A DNA stretch of 64,000 nt from the NCBI RefSeq assembly GCF_016342405.1, contig NZ_JAEINN010000002.1, forward strand, positions 310,001-374,000, given 5' to 3'. Under the pieces are notes generated by a model that saw only the letters and a list, made by a program, of their open reading frames with translations, had not been told where the DNA came from and made no database searches. Shown here in pieces: positions 1 through 64,000 of the stretch. Within the stretch, counting starts at the first letter, position 1. Each line of letters begins with the position of its first letter. The stretch comes from Maridesulfovibrio ferrireducens. GTDB lineage: Bacteria; Desulfobacterota; Desulfovibrionia; Desulfovibrionales; Desulfovibrionaceae. The position numbers were made by a program, and so were the translations under genes.

Positions 1-47
1 ACAAAAGTACACGTTTCGGCAAAATTTATACTGATACAACTGAATTT

Positions 48-920
48 ATGAATATTGATCATAGTGATGTTATCAAACTTGGTGATCAGCACTTTCTGGT
101 GCTTAAGAATGAAGAAGAACGAAGATTCGGACTGGTAGACCCTAAGTATTGGGTGAAGCGTGGAAAGCATTTAGAATCAGGGCAGCCTCAAATTTTGAAA
201 TTAGCGTTTTATGAAAAATTCCCTATGAATATCGGTCCATTTAAAATTGAATGTTATAGAAGTCCACGCAAGGAAGCCAGAATTCTTGAGCTTGTTAAGG
301 GTGATATGCGTTTTATGCAGGGATGTTCGAATGAAGATGAAGTTGGTAATAATGTCAGGGTTTTAGATATAATTCGTGGTAAACGTCTTGATATTGTTGT
401 TCATAATATTCCTGTCGATCATAAGACTTATTTTTATGAATATTTTCCCGATATTTTGGAGAAGTATATCGGATCATGTGAAGCTATTAAGTTTTTGCAT
501 GACCATGATGAAAAGCACGGGGATGTGCGGCGTGATCATCTGTGGGTTGAAAGTGGAACAGGGGATTACAGGTGGATTGATTTTGATTACGCTTTTGAAT
601 TGTATGAAAATCCTTTCGGCCTTGATGTTTTCGGACTTGGAAGCATCCTTATATATCTTGTAGGTAAAGCTAATTTTACGATGCAAACTCTGCTTGATTT
701 AAAAATTGAACACTCAATTCTCGAAACGCTTAACAGTGGAGACTATTCTGTCGTTATAGGAAACAGAGTTGTTAATGTTCGTAAAATATATAGTTATATT
801 CCGGAATCTTTGAATAATATTTTGATGCATTTTTCATCTTCGAGTACAGTGTTTTATGAGTCGGTAGATGAACTGTTGTTTGATATGCGAAGGTGTTTGA
901 AAGAAATTCGTGGCTTATAG
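48..920 (+). CDS. Protein kinase-like protein (atypical catalytic loop)
   Basis: A 290-residue soluble protein with the skeleton of a protein kinase fold. A beta-3 lysine is likely at K51, an alpha-C glutamate at about E76, a catalytic loop HGDVRRDH at residues 157-164 in place of the usual HRDxxxxN, and an IDFD motif at 177-180 in place of DFG. D159 and D178 would be the catalytic and metal-binding aspartates. The usual loop Asn is replaced by His, so phosphotransfer is likely but not certain; an aminoglycoside-phosphotransferase-like role is an alternative. No strong ribosome binding site precedes the ATG. A universal stress protein follows 40 bases later on the same strand, suggesting a shared stress-related unit. 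Confidence 0.6.
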   Translation: MNIDHSDVIKLGDQHFLVLKNEEERRFGLVDPKYWVKRGKHLESGQPQILKLAFYEKFPMNIGPFKIECYRSPRKEARILELVKGDMRFMQGCSNEDEVGNNVRVLDIIRGKRLDIVVHNIPVDHKTYFYEYFPDILEKYIGSCEAIKFLHDHDEKHGDVRRDHLWVESGTGDYRWIDFDYAFELYENPFGLDVFGLGSILIYLVGKANFTMQTLLDLKIEHSILETLNSGDYSVVIGNRVVNVRKIYSYIPESLNNILMHFSSSSTVFYESVDELLFDMRRCLKEIRGL

Positions 921-960
921 CTTTCGGTTGCCTGTTCAAATTTCGTAGGAGGGTTAAACT

Positions 961-1449
961 GTGAAACTTAATAAGATACTTGTTGCTTTTGATGGTTCCG
1001 AAAACTCTTTTAAGGCAGTAGAGTACGTAGTTGATATTGTAAAAAATTGTCCTGTCAGCGTAGTTACAATACTTTATGTTGAACGATTACCTGATAAAGA
1101 TATTTTCCCGGATGAAAAATCATGGGTTAAACAATGCGAAGAAAATGAAAAAGAGATTAATCAGAAGCTTGCAGAAGCCAAAAAGATTATTCTAAATGCT
1201 GGAATTTCGTCTGAAATAGCTTTCGTTGAATACTTTGCAAGTTGTCAATCTCCTTTTCATGAAACAGATATTTGTACTACAGGACGAAGTATAGGGATGG
1301 ATATTTTAAGAATCAGAGAAGAAGGTCAATATGACACCCTTGTGGTCGGAAGGAGAGGAGTCAGCAAGGCTCAGGAATTTTTATTCGGTTCTGTTTCAAC
1401 AAAAGTTGTTCAGTCTGCAATTGATTGTACAGTATGGGTCATAAACTGA
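961..1449 (+). CDS. Universal stress protein, UspA family
   Basis: 162 residues with the UspA fold signature: an N-terminal KILVAFDGS-like strand-loop and a C-terminal VVGRRGVSKAQEFLFGSVS segment corresponding to the ATP-binding G-x2-G-x9-G-S region of ATP-binding Usp proteins. The start is GTG at 961, set by a strong AGGAGG at 948-953 eight to nine bases upstream. Usp proteins are cytoplasmic and induced by starvation or redox stress; the partner is not known. It sits between the kinase-like gene and an exported solute-binding protein, all on one strand with short gaps. Confidence 0.85.
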   Translation: MKLNKILVAFDGSENSFKAVEYVVDIVKNCPVSVVTILYVERLPDKDIFPDEKSWVKQCEENEKEINQKLAEAKKIILNAGISSEIAFVEYFASCQSPFHETDICTTGRSIGMDILRIREEGQYDTLVVGRRGVSKAQEFLFGSVSTKVVQSAIDCTVWVIN

Positions 1450-1473
1450 TTATTTTATGGCAGGTGGTGATTT

Positions 1474-2460
1474 ATGTTTAATAAGGGCTTAATTCTTTTA
1501 GCGGCATTTATATTTTTAATATGCTCAACCAGCGCTCAGGCTAAACCTAAAGTTTTAGTTATTGAAAGTTATCATGCTGAGTATCAGTGGGATATCAATT
1601 ATGAAAAGGGACTTGAGTCAATTTTGAAAGATGTTGCTGATATTTATTATTTCAGAATGGATACTAAAAGAATAAAGACTGAGCTGCATGAAGAGAGAGC
1701 CGCTCTTGCTTGGCAGGCTTATACAACGTTGATGCCGGATGTTGTTGTTTTAGCTGATGATAACGCTATTAAGTTTTTAGGAAGCAAGTTTATTGAAACA
1801 GAAACTCCGGTTGTTTATCTTGGGATTAATAATAATCCACGGAATTACATTCCGCTTAATAAGAATATTACCGGAGTGCTTGAAAGGCCGTTGTATAAGC
1901 GCTCAGTTAAATATTTAAAGAAAATATTGCATATCGAACAGGGTAAAATTTTAGTGTTATTGGATACAGGAACAACCTCTAAAGTATTGTGTGATTCTGT
2001 ATTTGAAGGATGTAAAAGTTTACGTATTGGTGATGTTCAGGTAGATATCGAGCTCGTTGGTTCCTTTAATGATTGGAAAGATATTGTAAATCGATCTGAT
2101 GAAAAAGGTTATTCCGCTATCATACTCGGCCTGTTTCATACCCTTCATGAACGAGGAAAAAGTGTGAGTAGTCCTGATATTATGGCATGGACTTATGAAA
2201 ACACTCCAGTTCCTCTTTTTTGTTTTTGGGAAATGGATGTTGGTAAGAATAAAACTATCGGCGGATTAGTTTTAAGTGGAGAGGTTCAAGGTTCAACAGC
2301 AGGTGAAATTGTTTTAGATATTTTGAATGGAGTACCCGTTAATAAAATTAAGCCGATTATTCCGACTCAGGGGCTTTTTCTTTTTAGTTCCTCTGAACTT
2401 AAAAAATGGAGAATTGTGCTTCCTCGCCAAATCAGGGATAAAGCTACTTTTGTGGAATAA
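1474..2460 (+). CDS. Exported ABC-type substrate-binding protein (orphan, PF04392-like)
   Basis: 328 residues with a clear signal peptide: a hydrophobic stretch at about 5-18 and a likely cleavage after SAQA. The mature part begins KPKVLVIESYHAEYQWD, typical of the sugar-binding-like ABC substrate-binding family found next to two-component sensors in sulfate reducers. No ATPase or permease gene is adjacent, so it may act as a periplasmic sensor lobe or serve a distant transporter. The ligand cannot be read from the sequence. The start ATG lies 24 bases after the usp stop with a GGTGGTG-type ribosome binding site. Confidence 0.7.
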   Translation: MFNKGLILLAAFIFLICSTSAQAKPKVLVIESYHAEYQWDINYEKGLESILKDVADIYYFRMDTKRIKTELHEERAALAWQAYTTLMPDVVVLADDNAIKFLGSKFIETETPVVYLGINNNPRNYIPLNKNITGVLERPLYKRSVKYLKKILHIEQGKILVLLDTGTTSKVLCDSVFEGCKSLRIGDVQVDIELVGSFNDWKDIVNRSDEKGYSAIILGLFHTLHERGKSVSSPDIMAWTYENTPVPLFCFWEMDVGKNKTIGGLVLSGEVQGSTAGEIVLDILNGVPVNKIKPIIPTQGLFLFSSSELKKWRIVLPRQIRDKATFVE

Positions 2461-2500
2461 GTATAAATATTTTAGATGATTATATATAACTGGAGAAAGG

Positions 2501-2830
2501 ATGCTTTATAGCTGGATTATTCTTTTTATTTCAATTTTTGCTGAAGTAAGTGGAACTTTGTGTCTGAAATATTCTCATGGTTTCAGCAGGATAATTCCGA
2601 CCATTTTTGTTTTTATTTTTTATGGTCTTTCTTTTTGGGGGCTTTCAGTTGTATTGAAAAAAATTGAAGTAGGTATTGCATATGCGGTTTGGGCCGGTAT
2701 CGGAACGGCAGCCGTTGCTCTTATCGGGATTTGCTTTTTAGGCGAACGAGTGTCTGCGATGAAAATAGCATCACTTTTGCTTATTATTGTCGGGGTTGTC
2801 GGTTTAAATTTTTCAACTTCAAGTCATTAG
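2501..2830 (+). CDS. Small multidrug resistance (SMR) family exporter
   Basis: 109 residues and four predicted membrane helices, the usual size of an SMR protein. The membrane-embedded glutamate is in the first helix (motif FAEVSGTLCLK, matching the essential Glu14 of EmrE). The third-helix motif YAVWAGIGT is also conserved. SMR proteins are dual-topology dimers that exchange protons for cationic compounds or guanidinium. The pattern is closer to EmrE than to the Gdx/SugE group because of the YAVWAGIGT segment, but the substrate is not certain. A GGAGAAAGG ribosome binding site precedes the ATG. Confidence 0.85.
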   Translation: MLYSWIILFISIFAEVSGTLCLKYSHGFSRIIPTIFVFIFYGLSFWGLSVVLKKIEVGIAYAVWAGIGTAAVALIGICFLGERVSAMKIASLLLIIVGVVGLNFSTSSH

Positions 2831-2837
2831 ATTTAAT

Positions 2838-4325
2838 TTAAAGCTCAAATTGTTTCTGAACATAATCTTTAAGTTCTCTGGCAAAATCTGAGTGGATATG
2901 CACTTTCTCGAAATCCGGTTCAGCATTATTCAAATATTGCAGTACGATATTTTCATTTCCATCATCGCTCAATCCTATTCCTGCGAAAAAGAAATCCATA
3001 TTTTCAAATTTTTCGCTAATTGCAGGCGTTGCAGGATTATTTAGTGGCAGCATAATCTGGATTGAAGGAATTCCGTGAGCGCAGGCGTTATGGAATTGAT
3101 GTTTAATGTGTGGAAAGAAATCAATTCCGTATTCGAGGACAATTATGGAAGTCCATCCTTCTTTCAAATCTGCTTTGGTATAAATTTGTGAGTGCTGTGT
3201 GGTTATTTGTGCAGATTTTGGCGTTTCCGCCTGAGTAATATTAGAGCCGAGATGTTCGTAAATTCGCCGGACCATCATTTCATGTCTAGCTGGAATGTAT
3301 AATTTTTCTGATTTATCTGTTTTAAGTTCTTTTAAAAAAACTAAATTTCCGATTCTGGCAGGTATGTTGTCATTTGAGTTGTTCCAACAGTGGGATGCCG
3401 GGCTTGCTGCAAGAAAAAGAGAGCACTCCTTAAATCCTTCTGCAAGGAGGATACGCTGCGAATGAACATGGTTTGTTACAGCCATGGAGTAGATAGCGTA
3501 AATTCCACGTTTGCTCGCCTCATTAATCACAACTCCGGCAAGTTCAGTCACCCCGCGACTTCTGAAACGTCCGTCCATCACCCCGTATGTAAATTCTTCA
3601 ACTTTAGTCCCGGGTGTATCGGCAACAAGTGCGCAATGACCTATCAATTCACCGCACTCGGCTTCTGCCACTCCCGAAACCATTTCGCCGGATTCAAGCA
3701 TTTCTTTTACTCGGTCAGGGTAATAAATATGTTCACAGAACATAACTTCTCCATGCGCCCTGAGAACCAGACGTGATATTGCTTCAGCGTCGTTCGGGGT
3801 TGCAAGTCGAAGAATGTGCGTGGTATTTATTCTTTTTAATTTAGGACGGCCTTTTTCGGATTTGGCTTCCTCATTGTTTTGGGCACAGTTCTCCATTTTT
3901 ATACCGGGTAGATATTTGGTCATCAAAAGTTCCCGTTCATCTCCATTTTTGATGGATATTGAAACTCGGTCCATCAGTTTTTTCATAAGAAAGAAACTGA
4001 GTCCTGATGTGTCGTCAAATTCATCCATTCTTTCGGGTTTATATTGTGGGAGACGTTCCTGTTCTAATGGGATACCCAATGATTGAAGTTTCGTTCCTAA
4101 TCCTTGTGCTGTTCTAAAAATATTTATCTCAAGTTTATCTCGAGATGCTCCGTAGCTGAATTCAATTGCATTGTTCACGGCTTCTTCTAATGCAAGGCTT
4201 ATTCGTTCCGCATCTATCTGCGTAAAGCCTCTTTTAACTGCGCATTCATAAGCCGCGAAACTGGCTATCGGTATATAAGCAGGATCTGCCGGTATGCGTA
4301 TTGAAACAGAAATATTTTTTTTCAT
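2838..4325 (-). CDS. Anti-sigma-type HATPase fused to GNAT acetyltransferase
   Basis: 495 residues in two recognisable parts. Residues about 1-150 resemble the serine-kinase/anti-sigma HATPase (RsbW) family: LALEEAVNNAIEF is the N box, followed by a FFLMKKLMD helix. Residues about 165-330 form a GNAT acetyltransferase domain (HILRLATPNDAEAISRL at its start, then RSRGVTELAGVVINEA). The last 160 residues are unassigned. Such fusions would link a partner-switch kinase lobe to protein or small-molecule acetylation. The G1 box is not obvious, so ATP binding may be degenerate. It is convergent with the SMR gene, with only seven bases between the stops. Confidence 0.65.
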   Translation of the reverse strand: MKKNISVSIRIPADPAYIPIASFAAYECAVKRGFTQIDAERISLALEEAVNNAIEFSYGASRDKLEINIFRTAQGLGTKLQSLGIPLEQERLPQYKPERMDEFDDTSGLSFFLMKKLMDRVSISIKNGDERELLMTKYLPGIKMENCAQNNEEAKSEKGRPKLKRINTTHILRLATPNDAEAISRLVLRAHGEVMFCEHIYYPDRVKEMLESGEMVSGVAEAECGELIGHCALVADTPGTKVEEFTYGVMDGRFRSRGVTELAGVVINEASKRGIYAIYSMAVTNHVHSQRILLAEGFKECSLFLAASPASHCWNNSNDNIPARIGNLVFLKELKTDKSEKLYIPARHEMMVRRIYEHLGSNITQAETPKSAQITTQHSQIYTKADLKEGWTSIIVLEYGIDFFPHIKHQFHNACAHGIPSIQIMLPLNNPATPAISEKFENMDFFFAGIGLSDDGNENIVLQYLNNAEPDFEKVHIHSDFARELKDYVQKQFEL

Positions 4326-4452
4326 AACTACGGATTCTCCTGCTCATATTTTAGATCGCAAGTGGCTTTTATAGTCAAGTTTAAAACATGGTGTAATCAA
4401 TACGCTAAAATTTTTAATAAGTAAGTTTGATTTTGATGTTTGCCATTCAATG

Positions 4453-4485
4453 CACTTGTTAGTTAATTAGATAACTATGCAAGTG
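4453..4485. promoter_or_regulatory. Palindromic operator upstream of arsC
   Basis: A two-level inverted repeat: outer arms CACTTG/CAAGTG and inner arms TAGTTA/TAACTA around ATTAGA. It is 86 bases before the arsC start. Size and AT-rich centre suit an ArsR-type repressor, but no arsR gene is in the window. Confidence 0.5.
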
Positions 4486-4570
4486 GGGTGTATACGCAGA
4501 TTTTTAAGAAAAAATGGCCGATGGATAAAATATCGTTTAAATGTTGTTTTAGATAAGGAGATATTTATAG

Positions 4571-5014
4571 ATGGATAATAAACTGAATATACTTTTTCTT
4601 TGCACCGGGAATTCATGCAGAAGCCAGATGGCTGAAGGGTGGGCGCGTCATCTTAAAAGTGACTTGATTAACGCTTATTCCGCTGGAATAGAGATTCATG
4701 GTTTGAATCTGAATGCTGTGAAAGTAATGGCGGAAGCTGGAGTTGATATTTCGGGACATAAATCCCGCCATATCGATGAGTTCAAGGACGTTGCAATTGA
4801 TTTTGTTGTTACCGTTTGCGGGCATGCGCATGAAACCTGTCCATATTTTCCAGGTAATTGTAAAGTTACGCATGTCGGTTTTGATGATCCTCCGAAGATG
4901 GCGAAGGAATTAGCGGATAAAGGCGCATCAGAAGAAGAACAATTCTATTGTTACAGAAAAGTGCGTGATGAAATTAAAGCTTATGTTGAAACGCTTCCTG
5001 AGAGTTTGAAGTGA
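4571..5014 (+). CDS. arsC: Arsenate reductase, low-molecular-weight phosphatase type
   Basis: 147 residues with the N-terminal P-loop CTGNSCR (C11-R17), the CX5R active site of the thioredoxin-coupled ArsC family. Two further cysteines in [14 protein letters not shown] match the relay pair equivalent to Cys82 and Cys89 of the Staphylococcus enzyme, so arsenate would be reduced by a triple-cysteine mechanism with thioredoxin. An AAGGAG sits ten bases before the ATG. It forms a two-gene unit with the arsenite exporter that starts 46 bases downstream: arsenate is reduced to arsenite and pumped out. Confidence 0.9.
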
Positions 5015-5060
5015 AATTTATCATTATAACCATGAGCGGATTTGGGAGGTGTTTTTAGAA

Positions 5061-6251
5061 ATGACTAAGAAAACCTGTTCAGCAAATGATCGGAAAATGA
5101 CCAGCATATTTGAGCGCTACCTGACGGTCTGGGTTGGCTTATGCATTCTCGGCGGTGTTTTCCTAGGCAAAGTCGCACCGGGATTAGCCCAGACACTTGA
5201 TGGCATGTCGATCAATGTTAACGGTGCTCCGGTTGTTTCCATTCCGATTGCGATCTGCCTCTTTTTTATGATGTATCCAATTATGGTAAAAATTGATTTT
5301 GCCAGTGTTATCAAAGCTGGGAAGAGCGGTAAGCCTGTATTTCTGACTCTGTTTGTTAATTGGTGTATTAAGCCGTTTACCATGTACGCCATTGCGATAT
5401 TTTTTCTCGGGTACTGTTTTAAAAGTTTCATCGGGGTTGATGCGGTCGATCTTGTAAAAATGCCGTTTGGACTCGATTTGGCCGTCGGTTCAATACACGG
5501 CGCAGGGACGGTTGTTTTGCAGGACGGAATCAAGATGCTGCAAATTCCGCTTTGGCGCAGTTATTTTGCCGGGTGTATTCTTCTGGGAATAGCGCCTTGT
5601 ACGGCAATGGTGCTGGTTTGGGGCTATCTTGCGCGAGGCAATGACGGGCTGACGCTGGTCATGGTTGCCATCAATTCATTGGCGATGTTGATTCTTTATG
5701 GTTTCCTTGGTGGATTTTTACTTGGAGTAGGTCAACTTCCTGTTCCGTGGCAGGCACTGCTTTTATCTGTCACTATTTATGTGGCTCTACCTTTGTTTGC
5801 AGGATACTTGTCTCGGAAGTGGATTATCAAGTCGAAGGGTGAGACTTGGTTCAAAGAAAAGTTTTTGCACGTATTAACGCCTATAACTATCAGTGCATTG
5901 CTTTTGACTTTGATCCTGCTGTTCAGCTTCAAAGGCGAAGTAATTCTCGCTAATCCATTAACTATTCTCTGGATTTCAATACCGTTGTTTCTCCAGACTG
6001 TTTTTATTTTTGCATTAGGATATGGCGCTGCCAAATTTATGAAGTTGAATTACGAGGATGCCGCTCCTGCTGCGATGATCGGAGCTTCGAATCATTTCGA
6101 AGTCGCAATTGCTACAGCCGTTATGATTTTCGGACTTTCATCCGGTGCCGCTCTCGCCACTGTTGTAGGAGTTTTGATCGAGGTTCCTGTAATGCTTATG
6201 CTTGTTGGTGTTTGTAAGCGAACAGCCGGTTGGTTTCCACAGGAAAAATAA
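5061..6251 (+). CDS. acr3: Arsenite efflux permease, ACR3 family
   Basis: A polytopic membrane protein of about 396 residues with roughly ten helices and the ACR3 pattern. The functionally essential cysteine is seen in [18 protein letters not shown], and the C-terminal [13 protein letters not shown] motif is typical. ACR3 carriers export arsenite with the proton gradient. A GTG at 5049 gives a longer frame, but it overlaps the GGGAGG ribosome binding site at 5044-5049; ATG 5061 has the right spacing and is preferred. Co-transcribed with arsC. Confidence 0.9.
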
Positions 6252-6290
6252 ATGTTTAGTTGTCCTTTTTTCTAATTACTTAAATTAGCT

Positions 6291-6326
6291 TTGACCTAAT
6301 TCCTTTTACCGTTATTATACGAACGG
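6291..6326 (+). promoter_or_regulatory. Likely sigma-70 promoter with overlapping palindrome
   Basis: TTGACC (6291-6296), 17 bases, ATTATA (6314-6319). The inverted repeat CCGTT-N8-AACGG (6309-6326) covers the -10 box, so a repressor could occupy it. It would drive the serine ammonia-lyase gene 120 bases downstream. Confidence 0.5.
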
Positions 6327-6446
6327 ATTCGGAGTTAATATGTATAAATTAACCTAATTTATTGCGTATTTATGAATGTATTAATTCTGCTATAGTATAC
6401 GAAATAATGAAGTTTGCGACTTGCTTAATATTATAAGGAATAGAAA

Positions 6447-7658
6447 ATGGAATCATTAAAAGAACTGTATCGCATCGGGGTCGGACCTTCTTCCAGTCAT
6501 ACTATGGGGCCGCGAATGGCTGCGGAACGTTTTCTTGAAAAACATCCGACAATTCCTTTTTTTCGCGTAACTCTTTTTGAGAGTCTTGCGGCAACAGGAA
6601 AAGGACATCTTACCGATTGGGCAGTGATTTCTGTGCTTGGTGAAGAAAAGACAGAAATAGTCTGGAAGGCGGAAGAAAAGATGGTTGAGCATCCTAACGG
6701 TATGCTCTTTGAAGCTTTAAATGAAAGCAAAAAAGTCGTTGATTCGTGGAAAGTATATAGTGTCGGTGGTGGAGCCATTCGGGAAGAAGGTAAAGGTTCA
6801 TCCAGCATTGAACCTGTTTATAAAGAGCAGCATATTGCAGCAATCATGGCTCACTGCGAAGATAAAGGGATAACATACTGGGAATATGTCGAGCAGTGCG
6901 AAGGACCTGAAATTTGGTATTTTTTGCGTAACATATGGACTGCAATGGAAAAATCTTTAGAGCGCGGCCTAGACGCAGAAGGCGTACTACCAGGTTCCAT
7001 CGGACTTAGGAGGCAGGCGAAATCATATTTACGCCGGACACATCTGGCTAGTCATGATATGCAGTTGACCGGACTTACTACAGCCTATGCGCTTGCAGTT
7101 TCTGAAGAAAATGCTGCTGGCGGTGTAATTGTAACGGCTCCGACCTGTGGCTCCTGTGGTATTGTTCCCGCAACCCTCAGATATCTCAAAGACCTTTACG
7201 ATTTAAAAGAAAATGATCTTATCCGCGCTCTGGCAACTGCTGGATTATTCGGGAATGTAATTAAAACTAATGCTTCAATTTCTGGAGCGGAAGTAGGGTG
7301 TCAGGGAGAGGTCGGTTCAGCTTGTGCCATGGCTTCCGCTGCGGCAACTCAGTTGATGGGAGGAACCCTTCGTCAAATAGAATATGCGGCGGAAATGGGA
7401 CTTGAACATCACTTGGGACTTACCTGTGATCCTGTTGACGGATTGGTGCAGATTCCCTGTATCGAACGTAATGCCTGCGCTGCAACTCGTGCATTGGCCC
7501 GTGCACAGATGTCTATTCTTTCAGACGGCACTCACAGAATTTCATTTGATGAGGTTGTCACAGTAATGAAAGAGACCGGACACGATTTACCTAGTCTCTA
7601 CCGTGAAACTTCAAACGGCGGACTTGCTAAAGCTTATAATGCTCGTTGTAAGTGCTAA
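6447..7658 (+). CDS. sdaA: L-serine ammonia-lyase (single-chain, iron-sulfur)
   Basis: 403 residues matching the bacterial L-serine dehydratase. The N-terminal beta domain shows GVGPSSSHTMGPRMAAE; the catalytic alpha domain has APTCGSCGIVPA and a later IPCIERNACAA, which carry the cysteines for the oxygen-labile [4Fe-4S] cluster. It deaminates L-serine to pyruvate and ammonia in the cytoplasm. The C-terminus ends in a cysteine (RCKC), as in enzymes where the terminal Cys is an inhibitory cluster ligand. The metallophosphoesterase gene follows almost without a gap. Confidence 0.9.
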   Translation: MESLKELYRIGVGPSSSHTMGPRMAAERFLEKHPTIPFFRVTLFESLAATGKGHLTDWAVISVLGEEKTEIVWKAEEKMVEHPNGMLFEALNESKKVVDSWKVYSVGGGAIREEGKGSSSIEPVYKEQHIAAIMAHCEDKGITYWEYVEQCEGPEIWYFLRNIWTAMEKSLERGLDAEGVLPGSIGLRRQAKSYLRRTHLASHDMQLTGLTTAYALAVSEENAAGGVIVTAPTCGSCGIVPATLRYLKDLYDLKENDLIRALATAGLFGNVIKTNASISGAEVGCQGEVGSACAMASAAATQLMGGTLRQIEYAAEMGLEHHLGLTCDPVDGLVQIPCIERNACAATRALARAQMSILSDGTHRISFDEVVTVMKETGHDLPSLYRETSNGGLAKAYNARCKC

Positions 7659-7663
7659 AGTTT

Positions 7664-8770
7664 ATGTCTTTTTACGTTAAAGCTACACTGATCTATTTCT
7701 TCTGCTATTTTTATATACGGCTGTGGATTTGCCGTATGTTGAGCGAGAAGCCTAAAACGAAGCGCGGAATTCTCATCCTTACCGATGTTATGACTGTTTC
7801 GTTACCTCTGACTATTTTTTTTAAAGCTGATATCCCATATGCCACCAAGCTTTTCCTACAAGGAACCGGATATACATGGGCCGCCATTATTGCCTGTATG
7901 GTTCCGCTGGGACTTTGTATCGAGCCTATCCGGTTCGGTATGAAGCTTATGGCTCCGGATTTTATAATACCTAAAGTTAAAATTTTCGCAGGATTATGTC
8001 TCCTTTCGGCTCTTATGGCTATAGGAGGTTATATTAATGCAACATCTCCTGTTATTCGTGAGCTTGAATTTGATCTAAGAAGTAGTAACGCGACTGCCGG
8101 GACAGAATATGACATTGCCGCAATAACAGATCTTCATGCCGGAAAACTTATGAGCCGCGTGCGGGTTGGTAAGATTGTTACATCCATTAACCAGATGACG
8201 CCCGATATAATCCTTTTAGTTGGTGATATTCTTGATGATCGAGACGCAGAACTTAGCGGTGCCGTTGATGAACTTGCGCGTTTGAAAGCGCCTTTGGGAA
8301 AATATGCGGTTCTTGGGAATCATGAATATTATCTAGGTGACAAGTGGGCTAAAAAAATACTTGAAGAGCAGGGGATCACGGTTCTGTCTGACGAGGCGGA
8401 ATCTGTTGATGGCAAGTTCTTACTTGTCGGGCGCAATGATTTTTCGGCAACCATGCGTAATAGTACTAGAAAATTATTAATTGAAATTGTCCCGGACAAT
8501 AATGATCTGCCCATAGTTGTACTCGATCATACTCCTCGTAAACTTGAAGAAGCTGATAAGGACGGGGTTGCTTTGCAAATCTCCGGACATACTCATAATG
8601 GTCAGCTTTTTCCGTTTAATTTTATAATTGATGAAATTTATGAAAAGGGATGGGGACCATTTCAAAAGGGTAAGACTTGGTATTACATCAGTTGTGGTGT
8701 CGGTTTTTGGGGTCCTCCGATGCGCACTAACAGCCGTCCTGAAATTTTGTTGATTCACATTAAGATTTAG
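7664..8770 (+). CDS. Membrane-anchored metallophosphoesterase (YkuE-like)
   Basis: About 368 residues. Three or four hydrophobic helices fill the first 130 residues, then a calcineurin-like phosphoesterase: DIAAITDLHAG, LLVGDILDD, YAVLGNHEYY and ISGHTHNGQ supply the D-x-H, G-D-x2-D, G-N-H-E and G-H-x-H metal ligands. The family includes UDP-diacylglucosamine hydrolases and other two-metal phosphoesterases; the substrate is unknown. Two starts are possible: GTG 7652, overlapping the sdaA stop, or ATG 7664. Neither has a good ribosome binding site, so translation may be coupled to sdaA. Confidence 0.8.
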   Translation: MSFYVKATLIYFFCYFYIRLWICRMLSEKPKTKRGILILTDVMTVSLPLTIFFKADIPYATKLFLQGTGYTWAAIIACMVPLGLCIEPIRFGMKLMAPDFIIPKVKIFAGLCLLSALMAIGGYINATSPVIRELEFDLRSSNATAGTEYDIAAITDLHAGKLMSRVRVGKIVTSINQMTPDIILLVGDILDDRDAELSGAVDELARLKAPLGKYAVLGNHEYYLGDKWAKKILEEQGITVLSDEAESVDGKFLLVGRNDFSATMRNSTRKLLIEIVPDNNDLPIVVLDHTPRKLEEADKDGVALQISGHTHNGQLFPFNFIIDEIYEKGWGPFQKGKTWYYISCGVGFWGPPMRTNSRPEILLIHIKI

Positions 8771-8813
8771 TTATATTTTTTTCTAAAAATCGGGGTGGTA
8801 AATTTATGTTGAT

Positions 8814-8846
8814 AAAGGCGCGAAAATTATTTTTGCGTCTTTAATT
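8814..8846 (+). terminator. Probable terminator
   Basis: Imperfect stem AAAGGCGCGAAAA / TTTTTGCGTCTTT followed by a T-rich run. It lies between the phosphoesterase and the FIST gene. Confidence 0.45.
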
Positions 8847-8972
8847 TTATTCTGCATATATGCAGAGTTCTTTTTATAAGTTATTATTAGATTCGTAAAT
8901 GTGAATAAAACAAGCTTGATTTGCAAGGAAGTCATGCTATAGTGCTAGAGATGCTAATAATGTGGAGTATAC

Positions 8973-10091
8973 ATGCAATTAAAAGTGGATACATCAGGTA
9001 CAGTTCAAAATTTTCAGGACATACTTTTAAGTATGAAGCAAGATCCTACTATTACGGGTGTTATTGTTTTTGCCTGCCATGCGAATGGCTTCACTTCAGA
9101 TCAGCTTGACCCTATTTTAACTGAATATTCCTTACCTGTGATCGGAGGTGTTTTCCCTTCTATTTTTCATAATATTGAAAAAATGGATAAAGGAACAGTC
9201 GTTGTGGGGCTGACATGCCCGTTTAGTACACATATTGTGAAAGGATTAAGTAATTTCAAAGCCAATTATAACGAAATTTTAGAAAAAGCCTTTGCCCAGA
9301 ATAAGATACCACCAACTTTACTGATTTTTGCGGATGCGATGGCTAAGAGAGTTTCCTCGTTTGTTCAATCTTTGTTTGAAGTTTTAGGACTGGAAATAAC
9401 TTATATAGGCGGCGGAGCCGGGTCTTTGGATTTTAATCAGGCTCCATGTCTTATGTGTAATGAAGGGTTGTTAGTTGACGCGGCAATTCTCGCAGGAATT
9501 GATATTTCCAGTTCTATCGGCGTAAAACATGGTTATCGTCCTGTTTGCGGCCCTTTTAAAGTCACTGAGTCAGATCATAATGTTCTTAAATCGTTGGATT
9601 GGCAGCCAGCTTTTGAAATATACAGGCAGGCGGTTAATGAGCATTCACAATATCATATGAGTATTGCAACTTTTAGCGGATTATCTAGAAATTATCCTTT
9701 CGGGCTTGCCAGACTTTTTGCAGAACCTGTTGTTCGTGATCCGGCAGTGCTGGATGAAGAGGGCAATATCGTTTGTGTTGGAGAAGTTCCAGAAGGCTCT
9801 TTTGTTAAAATTTTGCATGGAAAACCAGAGAATTTAATTGAAGCCGCGAGTCAGGCCAAGCAGGTTGCTATTGAAAATCTGGAAGGAACAGCATCTCTGA
9901 GTTTCTGTATAGATTGTGTTTCGAGATTTCTTTTTTTGCAGGACGACTATGAGCGTGAACTTTCTGTAGTTCAAAGTGAAGGCGTTCCGCTTGTAGGGGC
10001 TTTAACTTTGGGCGAGATCGCTAATATTGGCGAGGAATATTTGGATTTTCATAGCAAGACTGTTGTGATTGCGATGTTGGAGAACGTATGA
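8973..10091 (+). CDS. FIST-domain sensory protein
   Basis: 372 residues with the FIST N and FIST C layout: an N-terminal region with GVIVFACHANGF and VIGGVFPS, a central YIGGGAGSLDF, and a C-terminal FCIDCVSRF...VPLVGALTLGEIA. FIST domains are cytoplasmic small-ligand sensors, thought to bind amino acids or similar compounds, and are usually encoded beside histidine kinases or chemoreceptors. The stop overlaps the kinase start by four bases (ATGA), so the two proteins are made together and this is probably the sensory partner of the kinase. Confidence 0.8.
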   Translation: MQLKVDTSGTVQNFQDILLSMKQDPTITGVIVFACHANGFTSDQLDPILTEYSLPVIGGVFPSIFHNIEKMDKGTVVVGLTCPFSTHIVKGLSNFKANYNEILEKAFAQNKIPPTLLIFADAMAKRVSSFVQSLFEVLGLEITYIGGGAGSLDFNQAPCLMCNEGLLVDAAILAGIDISSSIGVKHGYRPVCGPFKVTESDHNVLKSLDWQPAFEIYRQAVNEHSQYHMSIATFSGLSRNYPFGLARLFAEPVVRDPAVLDEEGNIVCVGEVPEGSFVKILHGKPENLIEAASQAKQVAIENLEGTASLSFCIDCVSRFLFLQDDYERELSVVQSEGVPLVGALTLGEIANIGEEYLDFHSKTVVIAMLENV

Positions 10092-13027
10092 GCATACGTA
10101 TTCAGGAGCAGATCCTTTTGGATTTGGCAATGACCTTCGGCAACAGTTTGGATTTGAAAGATGTTCTTTCAGAAGGAATGTCTGTTTATCTGCGTCGCCT
10201 CGGATGTATGTCCGGGGTTGTTTTTATGGAGAAGGCAGATAGTCAGGAATCAATCCGGCATGAAATTGTTTCAGTTATTCCTCATTTAGGGCAGACCTAT
10301 AAAGCGATAAATTTTTTTGCTGATATAATAATGGGGTGTTCGAATCGTAAAGAGTTAAACGAGGTTCGCTTACAACTTCCTTTGTATAAAGTTGTTGATA
10401 ATCGCCATGCGTACCTTTTTAATTTACCCGGATTCGGTTTTATAGCCCTGCTTAAAAGTGGTGAACCTTTTGAAGATTCGTTGATAAAGTCTTTGTTACC
10501 TTTAAATACGAAGATAGCGAATGTCTGTCTTTCATGTATCAGTTACCAACGTTATGCCGAACTTAATGCTGAGCTGCATCGAGAAGTCGCCGAACGCAAG
10601 CTGGCTGTGCAGGAGCTTGGGGCAAATGAGCGTCGTCTCCGGGTTATTTTTGAGCATTCTCCTCTTGGTATGATTCATTTTGATGCAGAGGGAGCAATTG
10701 TTGATTGCAATAGTCAGTTTGTCCATCTCATGGGATCAACCAGAGAAAAATTATTAGGATTTAATACTGCGCGTGACAGTTCTCCAGAGATGGGAATTGC
10801 TCTGACTAAAGCTTTGTCAGGTGAGCCTTCATGTTATGAAGATTATTATACTTCTGTTACAGGTGGCAAGCGAGGCTATCTGAGAGCTGTCTTCAATCCC
10901 GTTACTCCCGAAAATGAGTCGTCAGAAGTAATCGCAATCGTGGAAGATTTTTCAAAGCGCAAGCAGATTGAAGAATCATTGTCACAAAGTGAAGCCCGGC
11001 TGAGCATGATACTTTCTTCTATTCAGGCCGGAGTGATACTTATTGATCCGCAAACCCGCATTATAAAAGATTCTAATGTGGAGGCTTGTAGATTAATCGG
11101 GCTGGATCGTGAACAGATTATAGGTCGAGTCTGTCATGATTTTATTTGTGCTGCGGAAAAAGGAAAGTGCCCTGTGCTTGATTTGGGCCAAGAGGTGGAT
11201 AAGTCAGAGCGCATTCTTGTTACAGCAACAGGCAAAAATCTAACTATTCAAAAAACAGTCAGTACTGTCGTTATTGACGGTAAAGAGCAACTTCTTGAAT
11301 GTTTTGTGGATATTACTTCTCGCAAAAAAGCCGAGGAAGAACTTCTGCAAGCGAAAGAAGATATTGAACAATACGTTATAAGTCTGGAAAACACGAATAA
11401 ACAGCTTATCGAAACAACGGCTTCACGTGACGAGTTAGAACAAGAAGTTGCGGATCGTAAACTTGCTGAAAGGCGACTCAGAGAAAGTACTCAACTTTAT
11501 GAGGAGTTGGTAGAAAATGCTGCCAGCATTATCTTACGTCTGGATCAAACTGGTCGCGTAACCTTTTTCAATGAATTCGCAGAAAAACTGTTTGGCTATT
11601 CGCGCGATGAAATTATAGGTGAAAGCATTATTGGAACTATAGTTCCTGAGATGGAGAGTTCCGGGCGTAATCTGCGAAAGATGATTAATAGTATTTTTGA
11701 TAGGCCCGAAGATTTTACGAACAATGAAAACGAAAATATGCTTAAGAATGGCAGTCGTATTTGGGTGAATTGGTCCAATAAAGCTTTATACGGTCCCGAT
11801 AACGAGTTGATTGAGATATTGTGTGTCGGCTCTGATATAACTGAGCGTAAGATAGCTGAGAAAACTTTAAAGCTGGCTAAACAACAGGCAGAGGCTGCAA
11901 ATAAAGCTAAGTCTGAATTTTTAGCTAATATGAGTCATGAAATACGCACTCCGATGAATTCCATCCTCGGGGTAGCGGATTTGCTTACTGAAACAGAATT
12001 GACCGAAGAGCAAAGCCGCTACATAGCCCTTTTTGAATCTGCTGGAAAAAGTTTGTTGTCCCTGATTAATGAGATTCTTGATTTGTCAAAAGTAGAAACA
12101 GGACGGATGGAACTGGAGTCTTTATTCTTTGATTTGACGGATGCAGTAAAGGAAGTTGACTCAATCATTGCAATTGCTGCCAAAAGTAAAGGACTTGAAT
12201 TTTCCTGTACAATGGAACCGGATTCTCCCAAATTTATTTTAGGTGATCAAATCCGCTTGAAGCAGATTTTACTGAACATAATGGGTAATGCAGTAAAATT
12301 TACTGAGCATGGTTCTGTCTCTATTAATGTATCGTCCATTCCAGCAAGAGAGAATAGCAGACTTTTTAGATTTAGTATTTCGGACACAGGAATAGGGGTG
12401 CCACAAGAAAAATTACATACTATTTTTGATAGCTTTGCTCAGGCCGATTCTTCTACTACACGTAAATATGGCGGAACAGGATTAGGTCTTGCCATTGCCA
12501 AGCGGCTGGCCGAGTTGATGGATGGTGAAATTTTAGTAGAATCAGAAGTCGGCAAAGGTACAACGTTTCATTTTGTTGCCCCGTTTGAGACCTGCTACGA
12601 CATAGACCAAGAAGTTTGTTTTAAAGATGAAAAGTTTCATTTTGCTAGTTCTGGTGTCGGTAAAAAACGAGTCCTTGTCGTGGAAGACTCAGAAAGTAAT
12701 CGTATGCTTATTGATTTCTACCTTGAACAGTCTGAGCATGAAGTTGTTCTGGTAGAAAACGGGCTGGAAGGATTAAATGCCTATAAAAAAGATGATTTTG
12801 ATATAGTGTTTATGGATATTCAAATGCCGGTTATGGATGGCATTGCTGCAACTAAGGCGATTAGAGATTACGAAAAAGAGCATTTATTCGATCCAAAGCC
12901 AATTATAGCTCTTACAGCTAATGCTTTTAAAGAAGACAGACAACGTTGCTTTAATGCCGGATGCAGTAGTTTTTTAGCAAAACCTATTAAGAAAAATGAT
13001 CTTTTGATGATAATTGATAGCTTTTAA
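10088..13027 (+). CDS. Hybrid sensor histidine kinase, three PAS domains
   Basis: 979 residues without clear membrane helices. Order: an unassigned, possibly GAF-like N-terminus (1-165); PAS at about 180-295; a cysteine-containing PAS at 300-415 ([14 protein letters not shown]); coiled coil; PAS at 465-590; HisKA with [11 protein letters not shown] (H617); HATPase with [14 protein letters not shown] and GGTGLGL; receiver domain 860-979 with D910 in [12 protein letters not shown]. The cytoplasmic protein would autophosphorylate at H617 and pass phosphate to D910. No response regulator or Hpt gene is adjacent. The overlap with the FIST gene suggests FIST supplies the signal. The cysteine-rich PAS might sense redox state. 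Confidence 0.88.
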
Positions 13028-13648
13028 ATCATATTGAATTTGTAATAATACACAATGCTCGCTATATTTATTTGTCTTAAAAAAAATATCTATGTCTGAT
13101 TTATCGGAATAGGTTCAGTCTCCTGTTATTATTCGCCTTTTGTCTCCATCATGATTTGCACAGTCTTGTTTTTAGGATTTTGTGCTTAATATCATAAAAG
13201 AAGTCTCACTGCTTAATCCAGTCTCTTTTCTTTTCTGAGTCTTTAGTCATGTCTAAAATATAATTTTTATCTTGTTTTATCAGTACTATATATAATTATA
13301 GTGAAGTCCAGCTCTCCTTTTATTGAATACGGCATACTCTTTGCTTTTAGAATTGACTGGATGAGTAGTCAATCTCAAAAAGAGTTGATCTTGATTAAAA
13401 GACGGACATAGTTAAAGTGTTAGTTCTTTAATAGCCTCATTTGTTCAGGCTAAGTGATGTTTTTTTAATTATTTTGATTGAGTTTTTAGTGAAAAACTGA
13501 TTGATTACCCAATCTGTATTACTCTCTCTGTAGAATTTAAAAGTTTGAGGAGGATGAAACTGCAATCAAAGCAGAACTCTGCTTTTTATTGTTAGTTTCC
13601 GACCTTTGGGTCTTAATCGTGAATTATTCTAAATCAAGGATTGGTTCG
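13028..13648. other. Long AT-rich leader region before the Rnf operon
   Basis: About 600 bases without a convincing gene. Visible elements: perfect inverted repeats ATTGACT-N8-AGTCAAT (13352-13373), TAGCCT-N9-AGGCTA (13432-13452) and GTTTTT-AGTG-AAAAAC (13482-13497). A GAGGAGG at 13547-13553 directly abuts an ATG that opens only a 13-codon frame (13554-13595). This region probably holds the Rnf promoter and its control sites; no single promoter stands out. Confidence 0.4.
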
Positions 13649-14125
13649 TTGAACAACAGATATACCCCACTAACTTTAATTGTTGTTGTTTTATCTCTTG
13701 CGGCTGTAGCGGGTTTTCTTTTCACTCCCTCTGTAAAGGAGAATCCAGTTCGCGTTGTCATGGATAACAGCGGCGGAAGAGTGATATTTACCCATTTAAA
13801 TCATGCTGACGAGTATGGGTATGAGTGTGCAGATTGTCATCACGACGACATTGGTCAGGAATTGCCCATAGCTTGCGGGTCCTGTCATCCTGCGGCTTTT
13901 GATGAAGAGTTCAAAGCACAGCATCAAAAGAATTTCCCCAGTAAAGAAGCATGTCTGCGTTGCCATGATGATATTCCTACAGGTCCTTTGGCAGAAGAGG
14001 ATAAACCTGACACTGAGAGTATTCCTTTAAGAGCGGATGCTTTCCACGGGCAATGTATGAGTTGCCATGAGTCAGACGGTGGGCCTTATGGTGAAGATTC
14101 CTGCTACAAATGCCACGCGAGGTAG
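13649..14125 (+). CDS. Pentaheme cytochrome c of the Rnf operon
   Basis: About 158 residues: an N-terminal membrane anchor or signal (LTLIVVVLSLAAVAGFLF) and five CxxCH heme-binding motifs (CADCH, CGSCH, CLRCH, CMSCH, CYKCH). The heme part faces the periplasm and would link the Rnf complex to the periplasmic cytochrome pool. This gene precedes rnfC by five bases, as in Rnf clusters of Desulfovibrio and in methanogens that use a multiheme cytochrome with Rnf. The start is uncertain: TTG 13649 has AAGGA eight bases upstream; GTG 13619 and TTG 13589 give longer forms. Confidence 0.85.
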   Translation: MNNRYTPLTLIVVVLSLAAVAGFLFTPSVKENPVRVVMDNSGGRVIFTHLNHADEYGYECADCHHDDIGQELPIACGSCHPAAFDEEFKAQHQKNFPSKEACLRCHDDIPTGPLAEEDKPDTESIPLRADAFHGQCMSCHESDGGPYGEDSCYKCHAR

Positions 14126-14130
14126 GTTAG

Positions 14131-15270
14131 ATGCTTAAGATTCATTATTCACTCGAATCAGATGTTCTGAACATAATAAATGATATCACGGCACCCTCTG
14201 AGATCAATATCCGGGTGCGCAACCTTGTTCTGAAAGCAAAGAAAGGGCAGAGCGTTGCCCGTGGTGAGATAATTGCTGAACATCCGTCAAAATTCGGCGG
14301 CGCATACCATGCTTCCGCTTCCGGTAAGGCAACAAAAGTTAATTATCATCACCTGACCATAAAATGTGATTGTGCTGAAAATTCCGTTGAGCCGGTTGAC
14401 GTTCAGTCCATGGGACCGGGAAAAGAACTTCTGCATACTTTGCAGGAATTGGGCATTGATGTTGCTCCGTTTTCTTCCCACTGCGATAATTTAGTCATAA
14501 ACGGTCTCAATCCTGAACCCGGTATATTTGTAGCCGAACTGCTTCTTGAGTGTGAAAAAGATATTCTTGAAACCGGACTCCGTCTGGCTGAATCCTTGAT
14601 CACTCCTATACATACAATGTTGGCGGTGGCTCGCGGGACATCATATTCTCTTTCCGGAACTGAATCTGTTTCGGTTAAGCCTAAATATCCTAATTCTCTT
14701 AATTCTCTCGTAATTAAAGCTGTCACAGGAAACGAGTTTGCTGACGACACTAAAATTATGAGCATTATGGACATTTACAATCTCGGTCTGGTCGCTAAGT
14801 TCGGTCTGCCTGTAACTGATACCATAATGACCATATGCGGACATAATTACCGTGTGCCTTTGGGAACACCAATCCGCCATCTGCTTAATGAACTGGATAT
14901 ACCTGTTAAGTCCGGTGACAAGGCTGTTCTTGGCGGACCTTTCCGCGGCGAGGCTGTCTATAGTCTGGATGAAGGCGTGAAAAAGGGTGATCACGGATTG
15001 TTTATTATTTCAGCAGGTGAATTCCCGTCAGTTGAAGATACTACCTGTATCAACTGCGGCGAGTGCGTTTTGAGCTGTCCTGCCCGAATTCTTCCGAATC
15101 TGATCAGTCGTTATGCGGAATATGAGAAGTTCGAAATGGCTAAGAAGTATGATCTGGACAGTTGTTTTGAATGCGGTCTGTGTTCCTTCAATTGTACAAT
15201 CAGACGACCCATCTTGCAGTATATCCGCTTTGCTAAGGATCAACTCAGGGTCAGCGGTAAGGCTGAATAG
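14131..15270 (+). CDS. rnfC: Rnf complex subunit C
   Basis: 379 residues. A barrel-sandwich-like N-terminus (KAKKGQSVARGEIIAEHPSK) is followed by a central Rossmann-type region, a SLBB-like segment (about 220-285) and two ferredoxin-like cluster motifs near residues 305 and 344 (CINCGECVLSCP and CFECGLCSFNC). RnfC is a peripheral cytoplasmic subunit that carries [4Fe-4S] clusters and the NADH/FMN site. It is shorter than the long proteobacterial RnfC, lacking the repetitive C-terminal tail. The NADH-binding glycine-rich loop is not evident to me. Second gene of the operon. Confidence 0.88.
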   Translation: MLKIHYSLESDVLNIINDITAPSEINIRVRNLVLKAKKGQSVARGEIIAEHPSKFGGAYHASASGKATKVNYHHLTIKCDCAENSVEPVDVQSMGPGKELLHTLQELGIDVAPFSSHCDNLVINGLNPEPGIFVAELLLECEKDILETGLRLAESLITPIHTMLAVARGTSYSLSGTESVSVKPKYPNSLNSLVIKAVTGNEFADDTKIMSIMDIYNLGLVAKFGLPVTDTIMTICGHNYRVPLGTPIRHLLNELDIPVKSGDKAVLGGPFRGEAVYSLDEGVKKGDHGLFIISAGEFPSVEDTTCINCGECVLSCPARILPNLISRYAEYEKFEMAKKYDLDSCFECGLCSFNCTIRRPILQYIRFAKDQLRVSGKAE

Positions 15271-15342
15271 TCTTAGTGTCATGACATTAGTCACCGGATT
15301 AGCCGGTAAAACATACAAGTTTTCAGATTTAAAGGTTAAAAT

Positions 15343-16314
15343 ATGACTCCACCAGTAATTAAAGCAATGTCGAACATTGCAGTCAGGCTCACGGTTTCGC
15401 CTGCTCCTCACTGGCGCAGCAGACGTACTTTGACGAAGATGATGCAGTATCATCTTCTGGCGCTGCTGCCTGCACTGATCATGGCTTTCAATATGTTCGG
15501 CCTGTCTGCACTTTCAACTGTCGGCCTTGCGGGATCGGTGGCTGTAATCACTGAAGCTATTTGTCTCAAGATGCAGGATCGCGACATCAATGTAGATAAT
15601 TTCACAGCATTATATGAAGGCATCCTTTTTGCCTTTTTGCTTCCGGCAACTGCGCCCTGGTGGGTGGTAGTTTGCGGGTCTGTTTTGACCATCGTTATGG
15701 GTCGCACTGTCTTCGGCGGATTCGGCACCAACCCCATTTGTGCCCCCCTGGTCGCCTGGGCGTTCTGTCGTCTCTCATGGCCTGCTGCCATGGATATCGA
15801 TTTGAATCTTTCCCACTTCGTTATCAATGCTCCTTTAGATCAGCTTAAATTCTTCGGTCTAGAGAGTCTTGACCAGTTCAACTACATGGATCTTTTCCTC
15901 GGGCAACAGCTCGGCGGGCTTGGTTCTTCTCAGATAATTGCAGTTCTGGCAGGAGGAATTTTCCTCATTGCCACCGGTTGGGTGCGGGGGTTTATTCCGG
16001 CGGCTTTTCTAATCGGCGTGACTGTAACATCTGGAGTTTTCTGGATGATTGATCCTGAAGTTTACGCAAATCCTATGTTTCATCTATTGACCGGATCAGT
16101 AATGTTCGGAGCTTTCTTTCTGGCTCCAGATGTTGCTTCCAGTCCTGTAGGCAGGATTCCGCAAGTTCTTTTCGGACTGATTGCCGGAGCTATGGTGATA
16201 ATTATTCGGGTCTACGGTGTTTATCCTGACGGTGTGCCTTTTGCCATAATGGTGGCAAATCTGCTCACTCCTCTTTTGGACAGGGTTAGGCCTAAACCTT
16301 TCGGAGGCAGATAA
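15343..16314 (+). CDS. rnfD: Rnf complex subunit D
   Basis: 323 residues, about nine or ten membrane helices, homologous to NqrB. The C-terminal block LLTGSVMFGAFFLAP...GVYPDGVPFAIMVANLLTPLLD is diagnostic. RnfD carries covalently bound FMN on a threonine of a T-D-x-V-T-S-P-like motif in other bacteria. Here the equivalent segment at about residues 261-267 reads PDVASSP, with serine at the acceptor position. The protein is an integral part of the ion-pumping core. A 72-base gap to rnfC carries an AAAGG ribosome binding site. Confidence 0.9.
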   Translation: MTPPVIKAMSNIAVRLTVSPAPHWRSRRTLTKMMQYHLLALLPALIMAFNMFGLSALSTVGLAGSVAVITEAICLKMQDRDINVDNFTALYEGILFAFLLPATAPWWVVVCGSVLTIVMGRTVFGGFGTNPICAPLVAWAFCRLSWPAAMDIDLNLSHFVINAPLDQLKFFGLESLDQFNYMDLFLGQQLGGLGSSQIIAVLAGGIFLIATGWVRGFIPAAFLIGVTVTSGVFWMIDPEVYANPMFHLLTGSVMFGAFFLAPDVASSPVGRIPQVLFGLIAGAMVIIIRVYGVYPDGVPFAIMVANLLTPLLDRVRPKPFGGR

Positions 16315-16317
16315 GTC

Positions 16318-16887
16318 ATGCGTGAAATAATATATATGCTTGTGGTTCTGTCTGTAATCTGTGCGTCCTCCGGGGCTTTACTGGTTAACTTGAAACAGGC
16401 CACTAAAAGTCAGATCGAACAACAGGTTTTGACCTATGTTCAAGGACCGGCTCTTTTGTCAGTCCTTGAAAACCGCGACAATGATCCAATTATGGAACGT
16501 GTGCAGGTAAAGGATGTGACTATTTTCCCTGCTATGAAGGATGGAAAGCTGGTCGGCATTGCTCTTGAAACCTTCGCCTCGGGTTATTCCGGTAACATCG
16601 GAGTTGTGGTTGGTTTTGATGTGCAGAAGGATGAACTTCTCGGGATTGGTATCACTACTCAGACCGAAACACCGGGGCTTGGAACGCGTATCGCAGAACC
16701 TGCTTTTACCCGTAAGTTCACAGCTCACGGTCTTGATTCCATGCAGGTGACATCTAAAGGTGGCGACATCGACGGTATTTCCGGTGCGACATATTCTTCT
16801 GTCGGAACTGTGGAAGCTGTGCGCAAGGCCATTGAAGTTTATCAGTCCCTTAAGCCTGAGATCAATATGATCTGGAAGAATTCATAA
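16318..16887 (+). CDS. rnfG: Rnf complex subunit G (covalent FMN)
   Basis: 189 residues: one N-terminal membrane helix, then a periplasmic FMN-binding domain. The flavinylation motif DGISGATYSS has the acceptor threonine at about residue 157; ApbE would attach FMN there by a phosphodiester bond. The GIGITTQTETPGLGTRI block is typical of RnfG and NqrC. RnfG probably exchanges electrons with the periplasm-facing cytochrome. Three bases separate it from rnfD. Confidence 0.92.
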   Translation: MREIIYMLVVLSVICASSGALLVNLKQATKSQIEQQVLTYVQGPALLSVLENRDNDPIMERVQVKDVTIFPAMKDGKLVGIALETFASGYSGNIGVVVGFDVQKDELLGIGITTQTETPGLGTRIAEPAFTRKFTAHGLDSMQVTSKGGDIDGISGATYSSVGTVEAVRKAIEVYQSLKPEINMIWKNS

Positions 16888-16896
16888 GGAGTCCCT

Positions 16897-17583
16897 ATGA
16901 GCCGTATAGTCAAAGAATTTATCAAAGGACTCTGGGTAGAACTTCCTCCGTTCAGGGTGCTTTTAGGCCTGTGTCCCACACTGGCTGTTACTTCCACTGC
17001 GGAGAACGGACTGGGTATGGGAATAGCTGTCCTTTGTGTTCTGACCATGTCCAACATGATCATTTCGTGTTTTAGAAAAATTATTCCTGCGAAAGTTCGT
17101 ATTGCTTGCTTCATCGTAATTGCAGCTTCTTTGGTTGTTGCCGTTGAGTTGCTCATGCAGGCTTACGTCTATCCGCTTTATTTGAAACTTGGAATTTTTG
17201 TTCCGCTTATTGTTGTGAACTGCCTGATTTTGGGGCGCGCTGAAGCTTTCGCTTCTAAGAACGGTGTTCTTCTGTCCGTTGCGGATGCACTCGGTATGGG
17301 AATCGGTTTTACCGTGTCACTGACTTTTCTGGGCGCACTTCGAGAAGCTCTTGGGCATGGAACCATCTTTGGAACTCAGGTTATGTGGGATTCTTTCGAG
17401 CCTGCGGCCCTTATGGGTATGGCTCCCGGGGCATTTGTCGGACTGGGAGTAATTTTAGCTTCCATGAACGCTCTGAACAGATACCTGAGTCGTAGAAAGG
17501 GTGAGGCTCCGCCTAAAGTTATGAATTCCGGTTGCGCCTCTTGCGGTGCCTGTGGCGGCATTGAAAACCTCAACGCTAAATAA
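16897..17583 (+). CDS. rnfE: Rnf complex subunit E
   Basis: 228 residues with six membrane helices, homologous to RnfA and NqrD. Conserved features are GLCPTLAVT near the N-terminus and VNCLILGRAEAFASKNG in the middle, which hold the cysteines that bind the intramembrane iron-sulfur centre together with RnfA. The C-terminal tail is rich in cysteine (NSGCASCGACGG), an extension not needed for the fold and perhaps metal-binding. It starts nine bases after rnfG with a GGAG ribosome binding site. Confidence 0.92.
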   Translation: MSRIVKEFIKGLWVELPPFRVLLGLCPTLAVTSTAENGLGMGIAVLCVLTMSNMIISCFRKIIPAKVRIACFIVIAASLVVAVELLMQAYVYPLYLKLGIFVPLIVVNCLILGRAEAFASKNGVLLSVADALGMGIGFTVSLTFLGALREALGHGTIFGTQVMWDSFEPAALMGMAPGAFVGLGVILASMNALNRYLSRRKGEAPPKVMNSGCASCGACGGIENLNAK

Positions 17584-17600
17584 GAGAAAGGTTTATTAAA

Positions 17601-18176
17601 ATGGAATATTTCCTACTGTTTATCTCTGCGATTTTCATAAACAACATTGTACTGGTTCAGTACCTTGGGGCTTGTCCTTTCATGGGAACCTCCAAATCTA
17701 CAGATGTTGCGATGGGAATGGGTGGAGCAGTTATATTTGTTGTCCTGATGGCTACAGCTCTAACTTGGCCCCTGCATCAGTATGTGCTCATTCCTTATGG
17801 TCTTGAGTATTTGCAGACTATCGTTTTTATTCTGGTCATTGCATCACTTGTGCAGTTTGTTGAGATGTTCCTCAAGAAAGTTCTTCCGCCTCTATATAAA
17901 TCACTAGGGCTTTTTCTGCCGCTCATCACCACCAACTGTGCGGTGCTCGGTGTGGCAATTATGGTTCAGCGCAACGAATACTCATTTATCAAGTCTATGA
18001 TGTACGGGTTGGCTTCAGGTATCGGCTTTCTGATTGCTCTGGTTATTATTTCGTCCATCCGGGAAAGACTTGATATTGCTCCGGTTCCGTATGTTTTCAG
18101 AGGTGTACCTATCGCTCTGATTATGGCCGGTGTCATGTCACTGGCGTTTTTCGCATTTCAGGGAATGGCTGCTTAA
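17601..18176 (+). CDS. rnfA: Rnf complex subunit A
   Basis: 191 residues, six membrane helices, the standard RnfA length. It shows NNIVLVQYLGACPFMGTSKS and LITTNCAVLGVAI, which mirror RnfE in inverted topology and carry the paired cysteines for the iron-sulfur site buried in the membrane. RnfA and RnfE form the electron path across the membrane. Confidence 0.94.
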   Translation: MEYFLLFISAIFINNIVLVQYLGACPFMGTSKSTDVAMGMGGAVIFVVLMATALTWPLHQYVLIPYGLEYLQTIVFILVIASLVQFVEMFLKKVLPPLYKSLGLFLPLITTNCAVLGVAIMVQRNEYSFIKSMMYGLASGIGFLIALVIISSIRERLDIAPVPYVFRGVPIALIMAGVMSLAFFAFQGMAA

Positions 18177-18200
18177 CCGGACAATCAAGGATATATTAAA

Positions 18201-20315
18201 ATGGTAACTTCTTCTATTCTGATTTTATTTTTACTAGGTCTTATCGCGGCTTCTGTTCTGGCTGTGGCATCAAAAGTTCTGCACGTGGAAGAAGATCCGC
18301 GTATTGCAAAAGTTGAAGGATGTTTTCCCGGCGCAAACTGTGGTGGCTGTGGTTATCCCGGTTGTTCTGCTGCTGCGGGAGCAATTGTTCAAGGTAAAGC
18401 TGGTCCTGAAATATGTGTTGCGGGCGGTGCCGAGATTGCAGAAAATATAGCATTAATCATGGGCGTAGATGCTGCATTCAAAGAACCCAAGGTTGCTAAT
18501 AATATTTGTACAGGCGGTTCTCGCGCAAATTTATTGTTTGACTATGAGGGCGTTGAAGATTGCCGCGCTGAAGCATTGCTTTACGGCGGTGAAAAAACTT
18601 GCGGGCTTGGCTGTATAGGGCTTGGCTCTTGCGTCAAAGTTTGCGGTTTTGATGCCATCCGTCTTAACGACGACGGTATTCCAGTAGTCGATATGAACGC
18701 CTGCCGTTCCTGTGGTAAATGTGCCGACGTCTGTCCCACCGGAGCCATCCGGATCAGCGGTATGACTATGGATCTTCTGCATCTTAATAAAATTGACGAT
18801 TGTCTGGCCCCTTGCATGCAGAAATGTCCGGCTCAGATAGACGTTCGCACTTATATTAATCAGATGAAGCTCGGTGATATGCGTGGAGCACTGCTGACCA
18901 TGAAGGAGCGCAACCCGCTTCCGCTGGCAGTAGGGCGTCTTTGTCCCGCCCCGTGTGAAACTATTTGCCGCCGTAATATTGCTGATGACGGCGTTGCTAT
19001 TCACACCTTGCATCGTTTCGTTGCAGATTGGGAAATGAACTCCGGTTCACGCCTCAAGCTGGATTGCAATCCGGCGACAGGTCATAAGGTTGCAATTATA
19101 GGCGGGGGACCGGCAGGCCTTTCCTGTGCATATTTCTTGCGTCGTATCGGTCATGAACCTGTTATCTTTGAAAAGCGTGAACAGATAGGTGGTATGATGA
19201 AGGGGATTATCCCTGAATACCGCTTGCCTGCAAAGGTTGTTGACTGGGAAGTTCAGTCTATCCTCGATCTTGGTGTCGATGTGCATACCGGAGTTGAATT
19301 CGGTAAGGATATTACTATTAAGAGTCTTGAAGAAGAAGGTTACGAAGCAATCTTTATTGCAACCGGAGCATGGAAAGTCCCTGACCTTAAAGTTGAAAAT
19401 TCTGACGTCGAAGGCGTTGTGGATGCCGTTACTTTTCTTGAACAGATTGGTAAGTCTATAACAGATTTAAAAGGCAGAAAAATAGTTGTTGTCGGTGACA
19501 CTAACACTGCCATGGATGTTGTTCGCAGTGCAGCCCGTCTTGGTTGTGATGTCACTTCATTAATAGATTGTATTCAGCGCAAAATGTCCGCCAATAAAAA
19601 CGAAGTTAAACGCGCCGCCGAGCTTGGCAGTGATCTTAGATTTCTGACAAGACCTACCCGCATTCTTGCTGAAGATGGAAAAGTCAGTGGTATTGAATAT
19701 TGCGAAGTTCAGTATGATGACCCCAAAAAAGCTACAGGAGTCCCCAAACCTGTTGAAGGAACTGATACTGTTATAGACGCGGATCTGATTGTAGTTGCAA
19801 CCACACGTCTGATAGATATTGCTCCCTTTATGGATGAAGAAGGCGCTCTTCTTTTTGCTATAAACAAGAAAACAGGTGGAATCGAAGCAAACACTCTTTC
19901 TTTGCAAACCAAAAACCCCAAAGTTTTTGTCGGTGGAGAAGTTCATTCCGGTCGTAGTATTCTTATTCAGGCAGTAGCTGACGGAAGACGAGCCGCACGT
20001 GGTATTCATCACTTTATCACCGAAGGGGCTATTCCAGAGCCGAAGAATCCGCAGCTTCGTGTTATGCCGGAAACCATTCTTAAGAATATGGCTGTGACCT
20101 ATACCATTCCTAAAATCAAAGTTCCGGAGATTTCCGTTGAAGAACGGAGATCGACATTCAAAGAAGAGGTCAAAGGTTCCATTGTGTACGAGGCAGCCCG
20201 TAAAGAAGGTAGTCGTTGTCTACGCTGTGGACTGACTTGCTACGACGCTGAAGCCGGTGCTGAGTATGCTCAAGATGCTGATGTGCAGAAATTCTCTGAG
20301 CTGGGCAAGGAGTAG
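18201..20315 (+). CDS. rnfB: RnfB fused to a GltD-like FAD/NAD(P) oxidoreductase
   Basis: 704 residues, more than twice a typical RnfB. Residues 1-26 are a membrane helix; C41-C55 hold the RnfB [4Fe-4S] motif (CFPGANCGGCGYPGC); about 130-185 are ferredoxin clusters. From about 195 it becomes a glutamate-synthase small-subunit-type enzyme: an N-terminal cysteine domain (CLAPCMQKCP, LCPAPCETIC), FAD site GGGPAGLSC near 300, nucleotide site VVVGDTNTAMD near 428, a C-terminal FAD motif (VFVGGEVHSGRSILIQAVADGRRAA) and a last CLRCGLTC. Ferredoxin would enter through RnfB; the fused domain gives an extra pyridine-nucleotide site. The YRR pair that grips NADPH in GltD is replaced (LIDCIQRK), which favours NADH. 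Confidence 0.88.
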   Translation: MVTSSILILFLLGLIAASVLAVASKVLHVEEDPRIAKVEGCFPGANCGGCGYPGCSAAAGAIVQGKAGPEICVAGGAEIAENIALIMGVDAAFKEPKVANNICTGGSRANLLFDYEGVEDCRAEALLYGGEKTCGLGCIGLGSCVKVCGFDAIRLNDDGIPVVDMNACRSCGKCADVCPTGAIRISGMTMDLLHLNKIDDCLAPCMQKCPAQIDVRTYINQMKLGDMRGALLTMKERNPLPLAVGRLCPAPCETICRRNIADDGVAIHTLHRFVADWEMNSGSRLKLDCNPATGHKVAIIGGGPAGLSCAYFLRRIGHEPVIFEKREQIGGMMKGIIPEYRLPAKVVDWEVQSILDLGVDVHTGVEFGKDITIKSLEEEGYEAIFIATGAWKVPDLKVENSDVEGVVDAVTFLEQIGKSITDLKGRKIVVVGDTNTAMDVVRSAARLGCDVTSLIDCIQRKMSANKNEVKRAAELGSDLRFLTRPTRILAEDGKVSGIEYCEVQYDDPKKATGVPKPVEGTDTVIDADLIVVATTRLIDIAPFMDEEGALLFAINKKTGGIEANTLSLQTKNPKVFVGGEVHSGRSILIQAVADGRRAARGIHHFITEGAIPEPKNPQLRVMPETILKNMAVTYTIPKIKVPEISVEERRSTFKEEVKGSIVYEAARKEGSRCLRCGLTCYDAEAGAEYAQDADVQKFSELGKE

Positions 20316-20318
20316 AGC

Positions 20319-21371
20319 GTGGCTAAAAATCGTTTTTCCAGACGTTCATTTATGAAAACCCTTGCTGCAACTGGAATCGGAGCGGCATTTGTGTCCACTC
20401 CGGTTGCTGCAGCAATGCGCATCGCCAGTGCCATGCGTATAGGCGATAAACGTTACAAAGTCAGCGAAACCCGTTTTCTCATGGGAACTTATGTAGCCAT
20501 TACAGCTCTGCATGAATCAAAAGATGCGGCAGAACAGGCTACAGCCAAGGCTTTTGCTGAAATTGACCGCCTTGCAGCATTGTTTGACCGTCATCAGTCC
20601 AGCACACCTGTATCCGTGCTTAACGAAACGGGCAGATTAACTGATGTGGCACCTGAATTATTTTACGTTATGAAAAAAGCTCAGACATTCAACAGCTGTT
20701 CTAAAGGTGCTTTTGATGCCACGGTTCTTCCTGTTGTGGAAATGCTGAGCAAGCATGCCAATCCTAAAGGGCAGATAAATCTGACTAGAAACGATCTGGA
20801 TGATGCTCTGGATCTTGTAGATTCAGATGCACTTAAAATTTCTAATAGAGAAATTTATTTCGACAAGCAGGGCATGGCTGTGACTCTCGATGGCATTGGT
20901 AAAGGGTTTATTGTTGATTGTGCCTCTGAAATTTTGTCTGCAAACGGTGTGATCAATCACCTGATTAACGCAGGTGGCGACATTCGTGCCGGTGGTGAGC
21001 GTTCTAAGGGGCAACCTTGGATCGTCGCTATTGAAGATCCTGCTAAAAAGGGCAATTACCCTGCTGTAATTCAACTTAAAGATGCGGCAGTGGCTACTTC
21101 CGGTGGATATGAAGTCTATTTTGATGCGGACCGGTTCCATCATCATGTAGTTGATCCGCGTACGTCCGTATCCCCCACACAGATCTTGAGTGTTTCAGTC
21201 ATCGCTCCCACTGTTATGCAAGCGGACGCACTTTCCACTTCCGCATTTGTTATGACTCCTCAAAACAGCATTAATTTTGTTAATGAACAAAAAAATAGTG
21301 AATGTTTGATAGTCAATGCCTTAGAAAAAAAATTAAGTTCTAAAAATTGGAATTGTATGGTAAGAGTTTAG
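20319..21371 (+). CDS. apbE: FAD:protein FMN transferase
   Basis: 350 residues with a twin-arginine signal (SRRSFMKTLAATG), so the enzyme is exported folded to the periplasm. ApbE landmarks: LMGTYVAI, a GAFDATV block, LDGIGKGFIVD, INAGGDIRAGG and MQADALSTSAFVM, the last including a Mg2+ ligand. It splits FAD and attaches FMN to Thr or Ser of RnfG and RnfD, which makes it the maturation factor of this operon. Start GTG 20319, with AAGGAG immediately upstream; it begins four bases after rnfB. Confidence 0.92.
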   Translation: MAKNRFSRRSFMKTLAATGIGAAFVSTPVAAAMRIASAMRIGDKRYKVSETRFLMGTYVAITALHESKDAAEQATAKAFAEIDRLAALFDRHQSSTPVSVLNETGRLTDVAPELFYVMKKAQTFNSCSKGAFDATVLPVVEMLSKHANPKGQINLTRNDLDDALDLVDSDALKISNREIYFDKQGMAVTLDGIGKGFIVDCASEILSANGVINHLINAGGDIRAGGERSKGQPWIVAIEDPAKKGNYPAVIQLKDAAVATSGGYEVYFDADRFHHHVVDPRTSVSPTQILSVSVIAPTVMQADALSTSAFVMTPQNSINFVNEQKNSECLIVNALEKKLSSKNWNCMVRV

Positions 21372-21404
21372 TAATCTCTATTTTTAATGATTAATTAAAT
21401 AGCG

Positions 21405-21600
21405 TGTCGTTGACTGAAAGCAAGTGACTAACCTCCTCAATCCCTAAGTCGCTTGCACCTGTAAAATCGGAGTAACCTGTACTCCGGTTCTGGGCATCTG
21501 CAGGTCAAATCGGAAAACGGCAATCTGCATAAGGGAAGACCAACCTCACTTCCCACGACCCCTTAAGCGGGCCGGAAGCTCACTCTTCCGGTCCGTTTAA
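21405..21600 (+). ncRNA. Putative structured small RNA downstream of apbE
   Basis: Four consecutive hairpins in about 190 bases. H1 21420-21456 (10-bp stem, loop with ACCTCCTC). H2 21468-21486 (CGGAGTA-ACCTG-TACTCCG, perfect). H3 21533-21554 (GGGAAG/CTTCCC, loop ACCAACCTCA). H4 is the terminator. There is no reading frame. The C-rich loops are complementary to Shine-Dalgarno sequences. It could be an independent sRNA or the 3' tail of the Rnf transcript. It does not carry the SRP RNA signature and I could not match it to 6S RNA. Confidence 0.45.
21569..21600 (+). terminator. Rho-independent terminator
   Basis: Stem GGGCCGGAAG / CTTCCGGTCC (one G-U) with loop CTCACT, followed by GTTTAACTTTTGTTT. 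It ends the putative sRNA or the Rnf transcript. Confidence 0.75.
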
Positions 21601-21615
21601 CTTTTGTTTCAGGCG

Positions 21616-22560
21616 TTAGTAACAGCATCTAACCTTGTGGTCTTTATTTATTTCCCGAAGCGGTGGAAGTTCATTTGTACATGATTCAACTGAATTTGTG
21701 CAGCGAGGATGAAACGGACATCCAGAAGGAGGAGTTGAGGGGCTTGGTGATTCTCCCGTTAATTTGATTCTTTCAGAACCCGGCTTTAGTCCCAGCACGG
21801 ATGAAACCAGAGCTTTAGTATAGGGATGGTATGGTGTGTCTATTATATCTGAAACGGTCCCATACTCTACGATATGCCCGTAATACAGCACTGCCACATA
21901 ATCTGCCATGAGACGCATCGATCTCAGATCATGTGTAATTAAAATAAGTGACTTGTTATTTTCTTCAACCTTTCTTTTAAGAATTGATAAAACATGAGCT
22001 TGTATTGATCGATCCAGAGAAGCTGCCGGCTCATCTGCAATAATCAATGAGGGATCAAGGCTAAGAGTGCGGGCGATAGCTATTCGCTGGCGTTGTCCGC
22101 CCGACAGCTCATGCGGGTATCTGTCCAGAAGGTCGCGGGTGAGTTTGCCTGTCGCCAGTGATTTTTCAATTAGAAAATTCCGGTTATCATTTATTGTTCG
22201 GGAAATTTTAAAAGGCTCAAGCAGCAGGTCTCGTACTTTCATAGCTGGATTCAAGCTTGCTGTTGCATCTTGCGGGATCATTTGAGTGTCATTGCGAAAA
22301 AATGTTTTTTTATTATTACTGAAAATATTCTTTCCATTGCAATACACAGTTCCGCTTGATGGTTTTTCCGCACCAAGAATAATTCTTCCGATGGTTGTTT
22401 TCCCTGATCCAGATTCCCCTATTATTGCTAGACATTTGTTTTGTGATAGAGAAAAAGAAACGTCTTTCAGGGCTTGATTTTGAGTTCGGCGTATGAGTCC
22501 TGTTGTAAAATTTTTTCCGATATCTTCCACTCTAAGTATTTCTTCAGCTATCTGGGACAT
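21616..22560 (-). CDS. ABC importer ATPase, OppF/DppF/NikE type
   Basis: About 314 residues: Walker A GESGSGKTT, ABC signature LSGGQRQRIAIAR, Walker B LIIADEPAA, and the C-terminal oligopeptide-family extension GCPFHPRCTN. Second ATPase of a five-gene importer for peptides, nickel or a metal chelate. GTG 22599 gives a longer frame, but ATG 22560 fits the family start and overlaps the preceding ATPase gene by 13 bases, indicating coupling. The C-terminus ends in two cysteines (VRCCY). Confidence 0.88.
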   Translation of the reverse strand: MSQIAEEILRVEDIGKNFTTGLIRRTQNQALKDVSFSLSQNKCLAIIGESGSGKTTIGRIILGAEKPSSGTVYCNGKNIFSNNKKTFFRNDTQMIPQDATASLNPAMKVRDLLLEPFKISRTINDNRNFLIEKSLATGKLTRDLLDRYPHELSGGQRQRIAIARTLSLDPSLIIADEPAASLDRSIQAHVLSILKRKVEENNKSLILITHDLRSMRLMADYVAVLYYGHIVEYGTVSDIIDTPYHPYTKALVSSVLGLKPGSERIKLTGESPSPSTPPSGCPFHPRCTNSVESCTNELPPLREINKDHKVRCCY

Positions 22561-23477
22561 CGCACACCATTCTTCATTAGCGGCTTTTGGGTTGAACACA
22601 ATTTTTCAGCTTCAGGGCAGCGAGGGTGAAAACGGCATCCTTCGGGGGGACACGTGAGCGGAGGAGGACTGCCTCCGATGGGGCGGAACCTGTTATGATC
22701 AAAGGTCTTCATCAAGGCTTGCACGTATGGATGGCGGGGAGAGTTGAACACCTTGTGCAACGATCCTGTTTCAACAATCTGTCCAGCGTACATTGCCGCA
22801 ACATTTCCACAAAGTTCCGAAGCAACATCCAGATCATGAGTAATGAGCAGCAGTGATGAGGATAATTCGTTTACGACATCTTGAATAAGCTCAATAATTT
22901 GTATCTGCACTGTTGGATCAAGGGCTGTAGTAGGTTCATCCGCAATCAGCAGTTTGGGCTTGGCTGCGAGGGCCATCGCGATCATTACGCGTTGAAGCAT
23001 ACCTCCCGAAAACTGATGCGGAAATTGGCGTGCCCGTTTTTTGGGATCAGAAACACCAGTTCTGGCGAGTAGCTCTTCTGATGCATTACGTGCTTGTTTT
23101 CTGGTGAATCCCTGCCGTTTGATTACCTCAGAAATCTGGTCTCCAACACTCATAACCGGGTTAAGACAAGATGCCGGAGTTTCAAATATTATGGCTATAT
23201 CTTTGCCGCGGATCTGTCTTATTTCGGCAGGTTTGAGATCAAGTAAGTTTTTGTTATTAAACAGTACTTCCCCTTCGATAACCGCTGATGACGGCAGGAG
23301 GTTCAGTATAGACAAGGCTGCTACAGTCTTGCCGCAACCGGATTCGCCGAGCAGGCAGCAGTGATCGAACCTGCCGATAGAAAGATTAAAATCATCAACA
23401 ACCGATACAACTCCTGCTTCCGATGGAAATTTTATTGAAAGATCCTTTATTTCAAGAAGCGGGGAAGGATTTTTCAT
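22548..23477 (-). CDS. ABC importer ATPase, OppD/DppD/NikD type
   Basis: 309 residues: Walker A GESGCGKTV, signature FSGGMLQRVMIAMALA, Walker B LLIADEPTTALD, and the C-terminal CRFHPRCPEAE motif seen in OppD-type ATPases, which ligates an iron-sulfur cluster in some members. It pairs with the downstream ATPase to energise the two permeases encoded upstream. It starts at the last base of the permease stop. Confidence 0.88.
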   Translation of the reverse strand: MKNPSPLLEIKDLSIKFPSEAGVVSVVDDFNLSIGRFDHCCLLGESGCGKTVAALSILNLLPSSAVIEGEVLFNNKNLLDLKPAEIRQIRGKDIAIIFETPASCLNPVMSVGDQISEVIKRQGFTRKQARNASEELLARTGVSDPKKRARQFPHQFSGGMLQRVMIAMALAAKPKLLIADEPTTALDPTVQIQIIELIQDVVNELSSSLLLITHDLDVASELCGNVAAMYAGQIVETGSLHKVFNSPRHPYVQALMKTFDHNRFRPIGGSPPPLTCPPEGCRFHPRCPEAEKLCSTQKPLMKNGVRCPR

Positions 23478-24328
23478 TAGATTTCCTCCAGCTGAGGGGA
23501 CGAAAGAGCTTTCTTATAACAATGCGGATCAAGCATATCCCTTAACCCTTCACCCGCCAGAGTAAATCCCATTGCAGAAACAGCAAGGCAGAGTCCTGCG
23601 ATAAGGGGGATGTGAGGAGCTATTGCTAGTGTTGGGAGCCCCTTGCTCATCATTGTTCCCCATTCCGGTGTGGGGGGCTGTATGCCAAGCCCCAGAAATC
23701 CAAGGCCTGCTATGGCAGTTACTTTTCCACTGACACCTATAGTTGCAATTGTAGTTATCTGGGGCCAAAGCTCAGGAAGGACGCAAGTCCTTATGATATA
23801 TATTCTTCCTGCTCCCATTGCCCGCACTGTTTCTACATGGAGGCCGTTCATGGCTGTACGTGTAATACTGCGGGCAACCCGTGCGAATTTGGGCCATCCG
23901 GGGATAGAAATTGCCAGTATGAGTCCTGTTAATCCCGGCCCTGTAATAGCAATGCACAATAGTGCTGCGACAATTCCCGGAAAGGCAAAGAAACAATCGG
24001 TTATGCGCATAATCAACCCGTCAAGTCTTGGAAAACATCCTGCTATTACTCCTACCGCCATTCCTACCAGTGAAGTGATTATTGTAACTGTCAACGCAAG
24101 TCCTATAGAAGGACGAATAGCGTAAATAAGTCTGCTGGCTACACATCTGCCTAGATAGTCGGTTCCGAGGGGATAGGTTGAGTCCGGTCCTTTCAGGCGA
24201 TGCCTAAGATTTTGCTCCAATGGATTATTGGGAACAATCTCAGGTGCTGCAATACCTGCTGCCACGATTGTTGAAATTATGAGTAGTCCTAGAATGAATG
24301 ACTTGCTGATGAAGCGAGGCTTAAACAT
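23477..24328 (-). CDS. ABC importer permease, OppC/DppC/NikC type
   Basis: 283 residues with six helices. The N-terminal periplasmic segment HRLKGPDSTYPLGTDYLGR is the hallmark of the OppC/NikC family, and the coupling helix EAA-like motif is EWGTMMSKG. ATG 24328 is preferred over TTG 24343 because AAGGA lies seven bases upstream and the gene then overlaps the previous stop by eight bases. Confidence 0.88.
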   Translation of the reverse strand: MFKPRFISKSFILGLLIISTIVAAGIAAPEIVPNNPLEQNLRHRLKGPDSTYPLGTDYLGRCVASRLIYAIRPSIGLALTVTIITSLVGMAVGVIAGCFPRLDGLIMRITDCFFAFPGIVAALLCIAITGPGLTGLILAISIPGWPKFARVARSITRTAMNGLHVETVRAMGAGRIYIIRTCVLPELWPQITTIATIGVSGKVTAIAGLGFLGLGIQPPTPEWGTMMSKGLPTLAIAPHIPLIAGLCLAVSAMGFTLAGEGLRDMLDPHCYKKALSSPQLEEI

Positions 24329-25271
24329 TGGCAGTTCCTTCAATTCTTGGGTCCAGTAACAGGTTTAAAAGATCCGTGATAATTATGATCAGTACGTAAG
24401 CAGTTCCGATGGTAAGAATGCAGCCTTGCACTACGAATATATCGCGGGAACGAACCGATTCTACAAGCAGCCGTCCCAGACCGGGCCAGAGAAATATTGA
24501 TTCAACAACGACAGCTCCCCCGACCATATGTCCGGCCTGAGCCCCCATGTAATGCAGTACTGGCGGAAATGCATTTTTCAGTGCGTGTCGGCCGATGATT
24601 GCAGTTTCACTTAAACCTTTTGCTCTTGCTGTTAGAATATATTTACCCCGCAGACTTTGCAGCATTGAGGTTCGCATCAGGCGGGCTGTAATAGAAGAGT
24701 TGATCAGGGCCAGCGAGGCCGCCGGAAGTATAAGGTTATACCAGTGCCCGTATCCTGCAACGGGAACAAGGTGTAGGTGTAGTGAAAATATAAAGATAAA
24801 AATCACAGCAAGAAAAAAATCAGGTATTGACGATAATACAAGCGAAACTCCCAGCGCGATTTTATCTATTGTTTTTCCGGCATGCACTGCCGCCGCCGTT
24901 CCCAGTGGAATGGCGATCAATGCTGTAAGCAGTATTGCGGTGGAAGCAAGGAGCAGTGAAGGGATTATTGCCTGTGCTACTTCGGTTGTAACCGCCTGCC
25001 CTGATTGAATTGAGTATCCAAGATCCCCTTTTAATGCTCGTCCCAGCCAGCAGACATACTGGACAGTAATGGAGCTGTTGTAACCCAATTCCTCCCTCAT
25101 TTGCATAACAGCTTCTTGAGGCGGGGATTCTGTTTCCATCAAATGGACGAGTGCAATTTCAGCAGGGTCGCCTGGAAACATTGCCAGAGACAGGAAGGCT
25201 GCGACGCTGACCCCGAAAAGTACGGGAATCAACGTCGCAACTCTAAGAATAGCTGATTTAAAAATAAACAC
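24321..25271 (-). CDS. ABC importer permease, OppB/DppB/NikB type
   Basis: 316 residues with six helices, family opening LRVATLIPVLFGVSVAAF and the MFPGDPAEIAL segment, ending with the usual coupling region LTARAKGLSETAIIGRHALKNA. It forms the transmembrane pore with the C-type permease. The order SBP-B-C-D-F on one strand with overlaps shows a single operon. Confidence 0.9.
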   Translation of the reverse strand: MFIFKSAILRVATLIPVLFGVSVAAFLSLAMFPGDPAEIALVHLMETESPPQEAVMQMREELGYNSSITVQYVCWLGRALKGDLGYSIQSGQAVTTEVAQAIIPSLLLASTAILLTALIAIPLGTAAAVHAGKTIDKIALGVSLVLSSIPDFFLAVIFIFIFSLHLHLVPVAGYGHWYNLILPAASLALINSSITARLMRTSMLQSLRGKYILTARAKGLSETAIIGRHALKNAFPPVLHYMGAQAGHMVGGAVVVESIFLWPGLGRLLVESVRSRDIFVVQGCILTIGTAYVLIIIITDLLNLLLDPRIEGTANV

Positions 25272-25282
25272 AGAGCTACTGT

Positions 25283-26818
25283 CTAATTCAGTTCAATTCT
25301 TTCAAGATGAAAGCACTGCTCAACAGGATGCATAACATATCCTTTAACATTAGGTCCTACTGCATCTATATTGGTATAGTAATTCAGATATGCCATTGGA
25401 GCATCTTCAAGTAGGATAGTCTGAATCTTGTCATAGATCTTTTTGCGTTTGTCAGTATCAAATTCGTGGCGTCCCTGATTTAAAAGTTTATCAACTTCAG
25501 GGTTGTTGTAATGATATGCACCCCATCCCGGATTTACTGTGAGAGTGGAGAAGTAGTCGGCATTGAGATTGTAATCAGGGTCTGAAACAAAAAACAGATT
25601 GCGTCCTACAAGGAACATTCCGAATTCGCCACTATCACGAATCTTTTTGGCTGCATCCGATTGTACAACAACAAGATTAGTCTTGATACCGACTTTCTGA
25701 AGCTGGCTCTGCATTACTTCCGCAGTTGGAGGAAGAGTTGCCCTTTCAGTGTAGGTGACAAGTTTAACTTCGAATGGAATTCCGTTTTTATCGAGTATTC
25801 CGTCTCCGTCGGTATCTTTCCAACCTGCTTCTGCAAGAAGCTCTTTCGCTTTTTCCGGTGAATATGGGAAACCTTTAAGCTTCGTGTTTGCCCAGAAAAT
25901 TACCGGAGGAAACAATGAAATTGCCGGTTCTCCGATGCCTTCTAGCACGTAATCAACAAGGTCTTGACGGTTGATGGCATAGTTTACCGCGAGTCTTACT
26001 TTTTTATCTGTGAAGGGACCCTTTTCAAGGTTGAATCCGACAATGCGTGTGCGTCCGATAGGCTTGGTCAGGATCTTTTTGCCGTAGCTCTTGAGAGATT
26101 CAATTGCCTCAGGAGGCATAATTTGTGCAATATCAAGCTCTCCTGATTTCATCATGGCTGTGCGGGTCATTGCATCCGGAATACCTTTGTAAATTACCTT
26201 ATCAACCTTTGCTTTCAGCGGTCCCCAGTATTCGTCAAACCTTTTGGTTGTCATGTAATCTTTGAGTTTGCATGATTCAAAAGCAAACGGTCCGGTGCCG
26301 ATAGGTTTGATCACTTTTCCGTTTGCATCAAAAGAAGAGGGGGCCAATGCAGATGCTTCACCTTTAGAAAGATATGCAGGGAGCGGAGCAAACGGTTTGG
26401 ATGTTTTGATTTTTAATACAAGTTCATTTTCAGCTGTAATTGATTCAATGGGGATAGATTTCAAAAGAGATCCGACTTTCATGAGCCTCTTCAGATTATC
26501 CACCATTATTGAAGCTGTTAAAAGTGTTCCATCGTGAAATTTTACACCTTTTCTTAGATTGAATGTCCATGTCAGCTTGTCGTCAGAAATAGACCATTTT
26601 TCAGCTAGAAGCGGTGTGAATTTAAGATTGAAGTCCACCCCTAACATAGATTCAGTTATGCCTATTCTTTGGAAAACGTAGCCGGACTTGTGGACATCCA
26701 ATGTTTTGGGGCCCCACGGAGAACCGACTCTAAGCGTTCCTCCATCAGCATACGCCGATGCGGCAATTAAGATTAGTAGAGCTGTAAGTAAAATTGATTT
26801 TAAATTAATACATTTCAT
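25283..26818 (-). CDS. Periplasmic solute-binding protein, SBP family 5 (NikA/DppA-like)
   Basis: About 511 residues with a signal peptide (MKCINLKSILLTALLILI, cleavage after SAYA). Family 5 marks: GVKFHDGTLLTA, PIGTGPFAFE, ARLAVNYAINR-like VRLAVNYAINRQDLVDYV and the C-terminal PDYNLNADYF. It delivers the substrate to the permeases. The early motif GPKTLDVHKSG and the absence of a peptide-binding loop signature lean toward the nickel or metallophore branch, but the ligand is uncertain. A longer frame from 26926 exists; ATG 26818 has AAGGAG nine bases upstream and gives a proper signal peptide. Confidence 0.82.
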   Translation of the reverse strand: MKCINLKSILLTALLILIAASAYADGGTLRVGSPWGPKTLDVHKSGYVFQRIGITESMLGVDFNLKFTPLLAEKWSISDDKLTWTFNLRKGVKFHDGTLLTASIMVDNLKRLMKVGSLLKSIPIESITAENELVLKIKTSKPFAPLPAYLSKGEASALAPSSFDANGKVIKPIGTGPFAFESCKLKDYMTTKRFDEYWGPLKAKVDKVIYKGIPDAMTRTAMMKSGELDIAQIMPPEAIESLKSYGKKILTKPIGRTRIVGFNLEKGPFTDKKVRLAVNYAINRQDLVDYVLEGIGEPAISLFPPVIFWANTKLKGFPYSPEKAKELLAEAGWKDTDGDGILDKNGIPFEVKLVTYTERATLPPTAEVMQSQLQKVGIKTNLVVVQSDAAKKIRDSGEFGMFLVGRNLFFVSDPDYNLNADYFSTLTVNPGWGAYHYNNPEVDKLLNQGRHEFDTDKRKKIYDKIQTILLEDAPMAYLNYYTNIDAVGPNVKGYVMHPVEQCFHLERIELN

Positions 26819-26844
26819 CTGGGCTATCTCCTTAAAAAATTGCT

Positions 26845-26874
26845 TTGACAGTGGCACGATATTTAAATTAATAA
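26845..26874 (+). promoter_or_regulatory. Likely promoter of the methyltransferase gene
   Basis: TTGACA (26845-26850) and TAATAA (26869-26874) at 18-base spacing, within the divergent gap between the importer and the methyltransferase. No NikR-like operator is visible. Confidence 0.4.
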
Positions 26875-26932
26875 AATTTATCAAGTAATAAGTCTTTATT
26901 TTTATATACTTAATTAAAGGGAGCAAGAACCA

Positions 26933-27754
26933 ATGAACGAAGTCAAGTTACAGGATGTCGACTGGGTTAAAGAGTGGCGTGAAAATATGAGCCAAATGAA
27001 TGAAATCAGTAGTGTTGATTACTGGAATGGTCGTGCCGATGACTATGACGACTTTATCTGCACATCAGAATTTTCTTATGGATATGAAATTGTAAAGATA
27101 TTGGAAGAGAATGAAGTTGTCAGGCCGGACTTATCCGTGCTTGAAATTGCGTCCGGTGTCGGGGCCGTCACAATTCCGCTTGCACGAAAAGCTTTGAAAG
27201 TAACCGGTATTGAACCTGCTCAGGAAATGGCTGCAAGGTTGGCGAAGAACTCCAAAGCGGCTGGAGTTGATAATATTGAGGTGAAACTTATGACCGGGCA
27301 GGAGTATGCAGAAGGTGTCCAGTCAGCAGATCACGGGTTGAGCCTTTTATGTCATGCTTCATGGCAGTTTCCTGAGATAGCCGAGATTGCATCGATGATG
27401 GAGAACGGGAGCAGCGAATGGTGCTGCATTTGCGATACTGCGCTCAACCGTAATTCAGAAAGTGCAAAATTACAGAAAGAATTAGGTGTTGTTTCAAGCT
27501 CATTTGACAGGGTAGAAGGTCTTTATAACGGCCTTAAGGTGTTAGATCGAAAGCCTGAAATAAAATCCTTTGATTACATCATGAGAAGGTCTGTTGATTC
27601 AGCATACAGTATGCTCACCAAAGTGTTAACTAAACAGCGGGTTCCCACTGAGAACGATATCAAATTGATTAATGATCATATCGAACGACATTCCGACGAG
27701 GGTGTTTATAATGAACCGGGTAAGATGAGTGTAATTTGGTGGCGTAAGGAATAG
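26933..27754 (+). CDS. Class I SAM-dependent methyltransferase
   Basis: 273 residues. After an N-terminal YWNGRADDYDDFI helix, the SAM-binding loop is VLEIASGVGAVTIPLA (E-x-G-x-G type) and motif II is VTGIEPAQEMAAR. It is a small-molecule methyltransferase by fold; the acceptor cannot be named. It diverges from the family 5 importer, and the tight pairing suggests that it acts on the imported compound or its chelator. GGGAG lies eight to nine bases before the ATG. Confidence 0.8.
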   Translation: MNEVKLQDVDWVKEWRENMSQMNEISSVDYWNGRADDYDDFICTSEFSYGYEIVKILEENEVVRPDLSVLEIASGVGAVTIPLARKALKVTGIEPAQEMAARLAKNSKAAGVDNIEVKLMTGQEYAEGVQSADHGLSLLCHASWQFPEIAEIASMMENGSSEWCCICDTALNRNSESAKLQKELGVVSSSFDRVEGLYNGLKVLDRKPEIKSFDYIMRRSVDSAYSMLTKVLTKQRVPTENDIKLINDHIERHSDEGVYNEPGKMSVIWWRKE

Positions 27755-27855
27755 AAGTTTAAAGGAGAGACTTTACAAAATAGATATTATGCTGTTTCTT
27801 AATAATTATATGCTGCGTGTAACGTATTTTATTTTATATAGGGGGCATTTAATTA

Positions 27856-28338
27856 ATGAAATATATTATTGAAGAAATTCAAGAAGTTCATGATAGTGAT
27901 GTTTGCCGAATCATCAAAAAAGTTGGTGCAGAGTATGGCGCCATTGGTGATGGTTTTGGTCCTTCAGATCCAGAAGTATCCTCAATGAGCAAGTATTATA
28001 AGGATGAGAACAAAAGTGTTTATTTAGTTGCGACCATTGAGGGAACTGTTGTGGGAGGCAGTGGAATTGCACCATTTAACAATAGTTCCGATGTGTGTGA
28101 ATTACGCAAATTATTTTTACTGCCGGAAAGCCGCGGTTTAGGTCTTGGTAAAGATTTGACACTTCGGTGTTTAAGTTTTGCTCGTTCCAAAGGCTATAAG
28201 CAATGTTATTTAGACACACTTTCCTGTATGAAATCAGCAATAGTACTTTATGAAAACCTTGGTTTCACACACTTGAAGGAACCTCTTGATGGTACCATTC
28301 ATGGAGGCTGTGATGTCTGGATGTTAAAAGAACTATGA
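27856..28338 (+). CDS. GNAT family N-acetyltransferase
   Basis: 160 residues, the full GNAT fold: VAGGSGIAPF-like strand (VVGGSGIAPF), CELRKLFLLPESRGLGLGKDL with the acetyl-CoA pyrophosphate loop R-G-L-G-L-G, and YKQCYLDTLSCMKSAIVLYENLGF. It transfers acetyl from acetyl-CoA to an amine of an unknown substrate. It stands alone with its own ribosome binding site (GGGGG) and is followed by a strong terminator. Confidence 0.85.
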   Translation: MKYIIEEIQEVHDSDVCRIIKKVGAEYGAIGDGFGPSDPEVSSMSKYYKDENKSVYLVATIEGTVVGGSGIAPFNNSSDVCELRKLFLLPESRGLGLGKDLTLRCLSFARSKGYKQCYLDTLSCMKSAIVLYENLGFTHLKEPLDGTIHGGCDVWMLKEL

Positions 28339-28356
28339 ATCCCTTCCAAAAAAAAG

Positions 28357-28398
28357 ATACCCCCTTGCAATTCTTATAAAAAGCAAGGGGGTATTTAA
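28357..28398. terminator. Bidirectional terminator
   Basis: Perfect stem ATACCCCCTTGC / GCAAGGGGGTAT with a 14-base loop and A/T runs on both sides. It serves the acetyltransferase gene and the convergent nitrilase gene. Confidence 0.8.
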
Positions 28399-28413
28399 TA
28401 TTGTAATTCTTCC

Positions 28414-29529
28414 TTATTGTTCGCGACCGATTTCTTTTCCGTCTTTAAATGTGGGGTATGTCCAGCCCCCGGGCAGATTGGCTTTAGGGGCTGTGAGCGG
28501 CGCGTATAAATCCGGGCGTCTGTCCCTGAGGTAATTATACTTGGGTGCGGGGTGGGTCATGCCGTAGTATTCCGGGATGCAATCCGATATCAACAGGGTG
28601 TCCTGCTGGTGTCCCGCTCCGATGATCACATCTCCGTGGGGACTGATGATGATGCTGTTGCCGCGATAATGCCATTCATCATTTCCGCGTTTTTCATAAC
28701 CAGCGCGATTGGCGTAAGCGAAAAATACGTTGTTTGCGTAAGCATATGCGGGAAGCATCACGGTGGAAATGTCGGGGTAGGGGACAGCACTTCGTTTGCC
28801 GTTGGGCAGTCTGTAGTAGCAATCCGCAGCAGTAGGCCCGACAATGAGTTTGGCGCCATTGAGAGCAAGGATTCGTGAGAGTTCCGGGAATTCATTTTCA
28901 TAGCAATTCAGGACGCCTACGGGAAAACCGAAGGTTTTGAACACTGGCGGAGGTTCACTGCCGAAGGACCAGTTATCACGTTCCTGCTGTCCGTATAGGT
29001 GCGTTTTTTTGTAACTGGTCGCTAATTCGCCTTTTTCATTGATAACGGCGATTGAATCGAAATATAGAAATCCGTTTTTGGTTTTGACCTTCTCGGCGTA
29101 TGGGACGAGCATCGCCATATTCAACTTGGCGGCGATTTTTTTGGCTCGGGTGATGCTGGGACCGTCAGAAAATTCTGCCACCTTTTTTGCTTCATCAGGG
29201 CTCAGAGTGTAACCGGTCACGTAGAGTTCCGGAAAAGCCAGAAGCTGAACTCCTTGATTTTTAGCCATCTGTGCAACCTTTTCCAAGCGATTCATGTTCT
29301 TGAGACTTGCGCCGTGGCCGTAGTCGGCTTGAGCTTGATAAATGCCCAGTCGGAGTCCTTTACCTTTAGGCGGCAGGGTTTGATAGACCGAACTCTGAAC
29401 TTTCAGCTTGCGATAGCCGTCCAATACGGTCTGGTTATAATCCGGGGTGCAGCAGTCAGGAGTGGGGGCACCGGCAAACGCTACGATCGGCAACAGCATA
29501 GATAAGAATAAGGCGATAAGAGTCTTCAT
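28414..29529 (-). CDS. Exported carbon-nitrogen hydrolase (nitrilase superfamily)
   Basis: 371 residues with a signal peptide (LIALFLSMLLPIVAFA). The mature protein has the nitrilase triad: glutamate in LAFPELYVTGY, lysine in SYKKTHLYG, and cysteine in VLNCYENEFPE. Such enzymes hydrolyse amides or nitriles in the cytoplasm; an exported member is less common. Two more cysteines directly after the signal (DCCTPDYN) might form a disulfide. The substrate is unknown. It is a single gene ending in a shared terminator. Confidence 0.82.
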   Translation of the reverse strand: MKTLIALFLSMLLPIVAFAGAPTPDCCTPDYNQTVLDGYRKLKVQSSVYQTLPPKGKGLRLGIYQAQADYGHGASLKNMNRLEKVAQMAKNQGVQLLAFPELYVTGYTLSPDEAKKVAEFSDGPSITRAKKIAAKLNMAMLVPYAEKVKTKNGFLYFDSIAVINEKGELATSYKKTHLYGQQERDNWSFGSEPPPVFKTFGFPVGVLNCYENEFPELSRILALNGAKLIVGPTAADCYYRLPNGKRSAVPYPDISTVMLPAYAYANNVFFAYANRAGYEKRGNDEWHYRGNSIIISPHGDVIIGAGHQQDTLLISDCIPEYYGMTHPAPKYNYLRDRRPDLYAPLTAPKANLPGGWTYPTFKDGKEIGREQ

Positions 29530-29609
29530 AGATTCGTCTCCATCGTTATTGGTGGACGGGGGATTTGCCTGCCCTCCAGATAATATACAGATTCTCTTAT
29601 TATATGCAC

Positions 29610-29641
29610 TTTAATCGAGCTGTTTGTCCAGCTCGATTAAA
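29610..29641. repeat. Perfect 13-bp inverted repeat
   Basis: TTTAATCGAGCTG - TTTGTC - CAGCTCGATTAAA, in the 353-base gap between the nitrilase gene and the small lipoprotein gene. It probably acts as a terminator-like hairpin, although no T run follows. Confidence 0.55.
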
Positions 29642-29662
29642 GTCGACGATCCGGACATCAGT

Positions 29663-29850
29663 CTATTCCGTTTTAAGTTTTTCGACTGCTTCGGAGAGGT
29701 GCTTATGCCAAATTTTGCGGAAATCAGCGTGTTCGAGAGAGCCTTCCCGCTCTGCTTTTAGGATAAAGACATCGTTGGCAGGTCCCCTGGCTTACGAGTC
29801 TTGAACGATTCTTCCAGTCTTCCCAGTTTCCCAGTGACTATTTGAAATGA
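29663..29850 (-). pseudogene. Frameshifted 3' gene remnant
   Basis: On the minus strand, positions 29791 to 29663 read as a coding-like C-terminal segment (GPANDVFILKAEREG, then a helix HADFRKIWHKHL, ending KLKTE and stop). There is no start codon, and an in-frame stop lies directly upstream. The neighbouring frame, coding-like up to about 29800 (GRLEESFKTRKPG), would join it after a single-base shift at the GGGG run. I do not recognise the family. Together they look like the decayed end of one gene. Confidence 0.4.
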
Positions 29851-29882
29851 AAAATCGTCTCGTCGTTTACATGCCGAAAGAC

Positions 29883-30161
29883 TTATTTCTTCACCCTGCC
29901 TCGAGACTTCATACAATCATTATAAGTGCCCATTGCTTTGTGGTTGTCTGAAAATTTAACACGATTACTTGTTAACATTCTAGATCCATTGTCATTCTTT
30001 GGTCCGATAGGGTGTTGCTGTGCGGTTCTTTTAGTACAAAATGTCCTGTCTTCATTATACCTTTTTTTTGCCATCTCCGGGTCAGTCATGTTGTGGTTAT
30101 GCCACGAGGAACAGCCGCCGGGAATTGTCAGCAATGTTGCAAATATAATAAATTTTTTCAT
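29883..30161 (-). CDS. Small secreted or lipoprotein-like hypothetical protein
   Basis: 92 residues beginning KKFIIFATLLTIPGGCSS, a short signal with a cysteine that could be lipidated, although proline at -3 is not ideal for a lipobox. The mature part is charged, with two further cysteines (TFCTKRTAQ, YNDCMKSRG) spaced for a disulfide, and resembles short periplasmic proteins of unknown function. Ribosome binding site GGAG before ATG. Confidence 0.55.
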   Translation of the reverse strand: MKKFIIFATLLTIPGGCSSWHNHNMTDPEMAKKRYNEDRTFCTKRTAQQHPIGPKNDNGSRMLTSNRVKFSDNHKAMGTYNDCMKSRGRVKK

Positions 30162-30185
30162 ATTTTAGCTCCGTTAGGAAAGATA

Positions 30186-30223
30186 AAAAGGCCTAGTTAT
30201 CAATTACGAGAACTAGGCCTTTT
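30186..30223 (-). terminator. Rho-independent terminator
   Basis: Perfect 13-bp stem AAAAGGCCTAGTT / AACTAGGCCTTTT. On the minus strand it is followed by TTTTTATCTTT. It ends the lipoprotein gene at 30261-30896. Confidence 0.8.
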
Positions 30224-30260
30224 CGTTTTTGCTAAAATCAAAGGGAATAGCTGATGCTGA

Positions 30261-30896
30261 TTATTTTTCAGCAGGGAGAGTAAAAAGTTTCTGCAAGTAG
30301 TCAGTAAGTCCCATGTTTACACCTTGACCGCACTGAGCAAAAGGGCATCCCAGTTCGTATGGAACTTCGATAGGTTCCGGAATTCCGGAATATATCACAG
30401 CATTCTGATGAGTTTGGTTTTGTTTTATGAGAAGTTCCACGGCCAAATAGCATGCGTTAGGACTATTTTTTACACGTTCAATTCTAGGAGACCATTTATT
30501 GACGACTACTGGGTAATTCCTAAATGAAGGTCCGTAAGATAATTCATTTGAAAATCCGACTTGTTGTGAGGCTCTGTGAGCAAGCATCTTGGGTGAAATA
30601 GAACCGACGCGAGCCTCAATTAGATAATCCACTTCGCCATACGGCTGATATTTGTAGCCCATACCGGCTAAAGTTTTAATTGCATTTTGTACAATAGGGA
30701 GAACGCCGGTTTTTACTAGTTCCGGGTTGCCGTTTCCTTTTAACTGAAAAAGAACAACTTTAACGTTAAACGTTCCAAGGGCTGGGGTGAAAGCAGACAT
30801 CGGTGCGGGGGGAGTTATTGTGCGAGTGGAGCAGCCGCCCATGCAAATTATAATAAAAAGTGCCAAAAATTTAATCACAGTGAAATTTTTACGCAT
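30261..30896 (-). CDS. Putative lipoprotein, DUF4136-like
   Basis: About 211 residues: n-region RKNFTVIKF, hydrophobic LALFIIICMGGC with a lipobox-like cysteine, then a soluble domain. The segment GYKYQPYGEVDYLIEARVGS is reminiscent of the DUF4136 envelope lipoprotein family. Two cysteines in CPFAQCGQG near the C-terminus may be paired. ATG 30896 is chosen over TTG 30917. No function can be assigned beyond an envelope location. Confidence 0.6.
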   Translation of the reverse strand: MRKNFTVIKFLALFIIICMGGCSTRTITPPAPMSAFTPALGTFNVKVVLFQLKGNGNPELVKTGVLPIVQNAIKTLAGMGYKYQPYGEVDYLIEARVGSISPKMLAHRASQQVGFSNELSYGPSFRNYPVVVNKWSPRIERVKNSPNACYLAVELLIKQNQTHQNAVIYSGIPEPIEVPYELGCPFAQCGQGVNMGLTDYLQKLFTLPAEK

Positions 30897-31011
30897 GATG
30901 ATCCATTTGTTGTTCAAGTTAAAGTAATTGATTAAATTTTATTGTATTATATAAATACTGGCAATGAAGATATTATATTTTTGCATAATAGTGATCTGAT
31001 TTAATGATAAA

Positions 31012-31341
31012 TCAACAAAATGAGTGAATCTCAAAAACTGATGGAGAGTAGAGTGTTGTTCCTGCCACAATTTTTTTTAATTGCGGATCGAACTGAGTCA
31101 TATTTATAATTATTTTGTGGGCATTTTCGAGGTCTTCGGTGATATCTGCTTGATTCAGCCATATAATTTTTTGTGCTGATTGCGGAGTTCCTTTAAATGC
31201 TCCCTGTTTATGCTCGAAAAAAGTAAGAATTGATTGTAATGACACGGCGGCGGATGTGGGCAGTCCGGTGAGTTCTCCATATATTTTGCTTCTGCATACA
31301 TGTTGTTCTTCAAGAGTTTTGCCAGTCTTCAGGAGTATCAA
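31012..31341 (-). pseudogene. Truncated yqeC-like gene (C-terminal part only)
   Basis: The frame encodes about 100 residues resembling the C-terminal third of YqeC, the putative selenium-dependent hydroxylase accessory protein: a SKIYGELTGLP segment, the GAFKGTPQSAQKIIWLNQAD motif and VAGTTLYSP. The N-terminal P-loop domain of YqeC is missing, and the homologous part begins only a few codons after the upstream stop. The only start is a TTG inside the neighbouring gene. I read it as a deletion remnant. Confidence 0.5.
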
Positions 31342-31978
31342 TATCTTGTAAAATGCTTTGATTTTTTACATCGAGCAAGCAAACACCACTTTTGTTCCGT
31401 AGTATTTTTCGAGGTCCGATGTCGCCTTCCAGATTTTTTAATTCCGCATATAAGCTGGAGTTGATGAGAACCGGATTTCCCATAATCCTTTCACACGTAG
31501 GGATTATGGCCAAAGGTTTTTGGGATTTGTGTTTTTTAATAATCAGATTGATTATGTCCTGAGCGACAAAAGGCTGATCTCCCAGTAAAAATAAAGCTGA
31601 TTCATCAGCTTTGCAGTGGTTAATACCGCAAAGCACGGAACTACTTTGCCCGGATTCATATTCAGGGTTATATAATGTCTCAGCTTCTTTAAAAGCAATA
31701 CGTTTTAATATTTCAGAACGGTAGGAACCCAGAATAACGATAACCTTGTCGAGATCGGATTGAAGAGCATTGTCAATAACACATTGTAGTATAAGCTTAC
31801 CTCTACAATCAAGAAGTTGTTTGGCCTGTCCCATACGGTTTGCACGGCCGGCAGCCATAGTGGTCATTCCCAATAGTCCAAACCAAACAAAAAGCCCGGT
31901 CGGCGTCATTGGATTGCCGAAAGCGGTTTCGTCCGTCAGCAACACCAGACCGAGCGCTGCAATAATTAAGATTCGCAT
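31310..31978 (-). CDS. MocA-like molybdenum-cofactor nucleotidyltransferase, aberrant N-terminus
   Basis: 222 residues. From residue 38 it is a MobA/MocA-type NTP transferase: MAAGRANRMGQAKQLL (nucleotide loop), NPEYESGQSSSVLCGI, LLGDQPFV, and a C-terminal DIDTPEDW. Family members transfer CMP or GMP to molybdopterin. The first 37 residues are a hydrophobic, unrelated-looking segment (RILIIAALGLVLLTDE), and no good ribosome binding site precedes any start. The gene may be a fusion, or partly decayed together with the truncated yqeC remnant downstream. Confidence 0.6.
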   Translation of the reverse strand: MRILIIAALGLVLLTDETAFGNPMTPTGLFVWFGLLGMTTMAAGRANRMGQAKQLLDCRGKLILQCVIDNALQSDLDKVIVILGSYRSEILKRIAFKEAETLYNPEYESGQSSSVLCGINHCKADESALFLLGDQPFVAQDIINLIIKKHKSQKPLAIIPTCERIMGNPVLINSSLYAELKNLEGDIGPRKILRNKSGVCLLDVKNQSILQDIDTPEDWQNS

Positions 31979-32110
31979 GTTGGGACCAATATTGTATAAA
32001 ATATTATTGATAAATATTTGCTTTTAGAAATAATGTGACCAATCATATTTTATTAACGTCTATAGATATAGAAAGGATATTACTAAAATTAAAAGGAAGT
32101 GTCAGAATTC

Positions 32111-32659
32111 ATGAGCATTGAGAGTGAAAATTATGCGGTAAAAAAAGTCTTGAACGGCGACGTTCAAGTTTTTGAAATTCTTGTGCTCAAATATCAATCT
32201 CCAATCTATAATCTGATGTTTAGAATCTTCCGCGAAGAAAATGAGGCAAAAGATGTTGCGCAAGAGGCTTTTCTCAAGGCTTTCAAAAAATTGAATAAAT
32301 TTCACGGCGGGCGTTTTTTTTCGTGGCTGTATTCTCTCAGCCTGAATGTTGCCCGTGACCGTTTGCGTAGTAAGAAAAAATTTGATGCTCTTTTTTATAT
32401 TCCGGAAAATATAGCTGACTATCCTGATATGACTAATGAAATTAAGGATATGGAAGATATGAGGGATGCTGAAAAAATGTATGCACTCATTGAAACGCTC
32501 CCTTTAGGATATACCGAGCCTCTTCTCTTGCGGTTCAGAGAGGATCTGTCCCTCAAAGAAATAGCGGAACTAACAGGATTAAGTCTGAGTGGAACCAAGA
32601 TGCGTATTCACAGAGGACTGGCGATGGTCAGGAAAAGACTGGAGGAACTAAATGACTGA
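32111..32659 (+). CDS. ECF-type RNA polymerase sigma factor
   Basis: About 182 residues with sigma-70 region 2 (FEILVLKYQSPIYNLMFRIF, AKDVAQEAFLKAFKKL, FFSWLYSLSLNVARD) and region 4 (LPLGYTEPLLLRFREDLSLKEIAELTGLSLSGTKMRIHRGL). It would redirect RNA polymerase to an envelope regulon, probably including its own operon. GTG 32099 is too close to the AAAAGGA at 32091-32097; ATG 32111 is likelier although 13 bases away. The stop overlaps the next gene by eight bases. Confidence 0.88.
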   Translation: MSIESENYAVKKVLNGDVQVFEILVLKYQSPIYNLMFRIFREENEAKDVAQEAFLKAFKKLNKFHGGRFFSWLYSLSLNVARDRLRSKKKFDALFYIPENIADYPDMTNEIKDMEDMRDAEKMYALIETLPLGYTEPLLLRFREDLSLKEIAELTGLSLSGTKMRIHRGLAMVRKRLEELND

Positions 32660-33218
32660 TAATAACGAAAAATTGAATGCAGAAGACTTGAAACTTGCTG
32701 CTGAACTAAAAAAAATGGAAGTAAGAAAAGTCCCACACGCATTTTCTAGATCAGTTATGGATTCGGTTCATAAAGCTAATAAGCCGCTGTGGAAAGTAAT
32801 TATTTGTTGGCTTAATGCCCCCTTCAACCTGCGGCTGACACCTTTAAGGATGGCTTTGGGAACAGCTTTGCTCGTGCTGGTTTTCTTTTTAGTACCTAAG
32901 ACGGACACGGGGCATATGGTTGAAGATCATTCTGTTCCCGTTCGCTTTGAATTTGCGTCACATTCAGGTTCAATAAAGCATGTTTCAGTTATGGGCTCTT
33001 TTAACGGTTGGTCAACCGAATCTTCCAGCATGCGCTATGATAAAGAGAGAGGATTCTGGGTATATGAAACCAGTTTGCCACCCGGTGATCATGAGTATGT
33101 TTTTCTTGTTAACGGAGTTGAGGTTGTTCCAGATCCACAAGCTGATTTTTCGAGAAAAGATGATTTTGGAAGTGTTAATTCAATAAAGTTTGTGCGGAGC
33201 AGCGAATATGAAATATAA
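32652..33218 (+). CDS. Membrane-anchored CBM48 protein, candidate anti-sigma factor
   Basis: 188 residues: a cytoplasmic N-terminus of about 70 residues, one membrane helix near 75-90 (MALGTALLVLVFFLV), then an external early-set domain (SVMGSFNGWSTESS, GFWVYETSLPPGDHEYVFLVNGVEVVPDPQ), the CBM48/AMPK glycogen-binding fold. Position directly behind an ECF sigma gene with overlap, plus the anti-sigma-like topology, suggests it restrains the sigma factor and senses a glycan outside the membrane. No zinc anti-sigma motif is present, so the role is inferred. Confidence 0.75.
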   Translation: MTDNNEKLNAEDLKLAAELKKMEVRKVPHAFSRSVMDSVHKANKPLWKVIICWLNAPFNLRLTPLRMALGTALLVLVFFLVPKTDTGHMVEDHSVPVRFEFASHSGSIKHVSVMGSFNGWSTESSSMRYDKERGFWVYETSLPPGDHEYVFLVNGVEVVPDPQADFSRKDDFGSVNSIKFVRSSEYEI

Positions 33219-33954
33219 CAACTTCTTATATGCCTGCTTGTTGCTAGTACTGTTTTGCTTTGCTTCTCCTCAATTTTCCCATGCGGTTGGACTTGAAGAT
33301 GCAGTTGAGCGAGTTTCTGTTTGCACCGATGGAGAGAAATCCGTCAATAGGCTCCTTGCGGCTGTTCTGGACTCAAGAATCAGTGCAGAACAGGCCGAGT
33401 CTATACTTGATATTATGATTGATGTTTGTGAACAGAGATATCCTGCGAATATGTTTTTCGAAAAACTAGATGAGGGGATGGGTAAACGAGTTCGCGGTCC
33501 TCTGATAGTGGCAGCCTTACGGCGCATGCACGACAACTTTTTATTCATTCGTACGGTTGTTTCAGCAAATGGCGAAACAGCATTACAACCTCTTGTAATT
33601 TCCGGAACAGTCGCCGCCAACGAAGGCTTGTCCACAGAATTTATAAAATATTGTATCCAAAAATATGGACTGAGCCTTGGACCGGAAACTCTCGGCACGG
33701 CTTTTTCCATGGCCGGAGAATTGGCCCGAATCGATTTTGATCCGCAGCTGATAGAAAAGATAGTCAATGCGGGACTTGAGAGCGGCTCTCTGAACGGTAG
33801 TTGGAAAAATATTTCAAGAGTTGCCGTTGTGGTCAGATTAAAAGATGTTTCCGATTCTGATTTTTGTACTTCAGTTATTGAAGTTCTTAAGCAAGAAGGA
33901 TCGCTAGCTGACCTGATGGTGAAAATGGGTTTCACAGAAAGAAATAGAAAATAA
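33208..33954 (+). CDS. Exported helical protein of the ECF operon
   Basis: 248 residues with a signal peptide (FLYACLLLVLFCFASPQFSHA). The mature part is mainly helical, with low similarity to anything I recognise; a repeat-like alternation of short helices (SAEQAESILDIMIDVCEQRYP, ALRRMHDN, KIVNAGLES) is visible. ATG 33208 gives the signal peptide; the longer frame from GTG 33190 adds residues coded inside the CBM48 gene, which it overlaps by 11 bases. Confidence 0.7.
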   Translation: MKYNNFLYACLLLVLFCFASPQFSHAVGLEDAVERVSVCTDGEKSVNRLLAAVLDSRISAEQAESILDIMIDVCEQRYPANMFFEKLDEGMGKRVRGPLIVAALRRMHDNFLFIRTVVSANGETALQPLVISGTVAANEGLSTEFIKYCIQKYGLSLGPETLGTAFSMAGELARIDFDPQLIEKIVNAGLESGSLNGSWKNISRVAVVVRLKDVSDSDFCTSVIEVLKQEGSLADLMVKMGFTERNRK

Positions 33955-34040
33955 ACAAATTAATGTGACCTATAAGCAGATCTGAACGTATATTATTATG
34001 AGTACTCATTACATCACAAAACCATTAATGGAGACGTTAA

Positions 34041-35000
34041 ATGAAATCAGTCAAGATTGTAGCAATGGCCTTAACCTTAGCTATGCTATGTTCCTGCTCC
34101 AGCTATATGACGGGTTCATATTACATTAAAAACAGGAAATATAACAGCTGTATAGATGAAATGAAGAAATCATTAGGGGAAGATTCTCAAGACTCTGATG
34201 CAGCTTATTTCCTAGGCAGATGTTATTTGGCTGACGGAAAAGCGCAAGAATCACTTCCTGCCTTTAAAAAGGCTGTCCAGCTTGAGCCGGACAATGCGGA
34301 ATACAACTTATGGTTAGGAATTAATCACTGGGCTTTGGCAGACTTTGAAAATGAATTCAAGTCTTACAGGAAGGTCATTGAAATTGACCCTGATCATACC
34401 TCAGCAACCCTTTACCTTGGTCACAGTTATTTTGATAGGTCTAAATGGACCGAAGCTGTAGCCTATTATGACAAGGTTATCAAAAAGGATCCATACAACC
34501 CGGAAGCTCTTTTTAACAGAGCTGAAGCGAAGTGGCAGCTTGGCGAACGCAAGGAGCTGACAGAAGAATGGAAAAAATACCTGGAATATTATCCTGACGG
34601 TGTCAGGGGGATGCGGGCAGTTCTTCGACTAAATGCATTGGGGGATTTCTCCTATCGCAATTACCTTCTGGGACAGCGAGTTTTGACATTAAAAACTCCT
34701 GAGTTCAAACAAGGCAAAGCTGATATGAGTTATAAATCCATGGCCTCCACGTCCGTAATTGCCGCGATCATGGATAACAATAAGGATCTCAAAATTAACG
34801 TAATATCCTTTGTAAAAGGAGACAAAGAGTTGGCTAAGATGAGGAGTATTGAAATACGTCGCCAGATTCAGGCGGGGCATGCCAATATAGATTCAAATCG
34901 TATCCTTCTCAGTTGGTTTGATATTCCTGATGAAGTTCAGACCTCCGAAGGTTTAAAAACAATAGATGAAACAGTGTTGTTTATAACAGAAGTAAAATAA
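34041..35000 (+). CDS. TPR lipoprotein
   Basis: 319 residues with a good lipobox: LALTLAMLCSCSS (LCSC). Four tetratricopeptide repeats follow between about 45 and 190 (DAAYFLGRCYLADGKAQES, AEYNLWLGINHWALADFE, ATLYLGHSYFDRSKWTEA, ALFNRAEAKWQLGER). The C-terminal 110 residues (IEIRRQIQAGHANIDSNRILLSWFD) resemble an OmpA-like end that could contact peptidoglycan. Probably an outer-membrane-tethered scaffold co-expressed with the ECF operon. Confidence 0.78.
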   Translation: MKSVKIVAMALTLAMLCSCSSYMTGSYYIKNRKYNSCIDEMKKSLGEDSQDSDAAYFLGRCYLADGKAQESLPAFKKAVQLEPDNAEYNLWLGINHWALADFENEFKSYRKVIEIDPDHTSATLYLGHSYFDRSKWTEAVAYYDKVIKKDPYNPEALFNRAEAKWQLGERKELTEEWKKYLEYYPDGVRGMRAVLRLNALGDFSYRNYLLGQRVLTLKTPEFKQGKADMSYKSMASTSVIAAIMDNNKDLKINVISFVKGDKELAKMRSIEIRRQIQAGHANIDSNRILLSWFDIPDEVQTSEGLKTIDETVLFITEVK

Positions 35001-35023
35001 TCCTTCTCTAAGGAGAATTGAAA

Positions 35024-35821
35024 ATGAGAGTTATAAAATATTACTTTATAGTCGCTTTCTTAAGTTCCTTGCTATTGTCAGCAACAGCAGTCCGTGCTCA
35101 GGATATAGAAATTACGGATTCTATTGAAACCGTAGAAACGGATACCATCGAATCTAGGTTCACAAGTCCCTCACAGCTCGAAAAAGCTGATGCGCTGGCA
35201 GCAGCCGCAGCAGGGACAAGCTCTGATGAATTGTCTCAGGCTGAAGAAGACTTAAGCAACGCGCAGACTGCTTATGATAGCGCAGTCGAACTCGGTGATA
35301 CCGACGCCATAGCCGAAGCAGAGGAAGCTTTGACAGCTGCAAAAGAAACAGCTGATGCCGCAGCGGCCTCGGCTGCTGGAATTACTTCGGCAGACATTGC
35401 CGATATGCGTGATGCAGGCATGGGATGGGGTGAAATAGCTCGTGAATTAGGAGTGCATCCTTCTGTTCTAGGTCTGGGTCATACTAATAGATATGGTGCT
35501 GTTGAGACTGTGAGAACTAAAAATGGCAATGCCTATGGCAAAAACAGCCTTACTTCCCGTAATCTGGAAACAGGGACAGCCAGCACTCCCGGTGCAAAGG
35601 GTAATGGAAATGATAAGAGTCTCGGACTAAGCCGTGCATCATCCTCTGCGAAAAGCGGTTCTGCCGATTCTCCGGGCAACGGTAATGGAAATGGTGCCGG
35701 TAGTGGCGGCGGAAATGGAAATAGCGCTGGTGGCAATAGCGGCGGTCGCGGAAATAGCGGCGGTGGCAACGGTGGAGGAAATGGCAATGGTGGCGGCAAT
35801 GGAAACGGTGGTAATAAATAA
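35024..35821 (+). CDS. Exported Gly/Asn-rich low-complexity protein
   Basis: 265 residues. Signal peptide (YYFIVAFLSSLLLSATAVRA); acidic, alanine-rich helical middle; then the block DMRDAGMGWGEIARELGVHPSVLGLGH, a small helix-turn-helix-like unit seen in several exported proteobacterial proteins; finally a tail of about 50 residues made only of Gly, Asn, Ser and Ala. ATG 35024 is preferred over TTG 35018 (AAGGAG eight bases upstream). It ends the ECF operon. The tail resembles glycine-rich adhesin or matrix proteins; function unknown. Confidence 0.7.
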   Translation: MRVIKYYFIVAFLSSLLLSATAVRAQDIEITDSIETVETDTIESRFTSPSQLEKADALAAAAAGTSSDELSQAEEDLSNAQTAYDSAVELGDTDAIAEAEEALTAAKETADAAAASAAGITSADIADMRDAGMGWGEIARELGVHPSVLGLGHTNRYGAVETVRTKNGNAYGKNSLTSRNLETGTASTPGAKGNGNDKSLGLSRASSSAKSGSADSPGNGNGNGAGSGGGNGNSAGGNSGGRGNSGGGNGGGNGNGGGNGNGGNK

Positions 35822-35865
35822 CCAAGATCCAGTCTAATACGCTTAAATCATATTCATAAAACAAA

Positions 35866-35891
35866 GCCTCGTTTCTAATTGGAAACGAGGC
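35866..35891 (+). terminator. Terminator hairpin, copy 1
   Basis: GCCTCGTTTC - TAATTG - GAAACGAGGC, preceded by an A run. Nearly the same hairpin recurs at 37089-37114. Confidence 0.65.
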
Positions 35892-36952
35892 CTTGTAGAG
35901 CGGTTGCGATATACATAATCAACCGCAGGCGTTTTTTATATTGGAGCCTGTTTTGTACGTTAATTATAGTGATGCTGATCGGTTGCGTGTCGCGAGGCGA
36001 AAAAACTATGAATAAAGAACAAGCATACATAGACAAAATTTTAACTGAACCTGCTTATGATAGCGAAGGTTTTGTTGATTACACTTATAAAGGTCATGCC
36101 TATAAATTATGGTACGGTAGAATTGGCTCCGGCAGCGCACCACCTGCATTGGTTTTGCACGGCGGCCCTGGCGGTAATCATCACAATCTCGTAGCGTTTC
36201 AAGAATTAAGTGATGAACGCCCTGTAATTTTCTATGATCAACTGGGATGCGGAAAATCAGAGCGTCCGGATAATCCGTCTTTGTGGACTGCTGAACGATA
36301 TTTTGATGAGGTGAAAGCTGTTCGGAATGGTCTGGGCTTGAAGAAGTATCACTTGATTGGTCACTCATGGGGAACCGCTCAAGCTGTTGGATTTGCCGCC
36401 AAACATCCCACTGGTATATTGTCTATTTCTCTCCATAGCCCAATATTGAGCTTTCCTTATTATATCACTGATGTTGCCCCGGCACTTAAGCAGGGTTTGA
36501 GCTGTCTAAATGGAAAAGGCGGACAGGTGATAGATGATTATGAGTTGAGGGGAGTAGGAACAAAGAGCGACTACGACGAAGCTTGTATGGAGTTCACTAA
36601 GAAACATGTTACGCATACATGGCCATTACCAGAGGCAATGAAGAAATTGGCTGCCGCACGAAATTCTGCAATTCACGATACGATGGTTGCCGGTGGTTCG
36701 GAATTGAATGTACTGGGAAATATAAAAACGATTGACGTAACCGCGCAACTGTCCAAGTTGAATGTTCCTATTCTTATGACTTGTGGAAGCGACGATTTGT
36801 GTACGCCAGCCTACACTAAATGGCAGTCTGAATTTGCCAATAATCCCCAATATTACATCATACAGGGAAGCGCCCACATGACCCCGGTGGATAAGCCATT
36901 GGAACTCATCGAGCGGGAACGGGTGTTTTTAAGAGAAGTGGAAAAATTGTAG
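35879..36952 (+). CDS. Prolyl aminopeptidase-like alpha/beta hydrolase, lipoprotein-type N-terminus
   Basis: The frame encodes a proline iminopeptidase-type enzyme: oxyanion HGGPGG, nucleophile elbow GHSWGTAQA, acid in CGSDDLCTP, histidine in GSAHMTPVD. It would release N-terminal proline or act on a related small amide. Before the enzyme is a perfect lipoprotein signal (RRRFLYWSLFCTLIIVMLIGC), but the only start upstream of it is a TTG inside the preceding terminator stem. ATG 36008 gives a signal-less enzyme with a GAGG ten bases upstream. Either translation starts oddly, or the original start was lost. Confidence 0.72.
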   Translation: METRPCRAVAIYIINRRRFLYWSLFCTLIIVMLIGCVSRGEKTMNKEQAYIDKILTEPAYDSEGFVDYTYKGHAYKLWYGRIGSGSAPPALVLHGGPGGNHHNLVAFQELSDERPVIFYDQLGCGKSERPDNPSLWTAERYFDEVKAVRNGLGLKKYHLIGHSWGTAQAVGFAAKHPTGILSISLHSPILSFPYYITDVAPALKQGLSCLNGKGGQVIDDYELRGVGTKSDYDEACMEFTKKHVTHTWPLPEAMKKLAAARNSAIHDTMVAGGSELNVLGNIKTIDVTAQLSKLNVPILMTCGSDDLCTPAYTKWQSEFANNPQYYIIQGSAHMTPVDKPLELIERERVFLREVEKL

Positions 36953-37084
36953 AACAAAGGTATGCACGTAAAGTTAGCCATTGATCCTAATGCTTTGTTT
37001 TTAAAGGGTAATTCAGAGACGTAAAAAGCCCTTTGAATTTAAGAAGTAATATGAGTTGTGAGTTTAGATTTATCAGGCCAAAAA

Positions 37085-37118
37085 AAAAGCCTCGTTCCCA
37101 ATTGGAAACGAGGCTTTT
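37085..37118. terminator. Terminator hairpin, copy 2
   Basis: AAAAGCCTCGTT - CCCAATTGG - AACGAGGCTTTT. It differs from the hairpin at 35866-35891 at a few bases only; the two bracket the hydrolase gene. Confidence 0.75.
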
Positions 37119-37171
37119 GAAATGAAATGTAGCGTGAGGTCTCCCTCATCTCTAGCGCGCAGCAGAGCTTC

Positions 37172-39085
37172 CTATTTAACCTTGTTCAACCGTATTTTGT
37201 TGTCGATGATCAACATGCCTTTTACAAGTTTCCACTTCATGGATGTTGGCGGAGCCCCCTCAGGATTCCAGATCATAGTGTCGCCATTGAACGTATACGT
37301 TCCTTTCTGGGCGACTATTGTCGCTTTCATTGAGCCTTTGGGAAATTGCTTAAGAATTTCCGGCGTTAACTTCGAATTAAAATTGAAGTTTCCGTTCTTG
37401 TTCAACACTACGGTGTAGATGGCCTGCGGAAGTCCGTCCTGAAAGCCTTTCCATGTACCGATGAGCGCGTCCACGATTACACTTTCCCGGACGATGGGTG
37501 TTTCCGGTTTGATTCCCTGTGACTTGAGGAGCTTCGCGCTGTCCTTGTTGCCCGCACGATTGGCGTAGCTCATGACTGTTTCGCCAGCGCCATTCTTCAT
37601 TTGGGCATCCGCGCCCTTGTTCAAGAGTAGTTTGACAAGTTTTTTATTGCCCGCGCCAGCTGCAAGCATCAACGCTGTCTCGTCCTTATTGTTCACAATG
37701 TCGAGCTTTGCGCCTTTGCTGATCAACAAAGCTGCCCGCTCATACCCTTGCGAGGTGTTGGATTGCTGAGCTGCGCTCATAAGCGCGGTGTTTCCGTTTC
37801 CGGCCTGAAAATCAACGTCGCCTTTGCCGGATAAGAGGGCCTTGATGATCGCAAGGTTGGCTTTGTGCTTGAAAGGATCAGGATTCGAAGCGGCTTTTAT
37901 CAGCGGAGTAACAAGAATGTTGACGGTCGACTTCGTATTAGTATTCGCGCCAGCATTGACGAGCACACTCACCATGTCCGCATCTGAATGAATCACGGCG
38001 ACGATGAGCGGCGTGGACCCGGTTTTATCTACAAGGTCAAGTTTCGCGCTGTGCTCGATCAGGCATTTTGCAATGTCGATATGACTCGCGCTTGCGGCTA
38101 CATGCAACGGCGTTCTACCCGTGTCCAGACTCTTTAAATTGATGGAAGCGCCATTTTTCAGCAGGAGATTAGCGCAATCCACAAAGCCAAAACGTGCTGT
38201 AAGATGCAGTGCGGCACATCCTCCATTGTTATTTACAATCTTCTGCAAGTCTAACTTCGGATTTAAGGTCAGAAAATTTTGTATGAAATTGAACACGGTT
38301 TTTGCATTATCGTCACCAAGCAGTAAAATGGCATCCATGAGCGGGGTAATTCCACTATGATTGACATGATTGATGTCCGCACCGTTGGCAAAGAGGTAAT
38401 CAAGCACTTCACGATTTTTGTGAAGAAACGTAGTTACAAGTACGGACGAACCTTGATTGTCCGCAATGTTAATCTTCGCACCATGTTCGTGCAGAAGCTT
38501 TAACGTCTCAAGGTCCTCGCATTCGGAAATAAACCAAAGTGCCGTTTGGCCGTTTTTGGTCCGCGCGTGGATATTAAGCCCCGCCCCTTGGGTGACAAGC
38601 ACCCTGATTACGTCGGCATGGTCCCGTTGCGCGGCTTTTATGAGTGCGGTATTACCCCGCGATTCAGGGGTGCTGTCCGTCCGGTCCTTCTCGTTTGGTT
38701 TGGCACCTTTGTGCAACAAGATACTGACCATCTCCGCCTGTCCCATGTGCGATGCAAGGATGAGCGGCGTGCGCTCCCATTCGCCCCAAGCGTCATAACT
38801 CACACTGCGCTGGTTTACGTTCACTCTGGGAGACTGCAAGATCAGCTTTGTAATATCTGTATTCTCGTTTCGTAAAGCCCAGCACAACATGGAATCGCGG
38901 TCATAGATGGCGTTCACATCTGCCCCGAGCTGAATGGCAGCTTTAGCCTTGGCGAAATCGTTTTGGTTGATGGCTCTATACAGAGGTGGCCGAGTATCTT
39001 TATTCCCTTTTGCGAAAAGCGGAGTTGCCGCACACAAGATAAACAACATTATCACCGATATCTGAAACACATTCACATTTCTCAC
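37172..39085 (-). CDS. Exported ankyrin-repeat protein
   Basis: 637 residues with a signal peptide (ISVIMLFILCAATPLFA). About a dozen ankyrin repeats follow, with TPLxxAxxxGxxxxVxxLLxxGA patterns (TPLILASHMGQAEMVSILL, TALMLAAGAGNKKLVKLLL). The last 100 residues form a separate beta-rich domain (LIGTWKGFQDGLPQAIYTVVL), like a lipocalin-type ligand domain. It probably works in the periplasm as a protein-binding scaffold. The GC content is visibly higher than in the surrounding genes, a hint of transfer. Confidence 0.82.
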   Translation of the reverse strand: MRNVNVFQISVIMLFILCAATPLFAKGNKDTRPPLYRAINQNDFAKAKAAIQLGADVNAIYDRDSMLCWALRNENTDITKLILQSPRVNVNQRSVSYDAWGEWERTPLILASHMGQAEMVSILLHKGAKPNEKDRTDSTPESRGNTALIKAAQRDHADVIRVLVTQGAGLNIHARTKNGQTALWFISECEDLETLKLLHEHGAKINIADNQGSSVLVTTFLHKNREVLDYLFANGADINHVNHSGITPLMDAILLLGDDNAKTVFNFIQNFLTLNPKLDLQKIVNNNGGCAALHLTARFGFVDCANLLLKNGASINLKSLDTGRTPLHVAASASHIDIAKCLIEHSAKLDLVDKTGSTPLIVAVIHSDADMVSVLVNAGANTNTKSTVNILVTPLIKAASNPDPFKHKANLAIIKALLSGKGDVDFQAGNGNTALMSAAQQSNTSQGYERAALLISKGAKLDIVNNKDETALMLAAGAGNKKLVKLLLNKGADAQMKNGAGETVMSYANRAGNKDSAKLLKSQGIKPETPIVRESVIVDALIGTWKGFQDGLPQAIYTVVLNKNGNFNFNSKLTPEILKQFPKGSMKATIVAQKGTYTFNGDTMIWNPEGAPPTSMKWKLVKGMLIIDNKIRLNKVK

Positions 39086-39353
39086 AGGTCACTCCGTAAT
39101 ATTCAGATTGGTGTTTAATAGCTTTAGTTCGTCTGCCGTTTTTATAGCCTTCATATAATTGTATATAGTCTCTCTACCTCCATAAGACAACATACCCCTG
39201 CATTTCATTTCCCCGAACATTAAATCTTGCACTTTCTCAACATGTGTACGAAACCTTCTTGGGGCAGTGTGTCACATTACGATTTATATTATAGACACTG
39301 TTGTTATCTTGTTATAAATAAAGACAAAACCAATAAGAATACTGATGTTTTAG
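39086..39353. other. Intergenic, no gene seen
   Basis: About 270 AT-rich bases upstream of the ankyrin gene. They should contain its promoter. No clear -35/-10 pair, repeat or RNA was recognised. Confidence 0.4.
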
Positions 39354-39618
39354 CAGACATTTAAAAATATAGACGATGTACTTTGGAAAGAAGCCGGATG
39401 CTCCTCAGAGCTTGATTATACCGAACAGACTTCGTGGATGTTGTTTCTTAAATATCTTGATGATCTTGAAGTTGACCGTGCGGGCAAAGCAGAGCTGCGC
39501 GGCCTGCGGAGGTTGGAGACAGGAACGCCATTAAAGCTAACCTGCTTCTGCAGATGCTGCTGGGACCGGGATGTCCTGTGAATGGATAGAGGATATTTTT
39601 GCTGAAGAGAGTGTGTAA
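39354..39618 (+). pseudogene. Remnant of a type I restriction-modification hsdM gene
   Basis: Without a start codon, the plus strand from 39354 reads FKNIDDVLWKEAGCSSEL, then DYTEQTSWMLFLKYLDDLE, the N-terminal signature of HsdM methyltransferases. After about 50 codons the homology stops and the frame ends. In another frame the last stretch reads CEWIEDIFAEESV and a stop, perhaps the tail of a neighbouring gene of the same system. An in-frame stop precedes the first homologous codon. This is a deletion scar. Confidence 0.7.
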
Positions 39619-39628
39619 CTCAAAAAAG

Positions 39629-39659
39629 AATAAAGCCCCGACTAAGTCAGGGCTTTATT
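39629..39659 (-). terminator. Terminator of the parvulin gene
   Basis: Perfect stem AATAAAGCCC / GGGCTTTATT; on the minus strand a T run (CTTTTTTG) follows. Confidence 0.8.
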
Positions 39660-39681
39660 TGTTATAACGGTGAAGAGTTGT

Positions 39682-39963
39682 TTAGTCTTCGCGGCTATCG
39701 ATGATCAGCAGGTGGTAACCGAACTGTGTTTTTACGGGGCCATGAACTTCGCCAACGGCTTCATTGAACACAACGGTATCAAATTCCGGGACCATCTGGC
39801 CGGGGCGGAACTCACCGAGATCGCCACCGCGCTGACCGGAAGGACAGCTGGAGTGTTTTTTTGCCAGTTCACCAAAGTCTGCGCCGTCCTGAATTTGTTT
39901 TTTCAGGTCCAGACAGGTCTGTTCATCACTAACCAAAAGATGGCGTGCAGATGCTTTTGTCAT
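39682..39963 (-). CDS. ppiC: Peptidyl-prolyl cis-trans isomerase, parvulin type
   Basis: 93 residues, a minimal stand-alone parvulin like E. coli PpiC (Par10). Seen: [58 protein letters not shown]. It isomerises prolyl bonds in the cytoplasm. No signal peptide. A TAAACTTACAGGAG-type leader gives the ribosome binding site. Confidence 0.92.
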
Positions 39964-40398
39964 GTATGTACTCCTGTAAGTTTTAATATAAAAATTTTAA
40001 TTAACCTTGTAGTCTTGCCATTGCGATTTAATGCGTCGCAAAAAATGACCTTGCATGAATACGCAAGGACTGCAAGGTTAAATACTGCATACATACCTTC
40101 CAGATCAATCCGGTCCGCGAATTCAACCAAGTGCGCACGTCGAATTACGAGAATTACAGGCGGAGTACCAGTTATCGGTTGTCTTTATCAACATCTCCCA
40201 CCAACCGATCAAAATCAGATACAAAAAACCTATCCTGAATGATGCGATATTTCTCAAATTCGGATTCAGCGTGAAGCATGGCATCTAGCGCTGTTACTTT
40301 ACCGCTGCCTTGCAGGATTGTATGGTCGATTGAAATTTAAAAAGCCGGGGCTATCCAAAAGGACAATCTCGGCTTTATTCTCTCCAACTACAAAAAAA
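39964..40398. other. Gene-free stretch with imperfect inverted repeat
   Basis: 435 bases. An inverted repeat with 16-17-base arms (40003-40018 and 40063-40079; arms AACCTTGTAGTCTTGC and GCAAGGACTGCAAGGTT) sits next to the ppiC start. Farther right, a hairpin AAAGCCG/CGGCTTT (40341-40377) lies past the higA stop and could terminate higBA. A short motif near 40160-40195 recurs in degenerate form near 41303-41340. Confidence 0.4.
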
Positions 40399-40710
40399 TC
40401 AAGCGCACAAATGAAGCTCTTCACATGTCCGCACTTCTCTATCAATTCGGACAACAAGTTTATCATCCTTCGCAACTTCAAGATCATACCGCTGCTGAAT
40501 ATTTAACCAAAACTGCGGAGTTGTCCCAAAAAACTTAGCTAATCGCATGGCTGTATCTACGGTGATGCTTCTCTGTCCCTTCACCACCTGTCCGACGCGT
40601 TGCGCTGGAACACAAAGAGCCGTAGCAAGCTTATTGCGGCTTAATCCTAATGGTTCCATGAATTCTTCCAGTAAAATTTCACCGGGATGAACTGGGCTAA
40701 AATCTGCCAT
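40399..40710 (-). CDS. higA: HigA-type antitoxin
   Basis: 103 residues beginning VHPGEILLEEFMEPLGLSRNKLA, the typical HigA opening, with an Xre helix-turn-helix (ALCVPAQRVGQVVKGQRSITVDTAMRLAKFFGTTPQFWLN). It neutralises the toxin encoded just upstream and represses the operon. Toxin-first order and the 10-base gap are standard for higBA. Confidence 0.92.
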   Translation of the reverse strand: MADFSPVHPGEILLEEFMEPLGLSRNKLATALCVPAQRVGQVVKGQRSITVDTAMRLAKFFGTTPQFWLNIQQRYDLEVAKDDKLVVRIDREVRTCEELHLCA

Positions 40711-40720
40711 ATTTATCTCC

Positions 40721-41005
40721 CTAATTGTGATAATCAGTTACTTCCACCTGTGAAGCGTGGTCCATGTCCCAGACAAAACAAATTCGGTACTGATTATTAA
40801 TTCTTATACTATATTGTCCGGCTCTATTGCCTTTCAAAAGTTCAAGCCGATTGCCCGGAGGAACTTTTAAGTCTTTAAGATCATGAGCCGAATCAATTTG
40901 AATTAGTTTCTTATAAGCCGTTCTAGCTAGCTGATTAGGGATAATCCCCGAATACTCACGCTTAAACAGCTTCTCTGTTTCACGATTCTTAAATGACTTA
41001 ATCAT
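40721..41005 (-). CDS. higB: HigB-type mRNA interferase toxin
   Basis: 94 residues of the RelE/HigB fold: IKSFKNRETEKLFKREY, KKLIQIDSAHDLKDLKVPPGNRLELL, GQYSIRINNQYRICFVW. HigB cleaves mRNA on the ribosome. The first gene of the operon, with a promoter and operator directly upstream. Confidence 0.92.
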   Translation of the reverse strand: MIKSFKNRETEKLFKREYSGIIPNQLARTAYKKLIQIDSAHDLKDLKVPPGNRLELLKGNRAGQYSIRINNQYRICFVWDMDHASQVEVTDYHN

Positions 41006-41014
41006 GAATCAAAT

Positions 41015-41049
41015 GTATAACGCGTAGAGTATCACGTCAAGCGTTATAC
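41015..41049 (-). promoter_or_regulatory. higBA promoter and operator
   Basis: A minus-strand -35 TTGACG (41040-41035) and a TATAC-containing -10 about 16-17 bases downstream. Perfect arms GTATAACGC (41015-41023) and GCGTTATAC (41041-41049) flank the -35 region, the expected HigA binding site. Confidence 0.6.
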
Positions 41050-41400
41050 TGAGGTTTATCTTTTAGATTTATGACCCAGCATTAAATTTAACACCTTATG
41101 TCATAAGTTTACCACTAGATTGCTTGTTTTTGATCATCTCAATTTTAATACACATTATTGGCATCGCGACAAATAAAACCTCTATTCATCGCATGGTATG
41201 CGGCGAATAAATCCATATTTACTGCATCTGGCGCAATGAATAGCTAGCATGATTACCGCAAAGCAGTTTAAAAGAGCGCGGAATTCTCGAGCAAAATGTT
41301 GGAGAAGGGCGTAGTACCAGCTATCGTTTATGTACTTTAGAGAAAGTGCTTAAATAATAGATAGATATTTAAACTGCTTTGATTCATTATAGCTGTTCCT
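41050..41400. other. Intergenic, no gene seen
   Basis: 350 bases between higBA and the iron importer. Segment 41268-41340 has coding-like fragments broken by stops and resembles 40160-40195. Nothing else recognised. Confidence 0.35.
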
Positions 41401-42453
41401 TTAAAGACAGCTATCCGCCGGAAATACAACCAGATCTTCTACTTCTTGATATATTCCTATACGTTGACCTATTGCATGCTGGTGGTGGCTTGGCACAAGT
41501 GAGAGAATTTGTTCTCCACTGTCCAGTTCAAGTGTATAAAGGATAGTTGGGCCGCGGAAGGTCTTGGATATAATTGTAGCTTCGTATGGACTGTTATCAT
41601 GATGGACTACGTCTTCAGGTCTGATCAGCAGGTTTACTTTTGAATTTGGGCTGTACTCTTGTGGAAGTTCTCCGCTGAGCGTTCCAAGGGCGCATTCTAC
41701 TGTGCTTTGGCTAGTAACCTCACCTTTAATGAACATTCCTTCCCCCACAAAACTTGCCACTACTGGATTCACAGGACGATGATAAACAGCGTGCGGAGTG
41801 TCCCATTGCTGCATGGTCCCGCTGGAAAGTATCCCAACTTTGTCCGCCATGGCAAAGGCTTCATTCTGGTTATGAGTTACCATCAGCGCTGTTATAGAAC
41901 GATCCTTAAGGATTTTCCTGATCTCTGTGGAAAGGGTTTCGCGCAAAGCTACATCAAGATTGGAAAATGGTTCATCCATGAGTAAGAGCTTAGGTTCGGG
42001 AGCGAGAGCCCGGGCAAGAGCCACACGTTGCTGCTGTCCACCGGATAGTTCGTGAGGATATTTATCTCCTTCTCCCAGCAGTTCAACCGTTTGGAGCAAC
42101 TCTTCAATCCGGTTTTCCTGTTCCTTTTTCGAAAGTGAATCTATTCCGAATGCAATATTTTCTTTCACTGTGAGATGAGGAAAGAGTGCGTAATCTTGAA
42201 AAACCATGCCGATACTGCGTTTTTCCGGTGGGACAGTTTTGTTTCCAGCAACTTGTCTGTCTGCGATTGAAATGGAACCGGCTGCTAAATCTTCAAATCC
42301 GGCTATCGAGCGCAAAAGTGTTGTTTTGCCGCAGCCGCTGGGGCCAAGCAGACAGCCGATCTCTCCCTGTTCGAGGGTGAAACTGACATTTTTAACTGCA
42401 TGAAAATTATCATAAAATTTATCTATTTCGTTAACTTTAAGAAGTTCCGGCAT
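41401..42453 (-). CDS. fbpC: Ferric iron ABC importer ATPase (FbpC-like)
   Basis: 350 residues: Walker A GPSGCGKTTLLR, Q loop GMVFQDYALFP, signature LSGGQQQRVALAR, Walker B LLMDEPFSNLD, plus a C-terminal TOBE-type domain (VNLLIRPEDVV). ATPases of this CUT1/FbpC group energise uptake of Fe3+ or other anions. Last gene of a three-gene operon with the fused permease and the binding protein. Confidence 0.85.
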   Translation of the reverse strand: MPELLKVNEIDKFYDNFHAVKNVSFTLEQGEIGCLLGPSGCGKTTLLRSIAGFEDLAAGSISIADRQVAGNKTVPPEKRSIGMVFQDYALFPHLTVKENIAFGIDSLSKKEQENRIEELLQTVELLGEGDKYPHELSGGQQQRVALARALAPEPKLLLMDEPFSNLDVALRETLSTEIRKILKDRSITALMVTHNQNEAFAMADKVGILSSGTMQQWDTPHAVYHRPVNPVVASFVGEGMFIKGEVTSQSTVECALGTLSGELPQEYSPNSKVNLLIRPEDVVHHDNSPYEATIISKTFRGPTILYTLELDSGEQILSLVPSHHQHAIGQRIGIYQEVEDLVVFPADSCL

Positions 42454-42462
42454 AGTAGCCTC

Positions 42463-44124
42463 CTATTTATCCATCTGTTTGGTGAGCAGCAGCACAGGTA
42501 TAAGCCCGACAAGTATTAGGGCTACGGCTGGGGTCGCCGCCAGCTCCCATTCTCCTTCGGAAGTGTACTCATATATTTTGACAGCAAGAGTATCCCAGCC
42601 AAAAGGCCGCATCATCAGGGTTATGGGCATTTCTTTCATGATGTCTACAAGAACAAGAATGGCTCCGGTAAGTAATCCTTTTCTGAGCATAGGAATGTAT
42701 ATGCGGCCCAGCAAAGCCGTTCCTGTTGCTCCAAGAGTGCGGGCGGCTTCGCCTATGGATGGAGTTATGCGCTGTATTGCACTGTCCACAGAACCGAATC
42801 CGGCAGCAAGAAAACGAATGCAGTATGCCGCGATCATTAGACCCAGTGAGCCCTGTATAAATGGTGTGGCATTAAATCCAAGTTCTTTAAGCCCACCGAC
42901 TACAGTATTATCCAACCATGCTGCAGGAATAAAGATACCTACGGCCAGAACTGTTCCGGGCAAGGCATAGCCAAGCGTAGCAAGGCGTGTGGCCCAGTTC
43001 ATAAGTGGACCGGCATCATTTCTTTTGACAAAGGCAAGAGCAAGGGCAGCGGCGATAGTTAAGGTCGCTCCGACAAGGCCAAGTAAAAAAGTATTTAATC
43101 CGTATTCAAGATATCTGGAAAGATCTGAATCAATGGATTCAAGTCCCCACATAATCAGTTTGAAACATGGAAGAGCAAAGGCCAAAAAAAACATTAAAGC
43201 ACAGGATGAAAAGGCGACCCATTTCCAAGGGCCGGATAGTTTTAGGCGTTCAGTGTTGTTTGGTCTTCCTGCTTCTGTGAAGCGCATGCGCGAGCGCATT
43301 TTCTGCTCGGTAACCAGTGCGACAAGAACTATTATTCCTAATACGGAAGAAAGCTGTGCTGCACTTGCAAGGGAAAACATACCGAACCACGCTTTATAAA
43401 TGGCTGTGGTGAAAGTGTCGTAGTTGAAGATCGAAACCGCACCGAAATCAGCAAGAGTTTCCATGCAGACCAGCACAAGTCCGGCTGCTATAAAAGGACG
43501 GGCCATTGGTAGCGCTACTTTAAAAAATGCTTTTGCCGGTGAATGACCCAGCGTGCGGGCTGCTTCAAGGGCAGTGCGTCCTTGAGTCATGAAGGCGCTA
43601 CGACTCATGAGATATACATATGGGTAGAAGGCAAGAGAGAGGATTGTCGAGACCCCGAATCCGTTGCGGATATCTATAAATTCAGCTGAAGGAAATATGT
43701 TTCTTATGAGAGACTGTACTGGGCCTGTGAAATCGAAAATTCCAAGGTAAACAAAAGCAAACACATAAGGAGGAATGGCAAAGGGCAGAACCAACGCCCA
43801 TGAGAAAAATTTGCGGCCTGGAAAATCACAAGCTCCGGTGAGCCAACCAAGTCCCACTCCGGCTATAGCTGTAAGGGGCAAAATGCAGGCCAACAGTACC
43901 GCGGTATTAAATATAAGTCCGCCGAGCACGTTTTCAGTCAAGTGCGACCATATTTCCTGCTGTGGAGAAAAAAGATAGCTCATGATTACGAGTAGAGGCG
44001 TGGCTGACGCAGCCGCAAGTGCTCCGGCAATGGCGAACCATGCCGGAGACTTGAGGCGAAAGATATTCCGCCGGAATGCTGGAGGTCGAATTCCGACTGA
44101 ATTTCGGGAGTTCTTTAAAGACAT
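42463..44124 (-). CDS. fbpB: Ferric iron ABC importer permease (FbpB-like, two fused halves)
   Basis: 553 residues with about twelve helices in two halves, each with an EAA coupling loop (ALEAARTLGHSPAKAFFKVALPMARP and IGEAARTLGATGTALLGRIYIPMLRKG). Such double permeases are typical of FbpB/SfuB iron importers. It starts two bases before the binding-protein stop and ends 9 bases before the ATPase gene. Confidence 0.88.
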   Translation of the reverse strand: MSLKNSRNSVGIRPPAFRRNIFRLKSPAWFAIAGALAAASATPLLVIMSYLFSPQQEIWSHLTENVLGGLIFNTAVLLACILPLTAIAGVGLGWLTGACDFPGRKFFSWALVLPFAIPPYVFAFVYLGIFDFTGPVQSLIRNIFPSAEFIDIRNGFGVSTILSLAFYPYVYLMSRSAFMTQGRTALEAARTLGHSPAKAFFKVALPMARPFIAAGLVLVCMETLADFGAVSIFNYDTFTTAIYKAWFGMFSLASAAQLSSVLGIIVLVALVTEQKMRSRMRFTEAGRPNNTERLKLSGPWKWVAFSSCALMFFLAFALPCFKLIMWGLESIDSDLSRYLEYGLNTFLLGLVGATLTIAAALALAFVKRNDAGPLMNWATRLATLGYALPGTVLAVGIFIPAAWLDNTVVGGLKELGFNATPFIQGSLGLMIAAYCIRFLAAGFGSVDSAIQRITPSIGEAARTLGATGTALLGRIYIPMLRKGLLTGAILVLVDIMKEMPITLMMRPFGWDTLAVKIYEYTSEGEWELAATPAVALILVGLIPVLLLTKQMDK

Positions 44125-44125
44125 G

Positions 44126-45127
44126 TTATTTGTATCCGGCTCTATCCATCAGCTTGATAGCTTCTGCCTGATATTCACCGTATTTGGATACGTTCATAGG
44201 ATTACCTTTGAATTCTCCCCAAGCTTCAACAATCGGGTCTGGCTTAACTTCTGGGTTAACAGGGTATTCCATGTTCAGAGATGCAAATTTACCTTGAGCT
44301 TTGTCAGAGGAAAGCCATTCAAGTAGCTTAACAGCTTCTTTTTTGTTCTTTGCATTTGCAGTCACGCCTGCTCCGGAAACATTCATGTGAACGCCGCTTG
44401 TTTTCTGATTGGGCCAGAATATATCGAGCGGGAGAGCTGGATTCTTTTTAAGCAGACGACCGAAATAATATGTGTTGACTACTGCAACATCACCAACGCC
44501 AGCTGCAACTGCTTCAAGAGCTTTGGTGTCGCTGGAGAAAGGGGCTACAGACAGATTCGCCACCCATGATTTAACAATTTTTTCAGTTTCGGCTTCACCT
44601 TTGTCGGCGATAATAGATGCTACGAGAGACTGGTTGTAAACTTTTTTAGATGTTCTGAGCAAAAGACGTTTATTCCATTTGGCCTCACCGAGCGCTTCAT
44701 AGGTGCTCAGTTCCTCAGGGGAAACCTTTTCTTTATTGTATACGATTGTACGAGCTCGTACAGAAAGTCCAACCCAGCGGTTCTGGGGATCTCGAAGATG
44801 CGAAGGTACGTTCTTTTCAAGAATATCAGAATTAATCGGGGCTAGAATTCCTTCCTCTGCAGCATGCCAAAGGTTTCCGGCGTCTACTGTGATGAACAGG
44901 TCGGCGGAAGTGTTAGCTCCTTCCGCTTTGATACGCTCAAGAAGAGCTCCTGCTTTACCAGTAATGTATTTTACTTTTACTCCGGTTTCTGCAGTATATG
45001 CATCAAACAAAGGTTTGATGAGGTGTTCTTTACGTGCAGAATAAACAACTACGTCTGCAGCAAAAGCTGACGCAGACCATACTGCAACCATAATTGCGGT
45101 GATGGTAAGGGTGATAAGTTTTTTCAT
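44126..45127 (-). CDS. fbpA: Ferric iron ABC importer binding protein (FbpA-like)
   Basis: About 333 residues with signal peptide (KKLITLTITAIMVAVWSASAFA). The mature protein opens VVVYSARKEHLIKPLF, then YITGKAGALLERIKAEG, AVVNTYYFGRLLK (the tandem tyrosines used for Fe3+ in transferrin-like FbpA) and KTSGVHMNVSGAGV. It binds free ferric iron in the periplasm. A frame from 45187 exists, but ATG 45127 has GGAG eight bases upstream and a correct signal peptide. Confidence 0.88.
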   Translation of the reverse strand: MKKLITLTITAIMVAVWSASAFAADVVVYSARKEHLIKPLFDAYTAETGVKVKYITGKAGALLERIKAEGANTSADLFITVDAGNLWHAAEEGILAPINSDILEKNVPSHLRDPQNRWVGLSVRARTIVYNKEKVSPEELSTYEALGEAKWNKRLLLRTSKKVYNQSLVASIIADKGEAETEKIVKSWVANLSVAPFSSDTKALEAVAAGVGDVAVVNTYYFGRLLKKNPALPLDIFWPNQKTSGVHMNVSGAGVTANAKNKKEAVKLLEWLSSDKAQGKFASLNMEYPVNPEVKPDPIVEAWGEFKGNPMNVSKYGEYQAEAIKLMDRAGYK

Positions 45128-45164
45128 ATTTTTCTCCGTTGTTTTATTTTTCGCTTTGTTGATG

Positions 45165-45181
45165 TTGAAAGTGAATTTCAA
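45165..45181. promoter_or_regulatory. Fur-box-like palindrome upstream of fbpA
   Basis: TTGAAA-GTGAA-TTTCAA, a perfect 6-bp palindrome that also fits a 7-1-7 Fur half-site layout with one mismatch. It lies 38 bases before the fbpA ATG, downstream of a minus-strand TTGACA (45213-45208). Iron repression by Fur is expected but inferred. Confidence 0.5.
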
Positions 45182-45319
45182 TAACAAGTAAGGGTGTCAT
45201 TCAGTTTTGTCAATAAAAATATACTAAAAAAGTATGAAATTATTGGAATACAAATTTAAGCTCTTGTTATTAGTAGCAGTATTCCGGAATTTCCGGATAA
45301 CTGAATCTTCTTCTAGTTC

Positions 45320-45470
45320 TTAACTTTTAATGATGTTTTTCAAGTGTTCGCGATAGTGCGTACATCGACATCAAACAACTCTGCCATAAGTTTTTGACTA
45401 GAGCCAGAGTAACTCCTCTTCATAACGTGCTTCAATGTTGCCTTTTCCAACCTGTGCGGTGAAGATCAAG
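45320..45470 (-). pseudogene. Remnant of a RhuM-family gene
   Basis: Minus-strand reading in three pieces separated by single-base shifts: NIEARYEEELLWL, then SSQKLMAELFDVDVRTI, then REHLKNIIKS and a stop. Joined, these match the N-terminal part of RhuM-type proteins (the MAELFDVDVRT-x-EHLKNI signature). At least two frameshifts make it non-functional. RhuM genes often travel with restriction or mobile islands. Confidence 0.65.
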
Positions 45471-45717
45471 AATTCTGCGGTCTATTTCTAATTTGTAGTG
45501 ATTTGGGTATATTTGATTTATAGACTGTGGATTCATAAAGAAAGAGCAATATTTGCCTTTATCAGTTTCTTATAAGCATTTGATGTATTTTTGCCTATTT
45601 TTGTTGTTTTAGTTTATCTTGCTATGTATTAATAATATACATTTTTTTCGGATCTATTTTTAAAAAACGTCAATATTTTAGTAATAAAATTATTATTTTT
45701 CTTTATAAGGGATGATT
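45471..45717. other. AT-rich upstream region of the cyclase gene
   Basis: Very AT-rich, no coding potential. It should contain the cyclase promoter; I could not choose one. Confidence 0.35.
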
Positions 45718-48700
45718 ATGTTTGCCTATCATCAATGTCGATTTATCATATTCAATTGCTTTTTAATTCTTTTGATGAGTTTTCAACAAGTGCAGGCAAA
45801 GGATAAACTTGTTGTTGCAATCGACAGCAACTACGCACCTATGTCTCTACTTACACCCGCAGCTGTTCCGGCTGGTATTATGGTTGAAATGTGGAAGTTA
45901 TGGAGTGATCAGACCGGCACAGAAGTTGATTTCCTGTCAGGGACTTGGGAAGAGACTTTGAATATGGTTAAGACCGGTAAGGCGGATGTTCATTCGGGAT
46001 TATTTAGAAATGATCAGCGCGCCGCATGGCTGGATTTTTCAGACACTTTGCATTCAATTAAAAGTGCATTTTATCAGAGAGCGAATTCTCAGCCGTTTTC
46101 AATGGATAAATTGGATGGCATAAAGTTTGGTGTTGTCGCTGGAACCTACCAGTCTACCTATTTGCGGGACAAATTCCCTGATATTTTGATTAATGAATAT
46201 GATGATCATGACTCCTTAATAACAGAACTTATTGCGGGCAAGATCGATATTATCTTCGATGAAGGTACTACTGTTTCAAGGATTTTAGCTAGGCTTGGGT
46301 GCGAAGGACTTGTCAGCCGTGTGTCAGGTTCAACCACCGCGAATACGGTGCACGCAGGGGTATTAAAAGGAAAAACAGAGTTGATTAATCGTATTAACAA
46401 AGGCTTTCGAAATATTAAACATGATAAGCTTTCGTCAATCGATAACCGTTGGATAAAAAGCCCTGAAGATCGTTTTTATCAGAAAAATAAAGCCGGGTTT
46501 GAAGTTGTACTAACCGACGAAGAAAAGTCCTATATTCAGAAAAACACTTCATTATCCCTGACCTCAACTCCAAACTGGCCTCCATTCGAAATGAAACAGG
46601 ATGATGGTTCCTATGCTGGTATAGCTGCAGACTTTATTCGCGTAGCAGCAGGTAAGGTCGGACTCGATATAACTCCTGTTTTTGATACAAACTGGCAAGC
46701 TCATATGGATAAGCTGAAAACAGGAAAACTTGATGCCGCTCCTGGATTGAATGAGACTCCAAAGCGTCTTAAGGATTTTGTTTTCACTAAGCCATACATA
46801 GAATATTATTCCGCCATATTCACTACAGCGGATCGTGAGGATATCTTCTCTCCTGAAGATCTGGCTGGAAAGACGGTAGCTTTGGAAGAGGGATATGCCA
46901 TTGCACGAAATCTACCCACTGATCGCCCTGATATCAAGATGTTGCTTGTTAAGAGCACGCAAGCTGCTTTGGAAGCTGTAGCAACAGGAAAGGCTGATGC
47001 GTACATTGGTAATCAGGTTGTAGCTTCTTATCTTATTAAAAAATTTACCCTGCCCAATCTAAAGCTTGTCAGCCTCTGGCGAACTGATCTTCCCGGTCAG
47101 CTACGTATTGCCGTGGATAAGGATAATCCCGTATTAAAAAATATTCTTCAAAAAGGACTTGATGCTATAACCAAAAAAGAAAGGGAAGCTATTCTTTCAA
47201 CCTACCTTGATGCTACAGGTTTTCAGCAAAAAGTTTTTTCACTCACAAAAGAACAATGGGCGTGGCTGAAATCTCATCCTCAAATCAAGCTTGGAATAGA
47301 TCAGCAAAGTGCTCCCTTTGAGTTCATTGATGAAAACGGCAAAATGCAGGGGATTGCGTCGGAATATATTGCATTCATTCAGGATAAGTTGAAAGTGGAT
47401 ATGATTCCAGTTGATGGTTTGAACTGGAATGAAGTTCTGCAATATGCCAAGGAAGGGCGTTTGGATATTCTTCCGTCGATTGCCCGGACTCCTGCCAGAG
47501 AAAAATACCTTCTTTTTACAGAGCCTTATATTGAATTTCCGGTCGTTATTTTTTCTTCTAAAGAAGCACCTTTGATAAGTAAACTGGATGACATTGTACA
47601 TGGCAGGATTGCTTTAGTTGAAGGGTATGCCGCCCATGAATATATCACTTCGGATCATCCAGACTTTGAACTTGTTCTTTATCCTACTGTCCCTGATGCT
47701 GTTACTGCACTTGCTCTCGGTAAAATAGATTGGTTTATCAATGACTTGGCTACTAGTAGTTACGTTATTGAAAAGAAAGGAATAACCAATTTGAAAGTGG
47801 CTGCTGCAACTGAGTATGTTATGTCATTATCAATGGCTGTTCGTAAGGATTGTCCTGAATTACTTGAGATTGTTAACAAGGCTTTAAGTGTTCTTTCAGA
47901 TGAAGAAGCAGAAGAAATCAAGGGCAAATGGCTTGCATTAAAATTTGAGCACGGCTTGGATATGTATACCGTTATGACATGGGCATTGCCCATTACTGGC
48001 GGTGGGCTCTTGATTATAGGTTTGATCGTGTTTTGGAACAGAAAGCTCGGAAGTGAAATTTCAGAAAGGAAAAAAGCGCAATCAGAACTGGCTGAAACTT
48101 TGAGCTCTCTTGATAAAAAGAATACAATGCTTGAAGGGTTGTCTACAAAGCTTGCGAAATACCTGTCTCCACAGGTGTATGATTCAATTTTTTCGGGTAA
48201 TCGTGATGTTGTTTTATCCACAGAGCGTAAAAAACTTACGGTCTTTTTTTCTGATATAAAAGACTTCACTCAGACCACAGATGATATGCAGCCGGAAGAC
48301 CTTACTTCCTTGCTTAACCATTATTTCACAGAGATGTCTGCCATCGCACTTGAATATGGAGCTACCATTGATAAATTTATTGGTGACGCTATGCTTATGT
48401 TCTTTGGAGATCCTGAATCAAAGGGCGTAAAAGAAGACGCTGAACTTTGTGTGCGTATGGCTATCGCAATGCAAAAAAGAATGGTTGAACTTGAAAAAGA
48501 GTGGCACAGCATGGGGTACGATAAGCCGTTTAAAATGCGAGTGGGTATCAATACTGGATATTGCAATGTTGGCAACTTCGGTTCTGAAGCACGTATGGAT
48601 TATACTATTATTGGAGGTGAAGTTAACCTCGCAGCCCGTCTTGAAGGCCAAGCTGATCCGGGCGGAGTGCTTATGTCCTCAGAAACATATAGTTTAGTCA

Positions 48701-48942
48701 AAGACATAGTAAACGTTGAAGAGCGCAAACCGATAGAGGTTAAGGGGATTCGCCGCACTATTCAGCCTTATGCAGTCCTTTCAATCTGCGGAGAGGATGT
48801 ATCCTGCTCCGATTATGGCAAAGTGATCCGTTACAAAGAACAGGGGTTTAATCTTTCCATAGATCTTAACAAGCTTTCTCCAGAGAATCGGGTTAATATT
48901 TCACAGCGTTTAAGTGAAATAGCTTTGTCTCTGAAAGAGTAA
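45718..48942 (+). CDS. Membrane class III nucleotide cyclase with three solute-binding domains
   Basis: 1074 residues. Signal peptide (FNCFLILLMSFQQVQA), then three tandem family-3 solute-binding domains (about 25-245, 275-500, 515-745; each with a KTGKADVHSG- or KTGKLDAAPG-like block), one membrane helix near 755-775, a linker, and a class III cyclase: VFFSDIKDFT (metal D near 844), TIDKFIGDAMLMFFGDP (second metal D), GINTGYCNVGNFG. It should sense an amino-acid-like ligand in the periplasm and make cAMP or cGMP. ATG 45718 has AAGGG six bases upstream; ATG 45712 abuts it. Monocistronic. Confidence 0.85.
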   Translation: MFAYHQCRFIIFNCFLILLMSFQQVQAKDKLVVAIDSNYAPMSLLTPAAVPAGIMVEMWKLWSDQTGTEVDFLSGTWEETLNMVKTGKADVHSGLFRNDQRAAWLDFSDTLHSIKSAFYQRANSQPFSMDKLDGIKFGVVAGTYQSTYLRDKFPDILINEYDDHDSLITELIAGKIDIIFDEGTTVSRILARLGCEGLVSRVSGSTTANTVHAGVLKGKTELINRINKGFRNIKHDKLSSIDNRWIKSPEDRFYQKNKAGFEVVLTDEEKSYIQKNTSLSLTSTPNWPPFEMKQDDGSYAGIAADFIRVAAGKVGLDITPVFDTNWQAHMDKLKTGKLDAAPGLNETPKRLKDFVFTKPYIEYYSAIFTTADREDIFSPEDLAGKTVALEEGYAIARNLPTDRPDIKMLLVKSTQAALEAVATGKADAYIGNQVVASYLIKKFTLPNLKLVSLWRTDLPGQLRIAVDKDNPVLKNILQKGLDAITKKEREAILSTYLDATGFQQKVFSLTKEQWAWLKSHPQIKLGIDQQSAPFEFIDENGKMQGIASEYIAFIQDKLKVDMIPVDGLNWNEVLQYAKEGRLDILPSIARTPAREKYLLFTEPYIEFPVVIFSSKEAPLISKLDDIVHGRIALVEGYAAHEYITSDHPDFELVLYPTVPDAVTALALGKIDWFINDLATSSYVIEKKGITNLKVAAATEYVMSLSMAVRKDCPELLEIVNKALSVLSDEEAEEIKGKWLALKFEHGLDMYTVMTWALPITGGGLLIIGLIVFWNRKLGSEISERKKAQSELAETLSSLDKKNTMLEGLSTKLAKYLSPQVYDSIFSGNRDVVLSTERKKLTVFFSDIKDFTQTTDDMQPEDLTSLLNHYFTEMSAIALEYGATIDKFIGDAMLMFFGDPESKGVKEDAELCVRMAIAMQKRMVELEKEWHSMGYDKPFKMRVGINTGYCNVGNFGSEARMDYTIIGGEVNLAARLEGQADPGGVLMSSETYSLVKDIVNVEERKPIEVKGIRRTIQPYAVLSICGEDVSCSDYGKVIRYKEQGFNLSIDLNKLSPENRVNISQRLSEIALSLKE

Positions 48943-49000
48943 GGCTATTTCGTTGTTTAGTATTGAATATATTGTTAGATTTTATAGTTGAAAACTGCTT

Positions 49001-49231
49001 TTAAAAGCCCCTTCCAATCTGCCGAAGGGGCTTTTTCTTAATCCTTTGCATTAACTTTTTCATTGCCTGAACAACATTTCCAACTCGCTCCAATTCGCTC
49101 AGCAAGTCCCGGCAGCCGTGCAGTGCCTTTTCCATCTTGGGTATCCGCTGATCTTGATCGTCCAGACGGTGACTCTGTTCTTTTTCCATTCGGTTCAATG
49201 TTTCCGATAAGGTCTTCTTTAATTCGTTCAT
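49001..49231 (-). CDS. Small coiled-coil protein
   Basis: 76 residues, strongly helical and charged (TLSETLNRMEKEQSHRLDDQ, then LLSELERVGNVVQAMKKL), a predicted coiled coil. AAGGATAAG precedes the ATG, and the start overlaps the upstream small gene by four bases. The stop lies inside the terminator stem shared with the cyclase. It belongs with the mobile debris left of ssrA; function unknown. Confidence 0.45.
   Translation of the reverse strand: MNELKKTLSETLNRMEKEQSHRLDDQDQRIPKMEKALHGCRDLLSELERVGNVVQAMKKLMQRIKKKPLRQIGRGF
49003..49036. terminator. Bidirectional terminator
   Basis: AAAAGCCCCTTC - CAATCTGCC - GAAGGGGCTTTTT. It ends the cyclase transcript and probably the convergent small gene. 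Confidence 0.8.
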
Positions 49232-49413
49232 GACTTATCCTTGAGTAAAATGGCGAGACGGTTTCCGACTTTCCATATCTGTTCCGTATTCGTTCCTGAC
49301 GGAAGAATTATGAATCTCCGGTGCTTTTCCTGATATGTTGATACACCCCAACTTTTGAGTTTGTTTTCTATTACTTTCTGGCGTTCTATCTTCTGGTAAA
49401 TTCTGATGTCCAT
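49228..49413 (-). CDS. Small basic hypothetical protein
   Basis: 61 residues, basic (MDIRIYQKIERQKVIENKL, then KHRRFIILPSGTNTEQIW). It overlaps the coiled-coil gene by four bases (ATGA) and starts inside the end of the DUF3987 remnant. It resembles short phage-encoded proteins but I do not recognise a family. Its own ribosome binding site is weak. Confidence 0.4.
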   Translation of the reverse strand: MDIRIYQKIERQKVIENKLKSWGVSTYQEKHRRFIILPSGTNTEQIWKVGNRLAILLKDKS

Positions 49414-49730
49414 AAGGGAGTAGCTTCCTGCTCACAGCGGATGAATAAGAATCTTGGAAGAAATCCAGAAACAGTGTCTTTGTGTTTAAACAGAGATGGA
49501 AGCAGGGCAGGTTGAACTGTTCCGAAAATTGAAACACAGCCGTGTGGTATGTGTAGAGCGTCTTTTGTGCTGCGGGACACTTTCCAAGGGCCGCAATCGT
49601 AAGCTGAAAGCAGCCGGGTTTTATCGCCTCCGTCGCCGCCTTTATTGTCGTACCTTCCGAGATCTGCGAGCATGCCGGATAGCTCATCACGATACCAAAG
49701 TATACCACGGGGATTATTCGTTCATGTATT
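49386..49730 (-). pseudogene. DUF3987 (phage or plasmid primase-helicase-like) remnant
   Basis: The minus strand reads NNPRGILWYRDELSGMLADL, GGDGGDKTRLLSAYDCGPWK and CVSIFGTVQPALLP, which matches the conserved RDEL...GGDG...GPxxVxR core of DUF3987 proteins. The P-loop half is absent or in another frame upstream (49735-49880), and the end is cut by an overlapping small gene. It is an old mobile-element gene just outside the present element. Confidence 0.65.
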
Positions 49731-49880
49731 GGTTTTAGTATGGTATTTGAACAAGGGCTTTTGCCCAGCAAGGATTTTGATAGGATCAATTCCGCTTTCA
49801 AGCTTATCACAGGAAAAGGACCGAGTCTCACCGATGTCAACGCGGTTAACAGAACTATAACGAACGCAGAAAAAAACAAA

Positions 49881-49912
49881 AACCCTTGCTATTCGGTTGA
49901 ATAACAAGGGTT
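49881..49912 (-). terminator. Terminator behind the ssrA 3' end
   Basis: AACCCTTG...CAAGGGTT with inner pairing TATTC/GAATA; on the minus strand it is followed by TTTTGTTTTTTT. It lies 47 bases beyond the tmRNA 3' end and is likely the native ssrA terminator. Confidence 0.75.
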
Positions 49913-49958
49913 TAGTTGATCTTATGGGATCGTATAGGACAATATGAAATTGGGGTTA

Positions 49959-49986
49959 TGGTGGAGGCGGGGGGAATCGAACACCC
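49959..49986 (-). other. attachment site: 3' end fragment of ssrA (tmRNA)
   Basis: The minus strand reads the T-loop TTCGATT, CCCCC and the acceptor strand CGCCTCCACCA, as at the 3' end of tmRNA. The rest of the gene is not present upstream (to the right), where integrase-proximal DNA begins. This is the duplicated core left when an element integrates into ssrA; the intact gene should be at the other end of the element beyond the window. A tRNA 3' end is the alternative. Confidence 0.7.
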
Positions 49987-50109
49987 TTTTTATGTGTTTT
50001 CTATAATCCCGCTTAAAGCATAACTTGCCGTAAAATATGAATTTTGTATGTAAATAGATTTCTCTAAACCCGCTTGACCGGATCAAAAAGGTGGGGCTAT
50101 AGTGGGGCC

Positions 50110-51303
50110 ATGAGAGCTAAGAAAGAACCCACGATTTACCCCGGTGTCAGATATAGATCCCACGCGACTCGTATGCATGCGGGTAAGCCTGATAGGTACT
50201 TTTTTATCAGATATAAGCTTAATGGGAAAGGGGTTGAAGAAGGCCTCGGTTGGGCCAGTGAAGGAATGAACGCTAAACGAGCATCATTAGAGCGTTCAAA
50301 ATTGCGTGAGTCTCAAAGGACTGGAAGCGGTCCGCAAAGTTTGCACGAGGCCCGTGAAGATGTTCGAACTGAGCAGGAATCAGCGCGGCTTGATGTGCTT
50401 GAGCACAAGCAAGAAAATATGCTTTTTGATGAGCTGGTTCCTCAGTATTTGAAGTGGGCTGAAGCTAATAAAAAAACGTGGATATGGGATGAACGCAGGC
50501 TTAGAAATCACATACAGCCGGTTCTCGGAGTATTGAAACTTAAAGAGATATCAGCGACAGAGCTGGAAGAATTGAAATTTCAGTGTCAGAAAAAAGGACT
50601 CGCGCCGGCAACAATTAATCACTGTATAAATTTAGCCAGTAGCTTGTTTAACTTTGCCAATCGACTCGGTATTTATGAAGGCAAAAACCCTGTACGAGAT
50701 ATAAAAAAGATTAAGCATGACAATAAGAGAGTGCGGTTTTTAAGTCATGATGAAGCGCGGAAACTTATGAAAGAGGTTAAGTCGCGAAGTGAAGATTTCT
50801 ATCATATCTCGATGGTTTCGCTGTATGCAGGGCTGCGGTTTGGCGAGATAACGGGGCTTACTTGGTCTGATATAGATTTAGAGCATAGAATCATTCATGT
50901 GCTTGATCCAAAGAGCGGATATAATCGGCAGGCTCATCTTGTAGACTTGTTATATGATTTATTCTCAATTCGGTTCCGTGAACAGGAATCGAACCCAAGT
51001 CCCAATTCTTTAATTTTCCCCGGTCGGCAGGGGCAACAAATTTTTAAAGTAAGTCACACATATAAGCGTTCTGTTGATGATCTCAAGATGAATGAAGGGA
51101 TAACCGACCATAGACATAAAGTTGTATTCCATACTTTGCGGCATACGTTTGCAAGTTGGCTGGCTTTGCAGGGGACGTCTTTATATATGATTAAGGAATT
51201 GCTTGGGCATAAGACACTTGAAATGACCATGCGCTATGCCCATCTGTTGCCGGATCAGAAAAAGAGTGCAGTTGAGGAAATGGCAAGCAAGGCCGCATTA
51301 TAG
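50110..51303 (+). CDS. int: Tyrosine-type integrase
   Basis: About 397 residues. N-terminal arm-binding domain (KEPTIYPGVRYRSHATRM), core-binding SAM-like region, and catalytic domain: R in SLYAGLRFGEITGLTWSDID, H-x-x-R in HTLRHTFASWLA, H in ELLGHKTLEMTMRYAHL, and the nucleophilic tyrosine in that block. It recombines the phage and ssrA attachment sites. The ATG at 50110 is 120 bases from the att core. A longer frame starts at 50074, but ATG 50110 begins the conserved part. The stop overlaps the convergent gene. Confidence 0.92.
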   Translation: MRAKKEPTIYPGVRYRSHATRMHAGKPDRYFFIRYKLNGKGVEEGLGWASEGMNAKRASLERSKLRESQRTGSGPQSLHEAREDVRTEQESARLDVLEHKQENMLFDELVPQYLKWAEANKKTWIWDERRLRNHIQPVLGVLKLKEISATELEELKFQCQKKGLAPATINHCINLASSLFNFANRLGIYEGKNPVRDIKKIKHDNKRVRFLSHDEARKLMKEVKSRSEDFYHISMVSLYAGLRFGEITGLTWSDIDLEHRIIHVLDPKSGYNRQAHLVDLLYDLFSIRFREQESNPSPNSLIFPGRQGQQIFKVSHTYKRSVDDLKMNEGITDHRHKVVFHTLRHTFASWLALQGTSLYMIKELLGHKTLEMTMRYAHLLPDQKKSAVEEMASKAAL

Positions 51304-51525
51304 CATTTCCTGCGATCTGTTTTCTATCCATGCAACGAGTTCAACGGAAGGGTAAGCTATTTTTCTGCCTGATTTAAAACGCTTTGGACCTTTGCCATCT
51401 GCGTCTAGCTTCTCCATGTAGCTCCGAGTTAAAAGCCCTCCTGTTAGTGCTTCAATGGAATCGCGAGAAACGATAGCAGGTAGCTTGTCCAGCATGAATG
51501 AAAGATCTGGTGTCTTTTTAGGCAT
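51298..51525 (-). CDS. AlpA/excisionase-type helix-turn-helix protein
   Basis: 75 residues: IVSRDSIEALTGGLLTRSYMEKL and GKGPKRFKSGRKIAYPSVELVAWIE, a winged helix like that of AlpA and excisionase proteins. It is at the end of the leftward early operon and convergent with int, so it is a candidate excisionase or directionality factor. ATG 51525 is used; an upstream frame to 51675 is not needed. Confidence 0.75.
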   Translation of the reverse strand: MPKKTPDLSFMLDKLPAIVSRDSIEALTGGLLTRSYMEKLDADGKGPKRFKSGRKIAYPSVELVAWIENRSQEML

Positions 51526-51526
51526 T

Positions 51527-51922
51527 TTATTTCTCCTCATCAATAAATGGGCAGTCTCCACCCAGTTCAACTCTTTTAAATTCTGAGACATCACAATTCT
51601 TACATTCTCGCGTCCACATTCTGTACGGCTCACGATCAGAGATTGCATTCCAATGTTCTTTATTCCAACGGTCAATAACCTCTTGGTCTATGTCGTGAAA
51701 TGTAGGTTCGTCCCATTCGTGAGGGATCGGTGGTGTTTGATCTTTGCAACTGATTTTCTCAGTTGAATAATCTATTTTAATGTTGACGGTTAGAGCAAAC
51801 TCTTTTCCGCATTCTGGACAGTCAACTTCTGAGCATTCGTCAGAGTCGTTAAATTCCCAGCTGTCGGAGAATTCATAGTCGCAATAAGGACATTTTATTT
51901 CGTTGGTATATTCGTGAGCCAT
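51527..51922 (-). CDS. Zinc-ribbon protein
   Basis: 131 residues. N-terminal zinc ribbon: CPYCDYEF and CPECGKEF. A second pair (CKNC...C) near the C-terminus. Acidic overall. Common among uncharacterised phage early proteins. It ends one base before the next ATG (51525) and follows the small membrane-like gene. Confidence 0.6.
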   Translation of the reverse strand: MAHEYTNEIKCPYCDYEFSDSWEFNDSDECSEVDCPECGKEFALTVNIKIDYSTEKISCKDQTPPIPHEWDEPTFHDIDQEVIDRWNKEHWNAISDREPYRMWTRECKNCDVSEFKRVELGGDCPFIDEEK

Positions 51923-51988
51923 TTTATTTTTCCTCCGCCTACGCGGATTTTCTGAGTGCATAGAGTGATTCTTCGTAAGCAAAATTTT

Positions 51989-52150
51989 CTAGTCACGTGC
52001 GTTTAGCTCAGACAGTTCAAAATAAATTGCAAACAGCATATTGATGACAGCCTTTTCGTTTTCTCCTCTCCAACAAGAAACAATAGATATTCCAAAGAAC
52101 AAAATTGAAAAGAATTTATAGCCATTTTTACTAAATATTTTACGGATCAT
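51989..52150 (-). CDS. Small hydrophobic protein (53 aa)
   Basis: A 53-codon frame starting ATG 52150, which overlaps the ASCH stop by ATGA. KIFSKNGYKFFSILFFGISI is basic then hydrophobic, giving one probable membrane helix, followed by a mixed tail (INMLFAIYFELSEL). The coupling makes it a real gene of the operon. Function unknown. Confidence 0.55.
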   Translation of the reverse strand: MIRKIFSKNGYKFFSILFFGISIVSCWRGENEKAVINMLFAIYFELSELNARD

Positions 52151-52596
52151 GACGCATCCCTCAACTCTGCCTTGAATATTCCAAGCTGACCTTTCAAAGG
52201 CTGAAACGGAAAGGGGTTTGCCTGTTCAAATATCCAGTGAATTGTTCCCGTTGTGGGTTGTGCCCACGGTGAATGGTGCAGTTGCGTACAGCCTGTTAGC
52301 ACTGCGGAACCGACTATGCCGCCAGTTTGAAAAACGTGTTCATTGCCCGGTAGTCTGGCTCTAAAATCATCAAACGATGCCCCGACGTATGAAACAAGTC
52401 CTTCAGCCGCGTCTATGACGCTGGAACTGCCACACATTGCTTCCCGGTCAACCTGCTTACCTGCGTGAATAATGAAAGTTTGTCCGTAATATTTAGGACT
52501 TGCGCTCCATGACCTATTTTCAATGTCTTTAATGCCGAGGGCGATTAGGCCCGCCCACGGTTGACGTACTGATAAGGTTGGGTAGATTTTAATCAT
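52147..52596 (-). CDS. ASCH-domain protein
   Basis: 149 residues with the ASCH fold: LSVRQPWAGLIALGIKDIENRSW at the start (the GxKxxExR-like RNA-binding element), TFIIHAGKQ and GGIVGSAVLTGC. ASCH domains resemble PUA domains and may bind RNA or modified nucleosides. Phages often carry them in early operons. ATG 52596 is used. Function in this element is unknown. Confidence 0.8.
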   Translation of the reverse strand: MIKIYPTLSVRQPWAGLIALGIKDIENRSWSASPKYYGQTFIIHAGKQVDREAMCGSSSVIDAAEGLVSYVGASFDDFRARLPGNEHVFQTGGIVGSAVLTGCTQLHHSPWAQPTTGTIHWIFEQANPFPFQPLKGQLGIFKAELRDAS

Positions 52597-52645
52597 TGTT
52601 GCCGTCCCACTTGCGGGAATCTTGGATAAAATATTCTTTACTCAT
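52589..52645 (-). CDS. Very small frame, likely truncated phage protein
   Basis: 18 residues, ATG 52645 to TAA 52589, bridging two overlapping genes. The opening MSKEYFIQDSRKWDGNN resembles the start of a common phage protein of about 70-90 residues (YFIQDSRxYVGN), so it may be a truncated copy kept because the overlaps couple translation. Confidence 0.35.
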   Translation of the reverse strand: MSKEYFIQDSRKWDGNND

Positions 52646-52904
52646 CGTCATTTTCCTCTGTTTCCCAAAAGGTCGGAATTTCATCGACTTCATCACCAAG
52701 GTCTGAAAAGTTTTTCTGATCCTCGTCGTAAAGACAGTATGTTCCGGCTATTTCATTCGCTACAGAGTCAAAGTCTTTTTTTACTTGGTCAGTTTCCCAC
52801 GAATGGTCACCATCAAGCTCTTCAAAAAGCTTCTCAAGGCTATGGAATAAGCTGTCGCAACTGTTGCCAAGCTTGCGACGGAGGTTGTCAAAATTAACGC
52901 TCAT
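52638..52904 (-). CDS. Acidic hypothetical phage protein
   Basis: 88 residues, strongly acidic (SWETDQVKKDFDSVANEI, DEVDEIPTFWETEENDDE). It starts at ATG 52904, which shares bases with the upstream stop (TAATG). The charge resembles DNA-mimic or anti-restriction proteins, but there is no specific match. Confidence 0.5.
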   Translation of the reverse strand: MSVNFDNLRRKLGNSCDSLFHSLEKLFEELDGDHSWETDQVKKDFDSVANEIAGTYCLYDEDQKNFSDLGDEVDEIPTFWETEENDDE

Positions 52905-53737
52905 TACGCCGCCTCCCGCATATCCGCGACAATGCCCGGACACGCGAACAGTTCTAGCAACATGCCGTATGTTGTTACTTTTCCGTTGTATTCAATCTTG
53001 GCTTCGGGAACTAAGCGCGAAGCGGACAGCTTAATAAGGCCGTAATGCTTTTTGACGATCTTTAGAGCTTCGTCTTTTGCGTATGCGGCGACGGCGAATC
53101 TGTCGGACACGTTCCACATTTTGAGGGCTGGCTTTTTGAGTGCAGTGGATTCATTCCATAAAGCTAACTTGAACGCGGTGTAATCCTGTTCAATCCTGTC
53201 ACAGTGCTTTAAAATTTCGTCTTCGTCATAGTGACGTTGCAGGGCCGTGAGTGCTGCTTCTGTCCAGTTCCAACACTTGAGTTGCTTATCGCTGTAGCCT
53301 TTGGCTTTGAAATGCTGAATTACATCAGCAACAAGAAGCTGGAGAACGTCGGCAATGTGAGCGAGTTCAATGTTGCTTTTGTGAGGCCAAATTTTAACAA
53401 CTTCACGGTCATATTTTGTTTGCTGAGCAATGGCGTATTGAGGCGACACTTTGAATTGCTGAGATTCGTCGCAAGCTTGATTTGTCCATTTGTGAAGCCG
53501 TTCGCCAATCTGAGCAAAAGGTTTATCTCCGTCTTTAACCCCTTGTTTTACGATAGCTTTACCGACCATGCGCGCTAGAAGTGCGGGCATGGTCCACATT
53601 GTCCAATCCTTCGCGATCATAGGTTGTACTATACGGAGCTGGACGCATACGGGTGAATGGCAACGGCTACCTGAAACAGTGTTCCCGCAGTGTGGGCAGA
53701 TTCGGGGAGCCTTGCGGCATTTTTTACGTTTTGACAT
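52904..53737 (-). CDS. Hypothetical phage early protein with N-terminal zinc ribbon
   Basis: 277 residues. N-terminal zinc ribbon (CPHCGNTVSGSRCHSPVC), then a mostly helical body with two recognisable blocks (DKQLKCWNWTEAALTALQRHY and KKPALKMWNVSDRFAVAAYAK). No family recognised. The zinc ribbon hints at nucleic acid contact. It lies between two early genes on the same strand and is preceded by a hairpin. Confidence 0.55.
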   Translation of the reverse strand: MSKRKKCRKAPRICPHCGNTVSGSRCHSPVCVQLRIVQPMIAKDWTMWTMPALLARMVGKAIVKQGVKDGDKPFAQIGERLHKWTNQACDESQQFKVSPQYAIAQQTKYDREVVKIWPHKSNIELAHIADVLQLLVADVIQHFKAKGYSDKQLKCWNWTEAALTALQRHYDEDEILKHCDRIEQDYTAFKLALWNESTALKKPALKMWNVSDRFAVAAYAKDEALKIVKKHYGLIKLSASRLVPEAKIEYNGKVTTYGMLLELFACPGIVADMREAA

Positions 53738-53757
53738 AGGGGTACTCCGAAAATATG

Positions 53758-53783
53758 GGGCGGGGTTGGTGGAAGCCCCGCCC
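53758..53783. terminator. GC-rich hairpin between early genes
   Basis: GGGCGGGG - N10 - CCCCGCCC. A partial terminator or processing site inside the leftward operon; there is no strong T run. Confidence 0.45.
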
Positions 53784-53806
53784 TTTATTGAGGGGGTGTA
53801 ATGCTG

Positions 53807-54541
53807 TTAAGCAATTACGGTTACGTTAAGCTTGCGCTCTTCATTCAGCTCTTTATTCAGGAAGTCTTTTACGGATAGGGCGGCAACCTGTTGCCATGCG
53901 CCGCCGTCGGCTTCAAATAGCAGACAAGAACTGTCTTCTTTAAGCCTGAAGGTGAACAAACGTTTCGGCTGGTCAACGTCGGGGAAAGTACAATATGGGA
54001 TTAGTTCCAACGGGTTTGGAATTTCCGCGCCGTCAACGCGGCTTGCTCCGGTGTGAACTGATACAGTCTGCGTTATGCCGTCGTCCTTAATATCGGCTGA
54101 TCCTTCGACTCTGACTGTTGCCAGAGTCTTAAGCAAAAGTTCCTGATGGGGATTAGGGAGAAACATAGATTGAAGCAGCGGGATAAATTTATCCTTCGCC
54201 CATGCGCGGTTGAACATGTCCGCGTAATCCGGCAAACGGGGTTCTGCTCTGATATATTCGTCACGCTGTTTAAATTCGCCGATCAGGTTGGACAGAATAC
54301 GAACCTGCGTCGGGCCTTCAACTTGAACAATCAAGGTGTCAAGGTCGAGCTTATCTTTGTTGGCTTCGATATAGTCCACCAGAGAGGTCAGAGTAGAAAC
54401 GTTAAGCACTACAGGGGTAGGCTCTTTGACTGAAAAAATATTTTTTGAAGTATATTTTCTGCCGCCAATTTCAAATTCTTCAACCTTTGCAAGCCCGAGA
54501 AGTTCTTTCAAAAGTTCATCGTTTACTTTAATATTATTCAT
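53807..54541 (-). CDS. Phage protein partnered with the replication-terminator-like protein
   Basis: 244 residues: EFEIGGRKYTSKNIFSVKEP near the N-terminus, then TLTSLVDYIEANKDKLD and a central EGPTQVRILSNLIGEFKQRDEYI. This matches uncharacterised proteins always encoded beside the replication terminator-type protein in siphophage early regions. The start shares bases with the upstream stop (TAATG). Function unknown, perhaps replication control. Confidence 0.55.
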   Translation of the reverse strand: MNNIKVNDELLKELLGLAKVEEFEIGGRKYTSKNIFSVKEPTPVVLNVSTLTSLVDYIEANKDKLDLDTLIVQVEGPTQVRILSNLIGEFKQRDEYIRAEPRLPDYADMFNRAWAKDKFIPLLQSMFLPNPHQELLLKTLATVRVEGSADIKDDGITQTVSVHTGASRVDGAEIPNPLELIPYCTFPDVDQPKRLFTFRLKEDSSCLLFEADGGAWQQVAALSVKDFLNKELNEERKLNVTVIA

Positions 54542-54954
54542 TATTTATTACCACCAGCCGCACGTTTAAGCGGTGTTACATTGTCCCTTTCTTCATCTTC
54601 TTTCGCATCACCTGCCGCCGCTGACTTGTTGTCAACATTTACGCCGGGAAGCAGGGCACGGTTAGGGTCCACGTTGCCGAATTCGGACATTGTGGCGCAT
54701 CCGTCTTCGTCTGTTCCGAAAGACGCGTTGCACTCAACAGGTGCTTGCGGTGCAAGCTTGCAGCTAGGCTTAAGAATGATCTTGCCTATCTCGCGTTCCT
54801 TGTCTGGCTTAAAGGAAATTTCAATAATAATTTTACGCTGAGCGGTGGCTTCGGTGTTCGGGTCTAGTACATTATCCGCCACCTGCATGAGCATATAGTC
54901 GACCATTTCAATAGCGGCACCGTTCTTAAGTGTCGCAAGTGAGAGTCCAGACAT
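54541..54954 (-). CDS. Phage replication terminator-type protein
   Basis: 137 residues. Central core VLDPNTEATAQRKIIIEISF-KPD-KERE-...SCKLAPQAPVECNASFGTDEDG is typical of the replication terminator protein family found in phage genomes, a name with little functional proof. Positioned first in the leftward operon, with GAGAGG seven bases before the ATG. The C-terminal 40 residues are variable and acidic. Confidence 0.6.
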   Translation of the reverse strand: MSGLSLATLKNGAAIEMVDYMLMQVADNVLDPNTEATAQRKIIIEISFKPDKEREIGKIILKPSCKLAPQAPVECNASFGTDEDGCATMSEFGNVDPNRALLPGVNVDNKSAAAGDAKEDEERDNVTPLKRAAGGNK

Positions 54955-55405
54955 ATCAATACCTCTCGTTAAATTTTAAAGTTCTGAGCCTTTGCCAAAA
55001 ATCGAAGCCTTTAAGGGGGCCGGGACCAATTCCCGGCACTCCCAATCAGCAATTACGGAGAGGGCATGTCAGACCCCTTATAGACTTCGATAGTTTCGGT
55101 GCTTCTTCAAAAGAGTGAGTCTGCCCTGAGCGTCCATAGCTGATATGGGGAATCTCCTTTTGTGTAAGTGGCTCGTAGGCTATCTTTATAAGTGGCTCGT
55201 AAGCTATCTTTACAAAAGGACAGGGCTGTTTGTTTTGCTTGCCCCTGGTTCACTCTTTTAAGGAAACACCGAACATTAAACTTTCAAGAAACTGAACTTG
55301 TAAGGATTACTTACAAGTTGGATTAACACTTGATTTAAGCTGTACTTGCTCCGGCTATTTCGCGCGGAGTGTTCGGGCTTGTGTCGCTGTGTTGAATAAA
55401 TTCTT
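54955..55405 (-). promoter_or_regulatory. Long structured leader of the leftward early operon
   Basis: About 440 bases between the operator promoter and the first gene. It contains a GCCGGGA/TCCCGGC hairpin (55019-55037), a 24-base tandem repeat (55166-55213) flanked by inverted TCCTTTTGT/ACAAAAGGA (55155-55163 and 55212-55220), and a perfect AACTTGTAAG/CTTACAAGTT hairpin (55295-55319). No gene seen. It may be an antitermination or attenuation leader. Confidence 0.5.
55166..55213. repeat. Tandem 24-bp repeat, two copies
   Basis: Two copies of AAGTGGCTCGTARGCTATCT plus four bases, nearly identical, head to tail, framed by inverted arms at 55155-55163 and 55212-55220. Confidence 0.8.
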
Positions 55406-55454
55406 GCGCAATTTGCGCTATCTGTCAATATAAAAATATAGCAATTTGCGTCAA
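55400..55454 (-). promoter_or_regulatory. Leftward early promoter with GCGCAATTTGCGC operator
   Basis: Minus-strand -35 TTGACA (55428-55423) and -10 AAGAAT (55405-55400) at 17-base spacing. The spacer holds the palindromic operator GCGCAATTTGCGC (55406-55418). A second partial copy (GCAATTTGCG, 55441-55450) overlaps another TTGACG (55454-55449), a possible tandem promoter. The same operator is in the rightward promoter at 57075-57087. Confidence 0.65.
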
Positions 55455-55504
55455 CACGCGTGGGCGGTTATTGCGGAGTGTTTAGTACAGGTTGAAAATT
55501 GGGC

Positions 55505-55530
55505 AAAAGAAAACCCCGCCGGAGCGGGGT
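55505..55530 (-). terminator. Terminator of the relE/antitoxin operon
   Basis: ACCCCGC - CGGA - GCGGGGT stem; on the minus strand TTTTCTTTTG follows. It separates the toxin operon from the early promoter. Confidence 0.8.
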
Positions 55531-55542
55531 AGGGAGTGTCTT

Positions 55543-55815
55543 TTAGGAGTGTTTATTTTTTTTGTAAATCTTTTTGCGGTCAGCTATTTTTAGTAAGTAA
55601 ACAGTCAGTTCTTTATCTTCTATTGAGTAGATTATTCTGTAGTTGCCTGATCTTACTCTATAAAAGTCATTTAGTTTACCACTAAGTTTTGTATATCCTT
55701 GTGGGCGTGGATCTTCCTCTAGTCCCTCAATCGTCTCTTGAAGCTGATCCTGAATTTTAGCCGGAAATTTTTTAAATTGTCTGTAGGCTTTTTTAGTGAA
55801 TTCTACTTCGTACAT
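55543..55815 (-). CDS. RelE/ParE-superfamily toxin
   Basis: 90 residues with the RelE-type fold: EVEFTKKAYRQFKKFP, GLEEDPRPQGYTKLSG, DFYRVRSGNYRIIYSIEDKELTVYLLKIADR. Likely an mRNA interferase or gyrase poison. The antitoxin gene precedes it by one base, so the order is antitoxin then toxin. A terminator follows directly. Confidence 0.88.
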   Translation of the reverse strand: MYEVEFTKKAYRQFKKFPAKIQDQLQETIEGLEEDPRPQGYTKLSGKLNDFYRVRSGNYRIIYSIEDKELTVYLLKIADRKKIYKKNKHS

Positions 55816-55816
55816 A

Positions 55817-56383
55817 TTATTGAAGTTTGCATTCTGCCTTAACTTGTTTCCAGCTAACTGTTCCCTCAGTTTCGATAGATTTGAGGGCTTCCAGAGCTTC
55901 TTCAGCGTCTTCGATTTCTTCTACTATCGGGTGAGGTTCTCCCTCATTGAGTTTTGCCCATTGTTCAAGAAGATAGTCAAGGCGTTGGTCGTCTGCTTGA
56001 TAGGCTCCGATGATCGCTGAGTTCAGGTGTCGGAGATTTGTCTTGTCATGCTCATATGCTTTGAAGAGATAGTCAGCACCTTCTTCAGCGTAGCCCATCC
56101 CACAAAGAGAACAACCAAAGTTGAACATGAAGAGTCCGGGGAGTCTCCTTGTTTCGGTTGCGAGTCTTATTGATTCAAGGTGATTTTTTCTCATTTTGGT
56201 TTCATTTTTTTCAATGAAACCAAGAATTCCAAGAGCACAATAAGCAATGATTGGCATAGAGTTTAACAGGTTCTGTGCTCGCTTATTGTACATAGCGATT
56301 TCGAATTCACTTAGTGCCCCTTCGGAGCAACGAACTCTCAAATCGTCAATTATGTTGTCTACTGCTGGTTCTGCTGCAGTCAT
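55817..56383 (-). CDS. Large antitoxin with TPR-like N-terminal region
   Basis: 188 residues, far longer than a RelB-type antitoxin (about 80). Residues 1-140 are helical and look like tetratricopeptide repeats (AQNLLNSMPIIAYCALGILG, MGYAEEGADYLFKAYEHD). The last 35 residues (DAEEALEALKSIETEGTVSWKQVKAEC) resemble the toxin-neutralising tail of RelB/Phd-type antitoxins. It abuts the toxin gene. The TPR part may multimerise or sense a phage or host factor. ATG 56383 has AGAGGA seven bases upstream; a TTG start at 56407 is less likely. Confidence 0.65.
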   Translation of the reverse strand: MTAAEPAVDNIIDDLRVRCSEGALSEFEIAMYNKRAQNLLNSMPIIAYCALGILGFIEKNETKMRKNHLESIRLATETRRLPGLFMFNFGCSLCGMGYAEEGADYLFKAYEHDKTNLRHLNSAIIGAYQADDQRLDYLLEQWAKLNEGEPHPIVEEIEDAEEALEALKSIETEGTVSWKQVKAECKLQ

Positions 56384-56692
56384 TTTTATATCCTCTAGGT
56401 TGATCAAATGCTTTCGCCTTATTTAGGCATATGCATAAACTATACAAATACAGTATATGCTAATTAAGCTTAGTCAATCAATTCAAAATTTGCATTTTTC
56501 ACATGACTTCAACGACGATAAGCCCGTTGTAGTAGATTTCAAATTTGCTGTATGCATATTTTAATCATTCTTATTTAAAATTCAATCTGTTTTTGAATTC
56601 TCTTAACCTGATTATTTTTAAATTACTACCAATGTTCTTATAATAGTCTCTGTGAAATTGACGAATAGGTCTACCGGACGAATATATTAATT
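56384..56692. other. Intergenic region between toxin-antitoxin and repressor genes
   Basis: 309 AT-rich bases. A minus-strand TTGATT (56481-56476) and TATACT (56457-56452) at 18-base spacing could be the toxin-antitoxin promoter; near-palindromes GCATATGC (56427-56434) and GTATATGC (56453-56460) flank its start region. Nothing else recognised. Confidence 0.4.
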
Positions 56693-57013
56693 TTAGGCAG
56701 ACTTGAGGGTTTGCTGAGATGATTTAAGTTTTTGTTTTTCAATCTGCATTTTAAATCTTTCCCCAGCTCGGAACGTTAAGGTACCGAAATCAATGCCTAG
56801 CCCTACGCAAAGACGATATGTGTCTGCAATCGTAAGAGATTGGGGTTTGCCTGTGTTTTTGCGAGGGTGTCTGAACTGTCTCCATCTTGTTATAGAACTA
56901 CCTGAATCACCAAAGGCCGCTCTTGCAAGTTGGCTATGGTTAAGTTCTTTTTCTTCCGCGATTAGACAGATTTCCTCAATAACAATTCTTTCAAATGTTT
57001 CTGCGTCCTTCAT
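56693..57013 (-). CDS. Phage repressor-like helix-turn-helix protein
   Basis: 106 residues with a lambda-repressor-type helix-turn-helix at about 15-75 (LNHSQLARAAFGDSGSSITRWRQFR, DTYRLCVGLGIDF) and no peptidase domain. It diverges from a Cro-like gene. TATAAT (57027-57022) is only nine bases before the ATG, so the message should be leaderless or nearly so. It is the best candidate to bind the GCGCAATTTGCGC operators and keep the element quiet. Confidence 0.72.
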   Translation of the reverse strand: MKDAETFERIVIEEICLIAEEKELNHSQLARAAFGDSGSSITRWRQFRHPRKNTGKPQSLTIADTYRLCVGLGIDFGTLTFRAGERFKMQIEKQKLKSSQQTLKSA

Positions 57014-57063
57014 AGATATAAATTATAGTAAAAAGATTTTTGTCATAAGCTTAAAAATTGCGC

Positions 57064-57093
57064 TTGCATGATTGGCGCAATTTGCGCTAAGTT
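57064..57093 (+). promoter_or_regulatory. Rightward early promoter with GCGCAATTTGCGC operator
   Basis: TTGCAT (57064-57069) and TAAGTT (57088-57093), with the 13-bp operator 57075-57087 in the spacer. The predicted start site falls near the ATG at 57101, so this transcript too could be leaderless. Confidence 0.6.
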
Positions 57094-57100
57094 CAACTTC

Positions 57101-57322
57101 ATGAAACGAAGTGAACCATTTCCACCACAATTGATTTCTCAACTGGAGAAAAAGCTGGGCAAAAATAATGTTGCTGAAGCTTTATCAGTGCATCCTGCGT
57201 CTTTTCGCAGAATTAAAGCTTCAAATCGTGCAGATTCGACAGTGGTTAAGCTTGCACAGCATATTGCTAACCCTGAAAAGTTTCCTTTACCGTGTGCGCC
57301 TTCTCCAAAGGAGGCCGCCTAG
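57101..57322 (+). CDS. Cro-like helix-turn-helix protein
   Basis: 73 residues: PPQLISQLEKKLGKNNVAEALSVHPASFRRIKASNRADSTVVKLAQHI, a helix-turn-helix like Cro or DNA-binding phage activators. First gene of the rightward early operon, divergent from the repressor and under the shared operator. ATG 57101 is used; the frame continues upstream only through the operator. Confidence 0.62.
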   Translation: MKRSEPFPPQLISQLEKKLGKNNVAEALSVHPASFRRIKASNRADSTVVKLAQHIANPEKFPLPCAPSPKEAA

Positions 57323-57474
57323 TGCCACCTCCACCCCAATTAATATGCAATGAAGATTGCCCACTTTACCCGTTGAAACATTCACATTCACCGCCGCTTT
57401 CTTGCGTCGATTGCAATTGCCAAGAACGCCAGCCGAATAAGTGCGACGACAACGGCGCTCGTTCATCACGATGA
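57322..57474 (+). CDS. Small cysteine-rich protein
   Basis: 50 residues, GTG 57322 sharing bases with the previous stop (TAGTG). Five or six cysteines in CNEDCP and CVDCNCQ arrangement suggest a zinc site. It resembles short phage zinc-binding proteins; no function known. Confidence 0.45.
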   Translation: MPPPPQLICNEDCPLYPLKHSHSPPLSCVDCNCQERQPNKCDDNGARSSR

Positions 57475-57560
57475 ACTGCATAAATAATACAACGCTTTCT
57501 CAGCTTAAGCACTGGGAAAGGAAACTGATAATTATCAATTAAAATTCACAGGAGGGCAGT

Positions 57561-58034
57561 ATGGCTCATAATTCCGACCCTGAGAAAATTCCGACTACGT
57601 CTCACGGTTTCTTCACTGACTGTATCGGTCTTTTGACAGCTAAAGGATTAGCTGAAGCTCTCGGAATCAGCATTACAACTGCATACCGTCAAGCGGAAGA
57701 TCCAGATTTAACAGCTGAACCTGTCCGTAACTATTTGGATAAAATCAAGGCCGTTTTTCGTCGGCTTGAGAATATCGGACGTGTAGATCTTGCTGTTTCA
57801 GGGCTTCAATTTTTAGCGGATTCAATTGGTATGCGTGTTATTCCGAAAAGTTCGCCGGTTCCGGACAAAGATTCACTAGAAGCGGAACTGTTGGACGATC
57901 TGCCGCATCTTGCAGCTGTTCATACCGCGATTATGGAGAAAAAGCCGCTTGAGGAAGTTGAAAGACTTGCCTTTATAGCTATTCGGGAAATTGAAGAGGA
58001 TGTCGTTAAATATAAAGGGGAGCTTGCAAAATGA
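57561..58034 (+). CDS. Phage regulatory protein, CII-like
   Basis: 157 residues with a strong AGGAGGG. A helix-turn-helix near 25-50 (LTAKGLAEALGISITTAYRQAEDP), then helical segments that could multimerise. The layout and place after the Cro-like gene are like phage CII-type activators, though length and sequence differ. The stop overlaps the next gene (ATGA). Confidence 0.5.
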   Translation: MAHNSDPEKIPTTSHGFFTDCIGLLTAKGLAEALGISITTAYRQAEDPDLTAEPVRNYLDKIKAVFRRLENIGRVDLAVSGLQFLADSIGMRVIPKSSPVPDKDSLEAELLDDLPHLAAVHTAIMEKKPLEEVERLAFIAIREIEEDVVKYKGELAK

Positions 58035-58210
58035 AAAAACAAATACCTTCACCTGAACCTTGCCCAAAGTGCGGCGGGTATGGCGTAAAATTCAGCTACA
58101 TAGGCCATTTTAAGGCCGTTTGCGATACGTGCGGACATTCTTCGGCTCTTGAAGAGTCAAAGCCGTTAGCAATGGAAAGCTGGAACCGTGAATCAAAAGC
58201 CGGAAAGTAA
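58031..58210 (+). CDS. Lar-like zinc-ribbon protein
   Basis: 59 residues: CPKCGGYGVKF, CDTCGHSS, and a C-terminal AMESWNRE. This is the pattern of Lar-type restriction alleviation and similar phage zinc ribbons (two CxxC pairs, then A-x-x-x-W-N-R). It starts by ATGA overlap with the previous gene. Confidence 0.7.
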   Translation: MKKQIPSPEPCPKCGGYGVKFSYIGHFKAVCDTCGHSSALEESKPLAMESWNRESKAGK

Positions 58211-58382
58211 AATTTGTGAAGGGCGTGACTGCTCAAATGTCCTTTACCGTATTCATCCGGCAACGGGAGAATATCGAAGTGATGAGCGTTGGAAAGCTTT
58301 ACGATTCTGTTGTGCGGGTTGTTTTAACGGCAAGGCGCGTAAAGAGCAGCTAGAAGCAAAGAAAAAAGCCCTAAGATTTTGA
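58188..58382 (+). CDS. Small zinc-finger-like protein
   Basis: 64 residues from GTG 58188, overlapping the previous gene by 23 bases. It shows CEGRDCSNVLYRIHPATGEY and RFCCAGCFNGKAR, so four cysteines for zinc. The end runs into a terminator. No family name recognised; typical of small phage early proteins. Confidence 0.5.
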   Translation: MNQKPESKICEGRDCSNVLYRIHPATGEYRSDERWKALRFCCAGCFNGKARKEQLEAKKKALRF

Positions 58383-58396
58383 CCATCAGGGCTTTT
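58364..58396 (+). terminator. Terminator-like hairpin
   Basis: AAAAGCCCT - N15 - AGGGCTTTT, overlapping the end of the small zinc-finger gene. Confidence 0.6.
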
Positions 58397-58438
58397 AAAT
58401 AAAACCGCATATAAAATGCGACTTAAGGAGCAATGATT

Positions 58439-58483
58439 ATGATTATACTTTGCCCGAAAGTCAAGGAGAAAGGCGAATTATGA
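58439..58483 (+). CDS. Short leader frame before the replication gene
   Basis: 14 codons (MIILCPKVKEKGEL) with AAGGAG eight bases before ATG 58439. Its TGA overlaps the next ATG (ATGA), so it would couple translation to the replication gene. Not conserved to my knowledge. Confidence 0.4.
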   Translation: MIILCPKVKEKGEL

Positions 58484-59517
58484 TTCGTGGATATATAAAG
58501 TTTTGGCGGAAGATTGAAGACAGTGTTTCATGGTCTCGTGGTATTGAATACCGCGGTTTAATGTCTTCTATTTTAATTCGTACCAGTCGGAAAAAAACAG
58601 CATTTAGAGGAACCGAAATTCAACCCGGTCAATTCGCGGCTGTTCTTTCTAACTGGTGTGATGAGCTTAACCTTGAACGCACAAAGCTTAAACGAATGCT
58701 CAAGGTTTTAAGTGAAGACAGCTTTATAAGTGTTGAAAATGTGCACAACCGTTTTATGTTGGTAAGTGTCTTAAATTGGGCAACTTATCAAGAAAACAGG
58801 GAAGGTATATGCCCAACCAATGCACAACCGATACCCGACCACCGCCCAACTGATACCCAACCAATGCACAACCGATGCACGACCGACGACCCCACCAATG
58901 CACAACCACCGCACAATGACCGCCCAATAGAACAAGAAATAAAGAATATAAGAATTAAGAAAAAGACAGAAGAGAGTACGTCACCTTCCGGCGACGGTTC
59001 GTCCGCTGATGTTCTTCTCGTAGCCGAAAGTAATAAGCCTAAAGGCATACCGAATTGCCCGTATGACTCGATTGTCGAGGTGTATAACCGCATTTTGCCG
59101 CAACTCCCGCAAGTGAAGATGGTCACGGAGAAGCGCAAAAAGGTTTTAAATGCCGCTTGGCGGGGCCATGAAGCTCGGCAAAGTGTCGAGTGGTGGGAAG
59201 CTTATTTCAAACTTGTCCTCAGTTGTCCTTTTTTGCTTGGAAAGAAAAAAGACTGGAAAGCTAATTTTGATTGGCTCCTTTCACCGGGCAATATGGTCAA
59301 AGTTTTGGAAGGACATTTTCGTGAAGAGGCACAACCGCCAGCAACTTACGACGGGACGAATCAGCCCGCTAATGGCGACGCACCGTCTTACAACGGCATG
59401 AAAATTAACAGCGTCGCACAAGGTATGGCGGTGGAAAATGACGCATTAGCGCGGCAAATGATTGTTAACAGAGAGGGAGCGGAAAATGGAAACACCCCTG
59501 CAATTAGAACAAGTTAG
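58480..59517 (+). CDS. Phage replisome organiser with embedded origin
   Basis: 345 residues. The N-terminal 100 residues (MIRGYIKFWRKIEDSVSWSRG, GTEIQPGQFAAVLSNWCDEL, LKRMLKVLSEDSFI) form the winged-helix region common to phage replication initiators. A low-complexity Pro/Asn/His/Thr/Asp linker lies at about 110-150, coded by repeated DNA. The C-terminus (CPYDSIVEVYNRILPQLPQVK, WWEAYFKLVLSCPFLLG, FDWLLSPGNMVKVLEG) is a DnaD-like or loader-contact domain. It should open the origin within its own gene. ATG 58480 overlaps the leader frame. Confidence 0.72.
   Translation: MIRGYIKFWRKIEDSVSWSRGIEYRGLMSSILIRTSRKKTAFRGTEIQPGQFAAVLSNWCDELNLERTKLKRMLKVLSEDSFISVENVHNRFMLVSVLNWATYQENREGICPTNAQPIPDHRPTDTQPMHNRCTTDDPTNAQPPHNDRPIEQEIKNIRIKKKTEESTSPSGDGSSADVLLVAESNKPKGIPNCPYDSIVEVYNRILPQLPQVKMVTEKRKKVLNAAWRGHEARQSVEWWEAYFKLVLSCPFLLGKKKDWKANFDWLLSPGNMVKVLEGHFREEAQPPATYDGTNQPANGDAPSYNGMKINSVAQGMAVENDALARQMIVNREGAENGNTPAIRTS
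58812..58970 (+). repeat. Iteron-like repeats and A-rich tract, candidate replication origin
   Basis: CCCAACCAATGCACAACCGA-T occurs twice exactly (58812-58832 and 58856-58876) and a shortened CCCACCAATGCACAACC at 58891-58907. Directly to the right is an A-rich stretch (58926-58975). Iterons inside the initiator gene followed by AT-rich DNA is the layout of the lambda O origin. Confidence 0.6.
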
Positions 59518-59881
59518 AGACGAATTAATAGCCATGAAGATTGCTTATCCTCATTGCGGATTTACAGGGACAACGATCATGGCCATAGCTCCGCTTTATC
59601 TGCGGGATTTTGAGACAGAAGGCATGTCAGCAAAGGATTTTTTTGAAGCCTGTTCGCTTGCCAGACGAAATAACAAAATGTTTCCGACGGTGGGCGATAT
59701 CGTCAAGGCTCATCGCGAATTGATGGCAGGGGCGCGGGTTCCGCGTAATAGGCCGTCGTTGCCACCGCCGCCGATTACTGATGAGCAGGTAGCAAAAGCA
59801 AAGGCGAATATTAAACGCATTATGGACATGGTGAAAAACGTAAAGCGAGTTCCAAAGTGTCGGACTTATGCGACCCGGTAG
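59486..59881 (+). CDS. Hypothetical phage protein near the replication gene
   Basis: 131 residues: LEQVRDELIAMKIAYPHCGF, DFETEGMSAKDFFEACSLARR, FPTVGDIVKAHREL. The composition and place after a replisome organiser fit a helicase-loader-like or replication accessory protein, but there is no P-loop. ATG 59486 has GGGAG; the frame from 59462 is not supported. Confidence 0.5.
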   Translation: METPLQLEQVRDELIAMKIAYPHCGFTGTTIMAIAPLYLRDFETEGMSAKDFFEACSLARRNNKMFPTVGDIVKAHRELMAGARVPRNRPSLPPPPITDEQVAKAKANIKRIMDMVKNVKRVPKCRTYATR

Positions 59882-59958
59882 GTGATGCCGTCGCTCGAGT
59901 CTTTCGGGCTGGTGGTGATTTTGTAGATATGATTTTAGCCGCAAAGGAGGCGGAAAAG

Positions 59959-60303
59959 ATGCAGAATAATAGCTTAGATTCAATGTGCACAACATGGCGG
60001 CACGATTTCGGGCTTTTAAGCGAAGACATGAAGAACAATGTCAGGAACGAACTTAAACAGCTTCATGCCCACCATGTCGAACCTTTGAACCGTAAAACGG
60101 AGTTGTTAGCAAAGGCTAATCGGTACGGTAGTGCTGCTTTCAGGCTTCACAAGTGGTGTTTTGGTCGGATGTTCACAGGAATAGACCATGCCACTGCAAC
60201 AGCCAGCTTGGGAACTATCTATTATAACCATTTGGGTCATGCTCACAAAATTGCTGGTATGGCTGGAAAATTTTACAAGGAGGCCATGCGAAATGGGAAT
60301 TAA
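59959..60303 (+). CDS. Hypothetical helical phage protein
   Basis: 114 residues, mostly helical, basic (MQNNSLDSMCTTWRHDFGLLSED, ELLAKANRYGSAAFRLHKWCFG). ATG 59959 has AAAGGAGG at the right spacing; a GTG at 59857 gives a longer frame (148 residues) overlapping the previous gene. Possibly a regulator of late genes; not recognised. Confidence 0.5.
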   Translation: MQNNSLDSMCTTWRHDFGLLSEDMKNNVRNELKQLHAHHVEPLNRKTELLAKANRYGSAAFRLHKWCFGRMFTGIDHATATASLGTIYYNHLGHAHKIAGMAGKFYKEAMRNGN

Positions 60304-60769
60304 TAAAGAACAACTTTCAGATTTGATTAAACGAGTATTAACCGAAGCGGGGCTTTATTCTCCCTCGGCTCGGGAGTTATTGCTTTTGACAGCCGCGCAA
60401 GAATCGCTCGGTGGCACTTATTTGCGCCAGCTCGGAAAAGGGCCGGCACTTGGAATATTCCAAATGGAGCCCGCCACGCATGACGATATCTGGTCAAACT
60501 TTCTCGCATATCGTGAACCCTTGGGTGAAAGAATTCTTGAAGTTGCCGGAATGGGTAACGGGCCGGATGAAAAGGCGCTGGAATATAATATTGCTTATGC
60601 AATCCTTATGGCCCGTGTTCACTATCTCCGAGTCAAGTCTCGATTGCCTGATGGTGATGATATTAAGAGACTCGCTGAATATTGGAAGGATTATTTCAAC
60701 ACACCGCTAGGTGCGGGTACTGTTGAAGAAGCCATTCACAATTACAAGCGTTACTGTGAGGATGTTTAA
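60293..60769 (+). CDS. Lysozyme-like transglycosylase-domain phage protein
   Basis: 158 residues from ATG 60293 (AAGGAGG nine bases upstream). The segment LTAAQESLGGTYLRQLGKGPALGIFQMEP has the catalytic glutamate and the GIFQ block of soluble lytic transglycosylases. Without a signal peptide it may be a virion-internal murein hydrolase or an intracellular protein. It overlaps the previous gene by 11 bases. Confidence 0.62.
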   Translation: MGINKEQLSDLIKRVLTEAGLYSPSARELLLLTAAQESLGGTYLRQLGKGPALGIFQMEPATHDDIWSNFLAYREPLGERILEVAGMGNGPDEKALEYNIAYAILMARVHYLRVKSRLPDGDDIKRLAEYWKDYFNTPLGAGTVEEAIHNYKRYCEDV

Positions 60770-60994
60770 ATGCTAGGCGGAATCAAAGAAGTATACTCCG
60801 GCCTTGATGAAATAGCCGCATTCCTAAGACTCTCAACGGTCGTTTTGTCCCGGTATATAAATAACGGACAGGTGAAGATTAAGAAGCTTGGCGGAGCATA
60901 TACCGCTCATCGTGAACAGCTTTTGAAGATCATTGAAAACGGTGTTGAAGAAGTTAAAGTGAAAGTTGAAGAAACAAAAGGAGAAGAGGGCTAA
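60770..60994 (+). CDS. Small DNA-binding protein (excisionase-fold)
   Basis: 74 residues. YSGLDEIAAFLRLSTVVLSRYINNGQVKIKKLGGAYTAHREQL is a MerR/excisionase-like winged helix. Its ATG directly follows the previous stop. The C-terminal tail is charged (VEEVKVKVEETKGEEG). Candidate small terminase-like subunit or regulator; function not proven. Confidence 0.55.
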   Translation: MLGGIKEVYSGLDEIAAFLRLSTVVLSRYINNGQVKIKKLGGAYTAHREQLLKIIENGVEEVKVKVEETKGEEG

Positions 60995-61143
60995 CACTCT
61001 CTTTTTTTGTGAAAAATCTAGAAACGTGTGCTTTTAGTGCCGCGAATGCAAACTAATTACAAAACTATACATTCACTAGAACAACTTACACGAAAGGGCG
61101 TTAATTTCCGCTAAAAGGACATAAAAGCAAGTGAAGGTTAAAA

Positions 61144-61755
61144 ATGAAGGGTTGCCGCCCACTTAAATCTCAAGAACTGGGAACAGCCTTGCAAAGTTTC
61201 CAAGGCTACTACGCAAAGCGCAACGCCGCTCTTCTCGCCCTCGGAGCCAAGAGCGGCTTCCGCATTTTCGAAATCCTGTCAATTCAGGTCAAAGACGTTG
61301 TTCATCAGCGTAAAATTATGCAAGACGTGTCGGTTCAGCGAAAGCATATGAAGCGCAAAATTGAAGGCCGCACGGTATTTTTAAACGAGCTGGCGCAATA
61401 TGCTCTTGTCGAGTGTGTTTCGGAGCTGAAGAGTAGAGGCCATATTTCGCCGGAAACGTATGTTTTCAAATCCCGCAAAGGAACCAATCAGGCTATTTCA
61501 GTGCCGCAAGCATGGCGGGTGCTAAATCAAGTTTTCAAAAGGCTAGGATTTCAAGGCAAGCTCGGAACGCATTGTATGCGAAAAACTTTCGTTCAGGATG
61601 TTTATGACCGGCTAATCGAAATGCGTGAAGACGATCACAGCATAGACCCGCTTCCGATGCTCCAGATGGCGACAGGACACAAAACCTATGATGCTTTGCT
61701 TAAATACCTGTCATTCAGAAACAAGCCCGTTAGGGACGCAATTAGAAACATATGA
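61144..61755 (+). CDS. Second tyrosine recombinase (compact)
   Basis: 203 residues, only a catalytic domain: R in GAKSGFRIFEILSIQ, H-x-x-R in GTHCMRKTF, H in MATGHKTYDALLKYLSF with the tyrosine in the same block. No arm-binding N-terminus. Similar compact recombinases in phages act on site-specific resolution or inversion rather than integration. The excisionase-like gene follows. Confidence 0.85.
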   Translation: MKGCRPLKSQELGTALQSFQGYYAKRNAALLALGAKSGFRIFEILSIQVKDVVHQRKIMQDVSVQRKHMKRKIEGRTVFLNELAQYALVECVSELKSRGHISPETYVFKSRKGTNQAISVPQAWRVLNQVFKRLGFQGKLGTHCMRKTFVQDVYDRLIEMREDDHSIDPLPMLQMATGHKTYDALLKYLSFRNKPVRDAIRNI

Positions 61756-61765
61756 GGATATGAGA

Positions 61766-61963
61766 ATGGGATTAGAAAAATTACACTCAGTAAAAGAAGT
61801 TGCAGAGGCGTGGGGCTATTCCGAAAAGGTCATTCGCCAGCTTATCAAAGTTGGTCAGCTCAAGGCCGTGAAAGTAGGGAAGGGGTACAGGATCAAGGAT
61901 AGTGATGTTAAGGCGTGTCTGGAGCTTGCCGTTGTGGATGGGGTTCATGATGAGGAAGTTTAG
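61766..61963 (+). CDS. Excisionase-type helix-turn-helix protein
   Basis: 65 residues: LHSVKEVAEAWGYSEKVIRQLIKVGQLKAVKVGKGYRIKDSDVKACL, the MerR-like helix-turn-helix of excisionases. GAGGA eight bases before ATG 61766. It is ten bases after the compact recombinase, a natural directionality factor for it. An upstream frame from 61688 lies inside the recombinase gene. Confidence 0.75.
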   Translation: MGLEKLHSVKEVAEAWGYSEKVIRQLIKVGQLKAVKVGKGYRIKDSDVKACLELAVVDGVHDEEV

Positions 61964-61968
61964 GAAAT

Positions 61969-61996
61969 CCCAACCAATATAGGTAAATTGGTTGGG
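61969..61996. terminator. Strong hairpin, convergent terminator
   Basis: Perfect stem CCCAACCAAT - ATAGGTAA - ATTGGTTGGG. It separates the recombinase unit from the convergent cargo gene. Confidence 0.6.
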
Positions 61997-62004
61997 AAAA
62001 ATTG

Positions 62005-63135
62005 TTATTCTAGGTCTTTAGCTAATATAAAGCCAAATTCAAACGGGTGATAAGTAAGAAGTTCAATATATTCTTCCCCATCTAACCCTATAGTTTTGCA
62101 ATGTTGATTCCCTCGAAAATCTTCTTCAACAATTTTCTTGGGTGAAACATTTATTGATTCGGCCCTTTCATAAATGTGAGTTCCTTTAGGGATAATCTTG
62201 TGATGGAATTGATGGTAAGAAGATTTTAACTTTTCGTTGTAACGTTGCTTTGCCATTAAGATCGCAACTGTTGATTGCAGTATGTATTCTGAATTTTTTT
62301 TAATATTCTCATCGTATTTTAAACTATATATGTTTTTTACAATCCACTCTTCGTTATGGTTTAAGTAAACAGGTGGGGTCATTCTGAGGACATTCCAAAA
62401 AGTTATATGGTCAACACCGCTTTTAGTCATTTCATTGTCTACATGGTTGGTGTCTAGGCATATATAATCTGTAGGTGCTTTAACGTGCTCTTTTATATAG
62501 TCTGGAGTCTTTGCATAAGATGGGGCAAAAGAGAAAGAACTCATTAATTTCATGTGTTTTGTTATAGTTCTAAATTGTGAAATATCGTATGCTCTTTCTA
62601 TTTCAATATGTATTGCTTTTCTACACGCTACCAATGTGTTGAAATAATTTTCTTCCTCGTATGAGGAGTATGCTTCATCTATAAAATTTTTTATTGTTTG
62701 GTTTGTAAGGTTGCGCCCCTCATTCATTATCCAAAAATCAACGCCCAAATGATCTAAAGCAACGTCGGAAAGAAAGCTTGAGATGGCAGGAATTAAATTA
62801 TTAATGGCGGTTTTATTTGGTATAATTGCACTGTGTTTAGCACTAACTCTCATTTTATTAAGGTCGTTTAAATGAGTACGATATGGCAACTTTTTTGGGT
62901 CTATTTTTTTGTTGATTTTTTCAATGTATTTATGAAAAGCATCTTTGTCAGCAATATCAATATTTATATGGTCGCAGAGCGCGAGCAAAAGTGATTCTAC
63001 CGCGTCTTGAAGAACAATAATACCAATGCAATTTAAAAAGTCGTTTTCTCTTTTGATATTTATTACAGCATCATCATACTGATGTTTAGCCAAACAAATT
63101 TTACTTAGAACTGTTTCATTCATTGGATTGCTCAT
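62005..63135 (-). CDS. Hypothetical cargo protein with HEPN-like N-terminus
   Basis: 376 residues, AT-rich, no signal peptide. Residues about 15-125 are helical and carry R96-V-S-A-K-H101 (LNKMRVSAKHSAI), the R-x4-H motif that defines HEPN ribonuclease domains, preceded by the usual helices (IVLQDAVESLLLALCDHINI). Residues 170-376 are of unknown fold, with a second R-x3-H-like site (ACRKAIHIEIERAY). HEPN proteins often act in anti-phage abortive infection. The neighbourhood (recombinase, hicAB) fits accessory cargo. Two tandem hairpins lie just upstream and there is no clear ribosome binding site. Confidence 0.5.
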   Translation of the reverse strand: MSNPMNETVLSKICLAKHQYDDAVINIKRENDFLNCIGIIVLQDAVESLLLALCDHINIDIADKDAFHKYIEKINKKIDPKKLPYRTHLNDLNKMRVSAKHSAIIPNKTAINNLIPAISSFLSDVALDHLGVDFWIMNEGRNLTNQTIKNFIDEAYSSYEEENYFNTLVACRKAIHIEIERAYDISQFRTITKHMKLMSSFSFAPSYAKTPDYIKEHVKAPTDYICLDTNHVDNEMTKSGVDHITFWNVLRMTPPVYLNHNEEWIVKNIYSLKYDENIKKNSEYILQSTVAILMAKQRYNEKLKSSYHQFHHKIIPKGTHIYERAESINVSPKKIVEEDFRGNQHCKTIGLDGEEYIELLTYHPFEFGFILAKDLE

Positions 63136-63147
63136 TTTATGGTGTTT

Positions 63148-63202
63148 AACCCGGTCAGTTTTGAATAACTGACCGGGTTTGTTTTTAGCCGGTTAAAAAC
63201 AA
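63148..63202. repeat. Two adjoining perfect inverted repeats
   Basis: AACCCGGTCAGTT - TTGAAT - AACTGACCGGGTT (63148-63179), then TTGTTTTTA - GCCGGT - TAAAAACAA (63179-63202). They fill the gap between hicB and the HEPN-like gene start. Confidence 0.75.
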
Positions 63203-63227
63203 ATCATATAATTCATAATTAAGCCAT

Positions 63228-63644
63228 TTAATTATTAAGTCCCATGCGCGCGGCATAATCCAGAGCCGCACGAGTCATAAACTTTGAACGGTTATCCTTA
63301 TCTACATCTGACTTCTCAACGGCCTTATCAATCTTAGCCAACTTCCATGCCGGAATGGTGAGATTAGCTTTAACGGCTGTTTCATCCAGGAACGAAGTAT
63401 CAATATCGACAAATACTATTGCTCCGTCATTTGCGTACTCGTGTTCCAAAGCTTCAGCCAGCGTGGATGCTTTGCCGGGAAACTCGGACGAATCACGCCC
63501 ATGCATCCACGTTTCTACAGCATCCTGCATTCCATCCATAAGGTCTTCAGGATCATCGCCAGAGGTTATACAACCGGGTAGATCAAGGAAGCCCGCGCTG
63601 TAACTGCCTGACGGCTCCTTCACTACTACTATAGGTAACTTCAT
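63228..63644 (-). CDS. hicB: HicB antitoxin
   Basis: 138 residues: N-terminal partial RNase H fold (MKLPIVVVKEPSGSYSAGFLDLPGC, GDDPEDLMDGMQDAVETW) that masks HicA, and a C-terminal ribbon-helix-helix (NLTIPAWKLAKIDKAVEKS, RSKFMTRAALDYA) for DNA binding. It follows hicA in the operon. Ribosome binding site AAGGGAG. Confidence 0.9.
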   Translation of the reverse strand: MKLPIVVVKEPSGSYSAGFLDLPGCITSGDDPEDLMDGMQDAVETWMHGRDSSEFPGKASTLAEALEHEYANDGAIVFVDIDTSFLDETAVKANLTIPAWKLAKIDKAVEKSDVDKDNRSKFMTRAALDYAARMGLNN

Positions 63645-63691
63645 ATATATACTCCCTTTGAAGGGGCTTGCGCCCCCTCTGTTCGGGTTGG

Positions 63692-63883
63692 TTATTTAAG
63701 TTTCAATTTGGTCTGCTTCTCTTGTTCTCGGAGAAGCCAGCCTTCGATATCTTTGTTTCCTTTTTTTACTTGTGTTTCCCTCCCGTCCGGATGTTCGAAC
63801 TTCCGGTGTTTTGAATTGTGTCCTTTGTTTGTTTCAATGAAGCCGTTCTGTTTCAACAATCTGATTAATTCCCTCGTCTTCAT
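63692..63883 (-). CDS. hicA: HicA toxin
   Basis: 63 residues: TRELIRLLKQNGFIETNKGHNSKHRKFEHPDGRETQVKKGNKDI, the double-stranded-RNA-binding-like HicA fold with the catalytic histidine in the GHNSKH segment. It cleaves mRNA. ATG 63883 is used; it lies at the predicted +1 of the promoter, so the message is probably leaderless. The longer frame would begin upstream of the transcript. Confidence 0.85.
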   Translation of the reverse strand: MKTRELIRLLKQNGFIETNKGHNSKHRKFEHPDGRETQVKKGNKDIEGWLLREQEKQTKLKLK

Positions 63884-63890
63884 GAATATA

Positions 63891-63919
63891 GTTATACGCA
63901 TTAGGCGTATTAATGTCAA
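63891..63919 (-). promoter_or_regulatory. hicAB promoter and operator
   Basis: Minus-strand -35 TTGACA (63919-63914), 17 bases, -10 TATAAC (63896-63891). The operator ATACGC-ATTAG-GCGTAT (63894-63910) covers the spacer and part of the -10 box, as expected for HicB autoregulation. Confidence 0.75.
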
Positions 63920-64000
63920 CAATAAAATGCGCATTATACGTATCTTTTTTTTAATAAATTGATATGAGAAAAATCAACCAAAATTCCCACAACAATTGCA

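Follow-up and report, generated by a model that had tools for sequence, protein, structure and literature searches.

Direct repeats of 11 bp inside an O-like initiator gene as the probable replication origin of a Maridesulfovibrio ferrireducens prophage

Introduction

Phages can carry the origin of replication inside the gene of their own initiator, as in lambda gene O with ori-lambda, phi80 gp15 and P22 gp18. The lambda origin includes a 38-bp AT-rich sequence (PMC3349717), and in the O proteins of two lambdoid phages extra iterons lengthen the very protein that encodes them (PMC7466680). The organisers of phages Tuc2009 and TP901-1 bind repeat-rich regions in their own genes, which serve as the origin (PMC8965321). 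In Salmonella phage L, six imprecise 11-bp repeats within gene 18 have been called the likely origin, and 11-bp intragenic repeats have thereby already been proposed in print as an origin; the same report describes the whole replication region as exchangeable between P22 and L, and single genes as not exchangeable (PMC8022706). A rep_origin is annotated in the phage L record MW013502. Direct repeats at a spacing of one helical turn are also reported for phage 186 Apl, which binds cooperatively to repeats 10-11 bp apart, and such repeats are described as typical of directionality factors like Apl (PMC7498355).

Here we describe a prophage initiator gene in a 64,000-nucleotide stretch of Maridesulfovibrio ferrireducens DNA (contig NZ_JAEINN010000002.1), which we call the window and in which all positions are counted from the first letter. 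The original prediction for this DNA was of an origin built like that of lambda, with iterons inside the replication gene followed by an A-rich tract. We show the anatomy of the repeat array, a constraint that acts on it at the level of the DNA, and a covariation of its repeat unit with the DNA-reading residues of the initiator. Judged from these sequence comparisons, the array is very probably the intragenic iteron replication origin of the prophage, read by the product of the gene that contains it.

Results

The initiator gene occupies 58480-59517 on the forward strand and encodes 345 aa from the ATG at 58480. Its product matched phrog_345 (replication initiation, O-like; E=5.7e-36) and gave tblastn matches in 65 phage records. 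Residues 1-109 formed a winged helix-turn-helix (wHTH) in the AlphaFold2 model (pLDDT 87), and the N-terminal domain (residues 1-104; 58480-58791, +) was similar to phrog_2514 (E=4.7e-14), a family matched by 14/14 members of relative group A1. In the model the recognition helix comprises residues 67-79 (58678-58716, +) and the wing residues 83-97 (58726-58770, +), with strands at residues 83-88 and 92-97. The C-terminal domain (about residues 192-285; 59053-59334, +) is small and all helical (pLDDT 88), matched phrog_345 and the DnaD-like phrog_10469 (the latter at E=2.2e-20) and presumably contacts a helicase or its loader. Sequence similarity to DnaD-like helicase loader PHROGs (phrog_2514/186/10469) is thus present in the protein, and the Pfam search at E<=0.1 returned no family for it, the DnaD domain included. 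Since the C-terminal domain is also found in initiators that carry other N-domains, the initiator gene is modular.

Searches of the PDB by fold gave no match at E<=0.001 for either domain, and the rows for the N-domain were mostly generic winged helices; a PDB sequence search with the N-domain profile gave a generic regulator as its best match (E=0.001), and only two NCBIfam families were hit, each by 1/61 N-domain members. Level with the generic wHTH rows stood 4pql_B (Z 8.3, rmsd 4.2, 92 aligned), 4pt7_B (Z 7.9) and 5kbj_H (Z 7.5), which we take to be RepA_N plasmid initiators. Initiators of that kind have iterons in the rep gene.

The region forms a prophage's early end. It contains an integrase gene, and terminase, portal, head protease, major head protein (capsid) and tape measure genes follow downstream, just past the window. 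Directly 3' of the initiator is an ORF of 131 aa (59486-59881, +) that has no significant Pfam or PHROG assignment and no helicase match; by its position it could be a helicase loader. Scans of the 64-kb window for Rfam families and tRNAs gave no matches. Several other features were seen in this region. A RelE-like toxin gene (55543-55815, -; phrog_1213, E=5.9e-26) stands at the edge of the prophage region beside an ORF of 196 aa with no PHROG match, and a HicB-like antitoxin gene (63228-63934, -; phrog_497) is accompanied by a short ORF (63692-63934) which on inspection by eye resembles HicA. Near the left edge, 55165-55212 holds two tandem 24-nt copies (95% matches) of TAAGTGGCTCGTAAGCTATCTTTA, possibly an attachment or insertion scar.

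In the linker-coding segment, right after the wHTH domain and before the A-rich tract, we found an array of 11-nt direct repeats of about 10 units near ATGCACAACCR (58809-58928, +). Two exact 21-base repeats and a partial third had been claimed here, and these are indeed present: the 21-mer CCCAACCAATGCACAACCGAT occurs exactly at 58812-58832 and 58856-58876, offset by 44 nt, and a degenerate third copy lies near 58891. However, the unit itself is not one of 21 bases, a reading that we rejected because the period is 11 and the 21-mer amounts to about two units. TRF reported a period of 11 with 9.7 copies at 58809-58916 and 2.6 copies at 58900-58928, together with an overlapping period of 22 at 58812-58888, and identity over 58809-58935 was 0.61 at lag 11 as against 0.21-0.39 at the other lags from 3 to 21. 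The units start at 58809, 58820, 58831, 58842, 58853, 58864, 58875, 58886, 58898 and 58909, with a single unit of 12 nt (58886-58897). The top lag-11 score over 66 nt in the whole window (45) fell at the array, the runner-up site scoring 32, and 0/5000 dinucleotide shuffles of the array reached 45 (maximum 39).

Because 11 is not a multiple of 3, the units are read in all three frames and the peptide follows the DNA. In the window alone the effect of synonymous-codon shuffling was modest (lag-11 score 31/44, null 25.1, p=0.015, 200 shuffles), and the single best lag was 22 (33/44), since the units alternate. Relatives were gathered by their N-domain. A search of 288 genomes of the window's family and of viral contigs supplied the first sample, with 80 of 236 relatives found being kept; after one locus (L001) was dropped as a duplicate of another (L002) and 36/97 as redundant, it held 61 non-redundant members, namely the window, 15 from the family genomes and 45 viral contigs. 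A second sample of 53 independent viral relatives was found with other sub-alignments, 66 new viral loci being reduced by 2 that had no N-domain ORF, 3 with a partial domain or short segment and 8 that were redundant. Each test took the 150 nt following the N-domain and the best 44-nt score at each of 26 lags (5 to 30).

In the 61 relatives the mean lag-11 score was 31.1/44 versus 23.0 under the synonymous-codon null, with an echo of 25.6 at lag 22 and values of 17.9 to 23.6 at the remaining lags, so that a single peak stands at 11; lag 11 topped the 26 lags in 42/61. The second sample gave 31.4 versus 22.4, with lag 11 best in 37/53. The codon null is anti-conservative, as 13/30 control genes reached p<=0.05 with it, and the argument for a DNA-level constraint therefore rests on the comparison among lags. 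Among relatives of the C-domain that have no N-domain, lag 11 was the best of 13 lags in 4/30, compared with 45/61 of those with the N-domain.

These results bear on the idea that a linker rich in P, Q, N and T was selected as a flexible protein tether, with the DNA repeats as its by-product. A flexible linker is to be expected between two folded domains, and some lineages with a 12-nt period, such as L168, do show tetrapeptide repeats. Nonetheless, the 11-nt period is not codon-based, most of the signal disappears on shuffling that preserves the peptide (from 31.1 to 23.0 and from 31.4 to 22.4), and the linker peptides differ widely where the period stays. Furthermore, deviations from the unit consensus in 51 arrays fell at rates of 0.22, 0.18 and 0.18 on codon positions 1, 2 and 3, with no excess at the third position. 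We consider a protein tether very unlikely as the cause of the repeats, and the earlier suggestion that the linker is dictated by DNA repeats is borne out. In the comparison of DNA repeats with protein among relatives that was suggested along with it, most of them keep the 11-nt period, and both unit and peptide change.

Over both samples lag 11 was best in 79/114 relatives. Of the 35/114 in which it was not, 19 peaked at 12, 22, 23 or 24 nt and 10 at 9, the remaining 6 having their maximum at other lags. A search of 395 genomes across the phylum yielded 7 relatives, with lag 11 best in 3; a single-protein scan of viral contigs found 0 relatives among 10 candidates, and a genome-contig scan found 1 among 60, sharing the C-domain only. 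Genes from 20 named phages included 13 with a clear N-domain, and lag 11 was best in 7 of these 13: L, Vibrio 1.085.O, Orisa03, Dulem 39, Pantoea PA-1, Cellulophaga phi18:3 and Shewanella 3/49. The exceptions were CUS-3, Solobacterium SMO_1P and Bacteroides BS-TP2, which peak at 12, Listeria A118 at 8, jenny with a weak tie and ENT47670 with a weak peak at 22.

Spacings between units were counted in the strong arrays, arrays scoring <40 (10/61 and 7/53) being excluded here as well as from the covariation, tract and codon-position counts. The first sample had spacings of 11 in 221 cases, 12 in 57, 10 in 7 and 22 in 3, and the second had 11 in 185, 12 in 44, 10 in 8 and 23 in 1. Pooled, 11 and 12 account for 507/526 spacings and 10 for 15, that is, one turn with a bias above 10.5, where the chaining admitted only 10, 11, 12, 22 and 23 and penalised 10 and 12 equally.

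A neutral minisatellite made by slippage would also consist of tandem repeats, and some lineages do have near-identical copies or, in one case, a 24-nt VNTR. The latter is found in a locus of the same genus (L006, N-domain 59% identical), where near-perfect 24-nt repeats encoding NTQAIAQP replace the 11-nt array; each 24-nt repeat may represent two 12-nt half units. Slippage is nevertheless exceedingly improbable as the source of the array, because adding or losing one 11-nt unit shifts the reading frame, because divergent sequences with different units again show the 11-nt period at this position (79/114), and because the units covary with the DNA-reading residues, as follows.

The array unit varies by lineage, from ATGCACAACCR in the window to, for example, CGCCGGGCAAC, GGGCCAGCAAG and TAACCAACAAC, around a loose common core RRCCRRC. 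Distances between units correlated with distances between whole N-domains (Mantel r=0.58), but this may reflect phylogeny alone, and we therefore argue only from partial tests in which we controlled for GC content and the remainder of the domain. In 51 arrays the signal was confined to windows within residues 57-96, with a peak of r=0.34 at residues 77-88, and 20 control DNA segments from the same genes reached at most 0.18 at scattered positions. The 46 independent arrays of the second sample gave peaks at residues 61-80 (up to 0.35) and 77-96 (up to 0.39, in window 81-92), weaker signals at 57-68 (p=0.04) and 89-100 (p=0.013), and a dip between the peaks, where window 73-84 was not significant (p=0.09). 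Positive covariation was absent from second-sample windows within residues 1-56 or 93-108, and windows 21-36 were negative. The recognition-helix signal, in windows within residues 57-80, was present in both samples, and the wing showed the strongest covariation. The recognition helix and wing are the parts of a wHTH that usually contact DNA. Residues 93-108 lie closer to the array in the gene and carry no signal, so linkage alone is insufficient to explain the pattern. Partial Mantel tests err on the anti-conservative side, and only ungapped identity was used to filter relatedness; even so, the positions of the peaks and their replication are hard to get by chance. The same genome also encodes, on a different contig, another initiator with an N-domain of this family (G000:C36:6342-6644, locus L152), which has its own 11-nt array with a different unit near AATAACAAYNA. 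As far as their sequences tell, the two initiators are a natural specificity pair.

The array is followed by an A-rich tract (58930-58972, +), presumably the DNA-unwinding element. In agreement with the stretch expected here, the 45 nt after the last unit contain 28 A, and the 42 bp of lowest stability in the gene start at 58926. Base composition 10-30 nt past the array in 51 arrays was 0.56-0.57 A and 0.05-0.06 C, and over 45 nt past the array A stood at 0.53 versus 0.36 for the gene, above the gene average in 48/51 relatives; in one C-domain control locus (L015) masked N was counted as A, an error that could only raise the value for this control. Tract codons favoured AAT over AAC (0.82 versus 0.46 elsewhere) and GAA over GAG (0.80 versus 0.64). 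They also favoured AAG over AAA (AAA 0.43 versus 0.61 elsewhere), a preference that speaks against a simple selection of A. In only 27/51 was the ORF's least stable 42-bp stretch located near the array end.

The array might bind its own gene product for autoregulation of transcription or for late silencing, and not for origin firing. Proteins that bind direct repeats at one-turn spacing do regulate transcription, since phage 186 Apl represses promoters through repeats at 10-11 bp (PMC7498355). However, the array sits in the middle of the gene, and a promoter scan of 56600-59600 returned 6 sites where 4.5 were expected, which is about chance; a weak site lies at 58733-58760, just before the array. 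We rejected a pure promoter or operator reading. Moreover, an A-richer stretch past the array in nearly all relatives fits poorly with a purely regulatory site, and the accounts cited above place a proposed or demonstrated origin at such a position in phages L, lambda and Tuc2009. We regard regulation as an improbable function of the array and retain the replication origin as the preferred reading.

Discussion

We propose that about ten 11-bp iterons, arranged head-to-tail as direct repeats, one per helical turn, in the linker-coding segment, constitute the origin. The initiator's own wHTH would bind along a single face of the DNA, taking one unit at each turn, and cooperation between neighbouring subunits may then open the adjacent A-rich, C-poor tract. 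The C-terminal helical domain could in turn bring in the replicative helicase or a loader for it. Annotations of the gene that follows name a replicative, DnaB-like or DNA helicase in 9/13 named-phage relatives with a clear N-domain; in the window the 131-aa ORF takes that place, from which we infer that the prophage would use the host helicase or a loader that is not recognised as such.

A broader picture, which as a whole we regard as possible rather than probable, is that one-turn iteron origins are the hallmark of a very large and unnamed wHTH family. The gene would be DNA-first, with an 11-bp unit translated in three rotating frames and a protein that tolerates the resulting linker. Successive wHTH subunits might assemble head to tail along the array into an unbroken filament, and since a pitch of 11-12 bp exceeds the relaxed 10.5, such a filament would underwind the DNA and help to open the A-rich tract. 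The covarying residues of helix and wing may then represent a readable code that ties each initiator to its origin.

The breadth of the 11-nt rule and the covariation of the unit with the wHTH look new: the literature searched, a body from which subscription papers were mostly absent, contained neither a family-wide 11-nt array nor covariation with a wHTH. If our reading is true, the origin of many prophages and phages with such an initiator could be read from one gene, and the specificity of initiator for origin would be predictable and could be swapped in laboratory phages. The 97 arrays in the two samples make a protein-DNA recognition code of wHTH initiators directly testable. The locus would also be a clean example of a DNA function that overrides protein sequence, an 11-nt signal being translated in three frames, and would explain the N/Q/P/T-rich repeats in the linkers of many phage initiators, which are then not to be taken as protein motifs.

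The closest known system is gene 18 of Salmonella phage L (and ST64T), whose N-domain is homologous to that of the window (HMM E=1.7e-23, hhalign 99.5%). Both genes contain direct repeats of 11 bp, which in the window immediately follow the part that encodes the N-domain. They differ in the unit, which in phage L is TGTCCAACGGA, and in its arrangement, phage L having two blocks of three and the window a single run of ten. In addition, a DnaB-like helicase gene directly follows in phage L, whereas in the window an ORF with no helicase match does so.

The comparison with lambda is more limited. The part of the lambda analogy that stands is the architecture, iterons inside an O-like initiator gene followed by an A-rich tract, and lambda indeed has 26 A in the 42 nt after ITN4. 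The window shares only this architecture with lambda. The lambda iterons are 18 bp long and spaced at 20-24 bp (lags 23/24/20), with steps of 21 in phi80 and 23-24 in P22, whereas the window has 11-bp units, one per helical turn, and the multiple 22; the recovery of the annotated lambda and phi80 spacings validates the lag scan. Lambda O and phi80 gp15 carry the Pfam domain PF04492 (Phage_rep_O), which is missing from the window protein, N-domain included, and hhalign of the latter to lambda O gave 0.8%. We therefore rejected membership of the lambda O family, given the lack of both this domain and the 20-24 bp spacing.

Apl and other recombination directionality factors are proteins of excision and transcription and not initiators, and their likeness to the window lies in DNA geometry only. 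The lactococcal Tuc2009 protein Rep2009 is unrelated to the window N-domain (0.3%), and neither Tuc2009 nor r1t had an HMM match. Tuc2009 adds a block of 5/15-nt repeats and TP901-1 (ORF13) has a period of 15, not 11. Short 11-nt runs were nonetheless seen in Tuc2009 rep (L131, AACCAAATGTC-like) and in r1t orf11 (L134, GAAATGGAACC-like), which suggests, as far as these sequences go, convergence on one-turn iterons.
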